Shown piece after piece: positions 1 through 64,000 of a stretch of 64,000 bases of DNA (within the stretch, counting starts at the first letter, position 1; every line of letters begins with the position of its first letter). The stretch spans positions 992,001-1,056,000 of the forward strand of contig NZ_JIAI01000001.1 in the NCBI RefSeq assembly GCF_000620785.1, written 5' to 3'. The stretch is from Actinospineispora acaciae DSM 45401 (lineage in GTDB: Bacteria; Actinomycetota; Actinomycetes; Mycobacteriales; Pseudonocardiaceae). Under the pieces are notes generated by a model. It was not told where the DNA came from. It did not search any database and was given only the letters and a program-made list of their open reading frames with translations. The position numbers and the translations under genes are program-made.

Positions 1-566
1 GCCGCCAGCTCGACGTGCCGTTCCACCAGCCCGACATGGCCGCGCGCCGGGGCGTCCGTGCTCAGCATGGCCAGCACGATCTGGTCCCGCAGCCCGTCGT
101 AACTGCTGGTCAGCCGGCTGTTTCCGGCCGCGTCCACCACCGCGCGGTGGAACCGGCGGTCGGCGCGCACGATCGTCGAGGCCTCGCCGCCGTCGACGGC
201 GCGGCGCAGGGCGTCGAGCTCGTCGCCGAACCCGGAGGTCGGCTCGCCCCGGTGGACGATCAGGCGGACCGCGAGCGTCTCCAACGCGGTGCGCATGCCC
301 GCCAGCTCGCGCACGTCGTTGGCGTCGAACTCGACCACGACATAGGGCTTGTTCGGCTCCTTCGTGACCAGCCCGGACTGCTCCAGCATCCGCAGCGCCT
401 CGCGGACCGGCGAGCGGCTGACCCGCATCTGCTCGGCGACCGTGGAGTCGCGCAGCGCCTGGCCGGGGGCGACCCGGCCGGTGAGGATGGCCTCCCGTAT
501 CCGCGCGTGGATGTCGCTGACCAGCAGGCCGGCGCGCACCGGGGCGAAGGTGGCGACTGTCGACAC
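1..566 (-). CDS. GntR-family (FadR/FCD) transcriptional regulator, partial
   Basis: Probable ligand-responsive repressor of the GntR superfamily. About 188 residues are visible. An N-terminal winged helix occupies roughly residues 10-75, including SRSPVREALRMLE, the usual recognition-helix signature. It is followed by the start of a helical FCD effector domain (VRELAGMRTALE, then RRFHRAVVDAAGN, which carries the typical ligand/metal-binding residues). The gene runs off the left edge, so roughly the last 30-40 residues are missing. I chose the GTG start nearest the conserved region; an in-frame GTG four codons upstream (578) is also possible and no clear ribosome site decides. It is divergent from the MFS/aldolase/dehydrogenase operon with only about 40 bp between them, so it very likely controls that operon. 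The inducer is unknown. Confidence 0.88.
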   Translation of the reverse strand, partial: MSTVATFAPVRAGLLVSDIHARIREAILTGRVAPGQALRDSTVAEQMRVSRSPVREALRMLEQSGLVTKEPNKPYVVVEFDANDVRELAGMRTALETLAVRLIVHRGEPTSGFGDELDALRRAVDGGEASTIVRADRRFHRAVVDAAGNSRLTSSYDGLRDQIVLAMLSTDAPARGHVGLVERHVELA

Positions 567-607
567 GGAGCGGGGCACCGCACCGAGGGTAGTCCGGTGG
601 GTGCCTG

Positions 608-1864
608 ATGTACTCCGCCGCGGTGACCAGGGCCGTTCGCAGGCTGGTGCCCCTGCTGGGCGTCTGCTTCTTCGTCAGCATCATCGACCGCACGAACGTC
701 AGCGTCGCCGCGCTGACCATGAACGCCGAGCTGGGCCTCTCGGCCGCGGCCTACGGGTTCGGGGCGGGGATCTTCTTCGTCGCGTACTTCCTGTTCGAGC
801 TGCCCAGCAACCTCGCGCTGGAGCGGTTCGGGGCCCGGCGATGGCTGGCCAGGATCATGGTGACCTGGGGCGTCATCTCGGTCGGGATGGCGTTCATCCA
901 GAACGACGTCACGTTCTACCTGGCGCGGTTCCTGCTGGGCGCGGCCGAGGCCGGGTTCTTTCCCGGCGTGGTCTATTACCTGTACCAGTGGTTCGACGGG
1001 CGGAACATCGCGCGGGTGCTCGCGCTGTTCTCCGCGTTCGGGCCGCTGGCGAACGCGGTCGGCGCCCCGCTGGCCACCTCGATCATGCAGGCCTGGGGCT
1101 GGCGCTGGGTGTACGTGATCGAGGGCATCCCGGCGGTGCTGCTGGCGTTCGTGCTGCTCCGGGCGCTGCCGGACAGCATCGAGGACGCCCGTTGGCTGAG
1201 CGCGACCGATCGGCGCGCGCTGCGCGAGGGCCTCGGCGCCGGGCCGGCACGGCCGGTCTCCTGGCGCACCGCGCTGCGAGATCCGCAGTCCGTGCTGATG
1301 TGCCTGCAGTACCTGCTGATCATGACCAGCAGCTACGCGCTGGTGCTGTGGCTGCCGCAGATCATCCGCTCGTTCGACGTCGGCATCGGGCTGACCGGCT
1401 GGCTCACCGCTGTTCCGTTCGCGGTGGCCACCGTGGGGCTGCTGGCCTGGGGGCGCAGCTCGGCCCGCAGCGGTGAGACGCTGTGGCACGCCGTGCTCCC
1501 CTGCCTGGTCGCCGCCGCCGCGTTCGTGGCCGGCGCGTTCACCAGGCAGCCGGCGGCGGCGCTGGTGCTGCTCTCGGTCGGCGCGGCGGCCATCTACTGC
1601 GCGCCCGTCGGGTTCTGGTCGCTGCCGCGCACGTTCGTCAGCGGCGCGGCGGCGGCCACCGCGACCGCGATGGCGAACTCGTTCGGGAACCTCGGCGGCT
1701 TCGTCGGCCCGTACCTCAACGGCTGGATCCGGGACGCCACTGGGAGCTTCGAGCTCGGGCTCGCGCTGTTCGGCCTCCCGGTCCTGCTGGGCGGGCTGCT
1801 CACGTTCGTCACCATCCGAATGGCCCGGCCCGTGGCGGCGCTCGCGAAGGGAGGTCGGCGTTGA
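608..1864 (+). CDS. MFS transporter, anion:cation symporter (ACS) family
   Basis: Inner-membrane secondary transporter of about 418 residues, the usual MFS length, with some 12 hydrophobic segments. The N-terminal half carries ACS-family hallmarks: IDRTNVSVAA in TM1, ELPSNLALERFGARRW in the TM2-3 loop, and RFLLGAAEAGFFPGVVYYL in TM4. Family members bring in organic anions such as phthalate, tartrate, galactarate or 4-hydroxyphenylacetate. It is followed, with a 1-nt overlap, by an HpaI-type aldolase and then a D-2-hydroxyacid dehydrogenase, so a hydroxylated organic acid or sugar acid is the likely cargo. Start: ATG preceded by GGTGG about 8 nt upstream; a GTG five codons later is a possible alternative. 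Substrate identity is inference. Confidence 0.9.
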   Translation: MYSAAVTRAVRRLVPLLGVCFFVSIIDRTNVSVAALTMNAELGLSAAAYGFGAGIFFVAYFLFELPSNLALERFGARRWLARIMVTWGVISVGMAFIQNDVTFYLARFLLGAAEAGFFPGVVYYLYQWFDGRNIARVLALFSAFGPLANAVGAPLATSIMQAWGWRWVYVIEGIPAVLLAFVLLRALPDSIEDARWLSATDRRALREGLGAGPARPVSWRTALRDPQSVLMCLQYLLIMTSSYALVLWLPQIIRSFDVGIGLTGWLTAVPFAVATVGLLAWGRSSARSGETLWHAVLPCLVAAAAFVAGAFTRQPAAALVLLSVGAAAIYCAPVGFWSLPRTFVSGAAAATATAMANSFGNLGGFVGPYLNGWIRDATGSFELGLALFGLPVLLGGLLTFVTIRMARPVAALAKGGRR

Positions 1865-2619
1865 TGTCGTTGCGTGCCCGGCTGGCGGCGGGACCGGTGC
1901 TCGGGACGTTCGCGGGCGTGAACGCGGCCTCGGCGGTGGAGACGCTGGGCTGGGCGGGGTTCGACGCGGTCTGCCTGGACGCCGAGCACGGCGCGCTGGG
2001 CATCGCGGACATCGAGAACCTGGTCCGCGCCGCCGATGCCACCGCGACCCCGGCGCTGGTGCGGGTGCCCGAGCTCGGGCCGGCCATCGGGCGGGTGCTC
2101 GACGCCGGCGCGCGGGGTGTCGTGGTGCCGAGGGTGGAGACCGCCGAGCAGGCCGCCGAGGCGGTCCGCAGGGTGCGCTACCCGCCGGTCGGGGCGCGCG
2201 GCGCCGGCCCGGGGCGCGCCACCCGCTACGGCGGCGCGATCGCCGACTACCTGGCGCGCGCCAACGACGAGGTGCTGCTGGTCGTCCAGGTGGAGACGGC
2301 GACCGGGGTGCGCAACGCGTTCGACATCGCGGCGACCCCGGGCGTGGACGTGGTGTTCGTCGGCCCCGGCGACCTGTCCGTCTCGCTGGGGGCGGCGCCC
2401 GGATCGGACGCACACCGCGCCGCGATCGACGAGATCCTCGGCGCCGCCGACCGGGCCGGTGCGACCACCGGGATCTTCGCCGCGGATCCGGCGGCGGTGG
2501 CGGAGCACGCCGCGCGGGGCGTGCGGTTCTTCCTGCTCGCCGCCGATGTCGTGTTCCTTGCCCAGGGCGCCGCGTCGGCGGCCCGGGACGCCCGCGCCCG
2601 GCTGGACCGGACCACCTGA
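1864..2619 (+). CDS. HpcH/HpaI-family aldolase
   Basis: Class II (metal-dependent) pyruvate or hydroxypyruvate-type aldolase of 251 residues, the normal length for HpaI/GarL/RhmA enzymes. Visible motifs are LDAEHG (39-43), a catalytic-region arginine after ALVRVPE, VQVETATG with metal ligand Glu144, and VGPGDLSVSLG with metal ligand Asp170. The family cleaves 2-keto-3-deoxy acids to pyruvate plus an aldehyde. The start codon shares one base with the stop of the upstream permease (TGATG), so translation is probably coupled. Together with the following dehydrogenase it suggests the last steps of acid-sugar breakdown. The exact substrate cannot be read from sequence. Confidence 0.87.
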   Translation: MSLRARLAAGPVLGTFAGVNAASAVETLGWAGFDAVCLDAEHGALGIADIENLVRAADATATPALVRVPELGPAIGRVLDAGARGVVVPRVETAEQAAEAVRRVRYPPVGARGAGPGRATRYGGAIADYLARANDEVLLVVQVETATGVRNAFDIAATPGVDVVFVGPGDLSVSLGAAPGSDAHRAAIDEILGAADRAGATTGIFAADPAAVAEHAARGVRFFLLAADVVFLAQGAASAARDARARLDRTT

Positions 2620-2635
2620 CCGAGGAAGGACAGCT

Positions 2636-3592
2636 TTGGACAAGCTCGTCGTCAAGACCGACGGGGTGCTCGCCAGCTCGCCCGAGGACATCGCGCTGCT
2701 CACCGAGCGCGGCATCGGCTTCCGCGAGGGCAGCTACCTGACCGAGGACGAACTGATCGACAACTGCCGCGACGCCGACGGGCTGCTGGTGCTGCGCGAG
2801 CCGATCACCGCCCGGGTCCTCGGCGAGCTGACCCGGTGCCGGGTGATCGGCCGGTTCGGGGTCGGGCTGGACTCCATCGACGTCGCGGCGGCCACCGCGC
2901 GCGGCGTCCGCGTCACCCACGTGCCCGCCGCCAACGTGACCGAGGTGGCCACCCACGCGCTGGCGATGGCGCTGGCGCTGGCGCGACGGCTGCCGCTGTA
3001 CGACGCCTCGGTCCGCGCCGGCCGGTGGGACTTCGAGGGGCCGGGCGCCGGCATTCGCCGTCCCTCCCGGCAGACGTTCGGGCTCGTCGGGCTCGGCAGG
3101 ATCGGCGTCCGGGTGGCCGAGGCCGCGGCGGCGATCGGGTTCCGGGTCACGGCGTACGACAGGCATCTCGACGACGCCGCGATCCGCGCCCGCGGCGTCG
3201 AGCCGGTCACCCTGGACGAGGTCATCGAGACCTCGGACATCCTGTCGCTGCACGTGCCGCTGGACGAGCACACCCGGGGGCTGGTCGACGAGGCGGCGCT
3301 GCGCCGGATGCCGCCCGGGGCGGTGCTGGTCAACGTCTCCCGGGGCGGGCTGGTCGACGAGGCCGCGCTGGCCGCCGCGATCGCCTCCGGGCACCTCGCC
3401 GGCGCGGGCCTCGACGTGTTCGACGGCGAGCCGCTCGACCCCGACAGCCCGCTGCGCGGCCTGGACCGCGTCATCCTCACCCCGCACACCGCGCACTACT
3501 CCGCCGACTCCTACGCCGAGACCAGGCGCACGGCGTTCCTGGACGTGTCGTCGGTGCTGTCGGGCGAGCGGCCGAGGCACGCGGTGAACTAG
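2636..3592 (+). CDS. D-isomer-specific 2-hydroxyacid dehydrogenase
   Basis: NAD(P)-dependent reductase of the phosphoglycerate/glyoxylate/hydroxypyruvate dehydrogenase family, 318 residues. The nucleotide-binding motif GLVGLGRIG lies near residue 147. The catalytic triad is complete: Arg in NVSRGGLVDE, Glu in FDGEPLDPD, His in LTPHTAHYS. The start is a TTG with GGAAGGA six to seven bases upstream; reading further upstream in frame would overlap the aldolase and add non-homologous residues. It is third in the MFS-aldolase operon and could reduce or oxidise the 2-hydroxy/2-keto acid handled there. Its stop overlaps the stop of the convergent gene by four bases (CTAG). Confidence 0.9.
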   Translation: MDKLVVKTDGVLASSPEDIALLTERGIGFREGSYLTEDELIDNCRDADGLLVLREPITARVLGELTRCRVIGRFGVGLDSIDVAAATARGVRVTHVPAANVTEVATHALAMALALARRLPLYDASVRAGRWDFEGPGAGIRRPSRQTFGLVGLGRIGVRVAEAAAAIGFRVTAYDRHLDDAAIRARGVEPVTLDEVIETSDILSLHVPLDEHTRGLVDEAALRRMPPGAVLVNVSRGGLVDEAALAAAIASGHLAGAGLDVFDGEPLDPDSPLRGLDRVILTPHTAHYSADSYAETRRTAFLDVSSVLSGERPRHAVN

Positions 3593-4104
3593 CCCAGAAA
3601 CGCGATCAGCAGTCCGAGGCAGACGACCAGCCCGACAGCGCCGCCGATGACCCCCATGGCCAGGGCGAACCGCTCAGCGCCGGATCGGCTCCCCTGCCAA
3701 CCCAGCTCCTTCGCCGCGTCGGTGATCAGCCGCCGCCCCTCCTCGGTGTCGTACGTCTCCGTGCCCTGGACGCCGTCTTGACCGAACGTGTACTGCCAGT
3801 ACTTGCGGCGAACCCGCCCGGACTCGAACGTCCCCAAGGTGAGTTTCGGCATTCCGTCCGGCCAGCTGAGCCGGTAGAGATCATCTCGTATCGAGAACCG
3901 CTGTGCCCGCTCGTCCAGCCTGACCCGGTGGATACATACCCGCCTGCGGTTACGGAAGCCGCCGACCCACCTGAAGTGCGTCAGGTCGATGCCGACGTCG
4001 AAGCCGTTCGGAGTGGGTGTGACGGCGTACGGCGTGCCCTCGGCCGCGGCGCGCACCCTGGCGAGGAACTCGGCGGCCGGGCCGGCGGGCGGTTCGTTGG
4101 TCAT
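3589..4104 (-). CDS. Hypothetical protein with C-terminal membrane anchor
   Basis: A 171-residue protein I do not recognise. The N-terminal 125 or so residues are soluble, rich in Arg/Tyr/Trp and beta-type sequence (FRWVGGF, RKYWQYTFGQ). The last 25 (FALAMGVIGGAVGLVVCLG and following) form one hydrophobic segment, so it is probably a tail-anchored cytoplasmic protein. Start: ATG preceded by GAGGAG seven bases upstream; a longer frame starts 23 codons earlier but has no ribosome site and low-complexity sequence. It sits alone between two catabolic cassettes, convergent with the dehydrogenase and divergent from the GntR/UTRA gene. No function is proposed. Confidence 0.7.
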   Translation of the reverse strand: MTNEPPAGPAAEFLARVRAAAEGTPYAVTPTPNGFDVGIDLTHFRWVGGFRNRRRVCIHRVRLDERAQRFSIRDDLYRLSWPDGMPKLTLGTFESGRVRRKYWQYTFGQDGVQGTETYDTEEGRRLITDAAKELGWQGSRSGAERFALAMGVIGGAVGLVVCLGLLIAFLG

Positions 4105-4224
4105 CCCAGCTCCTCGGTGGTCGGGTGGATACACCCATACCGACCCGCGCGCCGCGAGATCGGTTGGGCGCAAAGCCGTCTAGGCGGTCTCGACGTACGG
4201 CGTGCGCGGACGCCAACCGCGCTC

Positions 4225-4245
4225 CGCTGACACCTCCTGTCAGCG
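4225..4245. repeat. Perfect inverted repeat (8-bp arms)
   Basis: CGCTGACA, five bases, TGTCAGCG: a perfect stem with a short loop. It lies in the 193-bp divergent region between the unknown membrane-anchored protein and the GntR/UTRA regulator, about 17 bp upstream of the proposed -35 box. No gene ends here, so a regulator site is more likely than a terminator. A second, smaller hairpin (GGGTG-GATA-CACCC, 4123-4136) lies closer to the minus-strand gene. Confidence 0.5.
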
Positions 4246-4261
4246 AACACCACCCGACCTA

Positions 4262-4294
4262 TTGACCGGTCGAAGACGCTAATTGTACGGTCAA
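4262..4294 (+). promoter_or_regulatory. Promoter with overlapping inverted repeat for GntR/UTRA regulator
   Basis: TTGACC (4262-4267), an 18-bp spacer, then TACGGT (4286-4291) match a vegetative actinobacterial promoter. The -35 and -10 regions also form an inverted repeat: TTGACCG at the left and CGGTCAA (4288-4294) at the right are exact reverse complements. A protein bound here would cover the promoter, which suggests autoregulation by the GntR protein. The ATG starts six to seven bases after the -10 box, so the transcript is probably leaderless. Confidence 0.55.
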
Positions 4295-4297
4295 ATC

Positions 4298-5011
4298 ATG
4301 GACCTGCCGCTGTACGAGCGAATCAGGCGGGAGCTGGAGGAGAAGATCCGTTCGGGATCGCTCGCTCCAGGCGCTCGGGTGCCGACCGAGAGCGAGCTGC
4401 GCGGTCTGTACGGGGTCAGCCGCGCCACGGCCCAGCGTGTCCTCAACGACCTAGCGAACGCGGGTCTGGTCGTCCGGCGGCGGCGACACGGGACGTTCGT
4501 GGCCGACGACAGGCCGCAGGTCAACCTGCTCAACTTCGCCGTGCCCGAGATGGCCGAGAAGGGTGTCCCCGGCAGGCACCAGGTCATCTCGGCAAAGGTC
4601 GTCAGGGCCGCCGATGCGGTGCTGGCCCTGCCCGGCGCCTCGGCCGACACGGCGGTGGTCGAGCTGGTTCGCCTCAAGTTCGATGTGTACGAGCGGCCCC
4701 GCTCCGTCGAGCGCCACGTCATCCTCTTCTCGGTCGCCCCCGATGTGCTGGACGAGGACCTCGAGCATTTCGTCAGCATGCGCTACTTCCGCGACAGGGG
4801 TGTCGCGATCGATACGCTCCGGATCTACCTCGACCCGGTGAGCCTCAACGACGACGACGCCGACCTGCTGGACAGTCCGACCGGTGCGGCCTCCCTGATG
4901 AGACGCAGAGAGGCCCGAAACAGCGACGGCACGGCCGTCGAAGTGGTCGCCACCGTCGTTCGCCCGGGAGCAGCCCAGTTCTTCGTGGAGCTGCCCTTCT
5001 CCGCCATCTGA
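4298..5011 (+). CDS. GntR-family (HutC/UTRA) transcriptional regulator
   Basis: DNA-binding regulator of 237 residues. The winged helix is at about residues 3-70 (LYERIRRELEEKI, then GVSRATAQRVLNDL as recognition helix and RRRHGTFV as wing). A UTRA effector-binding domain follows (about 85-235, with VVELVRLKFDVYERPRS and a C-terminal FFVELPFS strand). I start at MDLPLY; the frame extends five codons further upstream, but those codons lie inside the -10 box. There is no Shine-Dalgarno, consistent with a leaderless mRNA. It is first of a three-gene operon with an amine-oxidase-like flavoprotein and an AbgT permease. The effector is probably the amino compound they handle. Confidence 0.88.
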   Translation: MDLPLYERIRRELEEKIRSGSLAPGARVPTESELRGLYGVSRATAQRVLNDLANAGLVVRRRRHGTFVADDRPQVNLLNFAVPEMAEKGVPGRHQVISAKVVRAADAVLALPGASADTAVVELVRLKFDVYERPRSVERHVILFSVAPDVLDEDLEHFVSMRYFRDRGVAIDTLRIYLDPVSLNDDDADLLDSPTGAASLMRRREARNSDGTAVEVVATVVRPGAAQFFVELPFSAI

Positions 5012-5020
5012 AAGGTCGAC

Positions 5021-6184
5021 ATGAAGGTCATTGTTGTTGGCGCCGGGATACTCGGCGCAAGCGTTGCGCGGTCACTCGCGATGGCCGGTGAACGGGTCCA
5101 CCTGCTCGACCAGTGGGGACCGGGAACCGGCACGACGGCGACAACCTTCGCCTGGGTCAACGCGAACAGAAAGCTTGATCCGGACTATTTCAGGCTGAAC
5201 GTTGCGGGGATGGAGGAGCACGCGAAGCTTGCCCACGAGCTGGGCGGCCCCCAGGCCTACTTCCCCACCGGGAGCGTGCACTGCGCGGACTCCCGGAACG
5301 AGTCGTGGCTGGTGAGCAGCGTCGAGCGGCTGCGGTCGCTCGACTATCCGGCCCACTGGGTCGAGCGTGAAGACGCCGTCCGGATTGCCGGAGACATACG
5401 GATTCCTGATTCGATCACTGCAATGGCGCATTTCCCCAACGAAGGGTATGTGCTTCCCGAGCGGCTGCTGTCGAACCTGCTCGCCGACGCCCGTCGGCAC
5501 GGAGCCGAGATCTCTGTCGGCGAGGTCGTCGCGGTTCACGACGATCCCGGTGGTTCGAGGGTCGTACTGGCCGGTGGGGAGACCCGCACCGCGGATCGAG
5601 TCGTCCTCGCCACCGGACGGTGGACGGACGATCTTGCAACACGGTCCGGGCTCGATATTCCCATGATGACCGACATCCGGCGGGGTTCTCCGATTGTCGG
5701 GCTTCTCGGATACGTGACGTCACCAAGGGTCGACCTGCGGTGTGTCGTCCATACCCCGTCCCTCAACCTCCGCCCGGCGGCACACGGGCGAACCGTCGTG
5801 CAGGCCCTCAACCTGAATTCCGGCGTCGACCCGAAAGCGCCATTGTCGGCGGACTGCGAGATCGCGCGCGCCATCGTCCAGCGGTTCTCTCGCCTCATGA
5901 CCGAGCGAAACCCATCGCCGGAGATCGAGCCGCGGGTCGCGATCCGGTCGATGCCGGCCGACGGCCAGACCATTGCCGGCTACGCCTCCGAGAGGTCGCG
6001 GGTCTACTGCCTGGTCACGCACAGCGGAATCACCCTTGCGCCGCTGCTGGGACGCCTGGCCGCGGCAGAGATCGTCAACGATCACACCCAGGACCTGCTC
6101 CAGGCCTTCCGCCCCACCCGGTTCGCCGGTGTGCGGCGGTCGGAGCTCAACATCACGCGCGCCACGAGGCTCGGCGAACAATAA
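5021..6184 (+). CDS. FAD-dependent oxidoreductase (DAO/DadA-like)
   Basis: 387-residue flavoprotein of the D-amino-acid-oxidase-like family, expected to oxidise a C-N bond of an amino or N-alkyl amino acid. The dinucleotide-binding fold is at the N-terminus (VVGAGILGASVARSLA, GxGxxG at 7-12, with acidic Asp in HLLDQWGPG). The second ADP-ribose motif is VLATGRWTD near residue 200. The C-terminal RVYCLVTHSGITLAPLLG is the family's FAD-closing motif. A ribosome site GAAAGG lies just before the ATG, nine bases after the regulator gene. Codons here are less GC-biased than in neighbouring operons. Its pairing with AbgT suggests that an imported aminoacyl compound is the substrate; the specific one is unknown. 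Confidence 0.85.
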   Translation: MKVIVVGAGILGASVARSLAMAGERVHLLDQWGPGTGTTATTFAWVNANRKLDPDYFRLNVAGMEEHAKLAHELGGPQAYFPTGSVHCADSRNESWLVSSVERLRSLDYPAHWVEREDAVRIAGDIRIPDSITAMAHFPNEGYVLPERLLSNLLADARRHGAEISVGEVVAVHDDPGGSRVVLAGGETRTADRVVLATGRWTDDLATRSGLDIPMMTDIRRGSPIVGLLGYVTSPRVDLRCVVHTPSLNLRPAAHGRTVVQALNLNSGVDPKAPLSADCEIARAIVQRFSRLMTERNPSPEIEPRVAIRSMPADGQTIAGYASERSRVYCLVTHSGITLAPLLGRLAAAEIVNDHTQDLLQAFRPTRFAGVRRSELNITRATRLGEQ

Positions 6185-6202
6185 ACGGATCGGACAACAG
6201 CG

Positions 6203-7747
6203 ATGCAAAGAAGCAGCACTGTCGATCACGGCGAGTTGAACCGCCTGTTCCGAATGCTCGGCGTGATCGAGCGAGTAGGGAACAGGTTGCCCCATCCGTT
6301 CTGGCTGTTCTGGATCCTGGCCGGAGTTCTCGGGGTCGTCAGCCTTGTGCTGTCACTGCTCGGCGTCTCGGTCATTCTCCCGGACTCCGGCCAGGTCGTT
6401 GCGGTGAAGAACCTGCTGTCATTCACCGGCATCGCCTTTGCCGCCGAGTCCGCGCTGGACAACTTCGCGGCGTTTCCGCCGATGGTTGTTATCGTCGTGG
6501 TCCTCCTCGGGGTCAGCGTGGCGGAGCAGAGCGGCCTGCTCGCGGCCCTGCTACGGGTGACGGTGGTCCGCCTCCCCACGCGCTGGGTGACGTTCGCGAT
6601 CGCGTTCTCCGCAATGATCGCCCACATCATGAGCGACTCGGCGTATCTCGTGATGATTCCGCTCGGCGCGCTGGCATTCCGCGCGGCGGGACGCAGCCCG
6701 GTGCTCGGCGTGATGGTCGCCTATGTGTCGACGTCGGCGGGTTTCAATGCCAGCCCCCTGGTCACTCCCGGCGACGCCGTCCGGACGGCCCTGACGACCG
6801 CGGCCGCCCAGACCGTCGACCCGAACTACGTCGTCACACCGGTCGCGTTGTACTTCTTCTCCGCGACATCGTCGCTGTTCCTGGCGGCGATGATCACGCT
6901 GGTCGTGGAGTTCGTCCTGGCGAAACGCAGCGACTTCGTCGAGGACCCCGTGGGCGACGAGGCCGAGCGGGAGGCCCTGAACGTCCATCTCACGCCCGTC
7001 GAACGGCGTGCTCTGAGACTCTCGGGCATCACCTTCCTGCTCTTCGTCGCCGCCGTCTCGGCGATGCTGCTCATGCCGGGTTCGCCGCTGCGGGGCAAGA
7101 ACGGCAGCATCGTCCAGTCGGTGGTCGTGTTGAACATCGGCGTGTTCATTGCGTTGCTGCTCACGGTGCTCGGAATCGTGTACGGCCGAACGGTGGGTTC
7201 CATTCTGTCGTTGTCGGCGATCCCGAAGATCATGGCGGAGGGCGTGAGCCGGGTCGCGCCCGTGATCGTTCTCTTCTTTGCCGTCTCGCAGTTCCTCGCC
7301 TACTTCAAGTGGACGGGCGTCGGTTCCGTCCTGACCGTCGGGGGCGCCGACCTCCTGCGCTCATTGAGCGCGCCTCATGCCGTCATCCTGCTGACCATCG
7401 TTCTCGCCATCAGCGTCCTCAATATGCTGATCACCAGCGGTTCGGCGATGTGGTCGATCCTCGCTCCCATTCTCGTTCCCATGATGATGTACATCAACAT
7501 GGCGCCCGAGGCCGCCATGGTCGCGTTCCAGATCGGCGACTCGGTCACCAACCCGGTCACCCCGATGAACGCCTATTTCGTGCTTGCGCTCGGGTACGTG
7601 CAGCAGTATCGGAAGAATGCGGGCATCGGCACGCTGATGTCCTTCACGGTGCCCGTCGCCGCCGTCATCCTCGTCGCGTGGTCCGCCTACTTCATGGTCT
7701 GGTACGGCCTGGGGATCCCCCTGGGGCCGGGCGTGCACCTGAGGTGA
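6203..7747 (+). CDS. AbgT-family transporter
   Basis: 514-residue membrane protein resembling AbgT, the p-aminobenzoyl-glutamate transporter family, some members of which also export sulfonamides. Family signatures are visible: NRLPHPFWLFWIL at the start, the DNFAAFPPM and HIMSDSAYLVMIPLGALAF regions, the STSAGFNASPLVTPGD loop, and the C-terminal hairpin NMLITSGSAMWSILAPI with QIGDSVTNPVTPMNAYF, the conserved substrate/ion-binding re-entrant loops. It is the last gene of the UTRA-regulator/DAO cassette. Its 3' end overlaps the convergent penicillin-acylase-type gene by 56 bases, so one or both mRNAs must be antisense to the other there. Confidence 0.9.
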   Translation: MQRSSTVDHGELNRLFRMLGVIERVGNRLPHPFWLFWILAGVLGVVSLVLSLLGVSVILPDSGQVVAVKNLLSFTGIAFAAESALDNFAAFPPMVVIVVVLLGVSVAEQSGLLAALLRVTVVRLPTRWVTFAIAFSAMIAHIMSDSAYLVMIPLGALAFRAAGRSPVLGVMVAYVSTSAGFNASPLVTPGDAVRTALTTAAAQTVDPNYVVTPVALYFFSATSSLFLAAMITLVVEFVLAKRSDFVEDPVGDEAEREALNVHLTPVERRALRLSGITFLLFVAAVSAMLLMPGSPLRGKNGSIVQSVVVLNIGVFIALLLTVLGIVYGRTVGSILSLSAIPKIMAEGVSRVAPVIVLFFAVSQFLAYFKWTGVGSVLTVGGADLLRSLSAPHAVILLTIVLAISVLNMLITSGSAMWSILAPILVPMMMYINMAPEAAMVAFQIGDSVTNPVTPMNAYFVLALGYVQQYRKNAGIGTLMSFTVPVAAVILVAWSAYFMVWYGLGIPLGPGVHLR

Positions 7748-10040
7748 CGGTGCTCGGCGGGTGCAGTGAGATCACCCGCTCGGCCACCTCGTCGACCCGC
7801 TCCCTGCTGTAGACCAGCGGGAACGCCTCGCCCCGCGACCAGGGCCCGACCAGGTCGGTGTAGTGCGGGTCGTCGAGCCGGCCGGACTGGCCCGGCGCGT
7901 TCATCACCAGCGAGGAGTCCCAGTCGCCGACGTCGACGGCGATGCGGAACGTCGCGCCGGAGGCCTGGACGAACTTCGGGCCGTAGGAGGTGGCGCCGAC
8001 CGTGTCCCCGCTGCCGCCCCGGGGTACCGGCCCGGCGGCGGTCAGCTCCGGCGGCACCGAGGTCAGCAGCGGCCGCAGCGGGTGGGTCGGGCGGGCGACG
8101 TGCAGCCTCCCCCACTGCCAGGCCGCCCGGTCGGTCCCGAGCAGGCCTTCCAGCTCGGCCACGGCCGCCGGCAGCGTGGTCGACACGATCTCCGCCAGCG
8201 CCGGCCCCGCGTTCTCGACCAGGCCCAGGTCCACCCTGGCGTCCGCGAGCTGGTCCTCGGCGATCACGATCCGGGCCAGCGTCTCGGCCACCCGGTCCGG
8301 GCCGACCAGCGGTTCGAGCGCCCGCCCGACCAGCGCCGGCCGCAGGTGGCGGCGGTACCAGACCTCGAACAGGGCCGCGGCGGCGGAGTCCGCGCGCAGG
8401 TCGGCGTTCCAGCCGCGCAGCAGGTCCAGCCCGTCCAGGCCCGGCGGCAGCTCCAGGGCGGACACCGCCGCGACGATCCGCCGGGCCGGCACGCTCACGA
8501 AGTCGCTCTGCAGCGCCACCATGTCCGCCGCCGTGGCCTCGCTGCACCCGGACAGCACCTCGTCGATGCGCTGGCGGCGGTACGGGGCGTACCAGTCGTA
8601 GGTGATGTGCCGCTCCGGCGGGAAGCCCTTCGGGAGGTTCATCTCGTTCGCGGTGGCGATGAACCCGCGCTCCGGGTTGCTCTCCCCCGGCAGCTCGTCC
8701 ATGTCGTAGAACCCGGCCCACTCGTAGCGGCCGTCCCCGGGCACCGGCAGCCCGCCGTCCCAGTTCGGCCGGATCGGGGTCAGCCCGCCGGCCTTCCAGC
8801 CGATGTTGCCGGCCGGGTCGGCGTAGACCTGGTTCTCCGGCGGGGCGCCCCAGCGGTTCATCGCGGCCAGGAACTCGTCCCAGTCCCGGGCCCGCATGTA
8901 GTCCATGCTGCCCAGGTACGGGGCCATGCCCGGCTCCAGCCAGGCCGCCCGCACCGCGAACGCGGTCCGCCGCGCCTCGTCGGTGTAGATCACCGGCCCG
9001 TGCCGGGTGAACAGCAGCTCCACCTCGACCGGGTCGCCGCCTCGGACCGGGATCGTCTCGTGCTCCACCCGCATCGGCTCCCACCGGTCGCGGTAGCGGT
9101 ACTCGCGCGGGTTGTCCGGGTTGGTCCGGTAGACGTACAGGTCCTCCTGGTCGACCGGGAAGATCGTCAGCCCGAACGCGATCCTTCCGTTGTGCCCGAT
9201 CGAGATGCCCGGCAGCGCGGGCTCGCCGGCGCCGATGACGTCGAACCCGGGCGCGGACAGGTGCGCGAGGTAGCGCAGGCCGGGCAGCGCCTCGGCAGTC
9301 CGGTGCGGGTCGTTGGCCAGCAGCGGGCGGCCGGTGGCGGTGCGGGCGCCGGCGAGCACCCAGTTGTTGCTGCCCTCCGGCGGCACACCCGCGGGCACGC
9401 CAGCCGTCGGGCCGAACTCGGGTGGGACGGTGGCCAGGTCGTAGACCCGCAGCACGTCGTCCGGGATCAGGCTCAGGTCCAGCCCGTCCGGGACGCACAG
9501 CGGCCGCTCGGGCTCGCGCCGCCGCCGCAGCGCCTCCACCTCGGGTGGGAAGTCGCGCAGGACCAGCGCCCTGGCGACCTCCTCGCGCAGGTTGTAGAAC
9601 AGGCCGTGGCTACGGATCCGGGCCACGTCGGCGGGTTCCCAGAGCGCAGGCAGGTAGCCCAGCTCGCGGAACTCGACGGGCAGCAGCGACGGGTCGTCGC
9701 GGGTCAGCCGCACGTAGGCGTTGACGCCCTCGACGAACGCGGTCGCAACCCGCTTGGTGTCCGAGCCGTAGGCCAGCCACTCGGCGTGCATGTCGCCCCG
9801 GAAGAGGAACAGCCGGGCGGCGCGGTCGCGCTCCACGTGCTCGGCGCCGAACACCTCGGCCAGCCGCCCCAGCCCGCGCCGGCGCCAGAAGTCGATCTGC
9901 CACAGCCGGTCGCGCGCGGCGTTGAAGCCCTGCGCCCGGAACGCGTCGTAGGTGCTGCCCGCGTAGATGTGCGGGATCCCCCACCGGTCCACCACGATCT
10001 CGGCGGGTCCGGTCAGCCCGGGCAGGACGTACTCGGTCAT
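7692..10040 (-). CDS. Penicillin-acylase-family N-terminal nucleophile hydrolase
   Basis: 782-residue precursor of the penicillin G acylase/AHL-acylase/cephalosporin acylase family. Members self-cleave to an alpha and a beta chain, the beta chain starting with a catalytic Ser. Here the motif EGSNNWVLAG puts the nucleophile at Ser224, with a pre-domain of the usual length (starting IVVDRWGIPHIYA, FNAARDRLWQIDFWRRRGLG). The beta-chain pattern continues with LLANDPHR, IGHNGRIAFGLTIFPVDQEDLYVY and GNIGWKAGG. I see no signal peptide, unlike periplasmic penicillin acylases, so it is probably cytoplasmic. It ends the ABC-transporter operon and would hydrolyse an imported amide or acyl-conjugated compound. 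Start is the ATG two bases past the stop of the enolase-superfamily gene. Confidence 0.88.
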   Translation of the reverse strand: MTEYVLPGLTGPAEIVVDRWGIPHIYAGSTYDAFRAQGFNAARDRLWQIDFWRRRGLGRLAEVFGAEHVERDRAARLFLFRGDMHAEWLAYGSDTKRVATAFVEGVNAYVRLTRDDPSLLPVEFRELGYLPALWEPADVARIRSHGLFYNLREEVARALVLRDFPPEVEALRRRREPERPLCVPDGLDLSLIPDDVLRVYDLATVPPEFGPTAGVPAGVPPEGSNNWVLAGARTATGRPLLANDPHRTAEALPGLRYLAHLSAPGFDVIGAGEPALPGISIGHNGRIAFGLTIFPVDQEDLYVYRTNPDNPREYRYRDRWEPMRVEHETIPVRGGDPVEVELLFTRHGPVIYTDEARRTAFAVRAAWLEPGMAPYLGSMDYMRARDWDEFLAAMNRWGAPPENQVYADPAGNIGWKAGGLTPIRPNWDGGLPVPGDGRYEWAGFYDMDELPGESNPERGFIATANEMNLPKGFPPERHITYDWYAPYRRQRIDEVLSGCSEATAADMVALQSDFVSVPARRIVAAVSALELPPGLDGLDLLRGWNADLRADSAAAALFEVWYRRHLRPALVGRALEPLVGPDRVAETLARIVIAEDQLADARVDLGLVENAGPALAEIVSTTLPAAVAELEGLLGTDRAAWQWGRLHVARPTHPLRPLLTSVPPELTAAGPVPRGGSGDTVGATSYGPKFVQASGATFRIAVDVGDWDSSLVMNAPGQSGRLDDPHYTDLVGPWSRGEAFPLVYSRERVDEVAERVISLHPPSTVTSGARPAPGGSPGRTRP

Positions 10041-10042
10041 GT

Positions 10043-11326
10043 CTAACTCCAGAGCCGGTCGTGGCTGGTCTCGTGGTCCCAGTGGCTGGTCTCGGCGAAG
10101 AACACCGGGTCCCGAGGGTCGAGCTGGCGGCGGAACAGCTCCTCGTCGATGTCGCCGAAGCCGAGCCCCGGCGCGCCCGGGACGGCGATGTGCCCGTCCC
10201 GGATGAGCGGGTCGGGCAGCCCGGTGACCAGCTCGTTCCAGAACGGCACGTCGGCGGCGTGGTGCTCCAGCGCCAGGAAGTTCTCGGTCGCGGCGGCCAG
10301 GTGCACGCAGGCCATGGTGGCGACCGGGGACGCGGCGAGGTGCAGCGCCATCGCGATGCCGCGCTCCTGGGCGTAGTCGCCGATCCGCTTGGTCTCCGCG
10401 ATGCCGCCCGAGGTCGCCGGGTCGGGGTGCACCACCCGGATCGCGCCGGCGTCCAGCAGCGGCCGGAACCCGTCGAGCAGGTAGATGTCCTCGCCGGTGC
10501 AGGTGGGCACGGCCACCGCCTCGGTGAGCTGGCGCCACTGGTCGGTGAACTGCCACGGGATCAGGTCCTCGATCCAGGCCAGCGTGAACGGCTCCAGCGC
10601 CCGGCCGATCCGGATGCAGGAGTCCAGCGCGATGTGGCCGAAGTGGTCGGCGGCCAGCGCCACGTCGTAGCCGACCACCGAGCGCACGGTGTCGACGTAC
10701 TCGGCCAGCCGCGCCACCCCCGCCGCGGTGACCTGGATGCCGGCGAACGGGTGCATGGTCGTGGTGTCCTCCCGCGCCCCCGGCGGCGCGATGACCGCCC
10801 CGGGGACGTCCCAGAGCAGGTCGATCCCGACGTCCATCTTGAGCATGGTGAACCCGCGAGCCTTGCGCTCCAGCAGCCGGGCGCCCATCTCGCGCGGGTC
10901 GGGCACCGACGGGGTGTCCGCGTAGCACCTGACGGTGTCCCGGAACCGGCCGCCGAGCAGCGCGTACGCCGGCACCCCGTACGCCTTGCCGGCCAGGTCG
11001 GTGAGCGCCATCTCCACCCCGGAGACGCCGCCGCCCTGCCGGCCGTGGAAGCCGAACTGCTTGATCTTGCGGAACAGCTTGTCCACGTTGCACGGGTTCT
11101 CCCCGAGCAGGCGGCTCTTGAGCGTCAGCGCGTAGCTGGCGCTGGCCTGGTCGCGGACCTCGCCGTAGCCGACCAGGCCCTGGTTGGTGTCGATGCGGAT
11201 GATCGAGGAGCGGAACGGGACGCCGTGCAGGTTCGCCACCCGCAGGTCGGTGATGCGCAGCGCGCTCGGCCGGGACGCGGTGTCGACGTACTCCTCGCTC
11301 ACCGTGCCGGTCACGACTGACGCCAT
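10043..11326 (-). CDS. Enolase-superfamily dehydratase (mandelate racemase/muconate lactonizing type)
   Basis: 427-residue enzyme expected to remove the alpha proton of a carboxylate, usually dehydrating a sugar acid to a 2-keto-3-deoxy acid. The N-terminal capping domain ends near GLVGYGEVRD. The barrel shows Lys163 in TMLKMDVG, metal ligands Asp227 (AADHFGH), Glu253 (WIEDLIPW) and Glu279 (CTGEDIY), then VVHPDPATSGG (His300/Asp302) and His329 (MALHLAASP). The gene overlaps the RraA-like gene by 16 bases and precedes the penicillin-acylase-type hydrolase. The combination suggests import, acyl removal, dehydration and aldol or decarboxylation of a sugar-acid-like compound; the order is inference. 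Confidence 0.86.
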   Translation of the reverse strand: MASVVTGTVSEEYVDTASRPSALRITDLRVANLHGVPFRSSIIRIDTNQGLVGYGEVRDQASASYALTLKSRLLGENPCNVDKLFRKIKQFGFHGRQGGGVSGVEMALTDLAGKAYGVPAYALLGGRFRDTVRCYADTPSVPDPREMGARLLERKARGFTMLKMDVGIDLLWDVPGAVIAPPGAREDTTTMHPFAGIQVTAAGVARLAEYVDTVRSVVGYDVALAADHFGHIALDSCIRIGRALEPFTLAWIEDLIPWQFTDQWRQLTEAVAVPTCTGEDIYLLDGFRPLLDAGAIRVVHPDPATSGGIAETKRIGDYAQERGIAMALHLAASPVATMACVHLAAATENFLALEHHAADVPFWNELVTGLPDPLIRDGHIAVPGAPGLGFGDIDEELFRRQLDPRDPVFFAETSHWDHETSHDRLWS

Positions 11327-12135
11327 TGCTGGAAGTCCGCCTCGATCTCCTCGCTCCAGGTCGCGACGTCGATCTGGGCGCTGGTGTAGCGGCGCTCGGC
11401 CAGCCGCTGCTTGCCGAACGCGTCCCGGACCCGGGTGTCCTCGCTGGCGGCGGCCACGTCGGCGGCGAGCTGGGCCGGGATGACCGACACGCCGGTTTCG
11501 GTGCCGAGCACCACGTCGCCGGGCAGCACCGTCGCGTCTCCGATCCGGATCGGCAGGTTCACCCCGGCCAGCGTGACGCCCCGGATCGGGGTCGGGTCGG
11601 CCGCCCGGTAGAAGAAGTTGACCCCGCCGCCGAGCCGGCGCAGCCCCTGCAGGTCGCGGACGCCGCCGTCGATCACCGCGCCCACCCCGATGCGCGAGGC
11701 CACCGCGGTGCCCAGGTTGTCGCCGACGACCGTCCCCTCCACGACCTTGCCGAAGATGTCCACCACCAGCACGTCGCCGGGTTCGAGCAGCTCGATCACC
11801 CAGGAGTTCTGCCGGTCGCCCTCGTGGTGGCCCTCGCGGGCGCCGGCGGCGACCACCACGGCGTCCAGGTCCGGCCGGTGCGGCACGAACTGGGCGGTCA
11901 CCGCGCGGCCGACCAGCACGTTCTCCGGGTGGGTCCGGCACCAGCCACCGGCGAACTGCCGCGGGTAGCCGGCCTCGTGCAGCGCGGACCACGCCTCCTC
12001 GGTGGTGGCCAGGCGCAGGCCGTCGAGCACCTCGTCGGGCACCCGGGGCCGTCCCGAGCCGAACCGCTCACCCCGCCAGGCCTCCGTCAGCTCACACAGG
12101 GCGTCCTTGGTGGGCTCGATGCGCACAGATCTCAT
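11311..12135 (-). CDS. RraA-like family protein (aldolase/decarboxylase type)
   Basis: 274-residue protein with the RraA/HMG-aldolase/oxaloacetate-decarboxylase fold. Core motifs are VLVGRAVTAQF, ELLEPGDVLVVDIFGKVVEGTVVGDNLGTAVASRIGVGAVIDGGVRDLQGL (read in pieces; the GDNLG and DGGVRD segments bear the metal and substrate residues), then GDVVLGTETGVSVIP. In Actinobacteria such proteins usually act as keto-acid aldolases or decarboxylases rather than RNase E inhibitors. The start overlaps the stop of the ABC permease by four bases (ATGA), so translation is coupled. It is probably the lyase step of this operon's pathway. Confidence 0.82.
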   Translation of the reverse strand: MRSVRIEPTKDALCELTEAWRGERFGSGRPRVPDEVLDGLRLATTEEAWSALHEAGYPRQFAGGWCRTHPENVLVGRAVTAQFVPHRPDLDAVVVAAGAREGHHEGDRQNSWVIELLEPGDVLVVDIFGKVVEGTVVGDNLGTAVASRIGVGAVIDGGVRDLQGLRRLGGGVNFFYRAADPTPIRGVTLAGVNLPIRIGDATVLPGDVVLGTETGVSVIPAQLAADVAAASEDTRVRDAFGKQRLAERRYTSAQIDVATWSEEIEADFQQWRQS

Positions 12136-14129
12136 CCCTTCACGGCCCCCGCGGTGAGGCCCTCGGTGAGAAAACGCTGCCCGAACGCGTACATCAGCAC
12201 CACCGGGACGCTGATCAGCAGCGACGCGGCGGCCAGCTGGCCCTGCGGCACCACGTCACCGAAGATCATCGACTGGATGCCGACGGGCAGCGTCTTGTAC
12301 TCCTCCTTGGTGATGAACACGAACGCGAACAGGAACTCGTTCCACGCGTTGGTCAGCGTGAACAGCGCGACCGCCAGCAGGCCGGGCCTCGCCAGCGGCA
12401 GGGTGATCCGGCGGAAGGCCTGGAACCGGGAGCAGCCGTCGGCCATCGCCACCTCCTCCAGGTCCGCCGGGATGGTCTTGAAGTAGCCCATCAGCAGCCA
12501 GGTCGCGAACGGCAGCGTGAACGTCGGGTAGGTCACCACCAGCGACCACGGCGAGTCGATCAGGTTCAGCCCGCTGAGCAACTGGTAGAGCGGGATGAAC
12601 AACAGCGCGCCGGGCATGACGTAGGTGAGCAGCACGGTCACGGTGAACCCGTCGGCGAACCGGAAACGCAGCCGGGCCAGTGCGTAGCCGGCCAGCGCCG
12701 CGCAGCACAGCGCCACCACCGTCGCGGCCAGGGACACGAACACCGTGTTCAGGTACCAGGTGCCGAACCGCTGGCCGTCGAACAGGGACTCGAACTGCTC
12801 CACACTCCACGGCGTCGGCCACAGGTCGCTGGTGTGCATGACGATCTGCTCGTCCGGCTTGAACGCGGTGACCAGCACGTAGTACAGCGGGCCGAGCACG
12901 AACAGCAGCAGCGCGAGCAGCGCGACCCCGGACCCGCCGGCGTTGACTAGCCTGGCCGGCCGCGCCCGCCCGCGCGCGGCCAGCGCCGACGCCGCCCGCC
13001 CGACCAGCACCGCGACCAGCACGAACCCGCCGAGCAGCACGGCGGCCTTCCAGAAGATGTGCGGCGAGGCCACCGCCAGCAGCGCCAGGCCGCCGACCAG
13101 CGCGGCCCACCCGAGCCCACGCCGCCGCCCGGTCCGCGCCTGTCCAGCGCGATCGCCGTCGCCCTCGCCGCGCCGCATCAACCGCACCAGGAACACCACG
13201 AGCACCCCGACGACCGGCAGCATCACCAACGTCACCGCCGCGCCCGCGCCGAACTGCAGCTGCTGGATCGCCTTCGCGTACGCCACCAGCACGTACGGCG
13301 CGGTGGCGTTGCCCGGCCCGCCCTGGGTCATCAGCCAGACCAGGTCGAAGTTGTTGAACGTCCAGATCGACGACAGCAGGGTGGTGACGATCATGACGTG
13401 GCGCAGCCCGGGCAGCGTGACGTGCCGGAACCGCTGCCACGGCGACGCGCCGTCCACCATCGCCGCCTCGTACAGCCCACCGTCGATCGCCTTCAGCCCG
13501 GCCAGGAAGTTCACCGCGAAGAACGGCACGCCCTTCCACACGTTCACCAGGATCACCGACGGCATGGCCAGCTCCGGGTCGGACAGCCAGCCCGCCGGCC
13601 AGGCGTTCACGAAACCGAGCCCGGCCAGCAGCGGGCCGACGCCGGTGTCGGTGAGCAGCGTGTTCACGCTGCCGAAGATCGGGTCGAGCATCGAGCGCCA
13701 GGTGAAGGCGGTGACCACCGTGGGCACCACCCAGGGCAGCAACAGCACGCCGGCCAGCACCGCCCGCCCGCGCGGCAGGTGGTGCAGCAGCAGCGCCGCG
13801 ACCAGGCCCAGGACGACCTTGAAGATCTCCGCGTACCCGGTGAAGACGAACGAGTTGACCACGCCGGCGTGGAACAGCGGGTCGCCGACCAGCGCGGTGT
13901 AGTTGTCCGCGCCGACGAACACGGTCTCCGGGCCGTGCCGCTCGGTGGTGCTGAGCAGCACCGAGTCCGCGATCGGCAGCAGGATCAGCGACGCCACCAG
14001 CACCGCCGTGGGGCTCAGGAACGCCGCCGCCAGCTTCCAGTCGCGGCCGAGCACCCGGCGCGGACGCGGACCGGCGCGCGGAGAACCGACCGACCGGCGC
14101 GGCACCGGCCGGTCCCGAACCTGGGTCAC
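12132..14129 (-). CDS. Fused carbohydrate ABC transporter permease (MalF-like + MalG-like in one chain)
   Basis: 665-residue membrane protein that contains both permease halves of a sugar-type ABC importer, normally two separate 280-320-residue proteins. The first half carries the EAA loop EAAMVDGASPWQRFRHVTLPG near residue 220. The second carries EVAMADGCSRFQAFRRITLPL near residue 560 and ends like MalG (GQRFLTEGLTAGAVKG). They are joined by a charged linker (RRGEGDGDRAGQARTGRRRG) followed by about two extra hydrophobic segments. It starts at GTG, overlapping the binding-protein stop (GTGA). No ATPase is in the operon; actinomycetes commonly energise such permeases with a shared MsiK-like ATPase encoded elsewhere. 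Confidence 0.88.
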   Translation of the reverse strand: MTQVRDRPVPRRSVGSPRAGPRPRRVLGRDWKLAAAFLSPTAVLVASLILLPIADSVLLSTTERHGPETVFVGADNYTALVGDPLFHAGVVNSFVFTGYAEIFKVVLGLVAALLLHHLPRGRAVLAGVLLLPWVVPTVVTAFTWRSMLDPIFGSVNTLLTDTGVGPLLAGLGFVNAWPAGWLSDPELAMPSVILVNVWKGVPFFAVNFLAGLKAIDGGLYEAAMVDGASPWQRFRHVTLPGLRHVMIVTTLLSSIWTFNNFDLVWLMTQGGPGNATAPYVLVAYAKAIQQLQFGAGAAVTLVMLPVVGVLVVFLVRLMRRGEGDGDRAGQARTGRRRGLGWAALVGGLALLAVASPHIFWKAAVLLGGFVLVAVLVGRAASALAARGRARPARLVNAGGSGVALLALLLFVLGPLYYVLVTAFKPDEQIVMHTSDLWPTPWSVEQFESLFDGQRFGTWYLNTVFVSLAATVVALCCAALAGYALARLRFRFADGFTVTVLLTYVMPGALLFIPLYQLLSGLNLIDSPWSLVVTYPTFTLPFATWLLMGYFKTIPADLEEVAMADGCSRFQAFRRITLPLARPGLLAVALFTLTNAWNEFLFAFVFITKEEYKTLPVGIQSMIFGDVVPQGQLAAASLLISVPVVLMYAFGQRFLTEGLTAGAVKG

Positions 14130-15544
14130 TGCGCGATGCCCTGCTGTTCGAAGATCCGCACGATCCGCTGGTGGGCGGTGGCCACCGCGTCCTTGCCCGG
14201 TGTCCCGCGCAGCACCTCCTGCATCATGTCGGTGAGCACGTAGGCCTGCAGGGTGGCCTGCTCCCCCGGGCTCGGCGCCTGCGGGAACGCGTTGCCGGTG
14301 GTGGTCGTGATCGGCAGCGGCTGGGTGGCCAGCTTGTGCAGCATCGGGAACGCCGGGTCGCCGCGCAGGTAGAACTCGTCGGAGGCCCACACCTTCTCCC
14401 AGGCCGGCATCGCAAGCCCGGTGGCGTCCTTCGACACGCCCAGCAGCGGGGTGCCACTGACCAGGTACTGCGCCATCACCTTGGCCAGCTCGGGGTTCTT
14501 CGCGCCCTTGAAGATGACGAACGCCTGCGACTGGCACCAGGCTAGCGGGCGCCGGCTGGCCGGGCCGGTGCAGTCGATGAACGGGTGCGTGTTGGCGTAG
14601 ACCGGGTTCTTTGTCGCCTTGGAGTCGGCGTAGAGGCTGTACTGGTTGCGGGTGAAGCCGAGGATGCCGGCCAGCCAGTTCTCGTTGTTGCTGGAGTCCG
14701 TCCAGCTCTCGATGCCCGGCGGCAGCATCGGCTTGTACTTCGGGTTGGTGTACAGGTCGCGGACGAACTCGACGGCGTCGATCGTCTCCGGGGAGTTGAA
14801 CGTGACCTTGCGGCCGTCGTTCGCGGTGATCGAGCCCCCGTAGCCGTAGATCAGGTACTCCAGGAAGCCGTTGCCGTCACCGGAGCGGTTGACGGTCAGG
14901 CCCCAGCCGAACCGCCGCTTGGACGGGTCGGAGATCTCCAGGCAGATGTCGCGCATCTCGGCCCAGGTGTAGGACTCCTTGAGCGCGATGCCCTTCTCCT
15001 GGAGCCAGTCCTTGCGGGCGAACGCCCCGGAGCCGACGAACTGGTACGGGATCGCGAACCACCTGCCGCCGAACGAGCAGAAGTTCCGCGACTCGGCGGC
15101 GGGCTCGCCGTACCGGGCGCTCAGCTCGGTGACCACGTCGGTGACGTCGACCAGGTCGCCGAGGTTGTGGAACTGGGCCACGAACCGGTTGTCGTTGAAG
15201 AACGCGATGTCCCGGGGGTTGCCCGCCTTGACCGCCGCGTCCGTCTTCGCCACCAGGTCGCCGGTGTCGGAGCTGACCAGGCTGTTCTCCACCGTCGTGC
15301 CGGTGGCCTTGGCGAACGCCTGCAGCGAGCGGTCCAGGGCGGCGTTGGCGCGGTCGGAGTAGAGCTTCTGGGAGAGCATGCCCAGCGACGAGCCCTTGTA
15401 CGGGCCGGCGGCCGAGACGACGTCGGGCGGCACCTCGACCTGAACCCTCGGCGTGCTCGAACCGCTACCCCCGCAGGCGCTGAGCCCCAGCACGCCCAGT
15501 GCGCTCGCGCCCGTACCGAGAAACCGCCGCCGTGTCCACTCCAT
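14126..15544 (-). CDS. Extracellular solute-binding lipoprotein of sugar-type ABC transporter
   Basis: 472-residue family-1-like substrate-binding protein. The N-terminus has a Tat-type twin arginine (RRRFLG, residues 5-10) and a lipobox LSAC with Cys24, so it should be exported folded and lipid-anchored outside the membrane. The mature part has typical SBP features (DIAFFNDNRFVAQFHNLGDLVDVT, WFAIPYQFVGSGAFARKDWL, VIFKGAKNPELAKVMAQYL). Start is the ATG with AAAGG five bases upstream; a GTG two codons earlier overlaps that ribosome site. It is the first gene of a five-gene minus-strand operon, with the fused permease, RraA, enolase-superfamily and acylase genes downstream. Confidence 0.9.
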   Translation of the reverse strand: MEWTRRRFLGTGASALGVLGLSACGGSGSSTPRVQVEVPPDVVSAAGPYKGSSLGMLSQKLYSDRANAALDRSLQAFAKATGTTVENSLVSSDTGDLVAKTDAAVKAGNPRDIAFFNDNRFVAQFHNLGDLVDVTDVVTELSARYGEPAAESRNFCSFGGRWFAIPYQFVGSGAFARKDWLQEKGIALKESYTWAEMRDICLEISDPSKRRFGWGLTVNRSGDGNGFLEYLIYGYGGSITANDGRKVTFNSPETIDAVEFVRDLYTNPKYKPMLPPGIESWTDSSNNENWLAGILGFTRNQYSLYADSKATKNPVYANTHPFIDCTGPASRRPLAWCQSQAFVIFKGAKNPELAKVMAQYLVSGTPLLGVSKDATGLAMPAWEKVWASDEFYLRGDPAFPMLHKLATQPLPITTTTGNAFPQAPSPGEQATLQAYVLTDMMQEVLRGTPGKDAVATAHQRIVRIFEQQGIAQ

Positions 15545-15630
15545 GTCCACCTTTCCCGGACTCGGGCAGCGGGATGGCGCGCAGGGTCACTCGGCTCCAG
15601 CCCCGTTGCCGGACGACCACGGATTTCCGC

Positions 15631-15696
15631 GTGGTGAAAGGTCATACCACTTACCGCGACCCGGACAACGTAAGAGCGCCGCAGTCCGGCTGTCAA
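15631..15696 (-). promoter_or_regulatory. Promoter and downstream inverted repeat of the ABC-importer operon
   Basis: On the minus strand TTGACA (15696-15691), an 18-bp spacer and TACGTT (15672-15667) form one of the best vegetative promoters in the window. Downstream of it, GTGGT and ACCAC (15650-15631) make a 20-bp interrupted palindrome that also contains TGGTATGACC, close to the TGGTNNGACC core used by FadR-type GntR proteins. The long leader down to the ATG at 15544 contains no open gene. The regulator that binds is not evident nearby. Confidence 0.6.
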
Positions 15697-15705
15697 CCGG
15701 GGCGG

Positions 15706-16122
15706 TCAGTGCGCTCGCGCGTGGCTTTCCTCCACCGAAAGGCCCCGTAGCCGGCCTTCGATGATCGACCAGAACCGGGGGCACCTCGTGGGTTGGCTGG
15801 CCGGGCACTGGCGACCGTGCTCGAGCGCGGTGCGGGCCACCTCGATGCGGTGCTGCTGCTCGGCCAGCTCGGCGAGCTTGTGATCGATCATGGCCTGTTG
15901 GGACTGCCGCTCGCCGGCCAGGAAACGTCCGATCTCCGCCAGCGAGAACCCGATCTCGCGGAAGAAGACGATCACCGTGACCTGCCTGACCGCCGACTCG
16001 GCATAGCGCCGCCGCCCCGCCGCCCGGGCCGTCGGGCGCACCAGCCCCAGCTCGTCGTAGTACCGCAGCGTGGTCGTGGGCACGCCGGTGCGTTCGGACA
16101 GCTCACCGATCGACAGCAACAT
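15706..16122 (-). CDS. MerR-family transcriptional regulator
   Basis: 138-residue regulator. The N-terminal MerR winged helix is clear (LLSIGELSERTGVPTTTLRYYDELGLVRP, then RRYAESAVRQVTVIVFFREIGFSLAEIGRFL). A dimerisation coiled coil follows (AMIDHKLAELAEQQHRIEVARTALEH) and then a short Cys-containing tail (RQCPASQPTRCPRFW) that could bind a metal or sense redox state, although only two cysteines are seen. It is divergent from a SAM methyltransferase across a 38-bp gap that holds a MerR-type promoter. By family precedent it would activate that promoter by untwisting the long spacer. The effector is unknown. Confidence 0.87.
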   Translation of the reverse strand: MLLSIGELSERTGVPTTTLRYYDELGLVRPTARAAGRRRYAESAVRQVTVIVFFREIGFSLAEIGRFLAGERQSQQAMIDHKLAELAEQQHRIEVARTALEHGRQCPASQPTRCPRFWSIIEGRLRGLSVEESHARAH

Positions 16123-16153
16123 TTGACTTCAAGCGTACTCGAAGTGCTTGGCT
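16123..16153 (+). promoter_or_regulatory. MerR-type promoter/operator for the methyltransferase
   Basis: TTGACT (16123-16128) and TTGGCT (16148-16153) are separated by 19 bp, the overlong spacing typical of MerR-controlled promoters. The spacer is filled by a dyad with arms ACTTC (16126-16130) and GAAGT (16141-16145), with further AG/CT symmetry inside. The methyltransferase ATG begins seven bases after the -10 hexamer, so its mRNA is probably leaderless. Confidence 0.6.
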
Positions 16154-16160
16154 CGTCGTC

Positions 16161-16877
16161 ATGACGATCAAGGAGAGGGTGCTGCTCGGCATCCTGCAAT
16201 GGTGGGGTCCTCGCGGCGGGGTGGCACAGTTCCACCGGCCGACCGGGGCCGTCGGGCACATCGCCGGCTGGATCATGGGCCGGCGCTCGTCGAACGTGGC
16301 GCGCAACCGGTGGGCGGTGCGGGTCCTGGACGTCCAGCCGACCGACCGCGTCATCGAGCTCGGCTGCGGCCCGGGCGTGGCCGTCGCCGCCCTCGCCGGC
16401 CGGGCGACCGACGGGCTGGTGGTCGGCGTCGACCACTCGCCGGTCATGATCCGCCAGGCCGGCCGCCGCAACCGGGCCGCCATCCGGGCCGGACGGGTAC
16501 GGCTGGTGCACACGCCGGTCGAGAGCCTGTCGCTCGGCGACGGCCCGTTCGACGCCGCGCTCGCCGTCAACACCGTCGGCATGTGGCCCGACCCCACCGC
16601 CCGGCTACGCGAGATCGGTCGGCTGTTGCGGCCGGGCGGGCGCATCGCCGTGGTGTCCCAGCCCCGCTGCCCGGGCGCCACCGCGGCCACGTCGGAGGCG
16701 GCCGCCGGCGAACTGGCGGCGCAGCTCACCGAGGCCGGGTTCGCCGACCTCCGAACCGAGATGCTCGCCCTCGACCCGCCGGTGGCGTGCGTCGTCGGGC
16801 ACGTGAGCCCGCTGAGTGGCCGGTCATCCGATGAGGTCCAGGGCGCCGAACCGTCGACCACGCCAGATCACGCGTGA
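16161..16877 (+). CDS. Class I SAM-dependent methyltransferase
   Basis: 238-residue methyltransferase of the UbiE/type-11 kind. SAM-binding motif I is VIELGCGPGVAVA (residues 64-76), an acidic loop is GVDHSPVMIRQA, and a later motif is FDAALAVNTVGMW followed by LLRPGGRIAVVSQP. The methyl acceptor is not evident. It is under the divergent MerR regulator. The last 18 codons overlap the convergent carboxylesterase gene, and the C-terminal tail (RSSDEVQGAEPSTTPDHA) looks unstructured. Confidence 0.85.
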   Translation: MTIKERVLLGILQWWGPRGGVAQFHRPTGAVGHIAGWIMGRRSSNVARNRWAVRVLDVQPTDRVIELGCGPGVAVAALAGRATDGLVVGVDHSPVMIRQAGRRNRAAIRAGRVRLVHTPVESLSLGDGPFDAALAVNTVGMWPDPTARLREIGRLLRPGGRIAVVSQPRCPGATAATSEAAAGELAAQLTEAGFADLRTEMLALDPPVACVVGHVSPLSGRSSDEVQGAEPSTTPDHA

Positions 16878-18278
16878 GCGCTGCTCGGGGTAGCGGGTGA
16901 TCGTGCAGTCGGTGTCGTACACGCGGGTGCGGCGCTCGTGGGGGGTGTAGCGGGGCCATCCGGGGTCGCCGGTGGCGGCGAACGAGTGGTGCTCGGCCCG
17001 CATCAGCTCGGACAGGCCCCGGGCCTGGGCGACGGCGTCCGGGCCCGCTTCGGTGAGCCCGGTGTCGATCTCGGCGGTGCCGAACACGAGCAGGGTGTCC
17101 AGCCCGTGCGAGGCGCCCGCGGCGTTGAACCCCCAGCCGAGCTCGTAGAACCACACCCGCGCGCCGCCGGCGTGGGCGGCCTCGGCGAGGTGCAGGGCCG
17201 GCATCCGCCACAGCCAGTCCGACATGGCGGTGTCGCGCAGCTCGTTCGGGGAGGCGGACGGGTAGGCCGCGCGGTAGCGGCGCGCGCCCGGCGTCGGTGT
17301 CAGCCCGTCGAGCAGCGCGTCCGCCCCTGCGTCGTCGAGCGTGTCGCCGAGCCGGGCGGCGAGCAGGCTGTACTCGTCGCGGGTGTGCCCGACCAGCAGC
17401 TCGACGTCACGGGCCGCGCCCTCGCCGAGCGCGGCCCACGGCGACGCCGGCAGGATCTCGCCGTCCACCACCGGGGAGAACGGCGTCGGCGTGTACGCCA
17501 CGGAGCCCCACCGGCCCGCGCGCTCCGGAAGACGCGCGGTGACCGACCGCGCCGCCGCGACGAGGTCATCGGGTGCGACGCCGGTGAGATCCTCGGCCCG
17601 GGGCGGGCGGCCGAGCTCGGCGCCGACCTCTGCGGCGATGTCCGAGGCGAGGGCCGGGGTGAAGTAGGTCCCGGGCAGGCTCTGCAGGATCGCGCGCCGG
17701 AACAGCCCGGCGGCGGCCGGCATCACCAGCAGCGCGGCGATCGAGCCCGCGCCCGCGGACTGGCCGAGGACCGTGACGTTGGCCGGGTCGCCGCCGAAGG
17801 CGGTGACGTTCTCGCGCACCCAGCCGAGCGCGGCGACCTGATCGAGCAGCCCTCGGTTGTCCGGCGCGCCGTCGAGGCGGGCGAACCCCTCCGCCCCGGT
17901 GCGGTAGTGCGCGCTCACCACGACCGCGCCCGCCGAGGCCAGGGCGGCGCCGCAGAGGTGGGGGTTGGCCGAGTCGCAGTTCAGGTAGGTGCCGCCGCTG
18001 ATCCACACCACCACCGGAAGCCCGGACCGACCGGGATCGGGCGTCCAGACGACGAGGTTCAGCCACTCCTGCCCGTCCGTCGCCCGGCCCGGCTGCGGTG
18101 GCGGCGGGCCGAACCGGGTGGCGTCGCGAACCCCGTCCCACGGAACGGCCGGCCGTGGCGCGGTGAACCGGTTCGGCCCGACCGGTGGCGCGGCGAAGGG
18201 GACGCCGCGGAACACGGCCACCCCGTCCTCCCAACGCCCCCGGACCATTCCCGCGTCGGTGCGCGTCTCGACGATCAT
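16824..18278 (-). CDS. Carboxylesterase, type B family
   Basis: 484-residue alpha/beta hydrolase of the type-B carboxylesterase/para-nitrobenzyl esterase family. The nucleophile is Ser174 in VTVLGQSAGAGS, the acidic residue lies in SPVVDGEI or nearby, and the His is in GASHGLDTL. The oxyanion loop, normally HGGG, reads VWISGGTYL, so its first position is Ser instead of His, an uncommon variant. No signal peptide is seen, so it is cytoplasmic. Start: ATG with GAGGGTGGGG just upstream. It overlaps the methyltransferase 3' end by 54 bases and is divergent from a cyclase-family gene, with which it may share regulation. Confidence 0.86.
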   Translation of the reverse strand: MIVETRTDAGMVRGRWEDGVAVFRGVPFAAPPVGPNRFTAPRPAVPWDGVRDATRFGPPPPQPGRATDGQEWLNLVVWTPDPGRSGLPVVVWISGGTYLNCDSANPHLCGAALASAGAVVVSAHYRTGAEGFARLDGAPDNRGLLDQVAALGWVRENVTAFGGDPANVTVLGQSAGAGSIAALLVMPAAAGLFRRAILQSLPGTYFTPALASDIAAEVGAELGRPPRAEDLTGVAPDDLVAAARSVTARLPERAGRWGSVAYTPTPFSPVVDGEILPASPWAALGEGAARDVELLVGHTRDEYSLLAARLGDTLDDAGADALLDGLTPTPGARRYRAAYPSASPNELRDTAMSDWLWRMPALHLAEAAHAGGARVWFYELGWGFNAAGASHGLDTLLVFGTAEIDTGLTEAGPDAVAQARGLSELMRAEHHSFAATGDPGWPRYTPHERRTRVYDTDCTITRYPEQRSRVIWRGRRFGALDLIG

Positions 18279-18444
18279 GACCCCACCCTCACATCGCGCA
18301 CCACCCGGCTCAACGGAGTTATCTGGTCGAGGTTTGCGCTGGCCCGCTGATCTAGTGTCATGCCGGCCGAGCGGGCACTGGCGAGGGTGGGACGCCCCGC
18401 CCCCGGTGCCTCGGACGGCGTGAGGCGGAGGAGTTGGTGCTGGG

Positions 18445-19401
18445 ATGACGGCAGGGCGGGCGATGCCCACACAGGATGATGTGCTCGGGTACTTCGACAC
18501 GCTGTCGAACTGGGGGCGGTGGGGCGACGACGACGAGCTCGGCACCCTGAACCACATCACCGACGAGGTCCGGCTGGCGGCGGCGCGGGCCGTGCGTCAC
18601 GGCAGGGGCGTGTCGTGCGCGTGGGACATTGCCGTGCCGGAGGAGATGGAGCGCTCGACGACGGCGTGCCCGTGCGCCGCCGACATGCCGGGCGCCGAGG
18701 ACATGCCGGTGCCCGGGTTCCGCAACGACCGGCGCTGGGGCTTTGCGCACGAGCGGCTCGGCATGATGTTCCACGGCAACACCATCACCCACGTCGACTC
18801 GCCGTGCCACCTGTTCTGGGACGGCACGATGTACAACGGGCGGTCGCACTCGTTGGTCGACGCCGCGACGGGGTCGGCGTGGGCGGCGGTCACGGCGGCG
18901 GCGAACGGCATCGTCACGCGTGGGGTCCTGCTCGACGTCGCGAGGGTCCGCGATGTGCCGTGGTTGGAACCGGGGCAGGGCGTGTTTCCCGACGACCTCG
19001 ACGAGGCCGAGCGCCGCCAGGGTGTGCGGGTGCGACCCGGCGACGCGGTGCTCCTGCGGACCGGCGGTGGCCGGCTCCGGCACGAGGGCGGTGAGGCCGG
19101 CGGCATCACGCAGGCCGGCTGGCACGCGTCCTGCCTGCCGTGGCTGCACGAACGCCAGGTCGCGCTGATCGGCGCCGACACCCCCCAGGACGTTCAGCCG
19201 TCGGGGTACGAGGACGTGCTGATGCCGGTGCACGCCGTGAGCCTGGTCGCGATGGGCCTGTGGATGCTCGACAACTGCGACCTGGAGGCGTGCGCCGCGA
19301 CGGCCGCCGAGCTCGGCCAGTGGGACTTCCACCTCGCCGTCGCGCCGGTCCGCTTCGCCGGTACGTCCGGCAGCCCGGTCAACCCGATCGCCACGTTCTG
19401 A
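18445..19401 (+). CDS. Cyclase-family (kynurenine-formamidase-like) hydrolase
   Basis: 318-residue metal-dependent hydrolase of the family named cyclase or Pfam-type Cyclase, which includes bacterial kynurenine formamidase and isatin hydrolase. The N-terminal signature WGRWGDDDELGTLNHIT marks the long subfamily. The metal motif region reads HGNTITHVDSPCHLFWDGTMYNG, i.e. the H-x4-H-x-D-x3-H type pattern, and a later GADTPQDV plus MPVHAVSL fit the family. Start: ATG 11 bases after GGAGGAG; a second ATG six codons on is possible. The substrate is probably a cyclic amide, imide or formamide. It is convergent with an MFS gene 16 bp away. Confidence 0.82.
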   Translation: MTAGRAMPTQDDVLGYFDTLSNWGRWGDDDELGTLNHITDEVRLAAARAVRHGRGVSCAWDIAVPEEMERSTTACPCAADMPGAEDMPVPGFRNDRRWGFAHERLGMMFHGNTITHVDSPCHLFWDGTMYNGRSHSLVDAATGSAWAAVTAAANGIVTRGVLLDVARVRDVPWLEPGQGVFPDDLDEAERRQGVRVRPGDAVLLRTGGGRLRHEGGEAGGITQAGWHASCLPWLHERQVALIGADTPQDVQPSGYEDVLMPVHAVSLVAMGLWMLDNCDLEACAATAAELGQWDFHLAVAPVRFAGTSGSPVNPIATF

Positions 19402-19417
19402 CGGCGGTCACGAGCCT

Positions 19418-20686
19418 TCAACGGCCGGCGGGGGCGGCGCGCCTCGGTTCGGTGGTGCAGAACAGGAGCAGCGCCGAGGAGGCCAGCGCCAGGACGGCCA
19501 TGACCACGAACCCGATGGAGTACGCGCCGGTCCGCTGGACCAGCAGGCCCATCACGGCCGGGGCCACGATGCCGGACAGGGAGAACGCCGCATCGGCGAA
19601 CCCGGCGGCCGCCCCGGGCTGGGTCGGGGCCGCGTCGATGGCCGCGACCCACCAGATGCCACCGGTGATGAAGCCGCAGCCCACGCCGAGGGAGATGAAC
19701 ACGATGGACACCGTCAGCGAGGGCGCGGCGACGATCGGGATCAGGGCCGCGCCGGAGAGCAGCAGCGCGATGCCGATGATGACGAACCGGCCGCGGATCC
19801 GTTGGGTGCGGGCGTAGGCGGTGTCGACGAGGACGCCGCCGAGCACCGCGCCGACGATGCCGGCGGCCCAGGGCACGGTGGCCAGCAGGCCGACGGTGGT
19901 CAGGCCGAGGTGGTACTGGTTCTCCAGGTAGGCGGGCAGCCAGTACATGAAGCACCAGAAGATGAACCCCCAGCCGAAGTAGCCGACGCCGACGATCCAC
20001 AGGTTGCGGTTGCGCAGGATCGCCGCCCAGTCGATCGCCGGCTCGTGGGCGCTGCGTTCCTCGGCGAGCAGGCCGGCGGTGATGTGTGCCCGCTCGGCCG
20101 CGCTCACCCGGCGGGACTGCCTCGGGGTGTCCCGCAGCAGCACGCCGGCGACCACCAGCCAGGCCACGCCGAGCAGGGCCAGGATGTAGAACGTCGAGCG
20201 CCAGCCCGCGGTGCCGATCAGCCAGGCGCTCAGCGGGCCGCCCACCAGCAGGCTGCCGGACACCGCCACGCCGCCGATCATGGCCAGCGCCACGCCCCGC
20301 TCGCGTTGCGGCAGCCAGCGGCTGAACAGGCGGGTCGCGGCCGGGAAGCTGGGGCCCTCGCCGGCGCCGAGCAGGATCCGGATCACCGGCAGCCCGGCGA
20401 ACCCGCCCGACATCGGCACCAGCGCGGTGGCCACCGTCCAGACCGCCATGCTGGCCAGCAGGATCTTCCGGCAGCCGTACCTGTCGGTGAGCGGGCCGAC
20501 CAGGAACGCGAACACCAGGTAGCCGATGTTGAAGGCGCTGTTGATGACCCCGTAGCCGGCGTTGTCGATGCCCAGCTCGGTGCCCAGCGGTCCGAGCGCG
20601 TAGGACAGCGCGCTCCGGTCGATGTAGTTGATCGCGACCAGCGAGACGATCAGCAGGACGATCGTCCAACGGTGCGGGAAACGCAT
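19418..20686 (-). CDS. MFS transporter (ACS family), last gene of the minus-arm operon
   Basis: 422-residue permease with about 12 TMs. Signature sequences are INYIDRSALSYALG in TM1, GPLTDRYGCRKIL in the loop, and RILLGAGEGPSFPAATRLFSRW in TM4. It is closely similar along its length to the MFS gene at 31566 (for example FITGGIWWVAAIDAAPTQPG here and FVTGGIWWVAAIDAAPTHPG there), so these are paralogues. I start at the ATG with GCGAGG five bases upstream; a GTG two codons earlier is possible. It lies 15 bases after the nitrilase-family gene and should import the substrate of the dihydropyrimidinase-type pathway upstream. Confidence 0.88.
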   Translation of the reverse strand: MRFPHRWTIVLLIVSLVAINYIDRSALSYALGPLGTELGIDNAGYGVINSAFNIGYLVFAFLVGPLTDRYGCRKILLASMAVWTVATALVPMSGGFAGLPVIRILLGAGEGPSFPAATRLFSRWLPQRERGVALAMIGGVAVSGSLLVGGPLSAWLIGTAGWRSTFYILALLGVAWLVVAGVLLRDTPRQSRRVSAAERAHITAGLLAEERSAHEPAIDWAAILRNRNLWIVGVGYFGWGFIFWCFMYWLPAYLENQYHLGLTTVGLLATVPWAAGIVGAVLGGVLVDTAYARTQRIRGRFVIIGIALLLSGAALIPIVAAPSLTVSIVFISLGVGCGFITGGIWWVAAIDAAPTQPGAAAGFADAAFSLSGIVAPAVMGLLVQRTGAYSIGFVVMAVLALASSALLLFCTTEPRRAAPAGR

Positions 20687-20701
20687 GGTCACCTCGCCTC
20701 G

Positions 20702-21547
20702 TCAGCGGCCGGTCGGGAGCGGGCCGTAGACGTCGGTCCTGCGGTCGTGCATGAGGTGGTTGTACGGGCTCCAGGTGCGCGCCGAGCGGATCGCCTCCAG
20801 GTCGATCTCGGCGGCCACGACCTGCTCGTCGGTGTCGCCGGCGAGCGGGGCGAGCAGTTGGCCGCGCGGCCCGACCAGGGTGCTGGCGCCGAGGAAACGC
20901 TGGCCGCGCTCCTCCCCCACCCGGTCGGCGACCGCGATGGACATCCCGTTGCAGGTGGCCGCCGCGATCGCCAGCGTGACGCCGGCCGGGTGGGAGCCCT
21001 CGGCGTCGCCCGGCCCGCGCACCCAGTTGACCGGCATCGCGACCAGGTCGGCGCGTTGCGCGGCCAGCGCGCGGAAGGTCTCCGGGAACCAGGCGTCGTA
21101 GCACACCGCCAGGCCGATGCGGCCGATCTCGGTGTGGACGACGCGGACGCCGAGGTCGCCCGGCTCGAAGTAGAGGTTCTCGGTGTTCCAGAGGTGCAGC
21201 TTGCGGTAGGTGCCGAGGTGCCCGTCCGGGCCGTAGAGCACCGCCGAGCTGTACAGGTCGGCCCCGTCCCGCTCGGCCAGCCCGGCGACCAAGTAGGCGC
21301 CGGTCTCCCGGCACACCTCGAGGAACGCCGAGGACGCCGGGCCGTCGGGCACCGGCTCGGCCAGCGCGTGGGCCTCGGCGCGGGAGGCGAGCACGTAGCC
21401 GGAGTTGCACAGCTCCGGCAGCACCAGCAGCCGCGCCCCCGCCCGCGCCGCCGACCGGGCCAGCCGCACGGCAGTCGCGATGTTCCGCGAGGGCTCGCCG
21501 ACCGCACACTCCATCTGCAGGCAGGCGACCCGGTAGCGGGCGCTCAT
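20702..21547 (-). CDS. Carbon-nitrogen hydrolase (nitrilase superfamily amidohydrolase)
   Basis: 281-residue enzyme with the complete Glu-Lys-Cys triad of the nitrilase superfamily: Glu45 in LPELCNSGY, Lys116 in YRKLHLW and Cys149 in AVCYDAWFPE. Such enzymes include N-carbamoyl-amino-acid amidohydrolase, beta-ureidopropionase and omega-amidase. The gene starts within the stop of the dihydropyrimidinase-type gene (ATGA), which makes removal of a carbamoyl or amide group from a ring-opened product the most economical role. The length is near that of omega-amidases and aliphatic amidases, so an amide rather than a carbamoyl substrate is equally possible. Confidence 0.88.
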   Translation of the reverse strand: MSARYRVACLQMECAVGEPSRNIATAVRLARSAARAGARLLVLPELCNSGYVLASRAEAHALAEPVPDGPASSAFLEVCRETGAYLVAGLAERDGADLYSSAVLYGPDGHLGTYRKLHLWNTENLYFEPGDLGVRVVHTEIGRIGLAVCYDAWFPETFRALAAQRADLVAMPVNWVRGPGDAEGSHPAGVTLAIAAATCNGMSIAVADRVGEERGQRFLGASTLVGPRGQLLAPLAGDTDEQVVAAEIDLEAIRSARTWSPYNHLMHDRRTDVYGPLPTGR

Positions 21548-23010
21548 CGGGCGGTGGGCCGGTGCAGGTAGCGGCCGGTGGGCAGGCCGTGCACCTTCCC
21601 GTCCCGGTAGACGGGCTGGCCGCGCAGGAAGGTCGCGGTGACCGTGGAGCCGATCTCCAGGCCCCGGAACGGGGAGTACTCCTGGGTGGACTCGGAGTCG
21701 GCCGGGTCCACCACCCACGACCTGTCGGGGTCGATGAGCGCGATGTCCGCGTCGTAGCCGGGCGCGATGTCGCCCTTGGTGGGCAGGCCGAACCGGCGCG
21801 CCGGGTTCCACGCGGTGAGCTCGGCGACCCGGCGCATCGACAGCCCTCGGGCGCGGCCCTCGCCGACCAGGCCGGGCAGCAGGTACTCGGTGCCGCCGAA
21901 GCCGGACTTGGCCTCGAAGACGTCTTCTCGGTCGGCGCCGAACTTGGTGGCCTCCTTGCAGCAGGCGTGGTCGGACACCACCCAGTCCACCTGCCCGTCC
22001 AGCAGGTGCCGCCACAGCGCCTCGACGTCCTCGCGGGGCCGCAGCGGCGGGTTCACCTTGCCGCCGATCCCGTCGGCGGTGCTCACGTCCGCGAGCAGGT
22101 GGCCGATGGTGACCTCGCGGCGGAAGTCCACGTGCGGGAACGCGCGCGCCATCAGCACGGCCGCCTCCATCGCCTTGGCCGAGGACAGGTGCAGCAGGTT
22201 GATGGTGGGCAGCCCGGTCTCGTGCGCGAGGTAGGAGGCGATCGTGACGGCAAGGCCCTCGGAGTGCGGCGGGCGGGACGCGCTGTAGGCCTCCAGCCCG
22301 GACAGCTTCCCGTCCCGCTCGACCAGCTCGGTGTAGGCGGTCATGATCTCGGCGGTCTCGCAGTGCAGGGACAGCGAGATCGCGTCGGACAGCTCGGGGA
22401 ACCGCTCGCGGGCGCGCTGGATGCCGCGCATGACGAACTCGAAGTGCGCGAGGTCGTAGCGCTCCCCCTCCGGGATCATCAGGAACTCGTTCTGCCGGTT
22501 CGAGCGGCCGTGCAGGCCGTGGCCGCCGTAGAACATGAAGATCTTGAACGAGGTCACGCCGTGTTCGCTGATCAGGTCGGGGATCTCGTCGATGTGCGAG
22601 GACTGCATCGGCGCCAGGTGGAAGGCGTAGTCCACATAGGACTTTCCGGCCGCGCCGGCGAGCACCTCGGGGAACACCTCGGCGTAGCTGCCGCCCCGAT
22701 TGAGGTAGTACTGGCCGGTGCGGATGTAGGTCAGCGAGGTGGTGACCCCGCCCTGCGCGCAGGCCCGGCTCTCGGTGGCGGTGTCCTCGGCCAGCGGGTT
22801 GTAGATGCCCCAGTGCTGGTGCGCGTCCACCACGCCGGGGAAGGCCAGGTGGCCGGCGCCGTCGACGACCTCCCTGGCCTGGTCGGCGCCGATGTCGGGG
22901 GCCACGGCGACGATCTTCTCGCCGGTGATCGCGATGTCCGCGCCGGGCACCTCGTCGGTGCCGGGGCGGACCACGCGGACGTCCTTGATGAGCAGGTCGT
23001 AGGCCGTCAT
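21544..23010 (-). CDS. Dihydropyrimidinase/hydantoinase-type cyclic amidohydrolase
   Basis: 488-residue amidohydrolase of the hydantoinase/dihydropyrimidinase/allantoinase group, which opens cyclic amides by hydrolysis using a two-metal site. Ligands are visible: Asp62/His64/His66 (VDAHQHWG), the lysine to be carbamylated Lys156 (SFKIFMFYGG), His216 (SLHCETAE), His274 (NLLHLSS) and Asp347 (VVSDHAC). It is sandwiched by ATGA overlaps between a flavoprotein and the nitrilase-superfamily hydrolase. With the Asp/Glu-type racemase two genes upstream, this reproduces the racemase-hydantoinase-carbamoylase parts list. The actual ring could be a hydantoin, dihydropyrimidine or imide. Confidence 0.9.
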   Translation of the reverse strand: MTAYDLLIKDVRVVRPGTDEVPGADIAITGEKIVAVAPDIGADQAREVVDGAGHLAFPGVVDAHQHWGIYNPLAEDTATESRACAQGGVTTSLTYIRTGQYYLNRGGSYAEVFPEVLAGAAGKSYVDYAFHLAPMQSSHIDEIPDLISEHGVTSFKIFMFYGGHGLHGRSNRQNEFLMIPEGERYDLAHFEFVMRGIQRARERFPELSDAISLSLHCETAEIMTAYTELVERDGKLSGLEAYSASRPPHSEGLAVTIASYLAHETGLPTINLLHLSSAKAMEAAVLMARAFPHVDFRREVTIGHLLADVSTADGIGGKVNPPLRPREDVEALWRHLLDGQVDWVVSDHACCKEATKFGADREDVFEAKSGFGGTEYLLPGLVGEGRARGLSMRRVAELTAWNPARRFGLPTKGDIAPGYDADIALIDPDRSWVVDPADSESTQEYSPFRGLEIGSTVTATFLRGQPVYRDGKVHGLPTGRYLHRPTAR

Positions 23011-24383
23011 CGGTGTTCTCCTCCGTCCGAGAGTCCGGCCGCGTGTGCCGCGGCCAGGTAGGCCAGCCCGAGCGCGGGCAGCAGGCCGTTGCCGCCGAGG
23101 TAGCCCGACGTGCCCCGCCCGGAGATGCCGACCGCGGCGCCGCCCGAGGCGTAGACGCCGGTGATCGGCTCGCCGTCCTGGGAGAGGACACGGGCGTGGT
23201 CGTCCACCACCAGGCCGCCCTGGGTGTGGAACAGCGCGGGCAGCACCCGGACCGCCCGCAGCGGCGGGGCCAGCGCGGCCTCGAACCCGGTGCGACCGAA
23301 CCTGTCGCGGTCCCGCTCGCCGCCCGCGACGGCCGCCGCCTCGGCCAGCTCCGCGCGCAGCGCGCCGGCCGGCACCGAGATCGCCGCCGCGAGGTCCTCG
23401 GCGGTGTCGGCTGTGTGTACGGCGCCGGCCTCGACGGCATCTTTGTAGTCGACGAACGCGGTGCTCAGCTCGTGGATGCGCAGGTCGAACACGATCCAGC
23501 CGGTGGCGCCGGGCTGGGCGGCCAGCACCGAGGCGTACTCGGAGTAGCCGCTGGTCTCGTCGCCGAAGCGGCGGCCGTCGCGGTTCACCAGGAACCCGCC
23601 GTGCATGATCGTGGTCCAGGTGACGAGGGTGCGGGCGGTGGCGGACAGGCCGGCGTGACCCTGGTAGGCGTCCAGGCATGCGGTGCGCGCGCCGAGCGCG
23701 GACCCGATCCGCAGCGCGTCGCCGGTGGAGTGCTCGCCGCCGTGGTAGGTGGCGGCGGCGATCTCGGGCAGGTGGTGGCGGACCAGCTCGGCGTTCGCGC
23801 CGTAGCCGTTGGTGGCGAGCAGCGCGGCGCCGGCGGTGACCTCTTCGGTGTCGCCGCCCGGGTGCCGGAGCACCGCGCGGATCGCGTCGCCGTCCGGGTG
23901 CAGGTCCGTCAGCCGGCACGGCACCAGCAGGTCGACCAGGTCGTGGCGTCGGGCCGCCTCGGACAGCACGGCCAAGAGCCGCGACCCGTGCCGGCCGGGG
24001 ACGGTGTGCACCCTGGGCACGGCGTGGCCCGGGTAGTGCACGTCGGTGGCCAGCTCCAGCGGGAGCCCGACGTGGTCGGCCAGCCATTCGACCAGCTCGG
24101 CGCTCACCTCGGCCAGGGCGCGGGCAACGGCCGGCTCGGCGGTCCCCCGCGTCTTGCGCTCGATGTCGGCCAGGAAGCACGCCGGCGAGTCGTCGATGCC
24201 CGCCGCCCGCTGGTAGCGCGAGCCGGCGCCGGGGATCATCGCGGTGGACATCGCTGTGTTGTTGCCGCGCAGGTGGTGCCGGTCGGCGTCCACCACCAGC
24301 ACGCGCTGCCCCAGCTCGGCCGCGCGCAATGCCCCGGCCAGGCCACCACCGGCCCCGGCCACGAGCAGGTCGACATCGGTCAC
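23007..24383 (-). CDS. FAD-dependent oxidoreductase, fumarate-reductase/ketosteroid-dehydrogenase type
   Basis: 458-residue flavoprotein of the FAD_binding_2 family, whose members reduce or introduce a C=C bond next to a carbonyl. The N-terminus has VAGAGGGLAGALRAAELG and the acidic VDADRH. The substrate-domain region contains TRGTAEPAVARALAEVSAELV. The C-terminus has GEPITGVYASGGAAVGISG and GTSGYLGGNGLLPALGLAYLAA, the usual FAD-contact end. It starts at GTG overlapping the racemase stop (GTGA). In this operon it could saturate or desaturate the ring or acid before or after ring opening; direction and substrate are inference. Confidence 0.86.
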   Translation of the reverse strand: MTDVDLLVAGAGGGLAGALRAAELGQRVLVVDADRHHLRGNNTAMSTAMIPGAGSRYQRAAGIDDSPACFLADIERKTRGTAEPAVARALAEVSAELVEWLADHVGLPLELATDVHYPGHAVPRVHTVPGRHGSRLLAVLSEAARRHDLVDLLVPCRLTDLHPDGDAIRAVLRHPGGDTEEVTAGAALLATNGYGANAELVRHHLPEIAAATYHGGEHSTGDALRIGSALGARTACLDAYQGHAGLSATARTLVTWTTIMHGGFLVNRDGRRFGDETSGYSEYASVLAAQPGATGWIVFDLRIHELSTAFVDYKDAVEAGAVHTADTAEDLAAAISVPAGALRAELAEAAAVAGGERDRDRFGRTGFEAALAPPLRAVRVLPALFHTQGGLVVDDHARVLSQDGEPITGVYASGGAAVGISGRGTSGYLGGNGLLPALGLAYLAAAHAAGLSDGGEHR

Positions 24384-24994
24384 GGCCGTACCGCCAGCCG
24401 TCGCAGGGCGGTCGCGGCCGGGTCCACCACCAGCACCTCGGCGCCGGCCGACCGGTCCACCTCCACCGCGGAGCAGCCGTTGATCACCGCCGTGGCACCG
24501 CGCGCGGCCAGGTCGTCGATGGCCCGGCGCAGCGCGGCGTTCCACCGCCCGGCGTCGGACACCGCGTCGAAGCCGAGGTCCAGCAGCGTGACCGCCACCA
24601 GGGCGTCGCCGAACCCGTATGCGCGCGCCTTGCGGCCCAGCTCGTCGCCGATCACCGCGTTGCGGGTGACCGCCGCGATCCGGTGCCCGGCGGCGGCGAG
24701 GTGCTCCAGCGTCAGCCGCAGCATGCCCCGTCTTCCCGGCGCGTCGGCGGCGGGGTCGAGGACGCAGTCGGGCAGCACGTAGTCGTAGCCGTCTATCCGC
24801 GAGAGGGCGGCCGCCACCGCCCGTTCCGAGGCGTCCAGGTCCTCGGCGCGCTCCAGCCGGTCGGGCGCGCCGGCGCCGACGTCGGCCAGGTGGACCTCGA
24901 CCCCGGGCGGGGCGATCTCGGCGTATCGGGCCGCCCGCCGGGCCAGCTCGTCCGCACCGACCCGGATGGGCGTCACCGAGTAGACGCGGATCAC
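24380..24994 (-). CDS. Asp/Glu/hydantoin racemase-family protein
   Basis: 204-residue protein of the Asp/Glu racemase superfamily (hydantoin racemase, maleate isomerase, arylmalonate decarboxylase). The two catalytic-type cysteines are present: Cys in YVLPDCVLDPAAD in the first domain and Cys in VINGCSAVE in the second, each in the expected place after a hydrophobic strand. Start is GTG within the stop of the PrpD gene (GTGA); the frame extends further upstream but into PrpD coding sequence. The neighbours, a dihydropyrimidinase and an amidohydrolase, favour a hydantoin-type racemase or a maleate-type isomerase. Confidence 0.82.
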   Translation of the reverse strand: MIRVYSVTPIRVGADELARRAARYAEIAPPGVEVHLADVGAGAPDRLERAEDLDASERAVAAALSRIDGYDYVLPDCVLDPAADAPGRRGMLRLTLEHLAAAGHRIAAVTRNAVIGDELGRKARAYGFGDALVAVTLLDLGFDAVSDAGRWNAALRRAIDDLAARGATAVINGCSAVEVDRSAGAEVLVVDPAATALRRLAVRP

Positions 24995-26334
24995 GACCGG
25001 ACCTCCGCCAGCCGGCCGAGCAGCTCCCTGGCGCCCTGGGCCCGAGGCAACCGGTCGACCACGTCCCACAGCGTGTCCGGATCGCCGAACAGCTCGGCCA
25101 GCTGGTCGCGGCCCAGCGGGTGGAAGTCGCTGTCACCGACCGGGTTGGGCACCTCCTCGACCCACCGGCGCCCGTCCTCGGTGAGCACGGTCATCCGAGC
25201 CGCGCGCTGGTCGGGCAGCCGACGGGTCAGCTCGGGATCCTCGGTGACCTCGACGCGGCGGGCCAGCTCGGCCAGCTTCGGATCGTCCACCGCCTGTTCG
25301 GGGCCGACCTTGCCGTCCAACAGCGCCGCCGCCACCACGAACGGGACGGAGAACATCGCCGAGAGCCGGTTGTGCCACCCGGTGCGGTTCAGTCCCGCGC
25401 CCAGCGCGTGGGTGTCCACCCGCACGGCCGCGACCCGCCGCGCGATCTCGGCGGCTGCGACGCCGTCGAACAGCTCCGACCTTGCCCGCAGCGCCAGGTC
25501 GGCGGCCGGGTGGGTGAAGGAGCAGGACGCGTGCCGCTTGAAGTAGTTGCCCAGCACGTCGTACCGCTCACCGAGCAACTCCGTCAGCCTCCCCGGATCG
25601 AACTCCCCCAGCAGCCCGCCGAGCGAGAGCGCCGCCGTGCCGGTGTTGCGGGCCACCCCGGCCTCGGCCATCCGGGCGGCCGCGATGCCCGAGTGGTTCG
25701 CCATCCCCATCCAGGCGTCGCGGACCGGGTTGCCGTCCAGCGCGGAGTCGAAATGGCCGGCCACCGGCATGCCCGAGCCGGCGTCGATCGCGGCGGCCAC
25801 GCGGGCGGCGTCCAGCCCGAGCAGCACCGCGCACCCGGCCGCCGCGCCGGGCACCCCCCAGTTGCCGTGCGGGTGCACGCCGGCGTTGAGCGCGGTGGTC
25901 CGCCCGAACCGGGCCGACACCTCGTAGGCCACCAGCAGCGCCGCCAGCACGCGCGGGCCCGGGACGTCCAGCTCCGCCGCGAGCGCGAGCACCGCCGGGA
26001 AGCCGTGCGCGGACGGATGGCCTCCGGCGTGCTTGTTCCCCTCGTCCAGCTCCAGGCACACCATCGCCTGGGCGTTCAGGAACGCCGCCGTGGGCGCGTC
26101 CACGCGGCGCTTGCCGGCCACCAGCGGGGCGTCGCCGGGCGCGGCGGGCCAGGCCGCCCGCAATGCCCGCTGGTCCTCGGTGCCGGCGCCGAGCGCGGTG
26201 GCCCCCAGCGCGTCGAACAGCACCGTCCGGAGCCGCTCGGCCACCTCCGAGGGGACGTCCTCCCAGGCCAGCGCGCTCGCCCAGCCCGCCAACCCGTCCA
26301 CGGCCGCCCCGGTCGCCCCGCGTTGGTCGGACAT
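24991..26334 (-). CDS. MmgE/PrpD-family protein (minus arm)
   Basis: 447-residue member of the MmgE/PrpD family, which contains 2-methylcitrate dehydratase, cis-aconitate decarboxylase and iminodisuccinate epimerase. Conserved segments are the active-site loop LELDEGNKHAGGHPSAHGFPAVLALA, HPHGNWGVPGAAAG, and ASCSFTHPAADLAL. Start: ATG with AAAGGGGAGC upstream, directly after the left IclR-type operator. It is first gene of the minus-arm operon. A paralogue of about the same length lies in the plus arm (30135), so each arm of the regulon has its own PrpD. The reaction is unknown; dehydration, decarboxylation or epimerisation of a polycarboxylate are the family options. Confidence 0.85.
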   Translation of the reverse strand: MSDQRGATGAAVDGLAGWASALAWEDVPSEVAERLRTVLFDALGATALGAGTEDQRALRAAWPAAPGDAPLVAGKRRVDAPTAAFLNAQAMVCLELDEGNKHAGGHPSAHGFPAVLALAAELDVPGPRVLAALLVAYEVSARFGRTTALNAGVHPHGNWGVPGAAAGCAVLLGLDAARVAAAIDAGSGMPVAGHFDSALDGNPVRDAWMGMANHSGIAAARMAEAGVARNTGTAALSLGGLLGEFDPGRLTELLGERYDVLGNYFKRHASCSFTHPAADLALRARSELFDGVAAAEIARRVAAVRVDTHALGAGLNRTGWHNRLSAMFSVPFVVAAALLDGKVGPEQAVDDPKLAELARRVEVTEDPELTRRLPDQRAARMTVLTEDGRRWVEEVPNPVGDSDFHPLGRDQLAELFGDPDTLWDVVDRLPRAQGARELLGRLAEVRS

Positions 26335-26348
26335 CGGCTCCCCTTTCT

Positions 26349-26413
26349 GTACCGCTGAACGGAACAGGTTGGCAACTAGTCGAATGCTGGCATTTTCCGC
26401 TGTCGTTCGTCAA
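26349..26413 (-). promoter_or_regulatory. Minus-arm promoter and IclR-type operator (left copy)
   Basis: The operator is GTACCGC-TGA-ACGGAAC (26349-26365), an interrupted dyad matching GTWCCGCNNNGCGGWAC in most positions. It lies 15 bp upstream of the PrpD ATG. A weak minus-strand promoter can be drawn upstream: TTGACG (26413-26408), 18 bp, CAGCAT (26389-26384). The operator would then sit downstream of the transcription start, a repressing position. The hexamers are a guess; the operator is better supported because it recurs on the other side of the region. Confidence 0.5.
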
Positions 26414-26428
26414 TGTTCACGGACCTGC

Positions 26429-26477
26429 TTGACAGGTCGCGGCAACGCGGGCGATGCTCTGTTCCGCTTGGCGGTAC
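26429..26477 (+). promoter_or_regulatory. Plus-arm promoter and IclR-type operator (right copy)
   Basis: TTGACA (26429-26434), 18 bp, GATGCT (26453-26458) is a reasonable promoter for the IclR gene. Immediately after the -10 box lies GTTCCGC-TTG-GCGGTAC (26461-26477), a near-perfect palindrome. Its reverse complement, GTACCGC-CAA-GCGGAAC, matches the left operator at 15 of 17 positions if the three-base centre is ignored for symmetry. Binding here would block the transcription start, so the IclR protein probably represses itself and the plus-arm operon. Confidence 0.6.
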
Positions 26478-26495
26478 GAGCGTGCGGAGGGTTCG

Positions 26496-27266
26496 ATGGC
26501 GGACACCGGTGGTGGCACCGAGGCGGCGGCCCGGGTTGTCGACGTCCTGTTGCTGTTCACCGACGCGCCCTCGACGCTGGGCGTCACCCGGATCGCCCGC
26601 GAGCTCGCGCTGAGCAAGGCGGTGGTGCACCGGATCCTGCAGACGCTGGTCGCCCGGGGGATGGTGGCGTTCGACCCGGAGCGCCGGGAGTACCGGCTGG
26701 GTCCGGCCGCCAGCGCGCTGGGCGCCCGGGCGCTGCGGGACTCCGACCTGCGCTCGGCCGCGCTGGAGGTGATGCGCGAGCTGCGCAACGACACCCACGA
26801 GACGGCCACCCTCACCGCGCTGGTCCCGGGCGGGCGGGTCTACCTGGAGCAGGTCACCGGCACGCACGAGATCAAGATGACGGTCGAGCTGGGCCGGCGG
26901 TTTCCCCTGCACGCCGGCAGCTCCGGCAAGTGCATGCTCGCCTTCCTCGGCGAGGACGCCCGCGAGGCCGCGCTGTCCGAGCCGCTGGCCGCGCTCACGC
27001 CGAACACGGTGACCGACGCCGAGGCGCTGCGGGCCGAGCTGAAGGTGATCCGCGACAGCGGCTACGCCCACTCCGGCGGGGAGCGCCAGCACGACGCCGG
27101 CTCGGTGGCCGCCGCCGTGTTCGGGGCGACCGGCGAGGTCATCGGCGCGATCTCGGTGTGCGGCCCGCGCTACCGGGTGACGCCCGAGTTCGTGCACGAG
27201 ATCGCGCCCCGGGTGATGGCCGCCGCCGAGCGGGTCTCACGCCGGATGGGCTGGACGGGTCAGTAG
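26496..27266 (+). CDS. IclR-family transcriptional regulator
   Basis: 256-residue regulator. N-terminal winged helix: AARVVDVLLLFTDAPSTLGVTRIARELALSKAVVHRILQTL in pieces, residues about 10-70. C-terminal effector domain: GRRFPLHAGSSGKCMLAFL, then GSVAAAVFGATGEVIGAISVCGP with the family's ligand pocket. The start is the ATG with GGAGGG four bases upstream; a longer frame begins in the -10 box and is rejected. It is divergent from the PrpD-racemase-dihydropyrimidinase operon and leads the CoA-transferase operon. Paired operators on each side suggest it coordinates both. Confidence 0.88.
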   Translation: MADTGGGTEAAARVVDVLLLFTDAPSTLGVTRIARELALSKAVVHRILQTLVARGMVAFDPERREYRLGPAASALGARALRDSDLRSAALEVMRELRNDTHETATLTALVPGGRVYLEQVTGTHEIKMTVELGRRFPLHAGSSGKCMLAFLGEDAREAALSEPLAALTPNTVTDAEALRAELKVIRDSGYAHSGGERQHDAGSVAAAVFGATGEVIGAISVCGPRYRVTPEFVHEIAPRVMAAAERVSRRMGWTGQ

Positions 27267-27293
27267 ACACCGACACACTCAGGAGGCCGATAC

Positions 27294-28490
27294 ATGCCAG
27301 ACACCCAGCCCGGCGCGCTCGACGGCCTGCGGGTGCTCGACGTCGCGACGCTGTTCGCCGGGCCGCTGGCCGCGACCATGCTCGCCGACCACGGCGCGGA
27401 CGTGATCAAGATCGAGCACCCGCGCGGCGACCCGGCGCGCACCCACGGCGCCAGCCGCGACGGCGTCGGCCTGTGGTGGAAGATGCTGGCCCGCAACAAG
27501 CGGGCGATCACGCTCTACCTGGGCTCGCCGGCCGGCCAGGAGCTGTTCCGGACGATGGTCGCCGACGCCGACGTGGTGATCGAGAACTTCCGGCCGGGCA
27601 CGCTGGAGCGCTGGGGCCTGGGCTACGACGTGCTCTCCGAGATCAACCCCCGGCTGGTGCTGGCACGGGTGACCGGCTTCGGCCAGACCGGCCCGTACGC
27701 CCGCCGGCCCGGCTTCGGCACGCTGGCCGAGGCGATGAGCGGGTTCGCCGCGATCACCGGCGAGCCGGACGGCCCGCCCACCCTGCCGCCGTTCGGGCTC
27801 GCCGACGGCATCGCGGCGCTGACCACCGCGTTCGGCATCATGACCGCGCTGCGTTCCCGGGATCGCACCGGCCGGGGCCAGGTCCTGGACATGGCGATCA
27901 TCGAGCCGATCCTGACCGTGCTCGGGGGGCAGGTCACGGTGTACGACCAGCTCGGCGAGCTGCAGGCCCGCACCGGGAACCGATCGGCCAACAACGCGCC
28001 GCGCAACACCTACCGGTGCGCGGACGGCTCCTGGGTGGCGGTGTCCACCAGCGCGCAGTCCATCGCGGAGCGGGTCATGCGGCTGGTCGGCCGGCCGGAC
28101 TACATCGACCAGCCGTGGTTCAACAGCGGCAGCGGGCGCGGCGAGCACGCCGACGAGCTGGACGCGGCGGTGGGCGGCTGGATCGCGGAGCGCGAGCGCG
28201 ACGAGGTGATGGCCGAGTTCGAGCGGGCCAACGCGGCGGTGGCGCCGATCTACACCGCCGCCGACGTGATGTCCGACCCGCAGTTCGAGGCGCTGGGCAG
28301 CATCGTCAGCATCGAGGACGAGGAGCTGGGGCCGGTCCGGATGCAGAACGTCCCGTTCCGGCTCAGCGACACCCCCGGACGGGTGCGCAGCGCCGGTCCC
28401 GCCCTGGGTCGGCACACCGCCGAGGTGCTCGCCGGCTACGGGGTGGACGAGGCACGGCTCGACGCGCTGCGCGCGGACGGTGTGGTGTGA
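27294..28490 (+). CDS. CaiB/BaiF-type (class III) CoA-transferase
   Basis: 398-residue CoA-transferase that would move CoA from a donor such as succinyl-CoA to a carboxylic acid. Family hallmarks: LRVLDVATLFAGPLAATMLADHGADVIKIEHPRGDP in pieces, VVIENFRPGTLERWGLGYDVL, and the catalytic aspartate Asp171 in PFGLADGIAALTTAFG. Near the C-terminus is GPALGRHTAEVLAGYG. An AGGAGG ribosome site precedes the ATG, which lies 27 bases after IclR. Together with the CitE-like lyase that overlaps it, this forms an activation-plus-cleavage pair like those of itaconate or citramalate breakdown. Confidence 0.9.
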   Translation: MPDTQPGALDGLRVLDVATLFAGPLAATMLADHGADVIKIEHPRGDPARTHGASRDGVGLWWKMLARNKRAITLYLGSPAGQELFRTMVADADVVIENFRPGTLERWGLGYDVLSEINPRLVLARVTGFGQTGPYARRPGFGTLAEAMSGFAAITGEPDGPPTLPPFGLADGIAALTTAFGIMTALRSRDRTGRGQVLDMAIIEPILTVLGGQVTVYDQLGELQARTGNRSANNAPRNTYRCADGSWVAVSTSAQSIAERVMRLVGRPDYIDQPWFNSGSGRGEHADELDAAVGGWIAERERDEVMAEFERANAAVAPIYTAADVMSDPQFEALGSIVSIEDEELGPVRMQNVPFRLSDTPGRVRSAGPALGRHTAEVLAGYGVDEARLDALRADGVV

Positions 28491-29329
28491 TCGGCCGCGC
28501 CCGGAGCTGGCTGTACGTGCCGGCGAGCCGCCCCGGGCTGCTGGCCAAGGCGATGGCCGGGCCGGCCGACGCGGTGGTCTACGACCTGGAGGACGCGGTC
28601 CCCGCCGACGCCAAGGACGCCGCGCGCCGCAACGCGCTGGACGCGTTGAGCAGCCGCCCGCTGCCGAAGCCGCTCTGGGTCCGGATCAACCCGCCCGACA
28701 CCCCGTACGGACATGCCGACGTCGACGCGCTGGCCGGTGTCGAGGTGCCCGGACTGCGGGTGCCGAAGTGCGCCGACCCGGCGGCGGTGGCACGGCTGGC
28801 CGATCGGCTCGGCGCGCCGCTGCACCTGCTCGTCGAGTCCGCCGCCGGGGTGGAGCACGCGTTCGCGCTGGCCCGCTGCCACCCGCTGGTGGCCTGCGTG
28901 TCGCTCGGCGAGGCCGACCTGCGCGCCGACCTGAGGGTGCGCGCGCACACCGCGCTGGACTGGGCGCGCCAGCGGGTGGTGGTCGCCAACCGCGCCGCGG
29001 GGTTGCCGAGCCCGCCGCACGCGGTGTGGACCGACCTCGGCGACCTCGACGGCCTGGTCGCGGACACCGAACGCGCCCGCGACCACGGCCTGTTCGGCCG
29101 CTCGGTGGTGCACCCGCGCCAGGTCGAGCCGGTGCACCGGGTGTTCACCCCGGACGCCGACGAGCTGGCCGCCGCCCGCGCGCTGCTGGAGTCCATGCGC
29201 GAGAACACCGCGAACGGCGTGGCCGCCTGGGTGGACGAACGCGGCCGGTTCGTCGACCCGGCGATCGTCGCGAGCGCCCAGTGGCTGGTCGACCGTGCCA
29301 GTGCAATCGAGGAAGGGACCTCACGTTGA
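28487..29329 (+). CDS. CitE-like (HpcH/HpaI superfamily) CoA-thioester lyase
   Basis: 280-residue barrel enzyme resembling citrate lyase beta subunit, citramalyl-CoA lyase and L-malyl-CoA lyase. Motifs: RSWLYVPASRPGLLAKAMAGPADAVVYDLEDAVP in pieces (the VYDLEDAV segment is diagnostic), WVRINPPDTPYG with the catalytic Arg, LLVESAAGVEHAF with a metal ligand Glu, and CVSLGEADLRADL with the metal ligand Asp. The GTG start lies inside the CoA-transferase stop (GTGA), a tight coupling. It would cleave a 3-hydroxyacyl-CoA to acetyl-CoA plus a keto acid, or the equivalent. Confidence 0.88.
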   Translation: MIGRARSWLYVPASRPGLLAKAMAGPADAVVYDLEDAVPADAKDAARRNALDALSSRPLPKPLWVRINPPDTPYGHADVDALAGVEVPGLRVPKCADPAAVARLADRLGAPLHLLVESAAGVEHAFALARCHPLVACVSLGEADLRADLRVRAHTALDWARQRVVVANRAAGLPSPPHAVWTDLGDLDGLVADTERARDHGLFGRSVVHPRQVEPVHRVFTPDADELAAARALLESMRENTANGVAAWVDERGRFVDPAIVASAQWLVDRASAIEEGTSR

Positions 29330-30138
29330 CCCGTAGTCTGCTTGCGGCCGTGGCCGAGGGTGTCACCACCGTCGAGCTGGGGCAGCCGCTGTTCACCGGG
29401 ATGCCCTGCTCGCCCAACCATCCCGGGTTCCGGATGTCCCTGTCACGCCGGCACGGCGACGCGGTCCGGCCCGACGGCGGCTCGGCGGCCAGCGAGGTCC
29501 TGATCACCGGCGGGCACGTGGGAACGCACATCGACGCGCTCGCGCACGTCAGCCACGACGGGCTGCTGCACGGCGGGCTCGACGCGGCGCAGGCGCAGCG
29601 CGGCGGGAGGTTCAGCGAGCACGGCGCGGAGCGGATCCCGCCGATCGTCACCCGGGGCGTGCTGCTGGACGTGGCCGCCGCGCGCGGCGTGGACGTGCTC
29701 GACCCCGGCTACGGCGTCACCGAGGCGGACCTGGCCGCCGCCTCGGAGCGGGCCGGGGTGGAGCCGGCGGCCGGTGACGTTGCGCTGGTCCGCACGGGCT
29801 GGGCACAACACTTCTCCGACGCCGCACGCTACCTCGGGCACGACTCCGGCGTCCCGGGCGTGACCGAGCCGGCCGCGCGCTGGCTGGCCGACCGGGGCGT
29901 GGTCGCGACCGGCGCGGACACCACCGCCTACGAGCAGATCCCGGCCGGGCAGGGCCACCGGGTGCTGCCCGTGCACCGGCTGCTGCTGGTGGAGCGCGGC
30001 ATCTACATCGTCGAGCACCTCGACCTGGAGGCCGCCGCCGGCCAGGGCCTCACCGAGTTCCTGTTCGTGCTGCTGCCGCTGCGGATCGTGGGCGGCACCG
30101 GGTCGCCGGTGCGCCCGATCGCGGTGCTCGGCGCATGA
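29326..30138 (+). CDS. Cyclase-family metal-dependent hydrolase (plus arm)
   Basis: 270-residue member of the cyclase/kynurenine-formamidase family with the classical metal motif: HVGTHIDALAHVSHDG contains HxGTHxDxxxH. Other conserved segments are TRGVLLDVAAARG, GDVALVRTGWAQHF, VATGADTTAYEQ and VLPVHRLLLVERGIYIVEHLDLE. The start is TTG within the lyase stop (TTGA) with GGAAGGGACC upstream. In this operon it may open a lactone, cyclic imide or N-formyl substrate feeding the CoA-transferase. It is more canonical than the other two cyclase genes in the window. Confidence 0.85.
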   Translation: MTRSLLAAVAEGVTTVELGQPLFTGMPCSPNHPGFRMSLSRRHGDAVRPDGGSAASEVLITGGHVGTHIDALAHVSHDGLLHGGLDAAQAQRGGRFSEHGAERIPPIVTRGVLLDVAAARGVDVLDPGYGVTEADLAAASERAGVEPAAGDVALVRTGWAQHFSDAARYLGHDSGVPGVTEPAARWLADRGVVATGADTTAYEQIPAGQGHRVLPVHRLLLVERGIYIVEHLDLEAAAGQGLTEFLFVLLPLRIVGGTGSPVRPIAVLGA

Positions 30139-31556
30139 CCCCGGCACAGCGGATCGGGGCGCTGGCCGCCGAGGTCGCGGCCGAGGGCCTGCCCGGCGAA
30201 CTGCGCGACGACCTGGCCGCCCGGGTGGTCGACCTGCTCGGCAACTGCCTGGCCGCGCTCGGTGAGAAGCCCGCCACCGCGGTCGCCGAGGTGACCCGGT
30301 CCTGGGGCGGTCACGGCGCGGCCACCGCGATCGGGTCGCCGGACCGGCTGCCCGCGCCGTCGGCCGCGCTGGTCAACGGCACGCTGGCGCACGCGCTGGA
30401 CTTCGACGACACCCACCTCCCCTCGGTGCTGCACCCGTCGGCGGCGGTCATCCCGGCGGCGCTGGCGGTCGCGGAGGCGGTCGGGGCGTCCGGGCCGGAG
30501 TTCCTGGACGCCGCCACCGTCGGCATCGAGGTCACCTGCCGGCTGGGCATGGCCGGCTACGACGAGCGCGGCGCCAACTCCGTGTTCTTCGACAGGGGCC
30601 AGCACGCGACGGCCATCTGCGGCACCGTGGGCGCCGCCGTCGCCGCCGGGATGCTGCGCGGCCTGGACGCGGACGGCATCACCTCCGCGATCGGCATCGC
30701 GTGCAGCATGGGCTCGGGCGTGATCGAGGCCAACCGGACCGGCGGCACCGTCAAGCGGGTGCACTGCGGCTGGGCCGCGCACGCCGGCGTGGTCGCCGCC
30801 GACCTGGCGCACGCCGGCCTGACCGGCCCCCCGACCGTGCTGGAGGGCAGGTTCGGGTTCCTGCGCGCGTTCTGCGGCGAGAACCACGACGTCGGCAGGG
30901 TCACCGACCGCCTCGGCGAGCACTGGGAGACCCCGGGCATCTTCTTCAAGCCGTACCCGTGCAACCACTTCACCCACGCCGGCATCGACGCCGCGCTGCG
31001 GCTGCGCGCCGCCGGCGTGAACCCCGACGACATCGTCGAGCTGACCCTCGGCGCCCCGGCACCGGTGCTGCACACCATCGGCGAGCCGCTGCCCGAGAAG
31101 CGCCGCCCGCGCTCCGGCTACCACGGCGCGTTCAGCGGCCCCTACACGGTCGCGGCGGCGCTGCTCGGCGGCGGCGGGCTCGGCGTGTTCCACCAGGACT
31201 TCACCGACGCCGCCGTGGCGGACCCGGCCAGGCTCGCGCTGGCCGACAAGGTCAGCTGCGTCGCCGACGAGCGGTGCACCCGGGAGTTCCCCCGCCAGTT
31301 CCCCGCCGTGCTCACCGCGCGCCTGCGCGACGGCCGCACCCTCACCGAGCGGGTCACGCACAACCGGGGCGGCCCCGCGCACCCGCTGTCCGAGCGGGAG
31401 CTGACCACCAAGTTCACCCTCAACGCGGAGCGCGCGCTGTCGAAAACGCACGCCGCCCGCGTTGCCGACGCGGCCTGGGGGCTGCGCACCGACCGCACCG
31501 TCGCGGATGTGACGGCGGAGCTCCATCCCGATCCGCCGCCCGGAAACACGAGGTGA
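30135..31556 (+). CDS. MmgE/PrpD-family protein (plus arm)
   Basis: 473-residue MmgE/PrpD protein. Active-site region: LVNGTLAHALDFDDTHLPSVLHPSAAVIPAALA read in pieces, where the DFDDTH motif is the family signature. Also present are VEVTCRLG-type text, VHCGWAAHAGVVAADLA and FKPYPCNHFTHAGIDAAL. It differs enough from the minus-arm paralogue (which has DEGNKHAGGHP at the same place) to suggest a different reaction. It overlaps the cyclase stop by four bases (ATGA) and is followed after nine bases by an MFS gene. Candidate activities are a hydratase/dehydratase or decarboxylase acting on a dicarboxylate. Confidence 0.87.
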   Translation: MTPAQRIGALAAEVAAEGLPGELRDDLAARVVDLLGNCLAALGEKPATAVAEVTRSWGGHGAATAIGSPDRLPAPSAALVNGTLAHALDFDDTHLPSVLHPSAAVIPAALAVAEAVGASGPEFLDAATVGIEVTCRLGMAGYDERGANSVFFDRGQHATAICGTVGAAVAAGMLRGLDADGITSAIGIACSMGSGVIEANRTGGTVKRVHCGWAAHAGVVAADLAHAGLTGPPTVLEGRFGFLRAFCGENHDVGRVTDRLGEHWETPGIFFKPYPCNHFTHAGIDAALRLRAAGVNPDDIVELTLGAPAPVLHTIGEPLPEKRRPRSGYHGAFSGPYTVAAALLGGGGLGVFHQDFTDAAVADPARLALADKVSCVADERCTREFPRQFPAVLTARLRDGRTLTERVTHNRGGPAHPLSERELTTKFTLNAERALSKTHAARVADAAWGLRTDRTVADVTAELHPDPPPGNTR

Positions 31557-31565
31557 GTAAGTAAC

Positions 31566-32864
31566 ATGCGGACCAATTTCCGATGGACAACGATAGCCCT
31601 GATCGTCGCCCTCATCGTGATCAACTACATTGACCGGAGCGCGGTGTCGTTCGCGGTCCGGCCGCTTTCCGAGGCATTCGGGCTCAACGCGGCCGCCTAC
31701 GGGGTCATCGGCGGCGTCTTCTCCATCGGATACATGGTCTTCGCGTTCCTGTCCGGGCCGTTGGTGGACCGTTTCGGCCCCCGCAACGTGCTGCTCGGTT
31801 CCATCCTGATCTGGTCGGTGGCCACCGCGCTGACCCCGCTGGCCGGCGGCTTCGCCGGGCTGCTGCTGGTGCGGATCCTGCTCGGCGCCGGCGAGGCACC
31901 GGGCTTCCCGGCGGCCACCCGGGTGGCCAGCCGCTGGCTGCCGGCCACCGAGCGCGGCAAGGCGCTCGCGCTGATCGGCGGCGTCGCGGTGTCCGGAAGC
32001 CTGCTCATCAGCGGGCCGATCATCACCCAGCTCATCCACGTGGCCGGCTGGCGCGGCATGTTCTGGATCCTGGCCGTCCTCGGGCTGGCGTGGGCGGGCG
32101 TCGCCTTCGCGCTGCTGCGCAACACCCCGGCCGAGCACCCGCGCTGTTCGCCGGAGGAACGGGCACACATCGCGGCCGGGCAGGCCGAGTCCGAGGGCAC
32201 CGCCCGCGAGGCGCGGGTGGACTGGCGCGCGATCCTGACCAACCGCAACCTGTGGATCACCGGGATCGGCTACTTCGCCTGGGGCTTCATGTTCTGGGGG
32301 TTCATGTACTGGCTGCCGGAGTTCCTGGCCAAGTCCTACCAGCTCAGCATCCGGCAGGTCGGCGCGTTCTCGGTGGCGCCGTGGGCCGCCGGCGTGGTCG
32401 GGGCGCTGCTCGGCGGCCTGCTCGTGGACCGGCTCTACGCCCGCTACCAGCGGGTCCGTACCAGATTCCTGATCATGGGAACGGCGCTGCTGCTCTCCGG
32501 GGCGTCGCTGATCCCGATCATGGTCTCGCCGTCGCTGACCACCGCGCTGGTCTCGATCTCGCTCGGGGTGGGACTGGGCTTCGTCACCGGCGGCATCTGG
32601 TGGGTGGCGGCCATCGACGCGGCCCCGACCCATCCCGGCGCGGCGGCCGGGTTCGCCGACGCCGCGTTCGCCTCGTCGGGCATCCTGGCGCCGGTCGTGA
32701 TGGGGTTCATCGTCCACAACACCGGCACCTTCGGCAGCGGGTTCGCGCTGATGAGCGCGCTCGCGGTGATCGGGGCGCTGGCCATGCTGCTGTTCACCAG
32801 GGAACCCGGCCACGGAGAAAGGCACGCCCCCGTCCCCATGACCGGAGACAGGGGCGCGTCGTGA
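31566..32864 (+). CDS. MFS transporter (ACS family), last gene of plus arm
   Basis: 432-residue permease, paralogous to the minus-arm MFS (19418). TM1 reads VINYIDRSAVSFAVRPL, the loop GPLVDRFGPRNVL, TM4 RILLGAGEAPGFPAATRVASRW, and the second half FVTGGIWWVAAIDAAP. The sequence and the operon position (last, after a PrpD gene) mirror the other arm, suggesting duplication of a PrpD-MFS unit or parallel recruitment. A GAGG-containing ribosome site lies about 13 bases before the ATG. Probable role: uptake of the acid entering the CoA-transferase branch. Confidence 0.9.
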   Translation: MRTNFRWTTIALIVALIVINYIDRSAVSFAVRPLSEAFGLNAAAYGVIGGVFSIGYMVFAFLSGPLVDRFGPRNVLLGSILIWSVATALTPLAGGFAGLLLVRILLGAGEAPGFPAATRVASRWLPATERGKALALIGGVAVSGSLLISGPIITQLIHVAGWRGMFWILAVLGLAWAGVAFALLRNTPAEHPRCSPEERAHIAAGQAESEGTAREARVDWRAILTNRNLWITGIGYFAWGFMFWGFMYWLPEFLAKSYQLSIRQVGAFSVAPWAAGVVGALLGGLLVDRLYARYQRVRTRFLIMGTALLLSGASLIPIMVSPSLTTALVSISLGVGLGFVTGGIWWVAAIDAAPTHPGAAAGFADAAFASSGILAPVVMGFIVHNTGTFGSGFALMSALAVIGALAMLLFTREPGHGERHAPVPMTGDRGAS

Positions 32865-32869
32865 CCGGA

Positions 32870-33169
32870 TCAGCCGAAGAGCAGGCCGAGCAGGCCGGTG
32901 ACGAGGTTCTTCACCGTCGACAGCGCGCCGTTCACGGTGTCCTGCGCTCCGCCGGCCGCGCCACCGCCGCCCTGGGCTCCTCCGGCGCCGCCCTGGGCCT
33001 TGACGTTCGCCACGGCCGGGGAGGCCGCCGTCGGGGCGGCGACCGATGCCGAGGCGGCCGCCGGGGCCACCGGTGCGGGGGCGGCGGCGCTCGCGGTGCC
33101 TACCCCGATGACCAACGCCGCCGCCCCGGCCGTGGCGGCCACGGCGGCGACGCGCATGATGCGATGCAC
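32870..33169 (-). CDS. Small secreted Ala/Gly-rich protein, unknown function
   Basis: 99-residue protein with a clear Sec signal peptide (HRIMRVAAVAATAGAAALVIG, likely cut after TASA). The mature part is a low-complexity Ala/Pro/Val stretch, a Gly-Ala-Gln patch (QGGAGGAQGGGGAAGGAQ) and a hydrophobic C-terminal helix (TVKNLVTGLLGLLFG) that could insert in a membrane or self-assemble. I start at GTG, four bases after a perfect AGGAGG; the longer TTG frame would swallow that site. It is convergent with the MFS gene five bases away. Small surface proteins of this composition are common in actinomycetes, but I cannot name this one. Confidence 0.72.
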   Translation of the reverse strand: MHRIMRVAAVAATAGAAALVIGVGTASAAAPAPVAPAAASASVAAPTAASPAVANVKAQGGAGGAQGGGGAAGGAQDTVNGALSTVKNLVTGLLGLLFG

Positions 33170-33342
33170 ATTTCCTCCTAGGGTCAAGAATGCACGCTAT
33201 GGTGCACACTCTTTTCAACTTGCCAGCCGCACCTTAGTCACCCGATCGGTGTGCGTGGCAAGGAATATATAGAATCGCGGAAGCTACCTGTGAGTAGTAG
33301 AACCGCATTCGGATTGCCGGTGAGTAAACGACTATCACGGAT

Positions 33343-33360
33343 AACGGTGTGATCACCGTT
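33343..33360. repeat. Inverted repeat with 7-bp arms and flanking direct repeat
   Basis: AACGGTG, four bases, CACCGTT. The left flank TATCACGGATAACGGTG (33333-33349) is echoed just downstream by TATCACGGTGAGGCAACGGTG-like text from 33363, so CACGG and AACGGTG occur twice in the same order. This looks like a multi-site operator in the region between two divergent genes rather than a terminator. Confidence 0.4.
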
Positions 33361-33446
33361 CCTATCACGGTGAGGCAACGGTGTGCATTCCGTCGCCGGT
33401 TTCCGGCACGCGGCCAACTGTGTCGATCATGAGACGTCGAAGTCGG

Positions 33447-33498
33447 TTGCGCGGCGCTCCCGGTAGCCGTACCGTTGTCAACCAAGTGGTTGGTTGAC
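33447..33498 (+). promoter_or_regulatory. SDR promoter with TetR-like palindromic operator
   Basis: TTGCGC (33447-33452), 17 bp, TACCGT (33470-33475) is a good promoter match. Directly downstream is a perfect palindrome: GTCAACCAA (33477-33485), GTGG, TTGGTTGAC (33490-33498). A nested CAACCA-AG-TGGTTG palindrome gives a third half-site. Such operators over the transcription start are typical of TetR-family repressors, but no TetR gene lies nearby, so the regulator must be elsewhere. The ribosome site GGAGGAG follows immediately. Confidence 0.65.
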
Positions 33499-33511
33499 GG
33501 AGGAGCTGGTG

Positions 33512-34276
33512 ATGACTGACCGGTTGATGTCCGGCAGGGTGGCCTTCGTGACCGGCGCGAGCCGGGGCATCGGCGCGGCCACGGCCCGGCTGCTGGCACG
33601 CCACGGCGCCGCGGTGGGCGTCAACTACTACCGGGGTGAGGAGCCCGCCGGGCGGGTCGTCTCGGCCATCCGGGACGCGGGCGGTACCGCGTTCGCGCTG
33701 CGCGCCGACGCCCGCGACGAGCGGCAGGTCGCGGACGCGTGCGACGAGCTCTCCCGGCGGGCAGGTCCGGTGGACACGCTGGTCCTCAACGCCGTGTCCG
33801 GCTCGGCGTTCGTCCCCACGCCCCTGGTGGCCCAGGACCCGTCGCTGACCCTGGACAAGACCACCGACCAGCTACGGATGTGCCTGTGTCCGGTGCGGGC
33901 CGTCGCGCCGGGTATGGTCGAGCGCCGGTTCGGTTCGATCATCGCGATCGGCTCCGAGGTGGCCCGCACGCCGGTCGGCGGGATGGGTGCGGTGAGCGTC
34001 GCCAAGTCGGCGGTCGCCGCCGCCATGCGCACCCTCGCCCTCGAGCTCGGGCCGTCCGGGGTGCGCGTCAACATCGTCGCACCCGGCATGGTGCTGACCG
34101 AGCTGAGCGAGTTCATCCCGGACGCGGAGAAGGCGGCCAACGCCCGGGCCACCGCGCTTCGCCGCAACGCCACACCCGACGACGTAGCGGGCGCCGTGCT
34201 CCTGATGGCCAGCGACTACACCGGCTTCGTCACCGGCGCCCTGGTGCCCGTCCAGGGCGGCCTGCGCATCGGCTAG
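33512..34276 (+). CDS. SDR-family oxidoreductase lacking the catalytic tyrosine
   Basis: 254-residue short-chain dehydrogenase-like protein. The NAD(P)-binding TGASRGIGAATA is intact (residues 14-25), and the C-terminus has the usual GPSGVRVNIVAPGMV and DYTGFVTGALVPVQGG. The catalytic Ser148 and Lys165 are present, but the position four before the lysine, normally Tyr, is Val161 (GMGAVSVAKSA), and the usual NNAG reads NAVSG. It may therefore be a binding or atypical reductase rather than a classical dehydrogenase. Start: ATG six bases after GGAGGAG. A strong palindrome lies upstream. It is convergent with a cyclase-family gene. Confidence 0.85.
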   Translation: MTDRLMSGRVAFVTGASRGIGAATARLLARHGAAVGVNYYRGEEPAGRVVSAIRDAGGTAFALRADARDERQVADACDELSRRAGPVDTLVLNAVSGSAFVPTPLVAQDPSLTLDKTTDQLRMCLCPVRAVAPGMVERRFGSIIAIGSEVARTPVGGMGAVSVAKSAVAAAMRTLALELGPSGVRVNIVAPGMVLTELSEFIPDAEKAANARATALRRNATPDDVAGAVLLMASDYTGFVTGALVPVQGGLRIG

Positions 34277-34284
34277 CTCCGGCC

Positions 34285-35232
34285 CTACTTCAGCGCGAGC
34301 GCGTTGGCGGGCGAGCCGATGCCGCCCCGGGCGTGCAGCGGAGCGGCGGTGACCAGGAACTCGTGCACGCCGGTGTCCGCGCAGTCCTGGGCGAGGTCGG
34401 CCAGCCACCACAGCTCGCCGATCGCGAGCCCGAGCTGGCCGATCATGATCTGGTGCAGGAAGCCGAACGGCCACGCCTCCGGCTGTAGGTCCGGCGGCCA
34501 GACCTCCAGCGCCGGGTTGTCCGCCGCGACCGCGCTCAGGCCGCTGTCCCAGAGGTAGGCGGCCATCTCCTCGCTGTGCTCGATGCCCGCCGCGGTCAGC
34601 GTCTCCCTCGCGGCGAGGCGCTTGCGGGCCGGCGCGTCCTGCTCGACGTACCAGGCCAGGAAGCCGGTGTGCAGCAGCAGGATGTCGCCGGTGCGGTACT
34701 CGACGCCGGCGGCCTCGCGCGCCCGCTCCAGCTCGGCGACGGTGATGGCGTGGCTGGTGCCCGGCCGGTAGCCGGCCGGTGCCGTGCGGGCGATGTCCAG
34801 GAGCACGCCCCGGCCGGCGATGCCGCGCGCGGCCCAGTGCTCGATCGTGTTGCGCCGGCCGGCCCTGACGTCCTCGGTGCTCGCGCCGTTGTAGAACCGC
34901 CCGCTGTCGAACGCGATGTGCCCGAGCGAGTCCCACTGGCTGGTGGCCTGCGGGTAGAAGTTGTCGTGCACGTCGTCGAAGGTGCGGCCGGGGCGGGTTT
35001 CCAGGGTCGTGCGCCGGTCGACGCCCCTGTCGTACATCGGCGGCTCGATCAGGTTGAGCGGGGCGTTGAGCGAGAACACGGCCCCTCGCCGGACCAGCTG
35101 GGCGGCGGCGGCGATCCGCTCGGGGGTCTGCAGATTGATCGTCCCGACGCAGTCGTCGTCGCCGAACTGCCCCCATGCCGAGCGGGCTCCCCCGTCGGCG
35201 GCCGGGAGCTGGTCGTACTTCGGACGTGTCAC
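34285..35232 (-). CDS. Cyclase-family protein, divergent metal-site variant
   Basis: 315-residue protein of the long cyclase subfamily (start AWGQFGDDDCVGTINLQTPE). Where classical members have HxGTHxDxxxH, this one reads TSQWDSLGHIAFDSGRFYNG, so several metal ligands are missing or moved. The rest of the fold is preserved: GRGVLLDIAR, GDILLLHTGFLAWY, VAADNPALE and GFLHQIMIGQLGLAIGELWWL. It may bind the metal differently or catalyse without it. Start is GTG with GGAGG six bases upstream; a TTG two codons earlier abuts the ribosome site. It is divergent from the molybdoenzyme fusion with about 80 bp between them. Confidence 0.8.
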   Translation of the reverse strand: MTRPKYDQLPAADGGARSAWGQFGDDDCVGTINLQTPERIAAAAQLVRRGAVFSLNAPLNLIEPPMYDRGVDRRTTLETRPGRTFDDVHDNFYPQATSQWDSLGHIAFDSGRFYNGASTEDVRAGRRNTIEHWAARGIAGRGVLLDIARTAPAGYRPGTSHAITVAELERAREAAGVEYRTGDILLLHTGFLAWYVEQDAPARKRLAARETLTAAGIEHSEEMAAYLWDSGLSAVAADNPALEVWPPDLQPEAWPFGFLHQIMIGQLGLAIGELWWLADLAQDCADTGVHEFLVTAAPLHARGGIGSPANALALK

Positions 35233-35315
35233 GGTCAACCTCCGGGATAGGCGTCCGCCTTTTCTAGCAGCGAGCTCGACCTGTCGAATCGCCCGGGCCG
35301 GGGCATCATGGACGG

Positions 35316-38300
35316 ATGGGCCAACGTCGGGTGACCGGGTACTGCACGCTCTGCAAGTCCCACTGTGGGTCCGTCTCGGTGCTGGACGGCGACCGGCTGG
35401 TCGCGGTCGAGCCGTTGCCGGGGCACCCCACCGGCGGCGCGCTGTGCGCCAAGGGCCGGGCCATGCCGGAGCTGACCCACAGCCCCCGGCGCCTGACGAC
35501 GCCGATGAGGCGGACGAACCCGAAGGACGCCGACGACCCCGGCTGGGTGCCGATCGGCTGGGACGAGGCGCTCGACGAGATCGCCGCGCGGCTGGTCGCC
35601 ATCCGCGCCGAGAGCGGGCCCGAGGCGGTCGCCTTCTCGGTCACCACCTCCAGCGGCACGCCGATGGTCGACGGCACCGACCTGGTCAACCACTTCGTCC
35701 GCCACTTCGGCAGCCCGAACATCGTCTACGCCACCGAGATCTGCGGCTGGCACAAGAACTTCGCGCACGCGTTCACCTACGGCAAGGGCATCGGCACCCC
35801 CGACTACCGGGCCGCCGAGCTGATCATCCTGTGGGGCCACAACCCGGCGCGCACCTGGCTGACCTCGGCGACCGCCGTGGCCGAGGCCCGCCGCGACGGC
35901 GCGAAGGTGGTGGTCGTCGACCCGAAGCGCGGCGGCAGCGGCCAGCAGGCCGACCTGTGGGTGCGGATCAGGCCGGGCACGGACGGTGCGCTCGCCCTCG
36001 GCGCGATCCACCACATGATCTCCAGCGGCCGCTACGACGAGGAGTTCGTCCGGGCTTGGACGAACGCCCCGCTGCTGGTGGACACCGCCACCGGCGAGCT
36101 GGCCCGCGCCGGCGAGCACTACCTCGTGTGGGCCTCGGAGCCCAGGCCGTACGACACCCGCCGTCCGCTCGCCCGCCCGCACGACGTGGCGCTGCGCGGC
36201 GAGTTCACCCTGGCCGACGGGCGGACCGTGCGGCCGGTGTTCGACCTGCTCGCCGAGCACGTCGCGGAGTGGACGCCGGAGCGGGTCGCCGAGACCACCT
36301 GGATCGACCCCGCCGAGCTGGCCGACTTCTACGCGCTGCTCACCAAGCACCGGCGGGTCTCGTACTACTCCTGGACCGGGGTCGGCCAGCACACCAACGC
36401 GACCCAGACCGAGCGGGCGCTCGGCGTCCTCTACGCCCTGCTCGGGAGCTACGACCAGCCCGGCGGGCTGCGCTGGGTGAACAAGCAGCCGGCGAACCCG
36501 CTCGGCGCGTTCTCCATCCTGCCCAGGGCGGAGCGGGAGAAGGCGCTCGGCTTCCGGGAGATGCCGCTCGGGCCGCCGGTGCAGGGCCACGTGACGGCCC
36601 GCGACTTCCGCCGGGCGGTGCTGGACGGCGAGCCGTACCGGGTGCGGGCGATGGTCGGTTTCGGCGCGAACATGGTGGTCTCGCAGGGCGCGTCCGACGA
36701 GAACCGCAAGGCGCTGCGCGCGCTGGAGTTCCAGGTGCAGTGCGACATGTTCGAGAACCCGACGGCGAACACCGCCGACATCCTGCTGCCGGTCTGCGCC
36801 CCGCCGGAGCGGCCCGGGCTGATGATCGGTTTCGACGTCGGCGCCGAGGGCGAGGAGCTGGTGCAGCTGCGGGAGCGGATGATCCCGCCGGCCGGGGACT
36901 CCCGGTCCGACTACGACATCGTGTTCGCGCTGGCCCAGCGGCTGGGCATGTCGGAGGCGTTCTTCGGCGGTGACCTGGAGGCGGCCTGGAACCATCAGCT
37001 CGCGCCGCTCGGCCTCACCGTGGCGGACCTGCGCGCCAACCCCGGCGGCATCCGGGTGCCGATCGCGCAGCGCGACCGCAAGTACGCCGCGGAGGGTGCG
37101 GACGGCACCGTCGCGGGCTTCGCCACCGGCACCCGCCGGGTGGAGCTCTACTCCGAGCTGATGCGCGAGCACGGCCAGCCCGCGCTGCCGACGTTCACCC
37201 TGCCGGACCCGGTCACGCCCGATAACGCCGAGTTCCCCTACGTCATGACCACCGCGAAGAACGGCCACTACACGCACTCGTCGCTGCGCTCGCTGGCCTC
37301 GCTGCGCCGCCGCTCCCCCGACCCCTCGGTGGAGGTCAGCCCGGCGCTGGCGGCCGCGCGCGGGCTGGCCGAGGGCGACTGGGCCACGGTGCGCACCCCG
37401 GACGGGCAGGCCACGCTGCGGGTGCGGCTCAACGACGAGCTGCACGACCGGGTGGTGATCGCCGAGCACGGCTGGTGGGACGACTCGCCGCCGCCGGCCA
37501 CCCCGGGCATGACCGCGCTCGGCCGGCGCACCAGCAACATCAACGCCGCGCTGTCCGACCGGCGCCGCGACCCGATCAGCGGTTCGGTGCCGCTGCGCGG
37601 GGTGGCCTGCGACGTGCGCCGCGACGACGAGACCTCGGCCGGGAACTGGGCGGGCTGGCGCACGTTCCGGGTGGCGTCCCGGGAGCCGGTCGAGACCGGG
37701 GCGCTCGCGCTCACCCTGCGCCCGGAGGACGGCGGCCCGCTGCCGAGGTTCCGGCCCGGGCAGCACGTGCAGGTCCGCTCGCCGGAGATCGAGACCCAGC
37801 GGGCCTACTCACTGACCAACGACGGCGCGACCGCCGGCGCGCTGCGGATCGCGGTGAAGGACATCGGCGGGCGGATGTCCGGTCACCTGCACGGCACCGT
37901 CGACGGCAGGGTGGCGGACACCGTGGAGGTGAAGGCGCCGACGGGCACGTTCACTCCCCCGGTCGGCGGCGCCCGCACGGTGCTGTGCATCGGCGGCGGC
38001 ATCGGCGTGACGCCGTTCCTGGGGTATCTGGAGACGCTCGCCGCCGGCCTGCCGGCGCCACCGAGGGTGCGGCTGGTCTACACCCGCAGGGCCACGGACG
38101 AGCCCGCGCCCATCGCCACCAGGCTGGCCGAGCTGGCCGGGAAGATCCCGGGCGTGGAGCTGCACGAGCACCTCACGGGCGGCGCCGAGGGCCGGTTCAG
38201 CGCCTCGGACCTGCCGGAGGGGTTCCTCGCCAGCCGGCCGCTGGTCTACCTGTGCGGGCCCGCCGCGATGATGACCGAGCTGACCGACCAGCTCGTCGGC

Positions 38301-38621
38301 CTGGGCATCGACAGGTTCGACGTCTTCACCGAGGAGTTCTTCAGCGACATCGAGATCCCGGAGACGCTGCACCCGGCCACCGTCCGGTTCGCCCGCACCG
38401 GCCGCGAGCTGACCTGGACGCCGAAGGCCGGCACCCTGCTCGACGCCGCCGACGCGGCAGGCGTCCCGCTGGGCAGCGGTTGCCGCACCGGGGTGTGCGA
38501 GTCCTGCGTTGTGCGGGTGCGCGCCGGCGAGGTCGCGCACCTCTCGACCGTGGAGAACGAGCCCGGCAGCTGCCTGACCTGCCAGGCCATCCCGCTCACC
38601 GACCTGGTGCTGGAGGCCTGA
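35316..38621 (+). CDS. Molybdopterin oxidoreductase fused to NAD(P)H-flavin reductase and 2Fe-2S ferredoxin
   Basis: 1101-residue single-chain redox enzyme. Residues 1-60 hold a 4Fe-4S site (Cys10, 13, 17, 44). About 60-620 is a DMSO-reductase-family molybdopterin domain, in which Cys143 (EICGWHKNFAHAF) is the likely Mo ligand. About 625-735 is the cofactor-closing domain (VMTTAKNGHYTHSSLRS, HDRVVIAEHGWWDD). An FAD domain follows (RAYSLTND near 829), an NAD domain (CIGGGIGVTPFL near 892; VYLCGPAAMM) and a plant-type 2Fe-2S domain (CRTGVCESC at 1056-1064, last Cys near 1088). Electrons can thus flow between NAD(P)H and molybdenum in one polypeptide. The substrate is unknown. It ends base-to-base against the convergent GntR gene (TGATCA). 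Confidence 0.9.
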   Translation: MGQRRVTGYCTLCKSHCGSVSVLDGDRLVAVEPLPGHPTGGALCAKGRAMPELTHSPRRLTTPMRRTNPKDADDPGWVPIGWDEALDEIAARLVAIRAESGPEAVAFSVTTSSGTPMVDGTDLVNHFVRHFGSPNIVYATEICGWHKNFAHAFTYGKGIGTPDYRAAELIILWGHNPARTWLTSATAVAEARRDGAKVVVVDPKRGGSGQQADLWVRIRPGTDGALALGAIHHMISSGRYDEEFVRAWTNAPLLVDTATGELARAGEHYLVWASEPRPYDTRRPLARPHDVALRGEFTLADGRTVRPVFDLLAEHVAEWTPERVAETTWIDPAELADFYALLTKHRRVSYYSWTGVGQHTNATQTERALGVLYALLGSYDQPGGLRWVNKQPANPLGAFSILPRAEREKALGFREMPLGPPVQGHVTARDFRRAVLDGEPYRVRAMVGFGANMVVSQGASDENRKALRALEFQVQCDMFENPTANTADILLPVCAPPERPGLMIGFDVGAEGEELVQLRERMIPPAGDSRSDYDIVFALAQRLGMSEAFFGGDLEAAWNHQLAPLGLTVADLRANPGGIRVPIAQRDRKYAAEGADGTVAGFATGTRRVELYSELMREHGQPALPTFTLPDPVTPDNAEFPYVMTTAKNGHYTHSSLRSLASLRRRSPDPSVEVSPALAAARGLAEGDWATVRTPDGQATLRVRLNDELHDRVVIAEHGWWDDSPPPATPGMTALGRRTSNINAALSDRRRDPISGSVPLRGVACDVRRDDETSAGNWAGWRTFRVASREPVETGALALTLRPEDGGPLPRFRPGQHVQVRSPEIETQRAYSLTNDGATAGALRIAVKDIGGRMSGHLHGTVDGRVADTVEVKAPTGTFTPPVGGARTVLCIGGGIGVTPFLGYLETLAAGLPAPPRVRLVYTRRATDEPAPIATRLAELAGKIPGVELHEHLTGGAEGRFSASDLPEGFLASRPLVYLCGPAAMMTELTDQLVGLGIDRFDVFTEEFFSDIEIPETLHPATVRFARTGRELTWTPKAGTLLDAADAAGVPLGSGCRTGVCESCVVRVRAGEVAHLSTVENEPGSCLTCQAIPLTDLVLEA

Positions 38622-39353
38622 TCACGCGCCGCCGCTGGAGTCCTGGACCCGCTTGAGGGCGGCCTTGCGGGCGCCCTGGATGTGCGCGCTCGCGGCCCGC
38701 CTTGCCGCGGCCGGGTCGCCGGAGACGAGCGCGTCGAGGATCCGCTCGTGCTCCCTGCGGGAGTGCTGGAGCCGGCCGGGGATCTGCAGCGTCGTCTCCA
38801 TGCCCCTGGCCAGGATCTCCTGCAGCACCCCGAGCGTGCGGGTGAGGAACCGGTTGCCGGCGGCCTCCACGATCCGCATGTGGAACGCGGCGTCCAGCTC
38901 CTGCAGCCGCCTCCAGTCCACGTCGTCCTCGGCGCTGGCGGCCATCAGGGTGTCGTAGGCCTCGCGCACCCGGGCCAGCCGGTCGGCGTCCTGGTGCGAG
39001 GCGGCCCACGCCGCGGCCGGCAGCTCCAGCACCTCGCGCATGTCGAACAGCTCGGTCAGGCTCATCTCCTCGGCCAGCAGCGCCTGGCGCAGGGTGCGGG
39101 TGGTGGCCGGGTCGGCCACGAACACCCCGGAGCCGTGCCGGATCTCGACGTGCCCCTGCGCCTTCAGCGAGCGCAGCGCCTCACGCAGCGACGGGCGGCT
39201 GGTGCCCAGCATGGCGGCCAGCTCCCGCTCGGGCGGCAGCCGGTCGCCGGGGCGCAGCCGGTCGCTGGCGATGACCTCGAGGATGCGGCGCGCGATGAGG
39301 TCGGAGACGCTGCCCTGCCGTAGCGGCGCCCAGAGTTGCGGGTCCGAGCTCAC
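38622..39353 (-). CDS. GntR-family (FadR/FCD) regulator of the sulfolactate-type cluster
   Basis: 243-residue FadR-type regulator. Winged helix: VSDLIARRILEVIASDRLRPGDRLPPERELAAMLGTSRPSLREALRSLKAQG in pieces (residues 15-70), wing IRHGSGVFVA. FCD domain: LFDMREVLELPAAAWAA, DAAFHMRIVEAAGN with metal-type Asp/His, and a C-terminal HERILDALVSGDPAAARRAASAHI. Start GTG with GGAGG seven bases upstream. It is divergent from the SuyAB-like genes. Similar FadR-type sites lie in this divergent region and in front of the DUF3311/SSS operon, so all are probably its targets. The effector is likely sulfolactate or a relative, by context. Confidence 0.87.
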   Translation of the reverse strand: MSSDPQLWAPLRQGSVSDLIARRILEVIASDRLRPGDRLPPERELAAMLGTSRPSLREALRSLKAQGHVEIRHGSGVFVADPATTRTLRQALLAEEMSLTELFDMREVLELPAAAWAASHQDADRLARVREAYDTLMAASAEDDVDWRRLQELDAAFHMRIVEAAGNRFLTRTLGVLQEILARGMETTLQIPGRLQHSRREHERILDALVSGDPAAARRAASAHIQGARKAALKRVQDSSGGA

Positions 39354-39372
39354 CGTGACCTCCGTACCGGTA

Positions 39373-39464
39373 TTGGTCAGAGCAGTTTACCTCTGGCGCC
39401 GATCGACCCTTGTCTCGCCGCCCGATCGGGGTTACTGTCGGGCCGTTGAATTGGTAAGACCTCT
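39373..39464 (+). promoter_or_regulatory. suyAB-type promoter with two FadR-like operators
   Basis: TTGTCT (39410-39415), 17 bp, TACTGT (39433-39438) is a good promoter match for the lyase operon. Just downstream, AATTGGTAAGACCTCT (39449-39464) contains TGGTNNGACC, the core recognised by FadR-type GntR proteins. A second related site, TTGGTCAGAGC (39373-39383), lies on the regulator side, where it can autoregulate the GntR gene. The rightmost site shares GGTNAGACCTCT with the one before the DUF3311/SSS operon (45391). Confidence 0.6.
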
Positions 39465-39481
39465 ATCCAAGGAGGGATCGG

Positions 39482-39790
39482 ATGGCGGAGTCGCCCGACC
39501 AGCCCGGATTTCTCGCCCACCACGACGGCGACCTGGTCGCGGTGGCGGTCCGGGATCTGACCCCCGGCACCGTGCACGGCGGCTACCTGCGCGGGCCGCT
39601 GTCGGTGACCGTCGAGCTGCGTGACGAGGTCCCGCTGGGCCACAAGCTCGCGCTGGTCGACATCGCCGAAGGCCAGGACGTCGTCGAGTACGGCCAGCGG
39701 GTGGGCGTCGCGCTCAAGGACATCCCGCGCGGCGGCTACGTCCACGTCCACAACGTAAGGAGCGCACGGTGGCAGAACAGCGTCGCCTGA
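39482..39790 (+). CDS. suyA: SuyA-like small subunit (UxaA N-terminal SAF domain)
   Basis: 102-residue SAF-domain protein. In altronate/galactarate dehydratases this domain is the N-terminus of one chain; in (2R)-sulfolactate sulfo-lyase it is the separate small subunit SuyA. Visible features: LAHHDGDLVAVAVRDL, EVPLGHKLALVDIAEGQDVVEYGQRVGVA and PRGGYVHVHNV, the conserved end of the SAF domain. The last few residues run over the start of the next gene by 22 bases. Start: ATG with AAGGAGGGATCGG upstream. I prefer SuyA over altronate dehydratase because the cluster also has SlcC-, ComC- and TauE-like genes; the domain alone cannot separate the two. Confidence 0.75.
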   Translation: MAESPDQPGFLAHHDGDLVAVAVRDLTPGTVHGGYLRGPLSVTVELRDEVPLGHKLALVDIAEGQDVVEYGQRVGVALKDIPRGGYVHVHNVRSARWQNSVA

Positions 39791-40932
39791 CCGGGTACCG
39801 CCGGGAGAACGGCACCGTCGGCATCCGCAACCACACGGTGATCCTGCCGGTGGACGACCTGTCCAACGCCGCCGCCGAGGCCGTCGCGAAGGTGGTGCCG
39901 GGCACGCTGGCGCTGCCGCACGCCTACGGCCGGCTGCAGTTCGGCCCGGACCTGGACCTGACCTTCCGCACCCTGATCGGCACCGGCGCGAACCCGAACG
40001 TGGCGTCCGTGGTCGTGATCGGCATCGAGCCGAACTGGACCGACCGGGTCGTGGAGGGCATCGCCAAGTCCGGCAAGAAGGTCGCCGGCTTCTCCATCGA
40101 GCGCAACGGCGACCTGAGGACGATCGAGCGGGCGGCCCGGGTCGCGGCGCGTCACCTGCAGGACGACTCGGAGCGCCAGCGCGAGCCGGTGGAGCGCCAC
40201 GAGGTGATGCTCTCGATCAAGTGCGGCGAGTCGGACACCACCAGCGGGCTCGGCTCCTGCCCCACGACCGCCGAGGCGGTGGACCGCTGGGTGGATGCCG
40301 GCGGGACGGTGCTGTTCGGCGAGACCAGCGAGCTGACCGGCGGCGAGCACCTGATCGCGCAGCGGTGCGTCAACGACACCGTCCGGCAGCGCTTCCAGCG
40401 GATGTACGACGACTACATCGAGATGATCGAGCGCACCGGCGCGAACCTGCTCGGCTCGCAGCCCACGCAGGGCAACATCCGGGGCGGGCTGACCACCATC
40501 GAGGAGAAGGCGATGGGCAACATCGCCAAGACCGGCACCAAGCCGGTGATCGCCGCGCTGGAGGCCGCCGAGGCGCCCAGCTCGGGTCCGGGCCTGTACT
40601 TCATGGACACCTCGTCGGCCGCCGCCGAGTGCGTCACGCTGATGGCCGCCGCCGGCGCCGCGATCCACCTGTTCCCGACCGGCCAGGGCAACGTCATCGG
40701 CAACCCCATCGAGCCGGTGGTGAAGCTGACCGCCAACCCGATGACCGCCGAGACCATGTCCGAGCACATGGACCTGGACTGCTCGGGGCTGCTGCGCCGC
40801 GACTACGACCTGACCGCCGCGGGTGACCTGCTGATGGACGTCATCGACAGGACCGTCAACGGCCGGCTGACCTGCGCCGAGGTGCTGGGACACCGGGAGT
40901 TCGTGCTCACCCGGCTTTACCAGAGCGCCTGA
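39769..40932 (+). CDS. suyB: SuyB-like large subunit (UxaA C-terminal family)
   Basis: 387-residue catalytic subunit of the altronate/galactarate dehydratase superfamily, the size of SuyB of sulfolactate sulfo-lyase, which splits (R)-sulfolactate into pyruvate and sulfite. Conserved segments: LTGYRRENGTVGIRNHTVIL, LPHAYGRLQFG, VMLSIKCGESDTTSGLGSCP (cysteine-bearing metal region), GGTVLFGETSELTGGEHL, NIRGGLTTIEEKAMGNIAKTG in pieces and FPTGQGNVIGNPIEPVVKLTANP. The GTG start has AAGGAG upstream and lies inside the small-subunit gene. It shares one base with the next gene (TGATG). Confidence 0.78.
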   Translation: MAEQRRLTGYRRENGTVGIRNHTVILPVDDLSNAAAEAVAKVVPGTLALPHAYGRLQFGPDLDLTFRTLIGTGANPNVASVVVIGIEPNWTDRVVEGIAKSGKKVAGFSIERNGDLRTIERAARVAARHLQDDSERQREPVERHEVMLSIKCGESDTTSGLGSCPTTAEAVDRWVDAGGTVLFGETSELTGGEHLIAQRCVNDTVRQRFQRMYDDYIEMIERTGANLLGSQPTQGNIRGGLTTIEEKAMGNIAKTGTKPVIAALEAAEAPSSGPGLYFMDTSSAAAECVTLMAAAGAAIHLFPTGQGNVIGNPIEPVVKLTANPMTAETMSEHMDLDCSGLLRRDYDLTAAGDLLMDVIDRTVNGRLTCAEVLGHREFVLTRLYQSA

Positions 40933-41884
40933 TGCGGCTCGACCCGGTGGACGTGATCGTCACCGAGGAGGTGTGGGGCGAGCCGTTCGAGGAGCTGGCC
41001 ACCAGGCGGTCGGTGCTGCGCCGGCCGGCCGCCTGGTCCTCCCGCGACGACCTCGCCGCGCTCGTCTCCCGTGCTCGCGCTTTGGTGGTGCGCAACCGCA
41101 CCCGGGTGGACCGCGAGCTGCTGGCCGCCGCGCCCGAGCTGCGCATCGTGGCTCGGGCCGGGGTCGGGCTGGACAACATCGACCTCGCCGAGGCGGCCGC
41201 GCGCCGGGTGGTGGTGACCGCCCCGCTGGGCGCGAACGCGGTCAGCGTCGCCGAGCACACGGTGGGCCTGGCGCTGGCGCTGGCCCGTAAGACGCTCGCG
41301 CTGGACGCGGGGTGTCGTTCCGGACGGTGGGACCGCGAGCCGGGCACCGAGCTGGCCGGCCGCACCTGGGGGCTGCTCGGGGCGGGCGCGACCGCGCGTG
41401 CCTGCGGGCGGCTGGGCGGGGCGCTCGGCATGTCCGTGCTGGCGTACGACCCGTACCTCGACCCGGCGCACCCGGACCTGGTGGCGGCCGGCATCGAGCT
41501 GGCACCGCTGGTGGAGGTGGCGGCGCGGGCGGACGTGCTGTCCTGCCACCTGCCCGCGACCGAGCAGACCGCGGGCATGGTCGACGCCCTGCTGTTGGCG
41601 CGGATGCGCCCGTCCGCGCTGCTGATCAACGTCGGCCGCGGCGAGGTGGTCGACGAGGACGCGCTCGCCGATGCCCTGGAGTCGGGCGCGCTGGCCGGCG
41701 CGGCGCTGGACGTGCGTGTCGACGAACCACCCCGCCCCGGCGGCTGGAAGGGCTCCCGAACGTGATCCTCACCCCGCATGTCGCGGGCATCACGGAGGAG
41801 AGCCAGCGGCGCATCCTGCGGGTGCTCGCCGACGACATCGACGCCGTGCTGGACGGCCGCCCGCCCGCGAGCGCCGTCACGTGA
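40932..41884 (+). pseudogene. slcC: SlcC-like D-2-hydroxyacid dehydrogenase, frameshifted
   Basis: A 2-hydroxyacid dehydrogenase of the SerA/SlcC family ((S)-sulfolactate dehydrogenase by context). The first 277 codons read normally: GVGLDNIDLAEAA, LLGAGATARACGRLG (dinucleotide site, with the last glycine replaced) and INVGRGEVVDEDAL with the catalytic Arg. After DEPPRPGG the frame runs into a stop at 41763. In the frame one base back, from 41744, it continues LEGLPNVILTPHVAGITEESQ to the expected end at 41884. One base has therefore been lost near 41744, and the product lacks the catalytic His of LTPH. The surrounding C/G runs make a sequencing error possible. Confidence 0.82.
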
Positions 41885-42909
41885 AGCTCACCGTCTCGCG
41901 GGCGCGAACCCTCGCCGCCGAGCTGCTCGCCGCCGCCGGCATGCCGGCCGACCGCGCCGCCAGCAGCGCCCGCTGCATCGTGATGGCCGACGTGTGGGGC
42001 ATCGCCTCGCACGGCCTGCTGCGGCTGCCGTACTACCTGCGGCGCACCCTGGCCGGCGGCTACCCGCCGGACGCCGACCTGACCACCGTCGACGACACCG
42101 GGCCGCTGGTCGCGCTGGACGGCGGCGGCGGGCTCGGGCACTGGCAGCTGTGGCGGGCCGCCGAGCTGGCCTCGGCGCGGTGCGAGCGGTACGGGGTCGC
42201 GGCGGTGAGCGTGGCCAACTCGGGTCACTGCGGCGCGCTGGGCCTGTACACGGTTCCCGGCATCGAGGCCGGTCAGCTCACGCTGGCGTTCTCCAACGGC
42301 CCTGCCGTGATGCCGGCCTGGGGCGCGGCCGGCCCGCTGCTGTCCACCTCGCCGCTGGCCGCCGGGATCCCGGCCCGGCCGCGCCCGGCCATCGTGGACA
42401 TGGCCACCAGCACGGTGGCCCGGGGCAAGATCGCGGCACACGCGAAGAACGGGACGGAGCTGCCGCCGGGCTGGGCGCTGGACCGCGACGGCCGTCCCAC
42501 GGTGGATCCGCAGGAGGCCCTGCGCGGGCTGCTGGCCCCGCTGGGCGGCGCCAAGGGGTTCGCGCTGGCCCTGCTGGTGGAGGCGCTCGCCGGTGGGCTG
42601 GCCGGGCCGCACCTGTCGGCGGACGTGGCGGACATGTTCGCCGAGTCGGACGAACGGCGCCCGCAGCGGATCGGGCACCTGCTGGTCGCGCTCGACGCCG
42701 GCCGGCTCGACGCTCGGGACCGCCTGGACAGGCTCGCGCGCTCGGTCACCGACAGCGGCGGCCGGCTGCCCGGAGCCCGTCGCCCGCTGCCGTCCGAGGT
42801 GGACGAATCGGCGGCGCTGCCCGTCGATGAAGGAACACTGCGCGAGCTGGCAGACTGGTCACGGCGCCTGGGTGTCGCGTCAGGAACCCAGCGCGGTGGC
42901 GAGGCCTGA
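41881..42909 (+). CDS. comC: ComC-like dehydrogenase (malate/L-lactate dehydrogenase family)
   Basis: 342-residue NAD(P)-dependent dehydrogenase of the unusual malate/L-lactate/sulfolactate family, which is not of Rossmann type. Hallmarks: ADVWGIASHGLLRLPYYLRR (the conserved SHG segment), GHWQLWRAAELAS, VSVANSGHCGALGLYT (catalytic His region), STSPLAAGIPARPRPAIVDMATSTVARGKI in pieces, and LGGAKGFALALLVEALAG. ComC converts (R)-sulfolactate and sulfopyruvate, and with SlcC it racemises sulfolactate for the SuyAB lyase. The GTG start overlaps the end of the broken slcC frame (GTGA). The last 30 bases overlap the convergent TauE-like gene. Confidence 0.8.
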   Translation: MKLTVSRARTLAAELLAAAGMPADRAASSARCIVMADVWGIASHGLLRLPYYLRRTLAGGYPPDADLTTVDDTGPLVALDGGGGLGHWQLWRAAELASARCERYGVAAVSVANSGHCGALGLYTVPGIEAGQLTLAFSNGPAVMPAWGAAGPLLSTSPLAAGIPARPRPAIVDMATSTVARGKIAAHAKNGTELPPGWALDRDGRPTVDPQEALRGLLAPLGGAKGFALALLVEALAGGLAGPHLSADVADMFAESDERRPQRIGHLLVALDAGRLDARDRLDRLARSVTDSGGRLPGARRPLPSEVDESAALPVDEGTLRELADWSRRLGVASGTQRGGEA

Positions 42910-43605
42910 TACGACCACGAGCACCACGACAGTGAGCCGGAACGCCCGCCCGGACAGCCGCCGCGCGATCTGACCGCCGACCAGGTTCCCCGCCACCGCC
43001 GCCACCAGGAACATCGGCAGCGCCGGCCAGAGCACCCCGAGCGGGATCTGCCCACGCACCCCCAGGATCGCCAGCGACAGCGCGCAGGTCACCACGAAGT
43101 AGCCGGCCAGGTCCGCGATGAACGTGGCCGGCGGGACGCGGGCGCGCGCCAGCAGCACGGCGGCCGGCGGCCCGTTGAGCGAGGTGGTGGTGGACAGGTA
43201 GCCGCCGGTCAGCCCGGTCACCGCGATCAGCGCGGGCCCGGGCCGCTTCGGCCGGCCACCGTCGATGAACGCCAGCCGGATCCCGGCCAGCGCGACCAGC
43301 ACGCCGGCAGCGGGCTTGAGCACGTGCGGCGGGATCATGCCCACGGTGACGGCGCCGAGCCAGGCCCCGGGCACGCTGCCCGCCACCAGCAGCGCCACCC
43401 GGCGGACGTCCACGTGCCGGTGAGACCGGCAGAGCACGCCCGTCCTGGTGACCAGCGTCGCGGCCAGGTTGACCACCACGACCTCGGGCACCGGCAGGCC
43501 CACCAGCAACAGCAGCGGGGTGGTCAGCAGCGCCGCGCCGAACCCGGTGGCGCCACCGAGGATCGCGGCGAACCCGACGGCGGCGACGGCAAGGCCGAGG
43601 ACCAC
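42880..43605 (-). CDS. TauE/SafE-family membrane exporter (sulfite/organosulfonate type)
   Basis: 241-residue membrane protein with about eight hydrophobic segments. Family motif: GFAAILGGATGFGAALLTTPLLLLVGLP near the N-terminus, then VVVVNLAATLVTRTGVL, and a second-half repeat GLTGGYLSTTTSLNGPPAAVLL. TauE/SafE proteins are proposed exporters of sulfite or sulfonates. Next to a SuyAB-like lyase, which releases sulfite, it is the obvious detoxification partner. Start GTG with a GGGAG-type ribosome site, three bases after the symporter stop, so it is the last gene of the DUF3311-symporter operon on the minus strand. Confidence 0.84.
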   Translation of the reverse strand: MVLGLAVAAVGFAAILGGATGFGAALLTTPLLLLVGLPVPEVVVVNLAATLVTRTGVLCRSHRHVDVRRVALLVAGSVPGAWLGAVTVGMIPPHVLKPAAGVLVALAGIRLAFIDGGRPKRPGPALIAVTGLTGGYLSTTTSLNGPPAAVLLARARVPPATFIADLAGYFVVTCALSLAILGVRGQIPLGVLWPALPMFLVAAVAGNLVGGQIARRLSGRAFRLTVVVLVVVSGLATALGS

Positions 43606-43608
43606 TCC

Positions 43609-45129
43609 CTACGAGGCCCGGGCCATCGAGGCCTCGGCCGGCCGCCGCTCGGCCCGCGCCGTCTCCGCCGCGATCTCGGCCACCGTCCGCGACAACGGCT
43701 GCGTCGTGCCCGAGGGCGCCGTCACCAAGCTGACCACCACGAACACCACCGCGTTGAGGCCCAGCGCGATCAGCCCGGCGTTCACCCCGCCCACCGGGTC
43801 GTGCCCGGTCAGCATCAGCGCGCCGCACACCACCCAGCCGGTGAGCAGCCCGGCGAGCATGCCCTGCTTGGTGGCCCGGGTCCAGAACAGCCCGCCGACC
43901 ACGATCCCGGGGAACAGTTGGGCGATGAACGCGTACGCCACCAGCAGCACGCTCACGATCAACGCGGGCGCGGCCAGCGTGAGCGCCAGCGCGACCCCGG
44001 TCAGCGGAAACACCAGCGCCCTGGTCAGCCAGAACACCGTCCGGTCGGTGGTGGCCGGGCGGATCGCCTGCACCACGTTGCGGGACAGCAGGCTGGCCGA
44101 GGTCATCACGATCGGCCCGGCCGGCACGATAGCCGAGAGCATGCCGGCCACCACGAACAGCACCAGCGCCCAGTCCGGGAAGATCGACTTCATGATGTGC
44201 ATGACCACGTCGTTGCCGGCCAGCCCGGTGCCCAGCGCGATCACCGCGGCGAACCCGACGACCAGCACCGCCACCTTCACCAACTGGTAGAACGGCATGA
44301 ACACGGCCTGGCGCTTGAGCGCTCGCGGGCTGGTCGCGGTGAACGCGGTGCCGAACCACTGCGGCCACATCCACTGCCCCAGCCCGGTCATGACCACCGT
44401 GGTGATCATCCAGGTCGGCCCCATGTCGCGCGCGGTCTGCGAGGGCAGCTCGAAGTAGTGCGGGATCTTCGCGGTGAACGCCGCATACATCTCACCGAAC
44501 CCGCCGAAGTAGTGCAGCGGCACCGTGACGAACACCGCCGCCACCGCCGCGAACATCAGCAGGTCCTTGACCACCGACTGGATCGCGTTGCCCCGGATCC
44601 CGCCGATGAACACCGCCGCCGCCAGCACCACGAACCCCAGGATATTGCCCATCACCGGCGAGATCGCGTCGCCGCCGATCACCTTGAAGATCGCGGACAG
44701 CCCCACGATGTTGAGGTCGATGTACGCGATCATGATCAGCGCGGTGCTCGCCGCCACGAAGATGCCCAGCCACCTGCTGTCGTAGCGGTGCGCCACGAAG
44801 TCCGCCTGCGTGACGTGGCCGTACTTCTTGCCCAGCACCCAGATGCACGGCAGCACCAGGAAACCGACGGCGTAGGCGACGTCGTTCTGGGCCACGTTGT
44901 AGAAGCCGGCCGCGCCCTTCGTGTAGGAGTAGCCGGCCAGCCCCTGGAAGGTGAACGCCGTGTAGATCTCGCTGCCGAGCAGGAACCACAGCAGCACCGA
45001 CCCCATCCCCCGGTGATGGACCAGCCAGCCCTCCAGGCTGTCGTTCTTGGTCCGCCCGGCCAGCCCGCCGAGCACCAGGATCACGAAGGTCAGCCCGAGC
45101 CCGACCAGCAGCACCACCAGCGCGCTCAT
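43609..45129 (-). CDS. Sodium:solute symporter family transporter (SSS)
   Basis: 506-residue SSS-family permease with about 13 TMs, similar in layout to pantothenate/proline-type symporters that pair with DUF3311 proteins. Segments: GSEIYTAFTFQGLAGYSYTKGAAGFYNVAQN in pieces (TM2 substrate region), WVLGKKYGHVTQADFVAHRYDS, AYIDLNIVGLSAIF, GGIRGNAIQSVVKDLLM and SAIVPAGPIVMTSASLLSRNV (Na+ site region). The start overlaps the DUF3311 stop (ATGA). A FadR-like operator in the shared promoter resembles the one before the lyase operon, so import of sulfolactate or a related acid is likely but unproven. Confidence 0.86.
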   Translation of the reverse strand: MSALVVLLVGLGLTFVILVLGGLAGRTKNDSLEGWLVHHRGMGSVLLWFLLGSEIYTAFTFQGLAGYSYTKGAAGFYNVAQNDVAYAVGFLVLPCIWVLGKKYGHVTQADFVAHRYDSRWLGIFVAASTALIMIAYIDLNIVGLSAIFKVIGGDAISPVMGNILGFVVLAAAVFIGGIRGNAIQSVVKDLLMFAAVAAVFVTVPLHYFGGFGEMYAAFTAKIPHYFELPSQTARDMGPTWMITTVVMTGLGQWMWPQWFGTAFTATSPRALKRQAVFMPFYQLVKVAVLVVGFAAVIALGTGLAGNDVVMHIMKSIFPDWALVLFVVAGMLSAIVPAGPIVMTSASLLSRNVVQAIRPATTDRTVFWLTRALVFPLTGVALALTLAAPALIVSVLLVAYAFIAQLFPGIVVGGLFWTRATKQGMLAGLLTGWVVCGALMLTGHDPVGGVNAGLIALGLNAVVFVVVSLVTAPSGTTQPLSRTVAEIAAETARAERRPAEASMARAS

Positions 45130-45356
45130 GCGTCGTCCTCGGTCGTCCGCAACAGGACCCACTTGTCGTAGAGGTAGACGACCCCGATCAGCGCCGGCGC
45201 CAGGAACGGCATCAGGGTGAACCAGAACAGCATCTCGGGCATCCCGGCGATCCGTCCGGCCCCGTCGTTGAAGAACACCGGCGGCACGCACGTGTACAGG
45301 ACGATCATGGCGACGACGAGCGCCAGCCAGGCCAGCAGGACTCTCCGGTGAGCCAT
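45126..45356 (-). CDS. DUF3311-type small membrane protein, symporter partner
   Basis: 76-residue protein with two hydrophobic segments (VLLAWLALVVAMIVLYTCV and MPFLAPALIGVVYLYDKWV) separated by a short loop with FFNDGAGRIAGMPEMLFWF. The layout and the location directly before an SSS symporter with an ATGA overlap fit DUF3311 proteins, which are usually encoded just upstream of such transporters and are thought to assist them. A weak GGGG ribosome site precedes the ATG. Confidence 0.8.
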   Translation of the reverse strand: MAHRRVLLAWLALVVAMIVLYTCVPPVFFNDGAGRIAGMPEMLFWFTLMPFLAPALIGVVYLYDKWVLLRTTEDDA

Positions 45357-45388
45357 CGGTTACCCCAGTCTGTGACGTCAGGTGGACG

Positions 45389-45442
45389 GAGGTCAGACCT
45401 CTTGTCACCGGGACGCTATCGGCTCCGAAACGTTCGGGTCAA
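45389..45442 (-). promoter_or_regulatory. DUF3311/symporter promoter with FadR-like operator
   Basis: On the minus strand TTGACC (45442-45437), 18 bp, TAGCGT (45418-45413) is a good vegetative promoter. Downstream lies GAGGTC-A-GACCTC (45389-45401), a perfect 13-bp palindrome that contains GGTCAGACCTCT, nearly the same as GGTAAGACCTCT at the SuyAB-like promoter. The geometry (operator just after the start of transcription) is also the same, supporting control by the GntR protein at 38622. Confidence 0.6.
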
Positions 45443-45488
45443 GGCCGGCGCGATCCCCCGGTCACCCGCTCGCGCCCGTACCCCGCGC

Positions 45489-45523
45489 CCGCGAGTCGGG
45501 GATTCTGTCAGGGTGAGTCGCGG
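45489..45523 (+). repeat. Dispersed 35-bp repeat, copy A
   Basis: The element starts CCGCGAGTCGGGGATTC and ends GTCAGGGTGAGTCGCGG. Its outer 9 bp are inverted repeats of each other except for the central base (CCGCGAGTC versus CCGCGACTC). Two further copies, one in each orientation, are at 60858-60890 and 60946-60980. This is the size and form of a REP- or tiny MITE-like element. It is single here, between two regulatory regions. Confidence 0.65.
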
Positions 45524-45573
45524 AGTTCATCAGCCGCGAACCGGCCGATCTCTGAGTGCGGCGCGCGTCCGTC

Positions 45574-45613
45574 CCGCTAGAACGATCTATCAACCGCTAG
45601 AACGATCTATCAA
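45574..45613. repeat. Perfect tandem repeat, two 20-bp units
   Basis: The unit CCGCTAGAACGATCTATCAA occurs twice without a gap (45574-45593 and 45594-45613) and is followed by GCGG. Two identical 20-bp units, about two helical turns, could be adjacent binding sites for a regulator. It is less GC-rich than the surroundings. It lies some 130 bp upstream of the symporter promoter and 48 bp beyond the stop of the GntR gene. Confidence 0.6.
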
Positions 45614-45661
45614 GCGGGGAGGGCGACGGCACGGGCCACGCCGTTCACGGGCCACGGAGGT

Positions 45662-46405
45662 TTACGAGCCGCGCGTGGCCTCGGTTCCGGCGGCCTGCTC
45701 CTCGGTCATGGTGGCGATGTCGCGTTCCACGCTCTCCAGGTGGGCCAGCGCCGCCGCGCGGGCGCGCCGCGCGTCCCCGTCGGCGATCGCCTGGTAGATG
45801 GCGGTGTGCTCGTCGAGGGACAGCTTCGGGCGGTCGGGGGTGGTCCACAGGGCGGCGCGCTCCCGCATGACCTCGTTGCCGATCAGGTCGATCAGCTCGA
45901 CCAGCGCGAGGTTGCCGGTGGCCTCGCCGATCGTCCGGTGGAACAGCACGTCGGCGTGCACCGCGGCGGTGGCGTCGTTGTCCCGCATCGCGGCGTGCAT
46001 CTGGCGCACGGCGGCGGCCATCTCCTGCATGGCGGCGGGCAGCCGGCGCTGGCTGGCCAACTCGGCGGCGAACGCGTCCAGGCCGCGCCGCACCTCGAGC
46101 AGCTCGCGGACCCGGCCCACGTTGCGTGCCGTCCAGTTCCGCCACTCGGCCTGCAGGGCGTCCCGGTCGTCGTGCCGGCGCGCGATCACGGTGCTGGCCC
46201 CGTGGCGCACCTCCAGCACGCCGAGGGCCTGGAGGAACTGCACGGCCGAGCGCACGGTGCCCCGGCTGACGCCGAGCCGCTCGCTGAGCACGCGTTCGGA
46301 GGGCAGCGGGTCGCCCGGGCGCAGGTCCCCCTTCTCGATCAGCTCCAGCAGCCGGCGCTTGGTCTGCTCCTTGAGCGGCTGGCGCCGCACCGGCTCGATC
46401 GGCAC
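45662..46405 (-). CDS. GntR-family (FadR/FCD) regulator of the hydantoinase-type operon
   Basis: 247-residue FadR-type regulator. Winged helix: LLELIEKGDLRPGDPLPSERVLSERLG and VSRGTVRSAVQFLQALGVLEVRHGAS (residues 17-70). FCD domain: RVRELLEVRRGLDAFAAELA, HADVLFHRTIGEATGN (metal-type Asp/His), and a C-terminal DEHTAIYQAIADGDARRARAAALAHL. The start is uncertain: GTG has no close ribosome site, while a GGGGGAGAGG stretch lies about 17-26 bases upstream. Perfect ACTGGT-TCG-ACCAGT and AACTGGT-TGA-ACCAGTT palindromes before it and before the divergent operon show two likely binding sites, so it probably represses itself and that operon. Confidence 0.86.
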   Translation of the reverse strand: MPIEPVRRQPLKEQTKRRLLELIEKGDLRPGDPLPSERVLSERLGVSRGTVRSAVQFLQALGVLEVRHGASTVIARRHDDRDALQAEWRNWTARNVGRVRELLEVRRGLDAFAAELASQRRLPAAMQEMAAAVRQMHAAMRDNDATAAVHADVLFHRTIGEATGNLALVELIDLIGNEVMRERAALWTTPDRPKLSLDEHTAIYQAIADGDARRARAAALAHLESVERDIATMTEEQAAGTEATRGS

Positions 46406-46436
46406 GTCGTTCGTGTTCAGCTGCCTCTCCCCCGCT

Positions 46437-46451
46437 ACTGGTTCGACCAGT
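46437..46451. promoter_or_regulatory. GntR operator O1 (regulator side)
   Basis: ACTGGT-TCG-ACCAGT is a perfect 15-bp palindrome 31 bp upstream of the GntR start. It has the same arms and spacing as O2 (46548), so the pair defines the recognition sequence ACTGGTTNNACCAGT. Its position fits autoregulation. Confidence 0.7.
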
Positions 46452-46505
46452 GCGGGAGCCTATCCGTCCGACTCGGCCGGCCGCAAGGCAATTCACCAGC
46501 GACTA

Positions 46506-46564
46506 TTGACAGCTCCACCGCGCGGACTGTACGAATCTTCTCGCCTCAACTGGTTGAACCAGTT
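46506..46564 (+). promoter_or_regulatory. Promoter and operator O2 of the hydantoinase-type operon
   Basis: TTGACA (46506-46511), 18 bp, TACGAA (46530-46535) is a strong promoter match. Thirteen bases downstream is AACTGGT-TGA-ACCAGTT (46548-46564), a perfect 17-bp palindrome. It lies within the first transcribed bases, 28 bp before the first ATG, where a bound repressor would stop RNA polymerase. This controls at least the contiguous genes from 46593 on. Confidence 0.7.
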
Positions 46565-46592
46565 GCCAGTTACGCCGACGGAAGGAGCGTCG

Positions 46593-47282
46593 ATGTCCGA
46601 CGCCGAGCCCTTCATCGACCCTCGGGTCACCGCCCTGCTGGTGATCGACATGCAGAACGGTTTCTGTCATCCGGACAGCCGGATGGAGCGCTCCGGCGTC
46701 GGGGTCATCCACCAGCGGGCCATCGTCCCCAGGGTGCTGGAGCTGGTCGCCCTGGCGCACGAACGGCGCATCCCCGTGCTCTGGTCCCAGCAGGTGCACC
46801 TGCCCAGCGACGTCACCCGCCGGCGCCGCCGGATCCCCTCCCACCAGTCCAAGCAGCGCTGGACGCCGTGCCTGCGCGGCAGCTGGGAGGTGGACTTCAT
46901 CGACGAGGTGCGCCCGCACATCCACGACCAGGACTTCGTGGTGACCAAGCACCGCGCCTCGATGTTCTTCGAGACCACCCTGGACGCCGAGCTGCGCATG
47001 CTCGGCATCGAACAGGTGCTGGTCAGCGGCACCACCACGGCGTTCTGCGTGGAGACCACGATCCGCGACGCCTACTACCGGGACTTCGACGTGATCGCCG
47101 TCGAGGACGCCATCGCCGACCCCCGCCCGGCCTTCCACGCGGACACCATGGCCAAGGTGGAGACCTTCTTCGGGGTGGTCACCACCGTGGCCGAGCTGCC
47201 GAAGCTGATCGTTCCGGGGGTGAGCGGCGCGGCCGAGGCGCCGGTGCTGGACGACGTGCTGGCCGAGGCCCAGCCGGCATGA
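46593..47282 (+). CDS. Isochorismatase-family cysteine hydrolase
   Basis: 229-residue hydrolase with the complete Asp-Lys-Cys triad of the isochorismatase superfamily: Asp19 (VIDMQNGF), Lys119 (VVTKHRASMFF) and Cys152 (TTTAFCVETT). The family includes N-carbamoylsarcosine amidohydrolase, ureidoacrylate amidohydrolase (RutB), maleamate amidase and nicotinamidase. Next to HyuA/HyuB-type and deaminase genes, a carbamoyl-amino-acid hydrolase such as N-carbamoylsarcosine amidohydrolase is attractive. Start: ATG with GAAGGAG six bases upstream. It is the first gene of a long operon and overlaps the HyuB gene by four bases. Confidence 0.87.
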   Translation: MSDAEPFIDPRVTALLVIDMQNGFCHPDSRMERSGVGVIHQRAIVPRVLELVALAHERRIPVLWSQQVHLPSDVTRRRRRIPSHQSKQRWTPCLRGSWEVDFIDEVRPHIHDQDFVVTKHRASMFFETTLDAELRMLGIEQVLVSGTTTAFCVETTIRDAYYRDFDVIAVEDAIADPRPAFHADTMAKVETFFGVVTTVAELPKLIVPGVSGAAEAPVLDDVLAEAQPA

Positions 47283-49456
47283 CCAGGGTCGACCCGCGCA
47301 CGTTCGAGATCCTGCGCCACCGGCTGTGGTACATCAACGACGAGGGCGCGCTGACCATCAGCCGGGTGTCCGGCTCGCCGGTGGCCACCGAGGTGTTCGA
47401 CATGAACACCGGGCTGATGACCGCCGAGGGCGAGCTGGTCTACATCGACAACTTCATCTGCGCGCAGGCCACCACGCTGGCCTCGCTGGTCGCCCACCTG
47501 CGCGCGGAGTACGCGGACAACCCCGGGTTCGCTCCGGGCGACGTGTTCCTGTGCAACGACCCGTACGTCTCGGTCTGCCACCAGACGTGCGTGCAGGTCG
47601 CGGCGCCGATCTTTTACGACGGCGAGCTGGTGGCCTGGACCGGCGCCTCGCTGCACGCCATCGACACCGGCGGGCCGACCGCCGGGCAGGTTCAGCTGGA
47701 CGCGGCGGACATCCACGGCGAACAGCCGCTGTTCGGGCCGGTGAAGGTGGTGGATGGCGGGCGGTTCCGACACGACGTGGAGCGGACGTACCTGAAGAAC
47801 TCCCGGCTGCCCGACCTGCTCGCGCTGGACCTGCGCGCCAAGGTGGCGGCGGTGGAGGTGATCCGGCGGCGGCTGGCCGAGACGTTCGCGGAGTTCGGCG
47901 CGCGCACGGTGCTGGACGCGATGGCCGACATGATCGACCACTCCGAGCGGCGGCTGCGTTCCCGACTGCGGGAACTGCCGGACGGGGTGTGGCGGCATCG
48001 CGGCTACATCGAGTTCGGTGACGAGGTCTACCGGTGCCAGGTGGAGCTGGCCAAGCGCGGCGAGCGGCTGGTCTTCGACTTCGGGGACACGTCCGAGCAG
48101 GCGCCCGCAGTGATCAACTGCACCGAGCACGGGCTGGCCGGTGGGGTGCTGGCCAGCGTGCTGGTGTCGCTGTGCTGGGACATCCCGTGGTCGCCGGGCG
48201 CGGTGCGGCGGGTCGTCGAGATCAGGTCCAGGCCGGGCACCGTGGTGCACGCCCGGTGGCCGGCCGGGGTGTCCAAGGCGACCACCACCGGCATCTGGGA
48301 GGTGCGCAACCTGGCCAGCGCGGCGATCGCCAAGATGCTGGCCGGCAGCGAGCGGCACCGGGGCCGGGCGATGGCCGGCTGGCAGGGCGTCAAGGCGCTG
48401 GAGGAGCTGTTCGGCACCGACGACGCCGGGCGGGCGTTCGGCGGCCCGCTGCTGGACGGCATGGCCGGCGGCGGGGGCGCGCTGCCGGACCGGGACGGCA
48501 TCGACACCGGCGGGCACACCAGCTCGCTGCGGGCCACCATCGCCAACGTCGAGAGCTACGAGTTCCGCTACCCGATCCTGTACCTGTACCGGCGCCAGAC
48601 GGTGGACTCGGGCGGGCCCGGCACGTTCCGGGGCGGCGCCGGGGTCAGCCTGATGTACACCGCGCACGGCGCGCGCCGCATCGACACCAAGATCCTGCAC
48701 ACGTTCGGCGTGGAGCAGCCCGAGTCGCCGGGGCTGTGCGGCGGCTACCCGTCGACCACCAACCAGTTCGCGCTGCGCCGCGACACCGACCTGCGGGAGC
48801 GGTTCGCCGCCGGCGAGCTGCCCGGCGAGCTGGACGAGGTCGGCGGTGCGCTGGAGGTGCACGGCGCCTACGCGGCCACCTCGATGAGCGACAGGGACGT
48901 GTACCGGGCGGTGTCCATGGGCGGCGGCGGGTACGGCGACCCGATCGGGCGCGACCCGGAGCGGGTGCTCGACGACATCGACCGGATGCTGGTCAGCGTC
49001 GAGTGGGCGGCGCGGGTGTACGGCGTGGTGGTGCGCGATGGCCGGGTGGACGCCGAGGCCACCGCCGCCCGCCGGGCGGAGATCCGCGCCGAACGCGCGG
49101 CGGCCGCCGCCGGCCCGATGGATCCGGGGCACGGCCGCGACGGTGGGGCCTGGGACGGGGCCCGCGACGGGCTGCGGCTGTCCGAAACGCTGTTCTACGA
49201 CGGCCCGGTGTACCGCACGGCCGCCGGCTACATCCTGGGGCCGGCCGACCGGCCGTGGCACCGGCTGGCCGCGATCGGCCGGTTCCCGGTGCAACGGATC
49301 GGGCCCGAGGTGAACCCGCACCGGGTCAACGGGGAGCGGTTCGAGCTGCGCGAGCTGTACTGCCCGGGCACCTTCGCGCTGCTGGACGTGGAGATCGCCC
49401 GGGTCGGCGACCCGCTGTTGGACGGCGCCGCCCGCATCCTGGAGGGGACCCGATGA
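47279..49456 (+). CDS. hyuB: Hydantoinase B/oxoprolinase-family subunit with acetone-carboxylase-gamma-like C-terminus
   Basis: 725-residue protein. Residues 1 to about 590 form a HyuB domain: RTFEILRHRLWYINDEGALT, GDVFLCNDPYVSVCHQ, SLHAIDTGGPTAG and VDSGGPGTFRGGAGVSLMY. The last 90 or so residues resemble the gamma subunit of acetone carboxylase (RLSETLFYDGPVYRTAAGYI, RFELRELYCPGTFALLDVE). There the usual C-P-x-C zinc knuckle reads CPGTF, so one zinc cysteine is absent. With HyuA it would form an ATP-dependent cyclic-amide hydrolase (N-methylhydantoinase or 5-oxoprolinase type) or a carboxylase. ATGA overlaps join it to both neighbours. Confidence 0.88.
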   Translation: MTRVDPRTFEILRHRLWYINDEGALTISRVSGSPVATEVFDMNTGLMTAEGELVYIDNFICAQATTLASLVAHLRAEYADNPGFAPGDVFLCNDPYVSVCHQTCVQVAAPIFYDGELVAWTGASLHAIDTGGPTAGQVQLDAADIHGEQPLFGPVKVVDGGRFRHDVERTYLKNSRLPDLLALDLRAKVAAVEVIRRRLAETFAEFGARTVLDAMADMIDHSERRLRSRLRELPDGVWRHRGYIEFGDEVYRCQVELAKRGERLVFDFGDTSEQAPAVINCTEHGLAGGVLASVLVSLCWDIPWSPGAVRRVVEIRSRPGTVVHARWPAGVSKATTTGIWEVRNLASAAIAKMLAGSERHRGRAMAGWQGVKALEELFGTDDAGRAFGGPLLDGMAGGGGALPDRDGIDTGGHTSSLRATIANVESYEFRYPILYLYRRQTVDSGGPGTFRGGAGVSLMYTAHGARRIDTKILHTFGVEQPESPGLCGGYPSTTNQFALRRDTDLRERFAAGELPGELDEVGGALEVHGAYAATSMSDRDVYRAVSMGGGGYGDPIGRDPERVLDDIDRMLVSVEWAARVYGVVVRDGRVDAEATAARRAEIRAERAAAAAGPMDPGHGRDGGAWDGARDGLRLSETLFYDGPVYRTAAGYILGPADRPWHRLAAIGRFPVQRIGPEVNPHRVNGERFELRELYCPGTFALLDVEIARVGDPLLDGAARILEGTR

Positions 49457-51555
49457 GCTACACGGTCGCGGTGGACAGCGGCGGGACGTTCAGCGACTGC
49501 GTGGCGCTGAGCGACACCGGCGTGCTGACCAGGGCCAAGGCCCCGTCGACGCCGCCGGACTTCGAGCGTGGCGTGCTGGACGCGGTCGCCGAGGTCGCCG
49601 CGAAGTTGGGGCTGGCCCGGGAGGAGCTGCTCGCTTCCACTGAGGTGTTCGCGCACGGCACCACGGTGGCCACCAACGTGCTGATCACCCGCACCGGGGC
49701 GAAGACGGCGCTGCTCACCACCAAGGGCCACGAGGACGCGATCATCATCGGCCGGACCGTGCAGAAGGTGGCCGGGCTGAGCGAGGACGAGATCATCGAC
49801 GTGGCCCGGCTGAGCAAGGCCGACCCGCTGGTCCCCCGCCGCCGCATCCTCGGACTGGCCGAGCGGGTGGACCGGGCCGGCGAGGTCGTGGTGCCGCTGC
49901 GCCCGGAGCGGCTGGACGGGCTGGCCGAGCGGCTGCGCGCCGAGGGTGTCGAGTCGGTGGCGGTCAGCCTGCTCTGGTCGTTCCTCAACCCGGCGCACGA
50001 ACGGCTGGTCCGCTCGCTGCTCGAAGCCGAGGACGGGCCGTTCGTCACGCTGTCCAGCGAGCTGGCCCCCGTGCTGCGGGAGTACGAGCGGACGTCGACC
50101 ACGGTGCTCAACGCGTACCTCACCCCGGCGGTGAGCCGCTACCTGGGCCGGATGCGCGACGGGCTGCGCGCGGCCGGGCATCGCGGCGCGGTCACCGTGA
50201 TGCACTCGGCGGGCGGGGTGTCCTCCGTGGACGAGGCCGGGCGGCGCGGGGTGTCGCTGCTGTCGTCCGGGCCGGCCGGCGGGATGCTGGCCACCCGGAT
50301 GCTGGCGCGCCGGCTCGGGCTGGACCCGGTGCTGGCCACCGACGTCGGCGGCACCAGCTTCGACGTCGGGCTGGTGATCGGCGGCGAGCCGTCGTACGCC
50401 GAGACGCCGGTGTACGACAAGTACCCGGTCACGCTGCCCACCATCGACGTCCCGTCGGTCGGCGCGGGCGGCGGCTCGATCGGCTGGGTGGAGCCGGACA
50501 CCGGGGTGCTGCGGGTGGGGCCGCGCAGCGCGGGGGCTCGCCCCGGGCCGGCCTGCTACGGCGCGGGCGGCACCGAGCCGACGGTCACCGACGCGAACGT
50601 GGTGCTCGGGCGGATCGACCCCGAGCGGTTCCTCGGCGGGCGGATGCCGCTGGACGCGGCGCGGGCGCACGCGGCGGTGGCCGAGGCGCTGGCCAAGCCG
50701 CTCGGCATGGCCGTCGAGCAGGCGGCGGCGGCCATGATTGACATCGTGGACGCGCAGATGGCCGACCTGGTCCGGCGGGTCACGGTGGCCAGGGGCCTGG
50801 ATCCGTCCGGGTTCGCGGTGTTCGCCTACGGCGGGGCGGCCGGGCTGCACGCGGACGCCTACGCCAGCCGGCTGGGCTGCCGGGAGGTCGTCATCCCGCG
50901 CGCGGCGGCGGTGTTCTCGGCGTTGGGGATCGCGTCCAGCGACGTCAAGCGGGTGGAGCTGGTGTCGGACCCGGCGCCGGCCCCGTTCGACCTGGACCGC
51001 TGGCGGGGGCACTTCGACAGGTTGTCGGCCCGGCTGCGGGACGGGATGGCTTCGGAGGGGCTGCCGGTCGCGTCGATGCACCTCCGCCGGGCCGTGGACC
51101 TGCAGTTCCGGGGGCAGGTGCACGCGGTGCGGGTGCCGGTCGAGCCGGAGGACCTGTCGCGGGCGGACGGCGGCGAGGCGGTGATCGACCGGTTCACCGA
51201 GCTGTACGAGGCGCGCTACGGCGCCGGCACCGCGTACCGGGCGGCCGGCGTGGAGGCCATGGTGTTCAGCGTGGAGGCGACGGCGGCGCTGCCGGTGCCG
51301 GCGCTGGACCATCTGGACGACGAGGGCGGCGACCCGGCGGCGGCGCGGGTGCGCGAGCGGCCGGTGTACCTCGGTGACGTCACGCCCGAGTCGGTGCCGG
51401 TCTATGCGGCGGACCTGCTGCGTCCCGGACACCGGGTGGACGGCCCGCTGCTCGTGGAGTCGGAGGACACCACCGTGCTGGTCCGCGCGGGTCACGAGCT
51501 GTGGGTCGACGGGCTGCTCAACCTGCGCATCGACCTCACGGGGGCCGGCGGATGA
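49453..51555 (+). CDS. hyuA: Hydantoinase A/oxoprolinase-family subunit
   Basis: 700-residue ATPase-like subunit of the HyuA family. N-terminal phosphate-binding signature VAVDSGGTFSDCVAL, then EVFAHGTTVATNVLITRTGAKTALLTTKGHED in pieces. In the middle are LATDVGGTSFDVGLV (second nucleotide motif) and PSVGAGGGSIGWVEPDTGVLRVGPRSAG in pieces. Near the C-terminus are GRPVYLG-like and DGPLLVESEDTTVLV. The enzyme couples ATP cleavage to opening of a cyclic amide or to a carboxylation with HyuB. It is joined to hyuB and the LLM gene by ATGA overlaps, so stoichiometric synthesis is likely. Confidence 0.9.
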   Translation: MSYTVAVDSGGTFSDCVALSDTGVLTRAKAPSTPPDFERGVLDAVAEVAAKLGLAREELLASTEVFAHGTTVATNVLITRTGAKTALLTTKGHEDAIIIGRTVQKVAGLSEDEIIDVARLSKADPLVPRRRILGLAERVDRAGEVVVPLRPERLDGLAERLRAEGVESVAVSLLWSFLNPAHERLVRSLLEAEDGPFVTLSSELAPVLREYERTSTTVLNAYLTPAVSRYLGRMRDGLRAAGHRGAVTVMHSAGGVSSVDEAGRRGVSLLSSGPAGGMLATRMLARRLGLDPVLATDVGGTSFDVGLVIGGEPSYAETPVYDKYPVTLPTIDVPSVGAGGGSIGWVEPDTGVLRVGPRSAGARPGPACYGAGGTEPTVTDANVVLGRIDPERFLGGRMPLDAARAHAAVAEALAKPLGMAVEQAAAAMIDIVDAQMADLVRRVTVARGLDPSGFAVFAYGGAAGLHADAYASRLGCREVVIPRAAAVFSALGIASSDVKRVELVSDPAPAPFDLDRWRGHFDRLSARLRDGMASEGLPVASMHLRRAVDLQFRGQVHAVRVPVEPEDLSRADGGEAVIDRFTELYEARYGAGTAYRAAGVEAMVFSVEATAALPVPALDHLDDEGGDPAAARVRERPVYLGDVTPESVPVYAADLLRPGHRVDGPLLVESEDTTVLVRAGHELWVDGLLNLRIDLTGAGG

Positions 51556-52565
51556 GCCCGCGCCTGGGTGTGGCCCTCGCGCCGGAGGGGCCGCTGGACG
51601 AGCTGGTGGCCACCGCGGCCGCCGCCGAGCGGCTCGGGTACGACAGCGTCTGGGTGAACGACGACAGGCTGCAGAAGGACCTGTTCGGGGTGCTCGCCGC
51701 GATGGCCGGCGCCACCTCGACGGTCCGCCTCGGCCCCGGCGTGACCAACCCGTACAGCCGCCACCCCGCGCTGCTGGCCGCCGCCATCGCCACCCTGGAC
51801 GAGCTGTCCGGCGGGCGGGCCGTGCTCGGGCTGGGCGCCGGCGGCACCAACCACCGCGCGCTGGGCATCGAGCGCCGTGCCCCGGCCACCGCGCTGCGCG
51901 AGGCGATCACCGTGGTCCGCGGGCTGCTCGCCGGTGACGAGGTGACGCTCGACGGCACCGTGGTCAGCGCCCGTCACGCCCGGCTGGACTTCACCCCGGC
52001 GCGGGCGTCCGTACCGATCTACGTGGGCGCCCGAGGCCCGAAGATGCTGCGCACGGCCGGCGAGCTGGCCGACGGCGTGATCATCGGGAACCTGGCCTCG
52101 CCGGCGGGCTGGCGGCGGGCGCTGGCCCACGTCCAGGCCGGATGTGTCGGGCCGGCGCCGGCGCTCACCGCCTGGGTGGCCTGCGCGGTCGACCCGGACG
52201 GCGCGGCGGCGCGGGACGCGGTGCGGCCGATGGTGGCCACCTCGCTGGTCACCAGCCGCGCGGTGCTGCCCGAGCTGGGCATCACGGCGCCGTCGGCGTT
52301 CGTCCGGGCGATGGACCGGCACGGCTGGTCGACGGAGCGGGACGCGGTGCGCGCGGCCGGCGCGGACCTGCCGGCGGAGACCATCGCGGAGTTCGCCATC
52401 GCCGGCACCCCTGCCGAGTGCCGCGAGCGGGCGGCCGCGCTGCTCGCGGAGGTGCCGGCCATCGGCGAGCTGGTGCTGCTGCCGTTCCCGGTGCCCGGCC
52501 GGTCCCCGGTGGAGCTGCTGCGCCGGTTCAGTGAGGACGTGATGGAGGTGACCGGCGTTGGCTGA
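51552..52565 (+). CDS. LLM-class flavin-dependent oxidoreductase
   Basis: 337-residue luciferase-like barrel protein that would use reduced FMN or F420. Conserved segments: LGVALAPEGPLDELVATAAAAERLGYDSVWVNDD in pieces, ATSTVRLGPGVTNPYSRHPALLAAAIATLDELSGGRAVLGLGAG in pieces, and VPIYVGARGPKMLRTAGELADGVI. The family includes F420-dependent methylenetetrahydromethanopterin reductase and FMN monooxygenases such as RutA. In this operon it could oxidatively open or demethylate a heterocycle, or act on a one-carbon carrier. The cofactor cannot be decided by reading. It overlaps the deaminase-like gene by eight bases. Confidence 0.86.
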   Translation: MSPRLGVALAPEGPLDELVATAAAAERLGYDSVWVNDDRLQKDLFGVLAAMAGATSTVRLGPGVTNPYSRHPALLAAAIATLDELSGGRAVLGLGAGGTNHRALGIERRAPATALREAITVVRGLLAGDEVTLDGTVVSARHARLDFTPARASVPIYVGARGPKMLRTAGELADGVIIGNLASPAGWRRALAHVQAGCVGPAPALTAWVACAVDPDGAAARDAVRPMVATSLVTSRAVLPELGITAPSAFVRAMDRHGWSTERDAVRAAGADLPAETIAEFAIAGTPAECRERAAALLAEVPAIGELVLLPFPVPGRSPVELLRRFSEDVMEVTGVG

Positions 52566-53790
52566 GTCGCTGCTGCTCACCGAGGCACGCTCCGCCCAGG
52601 GCGAGAAGGTGGACGTGCGCCTCGCCGCCGGCCGGATCGCGGAGCTGGCCGCCCACCTGGCCCCACGCGACGGCGAGGAGGTTACCGATCTCGCCGGCCG
52701 GCTGCTGCTGCCCGCGCCCGCCGAGCCGCACGCCCACCTGGACAAGGCGTTCAGCGCCGCCGAGGTGCCCAACCCGACGGGCGACCTGCCCGGCGCGGTG
52801 GCCGCCTGGCGGGAGCACCGGCGCACCCTGCGCCCGGACGTGCTGGCCGAGCGGGCCAGGGCCGCCGCGCACGCCGGGCTGGCCAGGGGCGCCACCGCGA
52901 TCCGCAGCCACGTGGACGTCCATCCCGACATCGGGCTGGCCGCGGTGGACGCGCTGCTGGCCCTGCGCGCCGAGCTGTCCGACGCGCTGGACCTGCAGCT
53001 CTGCGCGATGGCCTACCCGCTGGCCGGCCCGGCGGGCGCCGCCAACCGCCGGCTGGTGGCGGCCGCCCTGGACCGGGGCGTCGACCTGGTCGGCGGCGCC
53101 CCGCACATCGGTGGCGACGACCCGCACGCGGAGACCCAGGCGTGCCTGGAACTGGCCCGCGCCGCCGGCCGAGGCGTCGACCTGCACACCGACGAGCACC
53201 TGCGCACCACCTGCGACCTGCGCATCCTGGCCCGGCTGGCGCACGGCTTCCCACACCCGGTGACGGCCAGCCACTGCGTCAGCCTGGGCGGGCTGCCCGA
53301 GCAGGTGCAGCGCGAGGTGGCCGGTGAGACCGCGGCCGCCGGCGTCGCGGTGATCTGCTGCCCGCAGACCAACCTGTACCTGCAGGGCCGCGAGCACCCG
53401 GTGGGGATGCCCCGGGCGCTGACCGCGCTGCGGGTGCTGGAGCGGGCCGGCGTGCTGGTCGCGGCCGGCGGGGACAACACCCAGGACCCGTTCAACCCGA
53501 TCGGCCGGGGCGACCCGCTGGAAACGGCGGCGCTGCTGGTCGCCGCCGGACACCTCGCCCCCGATCCGGCCTACGACTACGTCAGCAACCGGGCCCGTGC
53601 CGCGATGGGCCTGGAGGCGGTGGCGCTGCGTCCGGGCGCGCCGGCCGAGCTGCTCGCCATCGCGGCGGGTTCGGTCCGCGAGGCGATCGCAACCTGCACC
53701 GAGGACCGCATCGCGATCCACCGCGGCCGGGTCGTGGCCAGCACCAGGGTTCTGCGCCAGCTCGCGCCACTACCGGGGGACGAGCCGTGA
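52558..53790 (+). CDS. Cytosine-deaminase-like amidohydrolase
   Basis: 410-residue metal-dependent amidohydrolase of the cytosine/creatinine deaminase and N-isopropylammelide amidohydrolase group. Metal and catalytic residues: PHAHLDKAF (HxH), AIRSHVDVHPD, DLHTDEH, TASHCVSLG and the late Asp in AAGGDNTQDPF, where the family has the catalytic Asp. The start is TTG with GGAGGTG eight bases upstream. As part of a HyuAB operon with an NCS1 permease it would be the deamination step that makes a hydantoin-type ring, as in the creatinine deaminase route. This is inference from the set, not from a diagnostic residue. Confidence 0.85.
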   Translation: MAESLLLTEARSAQGEKVDVRLAAGRIAELAAHLAPRDGEEVTDLAGRLLLPAPAEPHAHLDKAFSAAEVPNPTGDLPGAVAAWREHRRTLRPDVLAERARAAAHAGLARGATAIRSHVDVHPDIGLAAVDALLALRAELSDALDLQLCAMAYPLAGPAGAANRRLVAAALDRGVDLVGGAPHIGGDDPHAETQACLELARAAGRGVDLHTDEHLRTTCDLRILARLAHGFPHPVTASHCVSLGGLPEQVQREVAGETAAAGVAVICCPQTNLYLQGREHPVGMPRALTALRVLERAGVLVAAGGDNTQDPFNPIGRGDPLETAALLVAAGHLAPDPAYDYVSNRARAAMGLEAVALRPGAPAELLAIAAGSVREAIATCTEDRIAIHRGRVVASTRVLRQLAPLPGDEP

Positions 53791-55502
53791 CGCGCGTCGT
53801 GTCACCGCCCCGGCTGGCCCCGTTCGGCGCGCCGACGCCGACCTGCCCCAACCCCGGCGAGCACATCACCGCCGTGCGCGGCGACCGGGGCGACGCGCAG
53901 TGGCCGGCCCAGTCCCGCTCCGAGCTGGTCGCCCGGCACGGCGTGGTGACCAGCAGCCACCCGATCGCCTCGCAGGCCGGCCTGCGCATGCTCCAGCTCG
54001 GCGGCACCGCCGCGGACGCGGCCATCGCCACCTGCGCCGCGCTCGGCGTGCTCGAACCGGAGAGCGCCGGCCTCGGCTCCGACCTGGTAGCGCTCTACCA
54101 CGACCCGGCGGCCGGGCTGGTCACGCTGGACGCCACCGGCCCCGCGCCGGCGGCATGGACACCGGAGTACTTCGCCCGTGCCAACCACACCGAGATGCCC
54201 CGGACCGGGCCGGACTCGGTGACGGTGCCCGGGGCGGTGCGGGGCTGGGCCGAGCTGCACGGGCGGTTCGGCCGGCTGGACTTTGCCCGGCTGCTCGAAC
54301 CCGCGATCGAGCTGGCCCTGGACGGGTTCGGCGTCAGCGAGCTGGTGCACCGCGACTGGCAGGCCAGCGCCGACATCCTGCGCGCCGACCCGGACTCGGC
54401 GGCGACCTTCCTGGTGGACGGCCAGGCGCCGGAGCTGTACTCGGTGGTCCGCAACCCCGGCCTGGCCCGCGCGCTGCGCCTGCTGCAAGGTGACGGACCC
54501 GACGCGTTCTACTCCGGCCCGATCGGCCGGGCGCTGGCGGACAAGGTGCGCGCGGCAGGCGGCGCCCTGACCCTGGACGACCTCGGCGGCTACCGCGCCC
54601 GCTGGGCCGAGCCGCTGTCCGTCGACTACCGCGGCTACCAGGTGTGTCAGGCCCCGCCGAGCACGCAGGGGTTCGCGGTGCTGGAGATGCTCGCCATCCT
54701 GCGGGCCGGCGCCCGGGAGCGGGGCTTCGACCTGGCCGCGCTCGGCCCCCGCGACCCCCGGTTCTGGCACCTGCTCATCGAGACCAAGAAGCTCGCGTTC
54801 GCCGACCTGCATGCCCACGGCGCCGACCCCGACCTCACCGACGTCCCCGTGCCCGAGCTGCTCTCCGACGAGCACGCCACCCGCCTGTGCCACCGCATCG
54901 ACCCCGACCGCGCCGCCTCACCGGCCACCCGGACCAGCCACGACGGCGGCACTGTCTACCTCGCGGCGGCCGACCGCCGGGGCGCCATGGTGTCGTTCAT
55001 CGCCAGCGCCGCCAACGGCACGTTCGGCTCCGGGCTGACGGTGCCCGGCCACGGGTTCGCCCTGCACAGCCGGGGCATGCTGTTCTCCCTGCGGCCCGGC
55101 CACCCCAACCGGGTCGCGCCGGGCAAGCGCCCGTTCACCACGATCATCCCGGGGTTCGTGCTCCGCGACGGGCTCCCGGTGCTGGCGTTCGGCAACATGG
55201 GCGGGCACATGCAGCCGCAGGCCCAGGTCACCGAGCTGGTCAACATGATCGACCTGGGGATGAACCCGCAGGCCGCCGGCGACGCCGCCCGGTTCCTGCA
55301 CGACCAGGCCACCAACCGGGTCGAGCTGGAGTCCGAGCTGTACCGGCTGGTCGGGCGCGAGCTGGCCACCATGGGCCACGACGTGCACCCGGCCAACGGC
55401 GCGGCCATGGGCGGCTACCAGGCCATCCACTTCACCCCGGTGCATGGCGTGTACCGGGCCGCCGCCGACCACCGCAAGGACGGCGCCGCCGTCGGTTGGT
55501 AG
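53787..55502 (+). CDS. Gamma-glutamyltransferase-family N-terminal nucleophile hydrolase
   Basis: 571-residue GGT-family precursor, which should self-cleave before Thr389 (SHDGGTVYLAAADRRGAMVSFI) to give the active small subunit. N-terminal domain: HGVVTSSHPIASQAGLRMLQLGGTAADAAIATCAALGVLEP in pieces, GPDSVTVPGAVRGWAELH, and small-subunit text NGTFGSGLTVPGHGFALHSRG, GKRPFTTIIPGFVL, GNMGGHMQPQAQV. No signal peptide is seen, so it is probably cytoplasmic. Some members hydrolyse glutathione-like or gamma-glutamyl amides; others are cephalosporin acylases. Start GTG overlaps the preceding stop (GTGA); the first 45 residues are not typical of the family. Confidence 0.87.
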   Translation: MTRVVSPPRLAPFGAPTPTCPNPGEHITAVRGDRGDAQWPAQSRSELVARHGVVTSSHPIASQAGLRMLQLGGTAADAAIATCAALGVLEPESAGLGSDLVALYHDPAAGLVTLDATGPAPAAWTPEYFARANHTEMPRTGPDSVTVPGAVRGWAELHGRFGRLDFARLLEPAIELALDGFGVSELVHRDWQASADILRADPDSAATFLVDGQAPELYSVVRNPGLARALRLLQGDGPDAFYSGPIGRALADKVRAAGGALTLDDLGGYRARWAEPLSVDYRGYQVCQAPPSTQGFAVLEMLAILRAGARERGFDLAALGPRDPRFWHLLIETKKLAFADLHAHGADPDLTDVPVPELLSDEHATRLCHRIDPDRAASPATRTSHDGGTVYLAAADRRGAMVSFIASAANGTFGSGLTVPGHGFALHSRGMLFSLRPGHPNRVAPGKRPFTTIIPGFVLRDGLPVLAFGNMGGHMQPQAQVTELVNMIDLGMNPQAAGDAARFLHDQATNRVELESELYRLVGRELATMGHDVHPANGAAMGGYQAIHFTPVHGVYRAAADHRKDGAAVGW

Positions 55503-55524
55503 CACGAGTAACCAGGAGGCACGC

Positions 55525-55818
55525 ATGCTCCACCGTTGGGGGTTCGTCTACCTCTCCCCCGGCACGGACCCGACGCGGACCGTCGCGGACTCCGGCGATC
55601 GCGTCGCCGTGCTGGTCGGGGTCCCGACCGTCGAGGACGCCCCGGCGGCGGCGCGCGCACTGGTCACCGAGGGGGCGCAGCTGGTCGAGCTGTGCGGCGG
55701 GTTCGGACCCGTCCACACCGCCCGGGTCATCGAGGCCATCGACGACGCGGTCCCGGTCGGCGCCGTCTCGTACGGCCCGGAGGCCACCGACCGGCTCCAC
55801 GAGATCTTCGGGGGGTGA
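55525..55818 (+). CDS. DUF6506-type small protein
   Basis: 97-residue cytoplasmic protein resembling the DUF6506 family. It begins LHRWGFVYLSPGTDPTRTVADSG, followed by VGVPTVEDAPAAARALVTEGAQLVELCGGFGP and VPVGAVSYGPEATDRL. The pattern suggests a small alpha/beta fold with a conserved ELCGGFG loop containing a cysteine. The function is unknown. Start: ATG with CCAGGAGG six bases upstream, which rejects a longer frame beginning inside the GGT gene. It stands 22 bases after GGT and two before the DUF1028 gene. Confidence 0.75.
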   Translation: MLHRWGFVYLSPGTDPTRTVADSGDRVAVLVGVPTVEDAPAAARALVTEGAQLVELCGGFGPVHTARVIEAIDDAVPVGAVSYGPEATDRLHEIFGG

Positions 55819-55820
55819 CG

Positions 55821-56663
55821 ATGCGCGCGAGCACCTTCTCGATCGTCGGCTGCGACCTGGACCGGCGGGAATGGGGCGTGGCGATCGCCTCGAAGTTCCT
55901 GGCCGTCGGCGCGCTGTGCGCCTGGGTGCAGGCCGAGGTGGGCGCGGTGGCCACCCAGTCGTTCATCCGGGCCGCGCACGGCCCGCACGGGCTGCGCCTC
56001 CTCGCCGAGGGCACGGACGCCGAGCGCGCCCGCGACCTGCTGCTGGCCGGCGACGAGGCCCCCGAGCAGCGCCAGCTCGGCCTGGTCGACGCACGCGGCC
56101 GAGCGGCCACCTTCACCGGCGCGGGCTGCCTGGACTGGGCCGGCGGCAGGGTCGGCCCGTGCTACGCCGCGCAGGGCAACATGCTCGTCTCCGAGGCCAC
56201 CGTGGACGCGCTGGCCACCACATTCGAGGCCGAGGAAGGCCAGCTCGCGGACCGGCTGCTCGCCGCCCTCGAGGCCGGCCAGGCGGCCGGCGGGGACCGG
56301 CGCGGACAGCAGGCGGCGGCGCTGCTGGTGGCGCGCGGTGGCGGCGGCTACGGCGGCGCGGACGTCGCCGTCGACCTGCGGGTGGACGACCACCCGACCC
56401 CGGTCGCCGAGCTGCGCCGGCTGTACGGCCTGCACGGGCTCTACTTCGGCACCACCCCGGACTCCGAGTGGCTCCAGGTGGACGACGTCCTGCGCGCCGA
56501 GCTGGCCGAACGGCTGGCGCGCGCCGGCCACCGCACCGGCGACCTGGACACCGACCTCGCCACCTGGGCGGGCATCGAGAACCTGGAGGAACGCGTGCAC
56601 GGAACCGACCGCATCGACCCGGTGGTGCTCGCCTCACTCCGGGAGGCCACCGATGCCCACTGA
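55821..56663 (+). CDS. DUF1028-family protein (putative Ntn-type hydrolase)
   Basis: 280-residue DUF1028 protein. Signature segments: STFSIVGCDLDRREWGVAIASKFLAVGALCAWVQAEVGAVATQS in pieces, GLRLLAEGTDAERARDLLLAGDEAPEQRQLGLVD in pieces, FTGAGCLDWAGGRVGPCYAAQGNMLVS, and the C-terminal VDDHPTPVAELRRLYGLH. The family is structurally related to Ntn hydrolases and is often found beside amidohydrolase and peptidase genes; its reaction is not established. A GGGGGTGACG ribosome region precedes the ATG. It overlaps the SnoaL-like gene by 11 bases. Confidence 0.82.
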   Translation: MRASTFSIVGCDLDRREWGVAIASKFLAVGALCAWVQAEVGAVATQSFIRAAHGPHGLRLLAEGTDAERARDLLLAGDEAPEQRQLGLVDARGRAATFTGAGCLDWAGGRVGPCYAAQGNMLVSEATVDALATTFEAEEGQLADRLLAALEAGQAAGGDRRGQQAAALLVARGGGGYGGADVAVDLRVDDHPTPVAELRRLYGLHGLYFGTTPDSEWLQVDDVLRAELAERLARAGHRTGDLDTDLATWAGIENLEERVHGTDRIDPVVLASLREATDAH

Positions 56664-57186
56664 CGACGACATCCAGGAGATCCGCCGCCTGCACCGCGAG
56701 TGGTGGGCCTCCAACCGGGGCCTGGACGTGGACCGGATGCGGGCCTGCTTCGCCCCCGACTACCTGATGTGGAACCTCAACGGCCACCCGTACTTCGGGC
56801 TGGCCGAGAAAGAGGCGCTGTTCCGCCACTACCAAGGGCGGCTGACCCCCACCGAGCCGCCGAGCCTGTGGGACGTCCGGGTCAGCGTCGACCACGACAT
56901 GGCGTACCTGACCTCGGAAGGCGTGCTCGCGGTGGTGGCCGCCGGCGAGGGCACCGGCTCGGCCACCCTCGACGCCGTCGCCCCGCTCTACCCCCGCGAC
57001 GGCGACACGGTGCACGTCAGGTTCCGGGAGACCACGGTGTTCCGCCGCGACGACGGCGCCGGCAACCGCCGCTGGAAGATCTGGCACTTCCACTGCTCGC
57101 CGCTCGCCCCGGCCGACGAGCCCCGCCCCGGCTTCGGCGACGCCGCCGACCAACGCCCACACGACCCGGCCGAACCCATGACCTGA
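56653..57186 (+). CDS. NTF2/SnoaL-like protein
   Basis: 177-residue protein with the cone-shaped NTF2/SnoaL pattern: IQEIRRLHREWWASNRGLDVDRMRACFAPDYLMWNLNGHPYFG in pieces, then paired beta strands ending GNRRWKIWHFHCSPL. Members bind small hydrophobic or polar ligands and act as isomerases, dehydratases or hydrolases. The disordered tail after residue 155 is Pro/Asp-rich. It starts within the DUF1028 stop region and ends 38 bases before the NCS1 permease. The role is unknown. Confidence 0.75.
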   Translation: MPTDDDIQEIRRLHREWWASNRGLDVDRMRACFAPDYLMWNLNGHPYFGLAEKEALFRHYQGRLTPTEPPSLWDVRVSVDHDMAYLTSEGVLAVVAAGEGTGSATLDAVAPLYPRDGDTVHVRFRETTVFRRDDGAGNRRWKIWHFHCSPLAPADEPRPGFGDAADQRPHDPAEPMT

Positions 57187-57224
57187 CGACCCCGCCTTTC
57201 GGTCCTTCAACGGAGAGGATGACC

Positions 57225-58505
57225 ATGGCGATACCCCCTGCCCAAAAAACGGGCTTCTCGGACGACTATTCGTTACGGGTTCTGCCCGAGAGCGAGATAA
57301 AACCGACGCGTGACATCGCCCTGGTACGAATGGGGTTCACGGTCTCCATCACCGATCTCGTGTTCGGCTACACGCTCGGCACCTACTTCTCGTTCACCAC
57401 CGCCATCGTCATCTCGTTCGTCTACTCGGCAATCGTCTCCCTGGTGTCGATCCCGATGGGAATCATCGGCGTCCGGGAACGGGTCTCGTTCGCGCTCAGC
57501 TCGCGGTTCGCCTTCGGCACCCTGGGGAGCAAGCTCCCCTCGCTGATAATGGCCGCCATTCTCACCGGCTTCTACGGATACGTCCTCGGCCTGATCATCT
57601 CGATCCTGCCGCACTCCGACGGCTCCCTCGGGCGGCTGGGCTACGGCATCGGGCTCGGCGTGGTCTTCCTGGTCATCTCGGGGCTGGGGCTGCACCGGGG
57701 GCTGCGCTGGATCGGCCGGATCGGCATTCCCCTGATGATCGTTCTGGTGCTGCTGGCCAACATCGTGGTGCTGGTGAAGGTCGGCGGCATCGGCGCGATC
57801 GCCTCGGCGCGGCCCCAGCACGCCGGCGAGATGACCGTCGCCGCGATGATCGGCCTAGGCACGGCGAAGTGGCTGGCCGGCGCCGCCATCACCCCCGACC
57901 TGCTGCGGTTCGGCAAGGACGGCAGGGCCGCGGTGGTGACCACGCTGGCGGAGTTCCTGGGCGGCAACTTCGTGTTCAACGTGCTCGGCCTGGTGCTGGG
58001 GCTCGGCCTGGGCACCACCGACCTCGGCGCGGCGTTCGCGGTCATCAACCTGGCCTGGCTGGCGGTGCTCGCCTTCCTCGCGCAGAGCATCGCCGGGCAG
58101 GTCAACCTGCTCTACGCGGCCAGCCTCACGGTCAGCAACATCGCGAACATCCGGCGCACCGTCACGAACGTCGCCGTGGGCGTCCTCGGCATCGCCATCG
58201 CCTACCTCGGCCTCGAACAGGGAATCCTGCACAGTTTCCTGTCGTTCATCAACTACCTCGGATACGCGCTGCCCGCGATTCCGGCGATTATCCTGGCCGA
58301 CTACTTCGTGGTGCAGCGGATGCACTACCCCGGAGGGCTCGACGGCCTTCCCGCCGTGAACTGGCGGGCGATCGCCGCGTTCGTCATCACGGTGATCCTG
58401 AACGTCATTCTCGGGGTCTACTTCGACGACTCGCTGTGGCATTCGCTGCCGCTGATCGGGATCGGCGTCTACCTGCTGTTGTCCATACGCCAGTTGAGAG
58501 GATGA
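57225..58505 (+). CDS. NCS1-family (cytosine permease-like) transporter
   Basis: 426-residue permease of the nucleobase:cation symporter-1 family, CodB-like. Segments: YSLRVLPESEIKPTRDIALVRMGFTVSITDLVFGYTLG in pieces, GIIGVRERVSFALSSRFAFGTLGSKLPSLIMA in pieces, FGKDGRAAVVTTLAEFLGGNFVFN and NYLGYALPAIPAIILADYFVV. NCS1 cargo includes cytosine, hydantoins, allantoin and creatinine. The second ATG of ATGACCATGGC is chosen, six bases after GGAGAGG; the first ATG abuts it. It is the probable importer of the operon's heterocyclic substrate. Confidence 0.88.
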   Translation: MAIPPAQKTGFSDDYSLRVLPESEIKPTRDIALVRMGFTVSITDLVFGYTLGTYFSFTTAIVISFVYSAIVSLVSIPMGIIGVRERVSFALSSRFAFGTLGSKLPSLIMAAILTGFYGYVLGLIISILPHSDGSLGRLGYGIGLGVVFLVISGLGLHRGLRWIGRIGIPLMIVLVLLANIVVLVKVGGIGAIASARPQHAGEMTVAAMIGLGTAKWLAGAAITPDLLRFGKDGRAAVVTTLAEFLGGNFVFNVLGLVLGLGLGTTDLGAAFAVINLAWLAVLAFLAQSIAGQVNLLYAASLTVSNIANIRRTVTNVAVGVLGIAIAYLGLEQGILHSFLSFINYLGYALPAIPAIILADYFVVQRMHYPGGLDGLPAVNWRAIAAFVITVILNVILGVYFDDSLWHSLPLIGIGVYLLLSIRQLRG

Positions 58506-58507
58506 CC

Positions 58508-59470
58508 ATGGCAATCCTGCACGCCGGCATTTCCACCTTCCTGCAGGCCCCGCACGTGCCTCCGAACCGGGACGCGCTGCGACGTGCCGGCGCGGACACC
58601 GCGATCCTCGGCCTGCCCTACGACAGCACCACCGTGACCCGCCCCGGCGCCAGCCACGGCCCGAGGGCGATGCGGGACGCCTCCGCGCACTTCTCCTTCG
58701 GCGGCGGCTACCACTTCGACTACGACGTGCACCTGCCCGAGCACCTCACCCTGGTGGACTGCGGCGACGTGGACGGGGCCGCCGGGCGAGCCCAGGAGAC
58801 GGTGGAGCGCACCGAGCGCGCGCTGGACGAGCTGTACGCCGCCGGCTGCTTCCCGGTGCTGCTCGGCGGCGACAACATGACCACGATCCCGGGCGCGCGG
58901 GCGCTGGCCAGGCACCTGGACGGCCGGATGGGTTTCGTCATGTTCGACACCCACCTGGACACCGCGCCGGACATCGACGGTGAGCCGCTCTCGCACTGCT
59001 CGCCGGTGCACCGGGTGCTGGACCTGCCGAGCGTGGCCGGCCACAACGTGGTGCTCATCGGCATCCACGGCGCGGCCAACCCGAAGTACGAGAAGGACAT
59101 CGCCGACGAGCACGGCGTGCGGGTGTTCACCGTGCGCGACGTGGACCGCCTCGGCATCGACGAGGTGGCCCGCCGCGCGCTGGCGGCCGCCGCCGACGGC
59201 ACCGACGGCATCTACCTGTCCATCGACATCGACGTGCTCGACGGCGCCTTCGCCCAGGGCACCTGCGGCCCCGAGATCGGCGGGCTCACCGGCCGCGAGC
59301 TGGTGCGCGCGCTGGAGATCGTCGCGTCCGGGCCGGTGGCCGCCGCCGAGTGCGTGGAGGTGGCGCCGATCTACGACCCGACCGGCAACACCGCCCGGGT
59401 CGGCGCCCGGCTGGTCGTGGACATCCTGGCCGCCCGCGCCCGCCGCCTGGCCGGCGAGGACCGATCGTGA
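58508..59470 (+). CDS. Ureohydrolase (arginase/agmatinase superfamily) with altered metal site
   Basis: 320-residue enzyme of the arginase/agmatinase/guanidinobutyrase superfamily, which hydrolyses guanidino groups to urea. Metal ligands Asp147, His149 and Asp151 (FDTHLDTA) and Asp240/Asp242 (SIDIDVLDGAF) are present. The first ligand, a His in the GGDHS motif of classical members, is Asn123 here (LLGGDNMTT). One metal may be weaker, exchanged, or the substrate unusual. The second ATG of ATGACCATGGC is used, as for the permease just upstream. The gene lies two bases after that permease and overlaps the next (GTGA). Confidence 0.86.
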   Translation: MAILHAGISTFLQAPHVPPNRDALRRAGADTAILGLPYDSTTVTRPGASHGPRAMRDASAHFSFGGGYHFDYDVHLPEHLTLVDCGDVDGAAGRAQETVERTERALDELYAAGCFPVLLGGDNMTTIPGARALARHLDGRMGFVMFDTHLDTAPDIDGEPLSHCSPVHRVLDLPSVAGHNVVLIGIHGAANPKYEKDIADEHGVRVFTVRDVDRLGIDEVARRALAAAADGTDGIYLSIDIDVLDGAFAQGTCGPEIGGLTGRELVRALEIVASGPVAAAECVEVAPIYDPTGNTARVGARLVVDILAARARRLAGEDRS

Positions 59471-60885
59471 ACCGGCTCCCGCCCTGGGTCTGGGCGATGG
59501 CGTTCGTCGAGCTGGCCGTCGGCGTCATCGAGGGCTTCCTGCCGCCGCTGCTGCCTGCCCTCGGCCGGCTGCACCAGATCGGACCCGGCCCGCTCGCCTG
59601 GGTGGTCACCACCGCGCTGCTCGCCTCCGCGGTGTTCGTACCGATCCTGACCAAGCTCGGCGACATCTACGGCCACCGGCGGCTGCTGCGGGTCTGCGTG
59701 GCCGTCGACGTGCTCGGCACGCTGTTGATGGCGCTCGCCCCGAGCTTCGGTGTGCTGCTGCTGGCCAGGGTGCTGATGGCCCCGATGCAGGCCTGCCTGC
59801 CGCTGGAGATCGCGATCACCCGGGGCCTGCCGCGCGGCGAGGACGTGCGCCGGGGCATCGGGCTGCTCGCCGGGTCCCTGATGGGCGGGCTCGCGCTGGG
59901 CCGGGTGCTCGCCGGCTACATCCAGGGCCTGACCGGCAGCGTCCAGCTCACCCTGCTGGTCCTGCCGCTGCTGGTGCTGCTCAGCCTGGCCGCGGTGTTC
60001 GTGCTCGTCCCGGAGACCACCGAGCGCGCCGCCCGCCGCATCGACGGGCTGGGCTTCGCCGGGCTGGCCGCCGCGCTGCTCCTGCTGGAGCTGGGCCTCT
60101 CGCAGATCAAGGCGGCCGGTTGGGCGTCGGTGATCGTGCTGGCGCCGATCATCGCGGCGGTGGTGCTGGTGCTGCCGCTGTGGGGCTGGTGGGAGCTGCG
60201 CACCCCGGAGCCGGCGGTCGACCTGCGGATGCTGGGCCGCCGCGCGATGTGGCCGCTGCAACTGGCCGGCATGCTGTTCGCCGCCTCCCTGTTCAACGGC
60301 CACACCGCGCACGCGCTGTTCCTGGCCGGCGACCCGGGCGTGACCGGCTACGGCATGAAGCTCACCCCCGCCCAGGTCGGCCTGACCCTGTTGCCGGACA
60401 CGCTCGTGGCCATCGTCGCCGCCGTGTGCACCGCGCGGATCGCCCGGCGGATCGGCCTGCGCTGGACGGTCAGCGGCGGCGCGCTGTTCCTGGCCGGCGG
60501 CTACGGCCTGCTCTGCCTGGTCCCGACCCAGCCCTGGCAGTTCGCCGTGATCAGCGGCGTCTACGGGGTCGGCAACGGCTTGCTCTCCAGCGGCCTGCCC
60601 ACCCTCGTCGCCGAGCGCTCCCCCGCCGGGCACGTCGGCATCACCACCGGCATGTACAACACCCTGCGCACCGTCGGCGGCGGTTTCGCCGGCGGCCTGT
60701 TCGCCGTGATCCTCAGCAACGTCCTGATCACCGGCGGTCCGCACCTGCCGTCCGTAACCGCATACCAACTCATCTGGGCCACCTGCGCCCTAGCCGCCGC
60801 CCTCACCGCCGCCCTAATCCTGGCCACCACGGGCGCCCAGACCACCGCCCCCACCGCCCGCGAGTCGGGGCTTTTGTCAGGGTGA
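59467..60885 (+). CDS. MFS transporter (drug/metabolite efflux type)
   Basis: 472-residue membrane protein with about 12-14 hydrophobic segments. N-terminal GVIEGFLPPLLPALGRLH and VPILTKLGDIYGHRRLLRV resemble the DHA2 group of MFS exporters; GLLPTLV-type text and GLPRGEDVRRGIGLLAGSLMGGLALG follow. It starts at GTG overlapping the ureohydrolase stop. The last nine codons (ARESGLLSG and stop) are encoded by the dispersed repeat copy B, so the C-terminus may have been replaced by repeat insertion. It is the last gene of the operon and may export a product such as urea derivatives or the substrate itself. Confidence 0.84.
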   Translation: MNRLPPWVWAMAFVELAVGVIEGFLPPLLPALGRLHQIGPGPLAWVVTTALLASAVFVPILTKLGDIYGHRRLLRVCVAVDVLGTLLMALAPSFGVLLLARVLMAPMQACLPLEIAITRGLPRGEDVRRGIGLLAGSLMGGLALGRVLAGYIQGLTGSVQLTLLVLPLLVLLSLAAVFVLVPETTERAARRIDGLGFAGLAAALLLLELGLSQIKAAGWASVIVLAPIIAAVVLVLPLWGWWELRTPEPAVDLRMLGRRAMWPLQLAGMLFAASLFNGHTAHALFLAGDPGVTGYGMKLTPAQVGLTLLPDTLVAIVAAVCTARIARRIGLRWTVSGGALFLAGGYGLLCLVPTQPWQFAVISGVYGVGNGLLSSGLPTLVAERSPAGHVGITTGMYNTLRTVGGGFAGGLFAVILSNVLITGGPHLPSVTAYQLIWATCALAAALTAALILATTGAQTTAPTARESGLLSG

Positions 60886-60980
60886 GTCGGGAGTTCTGAC
60901 AGGGCCGATCGGGTGAGTCACGACCACGTCCCGGCCTGCCAAAATCCGCGACTCACCCTGACGGAATCCCCGACTCGCGG
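60858..60980. terminator. Inverted pair of the dispersed repeat, probable bidirectional terminator
   Basis: Copy B (60858-60890, plus orientation, ends GAGTCGGG) and copy C (60946-60980, minus orientation, perfect ends CCGCGACTC/GACTCGCGG) face each other across 55 bp. Transcribed RNA could form a stem of about 30 bp with few mismatches. A fragment GGGTGAGTCACGAC (60911-60924) repeats part of the core again. The pair lies between convergent genes, the MFS stop lies inside copy B, and the CobW stop is five bases beyond copy C. Confidence 0.6.
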
Positions 60981-60985
60981 AGGGG

Positions 60986-61951
60986 TTAGCGCGCGAGGCA
61001 GGTGCGGAGGCCGGCCTGTAGGGCGGACTGGTTCAGGTCGCGGCCGATGGCCACCACCTTGGTGCGGCGGGGGGTCGAGCTCCAGGCCGTGCCTGGGTGG
61101 ACGTCGACGATGTGGTGGATGCCCTGGAGGACGAGGCGTCGGTCGTCGCCGGCTACGGCGATCACGCCCTTGAGCCGGTACAGGTCGTCGCCTCGGGCGT
61201 GGACGAATCCGGCCAGCCATGCGTCGAACGCGGACCTGTCCAGCTCGCCGTCAAGCTCGACGGCGACCGAGGCGAGCGTCGGGTCGTGCGGGTGCTCGAA
61301 CTCGGGTTCGCTGGAGTTCTGGAACGCGCCGACGCCGAGGATCCGGGACAGGTCGATCCGGGCGTAGCTGGAGGTCAGCATCTCCGCGGTGGCGTTGATG
61401 CCGCGCATCCGGTCGGTGACCGCGCGCGCCTCGCCCGCCCCGACCAGGTCCACCTTGTTGACCACTATGCGGTCGGCGAAGGCGATCTGGTCGAACACCT
61501 GCCGGCCGACGCCGTTGTGGTCCACCTCGTCGAGGTGGGCGTCGACGTGCTTGGCGTCCACCAGGGTGACGATCGCGTCCAGCTCGAAGCGGGCGGCGAT
61601 CTCGTCGTCGACGAAGAACGTCTGCGCGACCGGGTTCGGGTCGGCCATGCCGCTGGTCTCGATGAGGATTCTGTCCACCGGCTCGGGGCGTTCCAGCAGG
61701 GACCGCAGGATCTCGATGAGGTCGGTGCGGGCGGTGCAGCACAGGCAGCAGCCGTTGCTCATCTCGATGATCTTCTCGTCGCCGCCGAGCACCAGGTCGT
61801 TGTCGATCGGGATGTCGCCGAACTCGTTCTCGATGACGGCGATCCGGTGGCCGTGCCGGGCGGTGAGGATGTGGTTGACCAGGGTGGTCTTGCCCGAGCC
61901 CAGGAAGCCGGTCAGGACGGTCACCGGGATCTTTTCGGCGGTCGCGGTCAC
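60986..61951 (-). CDS. CobW/COG0523-family GTPase (metallochaperone)
   Basis: 321-residue P-loop GTPase of the CobW/ZNG family, which delivers metals to target enzymes. Walker A GFLGSGKTTL (15-24), metal motif CxCC at Cys69-Cys72 (SNGCCLCCTA), Walker B-like LIETSGMADP and the NKVD specificity motif in VVNKVDLVG. The C-terminal domain (GRDLNQSALQAGLRTCL) is the usual CobW_C end. The GTG start overlaps the UbiD stop (GTGA). Encoded with UbiD and UbiX, it may supply the decarboxylase or a partner enzyme with its metal ion, an uncommon pairing. Confidence 0.87.
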   Translation of the reverse strand: MTATAEKIPVTVLTGFLGSGKTTLVNHILTARHGHRIAVIENEFGDIPIDNDLVLGGDEKIIEMSNGCCLCCTARTDLIEILRSLLERPEPVDRILIETSGMADPNPVAQTFFVDDEIAARFELDAIVTLVDAKHVDAHLDEVDHNGVGRQVFDQIAFADRIVVNKVDLVGAGEARAVTDRMRGINATAEMLTSSYARIDLSRILGVGAFQNSSEPEFEHPHDPTLASVAVELDGELDRSAFDAWLAGFVHARGDDLYRLKGVIAVAGDDRRLVLQGIHHIVDVHPGTAWSSTPRRTKVVAIGRDLNQSALQAGLRTCLAR

Positions 61952-63321
61952 GCTGATTCTCCTTCGGAGAGTAGGACGCGGGCGGCGGCTCGCGCGGCGG
62001 TGGAGACGACGATGCGGGTGCCGTGGAAGTCCGGGCCCCGGGTGGCGTCCAGGCCCATCCGCGAGGTGGTGCCGTCGCCGCCGGAGGACGGGTCCAGCGG
62101 GGAGCCGGGCAGGCCGTCCACGGTGAACAGGTCTCGGTGCGGCTGGAAGTGCGTGGCCAGCGCCCACAGCACGTCCGCGTCGCGGGTGAGGTCCACGTCG
62201 TGGTCCACCGCGACCGCCGTCTTCACGTACGGGTCCCAGCCGAGCAGCGCCAGCAGCACCTGGCGGGCCTGCCCCTGGCGTTGTTGGCGCAGCGCCACGT
62301 ACGCGTGGAAGTGGGTCCCGGACGTCGGGTAGTGCAGCGCCGTCACGTCCGGGAACCGGGCCTTGATCTTCTCCGCCAGCTCCGCCTCCCGGGGGATCCG
62401 GGCCAGGTTCAGGTGCTCGGCGGTGTTGCCGCCCACCACGTCGACGAGCATCGGCTCGCGGCGGCGCATGATCGTCTCCACCCGGAGGACGTTGTTGGTG
62501 GAGCGGTCGGAGGAGTAGCCGGAGAACTCCCCGAACGGCCCCTCCTCGGCGCGCGCGGCCGGGTCGATGGTGCCTTCCAGCACGAAGTCCGACCAGGCCG
62601 GCACCGCGATCCCGTGCGCGGGGGTGCGCACCACCTCCAGCGGCTCGCCGAACAGGCCGCCCGCGATGGCCCGCTCGTCGACCTGGTAGCCGACCCGGGC
62701 GGAGGCGGCGAGCATGAACAGCGGGTGCCCGCCGACGACCATGGCCACCGGCATCGGCCGGTCGCGCTCGGCGTAGCGCCCGAGCATCCGCCACAGGTCG
62801 CCGCGCGAGTGCAGGCTGGTAGCCAGCTCGGTGCGGGAGTGCGCCATCGCGCGGTGGTAGCTCAGGTTGCCGACGCCGCTGTCCGGGTCCTCGGCGACGA
62901 TGATGCCGCTGGTGATGTACGGCGCGCGGTCGCCGGCGAAGTGGCGCAACATCGGCACCGCGCCCAGGTCGACGTCCGCGCCCGAGACCACCACCTCGCA
63001 CGCGGGGCCGTCGTCGACGACCGCCGGCGGCAGCGGGCGCTCGGCCCGTTGCTGGTAGGCCTCGTGCAGCCGGCTCGCGTCCACCCCGAACAGCCGGGCG
63101 ACCCGCTCGCGGGAGGCGAACACGTTGCTCAGCACCGGGACGTCCAGTCCGGCCACCTTCCGGCACCACAGCATGTCGTGGCGCCCGCGCTCGGCCAGCT
63201 CGTAGATCAGGCCGGTGATGCCCTCGTCCGCCGCGACCGGGCCGTCCACGACCAGCACGTCGTCGGAATGTTCGGCGAGGTAGTCGCGAAGGAAGGCGTG
63301 CGGGTCCTGCCGTGCGGACAT
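61948..63321 (-). CDS. ubiD: UbiD-family decarboxylase
   Basis: 457-residue prenylated-FMN decarboxylase of the UbiD family. Conserved segments: VPVLSNVFASRERVARLFG, VDLGAVPMLRHFAGDRAPYITSGIIVAEDPDSGVGNLSYHRAM in pieces, the prFMN-contact motif EGPFGEFSGYSS (with the catalytic Glu), VVGGHPLFMLAAS and GPFGEF-type loop. It decarboxylates or carboxylates an unsaturated or aromatic acid. Its start shares one base with the UbiX stop (TGATG). The upstream NCS2 permease hints at a nucleobase-like or heteroaromatic carboxylic acid as substrate. Confidence 0.9.
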   Translation of the reverse strand: MSARQDPHAFLRDYLAEHSDDVLVVDGPVAADEGITGLIYELAERGRHDMLWCRKVAGLDVPVLSNVFASRERVARLFGVDASRLHEAYQQRAERPLPPAVVDDGPACEVVVSGADVDLGAVPMLRHFAGDRAPYITSGIIVAEDPDSGVGNLSYHRAMAHSRTELATSLHSRGDLWRMLGRYAERDRPMPVAMVVGGHPLFMLAASARVGYQVDERAIAGGLFGEPLEVVRTPAHGIAVPAWSDFVLEGTIDPAARAEEGPFGEFSGYSSDRSTNNVLRVETIMRRREPMLVDVVGGNTAEHLNLARIPREAELAEKIKARFPDVTALHYPTSGTHFHAYVALRQQRQGQARQVLLALLGWDPYVKTAVAVDHDVDLTRDADVLWALATHFQPHRDLFTVDGLPGSPLDPSSGGDGTTSRMGLDATRGPDFHGTRIVVSTAARAAARVLLSEGESA

Positions 63322-63887
63322 CAGGCGGCTCCTCGCCAGCGGCGGTACAGGTCGTGGGCGATGCCGAACTGGTCGAGCACCTTCCCGCTCAGGTGCCCGA
63401 GCAGGTCGTCGATCTCGGTCGGCCGCTGGTAGAACGCGGGCGTGGGCGGCAGCACGGTGGCCCCGGCCTCGGTCACGGCCACCATGTTGCGCAGGTGCAC
63501 CAGGCTCAGCGGCGTCTCCCGGGTGACCAGCACCAGCCGCCGGCGCTCCTTGAGGGTGACGTCGGCGGCGCGGTTCAACAGGTCGTCGCCGTAGCCGTGC
63601 GCGATCCCGGCCAGGGTCTTCATCGAGCACGGCACCACGACCATGCCGATCGTCGGGAACGACCCGGACGCGATGCTGGCCGCGATGTCGCCGCGCCGGT
63701 GGTGCACGTCGGCGAGCTCGGCGACCTGTGACGGCGTCAGCCCGGTCTCCAGCTCGATCGTCCGGTGCGCCGCCCGCGAGATCACCAGGTGGGTCTCGAC
63801 GCCGCCCAGCGCGCGCAGCGAGCGCAACAGGTGGATGCCCAGCTGCGGCGCGCTGGCCCCGGTGATGCCGACCACCAGCCGGTTCAT
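63321..63887 (-). CDS. ubiX: UbiX-family flavin prenyltransferase
   Basis: 188-residue flavoprotein-type protein that makes prenylated FMN for UbiD. Motifs: VVGITGASAPQLGIHLL at the N-terminus, VVPCSMKTLAGIAHGY (the PCSMKT motif for the prenyl phosphate), and RRRLVLVTRETPLSLVHLRNMVAVTEAGATVLPPTPAFYQRP in pieces. It overlaps the upstream permease stop (ATGA) and the UbiD start, so the cofactor and its enzyme are made together. Confidence 0.9.
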   Translation of the reverse strand: MNRLVVGITGASAPQLGIHLLRSLRALGGVETHLVISRAAHRTIELETGLTPSQVAELADVHHRRGDIAASIASGSFPTIGMVVVPCSMKTLAGIAHGYGDDLLNRAADVTLKERRRLVLVTRETPLSLVHLRNMVAVTEAGATVLPPTPAFYQRPTEIDDLLGHLSGKVLDQFGIAHDLYRRWRGAA

Positions 63888-64000
63888 CCGTGGCTCCCGG
63901 CGACGGCGGGGCTCTCCGGGCGGTCCCGCACCGCCACGTGGAAGACCAGGTTGAGCACGACGGCGACGATCGTCCCGGTCGCGACGCCGCTCTTGAAGAA
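63884..64000 (-). CDS. NCS2-family (xanthine/uracil) permease, 3' end only
   Basis: Only the last 38 codons are inside the window. They read FFKSGVATGTIVAVVLNLVFH followed by a polar tail AVRDRPESPAVAGSHG, which looks like the final transmembrane helix and C-terminus of uracil/xanthine permeases. The stop overlaps the UbiX ATG by four bases, so this gene belongs to the UbiX-UbiD-CobW operon. The family call rests on this short C-terminal piece and needs the rest of the gene. Confidence 0.55.
   Translation of the reverse strand, partial: FFKSGVATGTIVAVVLNLVFHVAVRDRPESPAVAGSHG

Follow-up and report, generated by a model that had tools for sequence, protein, structure and literature searches.

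The window (the whole 64,000-nucleotide stretch of DNA analysed) contains an intact open reading frame on the plus strand at 35316–38621, which starts with ATG, includes the TGA stop and encodes 1101 residues without internal stops by ORF listing and translation (third-position GC 0.98). A codon-based caller favoured a start at 35331 over 35316. The features of this gene (hereafter the Mo gene) and its neighbours were as follows.

34285–35238, minus strand: cyclase-family neighbour (PF04199), upstream of the Mo gene (gene scan)
35316–38621, plus strand: single-chain Mo oxidoreductase, 1101 aa (ORF listing, translation, third-position GC)
35331–35480, plus strand: N-terminal 4Fe-4S domain with Cys10, Cys13, Cys17, Cys44 and Lys46 (Molybdop_Fe4S4, PF04879, residues 6–55)
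35490–36938, plus strand: molybdopterin oxidoreductase catalytic domain (PF00384, residues 59–541, E 8.7e-40)
35742–35744, plus strand: codon of Cys143, the probable Mo ligand (alignment with reference enzymes)
37242–37604, plus strand: molybdopterin dinucleotide binding domain (Molydop_binding, PF01568, residues 643–763)
37746–37952, plus strand: flavin domain FAD_binding_6 with motif RAYSL (PF00970, residues 811–879)
37989–38279, plus strand: NAD(P) domain with motifs GGIGVTPF and CGP (NAD_binding_1, PF00175, residues 892–988)
38421–38594, plus strand: C-terminal plant-type 2Fe-2S domain with Cys1056, Cys1061, Cys1064 and Cys1089 (Fer2, PF00111, residues 1036–1093)
38622–39353, minus strand: GntR/FCD regulator; it converges with the Mo gene and diverges from the operon that follows (gene scan)
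39482–42909, plus strand: operon of a SAF protein, an altronate/galactarate dehydratase-like protein (GD_AH), a D-2-hydroxyacid dehydrogenase (2-Hacid_dh) and an Ldh_2 dehydrogenase (gene scan)

Pfam domains were ordered 4Fe-4S, Mo-bisPGD, FAD, NAD and C-terminal 2Fe-2S from the N-terminus. Molybdop_Fe4S4, Molybdopterin and Molydop_binding occurred in order and all three above the Pfam cut-off, placing the catalytic part in the DMSO reductase family. The flavin, NAD and C-terminal 2Fe-2S domains followed in the order of a phthalate dioxygenase reductase (PDR)-type module, with NAD_binding_1, at 21.8 bits, falling 0.2 short of its cut-off of 22. The single chain described in the original prediction, a 4Fe-4S catalytic part continuing into FAD, NAD and 2Fe-2S domains, was borne out by the reading frame and this domain order.

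As had also been stated, the Mo gene stands alone in the window between the cyclase-family gene and the GntR/FCD regulator, whose end abuts its own (38621/38622). The operon beyond the regulator, which by analogy we take to be sulfolactate-like, is probably separate from it. An enzyme acting on sulfite or a sulfonate together with this operon would fit the adjacency of the Mo gene to the GntR gene and the SAF/GD_AH/2-Hacid_dh/Ldh_2 genes, and the top PDB sequence match over the Mo domains was polysulfide/thiosulfate reductase 2vpw (E 5.3e-51). Against this, the Mo gene and the regulator run convergently, and the Ldh_2 neighbour scored 174.6 bits with the L-sulfolactate dehydrogenase model, below its cut-off of 500. 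GD_AH and Ldh_2 gave no tblastn match near four close relatives (L039, L042, L092, L093), and none was found near L040 by clustering of gene calls (made with a caller that missed the OCD-type reductase genes of L052 and L053). The cyclase-family gene was likewise not seen beside close relatives by tblastn. Close relatives thus lacked the sulfolactate-like neighbours in these searches; the sulfite link suggested earlier rests on one genome, and we consider it very unlikely. The substrate list from which it came (sulfite, an N-heterocycle or another compound) was open guesswork.

The AlphaFold model of the 1101-residue protein had a mean pLDDT of 72 and a pTM of 0.72. Residues 10–770 superposed best, among the matches listed, on acetylene hydratase 2e7z (Z 26.5, rmsd 3.3 over 631 residues, 26% identity), tied with perchlorate reductase 5ch7 (Z 26.0). 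The 50 entries in the VIA-align list, with Z between 20.6 and 26.5, are by their titles or known identity all enzymes of the DMSO reductase family, NAD-linked formate dehydrogenases among them. The listed matches reached model residue 888 at most, because the Mo domain fills the list, and the reductase part was assessed from its sequence alone. Among the 25 best NCBIfam matches listed, no cut-off was reached by the protein; the best catalytic match was formate dehydrogenase alpha (TIGR01591, 220.7 bits, cut-off 666), and PhsA (NF012032) gave 176.2 bits against 694.

A catalytic-domain tree was built with FastTree and midpoint-rooted, with only 20 reference or outgroup rows and without a SoeA reference; further, near-duplicate members of the family were removed manually. 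L120 (in two pieces), L127 and L129 were left out of the tree, and the partial copies L021–L023 were dropped. L041/L093 (Amycolatopsis anabasis), whose frame is interrupted near query residue 984, were dropped from the protein alignments; L066, the same copy, was kept in the tree because its catalytic part is intact. The fused proteins (n = 37), from Actinomycetota and Proteobacteria, formed one clade (support 0.953) within a family lineage of 50 (support 0.999); the references for nitrate reductase, formate dehydrogenase, PhsA, DmsA and TtrA all fell outside it. In the alignment of the tree set, the 4Fe-4S cysteines, Lys46 and Cys143 were kept in 50/50 family members, with Cys143 in the motif E-x-C-(G/N)-W-H-K in most fused members. 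Conservation agrees with the predicted role of Cys143 as probable Mo ligand; the cofactor loops of the model (residues 140–160 and 1051–1097) have pLDDT below 50, and the model therefore offers no usable Cys143–Mo geometry. G895, I896, G897, T899, P900, F901, C980 and the four 2Fe-2S cysteines were invariant in a protein alignment of 42 rows. Taken with the domains and the common fusion clade, these conserved ligands make the predicted single-chain NAD(P)H-linked Mo enzyme a well-supported reading of the sequence.

A single-chain NADH assimilatory nitrate reductase was considered, since known assimilatory enzymes pair a DMSO-reductase-family subunit with an FAD/NADH partner and the depositor of one plasmid record names its family copy nasC. 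The domain search and tree called for by the original prediction placed the family outside the NasA, NasC-type and NapA references (own node 0.999), and the NasC equivalog model gave 135.4 bits against a cut-off of 1100, a strict value, since the genome's likely NasC falls short of it too (727.6 bits). Met follows the ligand Cys in 3/4 nitrate reductase references and in 0/50 family members. The same genome carries that separate nasC-like gene, matched at full length and lying beside nirB-like genes, as well as a narG above cut-off. The searches made turned up no characterised assimilatory nitrate reductase fused in this way. We put this function low, as highly improbable, on tree, motif, model score and the other nitrate reductase genes of the genome.

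The reductase part gave a full-length alignment to phthalate dioxygenase reductase 2pia (residues 780–1085, E 2.3e-21), and its best NCBIfam match was flavohemoprotein (110.5 bits, cut-off 432). PDR contains FMN, and flavohemoprotein is an FAD protein; the reductase part lies nearest to the flavohemoprotein module, and its sequence is compatible with either flavin. On two Variovorax plasmids, a catalytic-only relative is directly followed by a separate PDR-type reductase gene, whose product matched residues ~785–1083 of the 1101-residue protein (26–27% identity, E ~1e-10). The catalytic-only protein (L128) is 45% identical to the catalytic part of the window protein, against 26% for the split reductase, and by these values the split form would not plainly be the same enzyme as the fusion. 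No reductase of the PDR kind was found at E 1e-5 near the other 16 of the 18 catalytic-only loci (5 of the 18 cover less than 5.4 kb), which means that the family as a whole has no constant association with such a reductase; at E 1e-8 the same 18 catalytic-only or split loci gave no reductase match.

PDR-type modules usually pass on electrons from NAD(P)H, and FNR-type modules can work in both directions. Run in reverse, the chain would make an NAD(P)+-reducing dehydrogenase, oxidising for example formate, a sulfur compound or an N-heterocyclic acid, as the formate dehydrogenase matches in NCBIfam and among the structural relatives might suggest. The usual direction of PDR-type modules argues against this, as does the wide gap to the formate dehydrogenase cut-off. 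Formate dehydrogenases have His directly after the Cys/Sec ligand; among the references His was present in FdnG and FDH3 and Gln in Pantoea fdhF, whereas position 144 was G, N, S or T in 50/50 family members and His in none. Formate dehydrogenase was rejected on this ligand neighbour and the model score, and we regard the dehydrogenase reading in general as possible, though unlikely.

Neighbours of the fused genes were then compared. Because the first gene caller missed genes, as in L052 and L053, adjacency counts were taken from tblastn (L120 from a separate tblastn run). In 25/44 fused loci the gene appears to share an operon with one of two partners, either an OCD-type cyclic-imine reductase (16 loci) or an NADP-glutamate dehydrogenase, which is then the next gene (9 other loci); neither partner was found in the remaining 19 (only 812 bases downstream are covered in L044). 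Five OCD proteins from downstream positions scored 375–422 bits with the Delta1-pyrroline/piperideine-2-carboxylate reductase model (cut-off 322), and the upstream OCD protein of L105 scored only 200 bits where the cut-off is 417 and 166 where it is 322. The partner operon occurs in more distant relatives (Rhodococcus, Amycolatopsis, Paraburkholderia, Cupriavidus, Agrobacterium, Phaeobacter). In Rhodococcus opacus 1CP it combines the fused gene with OCD and transporter genes; relatives of the window protein itself occur in Saccharopolyspora rosea and Sciscionella. Neither partner was found by tblastn in the five closest relatives read or among the scanned neighbours of the Mo gene in the window, and a genome-wide search for a near-identical OCD partner gave only three relatives at 31–33%. 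The operons of the more distant relatives point to amino/imino-acid chemistry there, and the substrate class may, given these absences, not carry over to the window's own subgroup. Naming a substrate from the neighbours of the window group failed, as these differ between relatives: an amidase and an alpha-amylase (L042), a GH18 protein (L092), an ABC ATPase directly upstream and an S58 peptidase downstream (L039/L040), and MerR with a histidine kinase (L041/L093).

The family is scattered but widely distributed, with some copies on plasmids. Some plasmid copies adjoin metal-efflux or NO-stress genes. None of the 44 phage records with any match covered 80% of the query. A reductase that detoxifies small oxidised molecules (N-oxides, S-oxides, chlorate, N-hydroxy compounds) outside any fixed pathway would suit this distribution and these plasmid settings. 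The close-packed OCD or glutamate dehydrogenase operons at more than half of the fused loci instead favour a defined metabolic step, at any rate in relatives beyond the window group, and make general detoxification distinctly unlikely.

The reading that we propose (probability about 0.55) is a one-chain molybdoenzyme within the DMSO reductase family, soluble, cytoplasmic and dependent on NAD(P)H, which would reduce a small substrate at a Cys143-ligated Mo; family-wide, this substrate would most probably be a small organic acid that contains nitrogen. Electrons would pass from NAD(P)H, the presumed nucleotide, through a bound flavin (probably FAD), the C-terminal 2Fe-2S and the N-terminal 4Fe-4S cluster to Cys143-ligated Mo-bisPGD, where the small substrate would be reduced. 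The first cluster Cys is residue 10, which leaves no room for an export signal and suggests a cytosolic location. Family-wide, the reduced product may be an imine or amino acid, finished by the partner imine reductase or glutamate dehydrogenase. FNR-type reversibility would also permit NAD+-linked oxidation, against the reductive reading, and the catalytic part also resembles formate dehydrogenase and acetylene hydratase, which catalyses a non-redox hydration. A more speculative and rather doubtful extension is a class of self-sufficient molybdoenzymes of aerobic catabolism, which would use NAD(P)H to reduce an N–O bond (oxime, N-hydroxy or nitro acid) or an N-heteroaromatic acid to an alpha-imino acid, converted to the amino acid by the product of the next gene (cyclic-imine/imino-acid reductase or glutamate dehydrogenase). 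An imino acid product is suggested because these two partners replace each other beside the fused genes of the family. The linked partners give a concrete, testable lead to the substrate, and a one-chain enzyme fed straight by NAD(P)H would lend itself more readily to expression and assay. No description of the fusion was found in the titles and abstract openings of the open-licence papers searched, a weak absence, and none of the partner-gene operon in the papers searched.

Well-known DMSO-reductase-family enzymes mostly rely on separate electron-transfer partners. Two-component assimilatory NasA/NasC likewise couple a Mo-bisPGD 4Fe-4S part to NAD(P)H via flavin, but carry it on a separate chain from the NADH-FAD partner, and differ from the fusion in the Cys-Met pair and in clade. 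PhsA/PsrA are similar in Mo-domain sequence (2vpw), and PhsA has Cys at the ligand position, but their FeS and membrane subunits are separate (PhsB and PhsC as annotated). Acetylene hydratase 2e7z, at 727 residues, is without reductase domains. PDR and flavohemoprotein modules share the flavin–NAD order, in PDR only with the C-terminal 2Fe-2S, but their electrons go to Rieske oxygenases or haem rather than to a Mo cofactor. The self-sufficient P450s 6laa and 6kbh, presumably of the CYP116B kind, match residues 782–1079 and also join a catalytic domain and a PDR-type reductase in one chain; their catalytic domain is a haem domain, and the analogy is of architecture only. mARC/YcbX, supplied by NADH, carry out Mo-dependent reduction of N-oxygenated compounds. 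For mARC this reduction is described in PMC10637980; both are proposed as parallels only and belong to the MOSC superfamily, not the DMSO reductase family.

A single open reading frame, strongly coding in base composition (GC3 0.98), carries the whole predicted NAD(P)H-linked molybdenum oxidoreductase of the DMSO reductase family (Mo enzyme). The Mo gene and nearby gene groups in the window are:

29350-32864, second cyclase-family (PF04199) gene, then MmgE/PrpD and MFS genes, all on one strand
35316-38621 (+), Mo gene, ATG start, 1101 residues, no internal stops on translation
39482-45408, operon of SAF, GD_AH (altronate/galactarate dehydratase-like), 2-Hacid_dh and Ldh_2 genes with a symporter, divergent from a GntR/FCD gene
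43609-45408, MctP-like symporter of that operon (197.9 bits against a cut-off of 625)

Pfam returned six domains in the originally described order, from the 4Fe-4S site and catalytic part to FAD, NAD and 2Fe-2S domains within this one chain, and the observation of a fused Mo enzyme is confirmed. Only the NAD domain fell below its cut-off, by 0.2 bits; its glycine motif and C980 were invariant among 42 aligned fused sequences. Residue 10 is the first cluster cysteine, so an export signal has no room, and the enzyme is probably cytosolic. An AlphaFold model was built on 29 sequences (mean pLDDT 72, pTM 0.72, weak cofactor loops). Its top structural match (Foldseek, VIA-align) was acetylene hydratase (Z 26.5, rmsd 3.3, 631 residues, 26% identity), tied by VIA-align with perchlorate reductase (Z 26.0). 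These matches confirm the predicted fold and say nothing firm on function.

Fusion is common to a wide family, a description of which was not found in the literature searched. Catalytic parts from 50 family members and 20 reference or outgroup proteins (70 in all) were placed in a FastTree tree with midpoint rooting. The family formed a single clade (support 0.999), as did all 37 fused proteins (0.953), and the window enzyme grouped with its four close relatives in the tree (1.0). The node uniting fused and Variovorax forms was unsupported (0.097), and deeper branching order is therefore not claimed. On two Variovorax plasmids (L127, L128) a PDR/VanB-type (PDR, phthalate dioxygenase reductase) oxidoreductase gene, encoding 316 aa in L128, directly follows the Mo gene, and the Mo part of L127 is annotated as two overlapping genes. 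These separate reductases matched the window reductase part over residues ~785-1083 (26-27% identity, E ~1e-10); of 18 catalytic-only loci checked at E 1e-5, the remaining 16, some of them short-flanked, had no such reductase. The Variovorax genes adjoin those for dihydroorotase, dihydroorotate dehydrogenase, an amidase/hydrolase and an (orotate) phosphoribosyltransferase, an arrangement that would suit a cluster for pyrimidine-type catabolism. GntR-family and NMT1-like binding protein genes adjoin L055 and L056, a deep catalytic-only branch.

Full-length fused relatives were counted in overlapping genome samples, the source genome included: 9/150 for the host family, 4/298 for the order and 1/345 (the source genome itself) for the class. 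One Amycolatopsis-like genus, also overlapping, had them in 16/80 genomes, one with an interrupted frame. Identity to the window enzyme was 72-76% in Sciscionella, Amycolatopsis anabasis and Saccharopolyspora rosea and 46-48% in Streptomyces. Among 2007 plasmid records with any match, 26 had at least 80% query coverage (38.6-46.0% identity); carriers included Rhodococcus opacus, Paraburkholderia, Cupriavidus, Mesorhizobium, Agrobacterium, Phaeobacter, Sphingobium, Enterobacter and Klebsiella, and the two Variovorax with split genes. Catalytic-only relatives of ~730-800 residues also occur. In several further Klebsiella plasmid records the match begins only at query residue 240 or 319; full-length copies on large Enterobacter and Klebsiella plasmids (L118, L119) adjoin metal-efflux or metal-regulator genes. 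Reading frames are interrupted in L041/L093 (Amycolatopsis anabasis), L114 (Mesorhizobium) and L120 (Caballeronia).

Away from the window, the gene context of the fused enzyme is regular. A same-strand OCD-type (cyclic-imine) reductase was found at 16 of 44 fused loci, which are not independent, several sharing one genus: directly downstream at 12 (L043, L049-L053, L096, L106, L112, L116, L122, L126; gaps 11-62 bases between tblastn matches), directly upstream after a proline-racemase-family gene at two (L097, L105), and past a transporter gene at two (L113, L120). NADP-glutamate dehydrogenase was the next match at nine others (L094, L095, L098-L104; gaps 39-58), and a short-chain fatty acid transporter relative occurred at 10/44. 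Downstream OCD proteins of L049, L112, L113, L116 and L052 all exceeded the Delta1-pyrroline-2-carboxylate/Delta1-piperideine-2-carboxylate reductase cut-off (375-422 against 322 bits), which the upstream OCD of L105 failed; the L098 glutamate dehydrogenase cleared its own model (679.7 against 536). By tblastn, 19 of the 44 fused loci had neither OCD nor glutamate dehydrogenase, all five of the window group (the closest relatives among those read) among them. A homologue of one GntR regulator lay divergent and directly upstream at 16 of 46 loci searched. Proline dehydrogenase and pruA genes lie ~2.6 kb away from the Mo-OCD-transporter operon of L112 (Rhodococcus opacus 1CP plasmid pR1CP1), a further hint of proline-type chemistry. 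Nitric-oxide reductase and truncated haemoglobin genes near the fused enzyme of L117 (Sphingobium yanoikuyae plasmid pF1) hint at nitrogen-oxide chemistry.

In the window the Mo gene stands alone, as predicted, with no directly adjoining co-directional partner. The neighbouring GntR gene is convergent with it and divergent from the 39482-45408 operon, which we take by analogy to resemble sulfolactate degradation and which may be sulfolactate-like or serve another hydroxyacid. GD_AH and Ldh_2 of this operon had no tblastn match near L039, L042, L092 or L093. The 29350-32864 genes are a possible catabolic operon.

The architecture best supports a reading in which electrons would pass from NAD(P)H through flavin, 2Fe-2S, 4Fe-4S and Mo to the substrate. 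Glutamate dehydrogenase and OCD-type reductases both work via imines or keto acids plus ammonia; we therefore lean towards a small nitrogen-containing acid as the family's substrate, from which the window subgroup may differ. The overall odds were set mainly by domains, tree and operons. Identity as a nitrate reductase was judged very unlikely on the Mo enzyme's score against the NasC model (135 bits) and on the genome's separate genes, narG (1580.1 against a cut-off of 1084) and those of:

source genome (G000), C3, 386000-404000, separate nitrate assimilation cluster (L150), nasC-like gene, then nirB-like genes

The NasC-like gene there is full-length (727.6 bits, below the strict cut-off of 1100) and has two nirB-like genes 3' of it on the same strand, the second 54% identical to Erwinia NirB across 829 residues. 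One relative named nasC by its depositor was weighed lightly.

Cys10, 13, 17, 44, Lys46 and Cys143 were kept in 50/50 family members. As in the wider enzyme family, Cys143 is presumably the Mo ligand and Lys46 presumably bridges cluster and cofactor. E141 was present in 48/50 and W or F145 in 50/50; position 146 was H in 36, G in 12 and Q in two. Among the references, NapA, Erwinia NasA and the source genome's NasC-like protein carry Met directly after the ligand Cys, a Deinococcus protein annotated as nitrate reductase carries Thr, FdnG and FDH3 carry His, and a Pantoea fdhF carries Gln. Save for Thr in 1/50, these residues were absent there from the family, most fused forms reading E-x-C-(G/N)-W-H-K.
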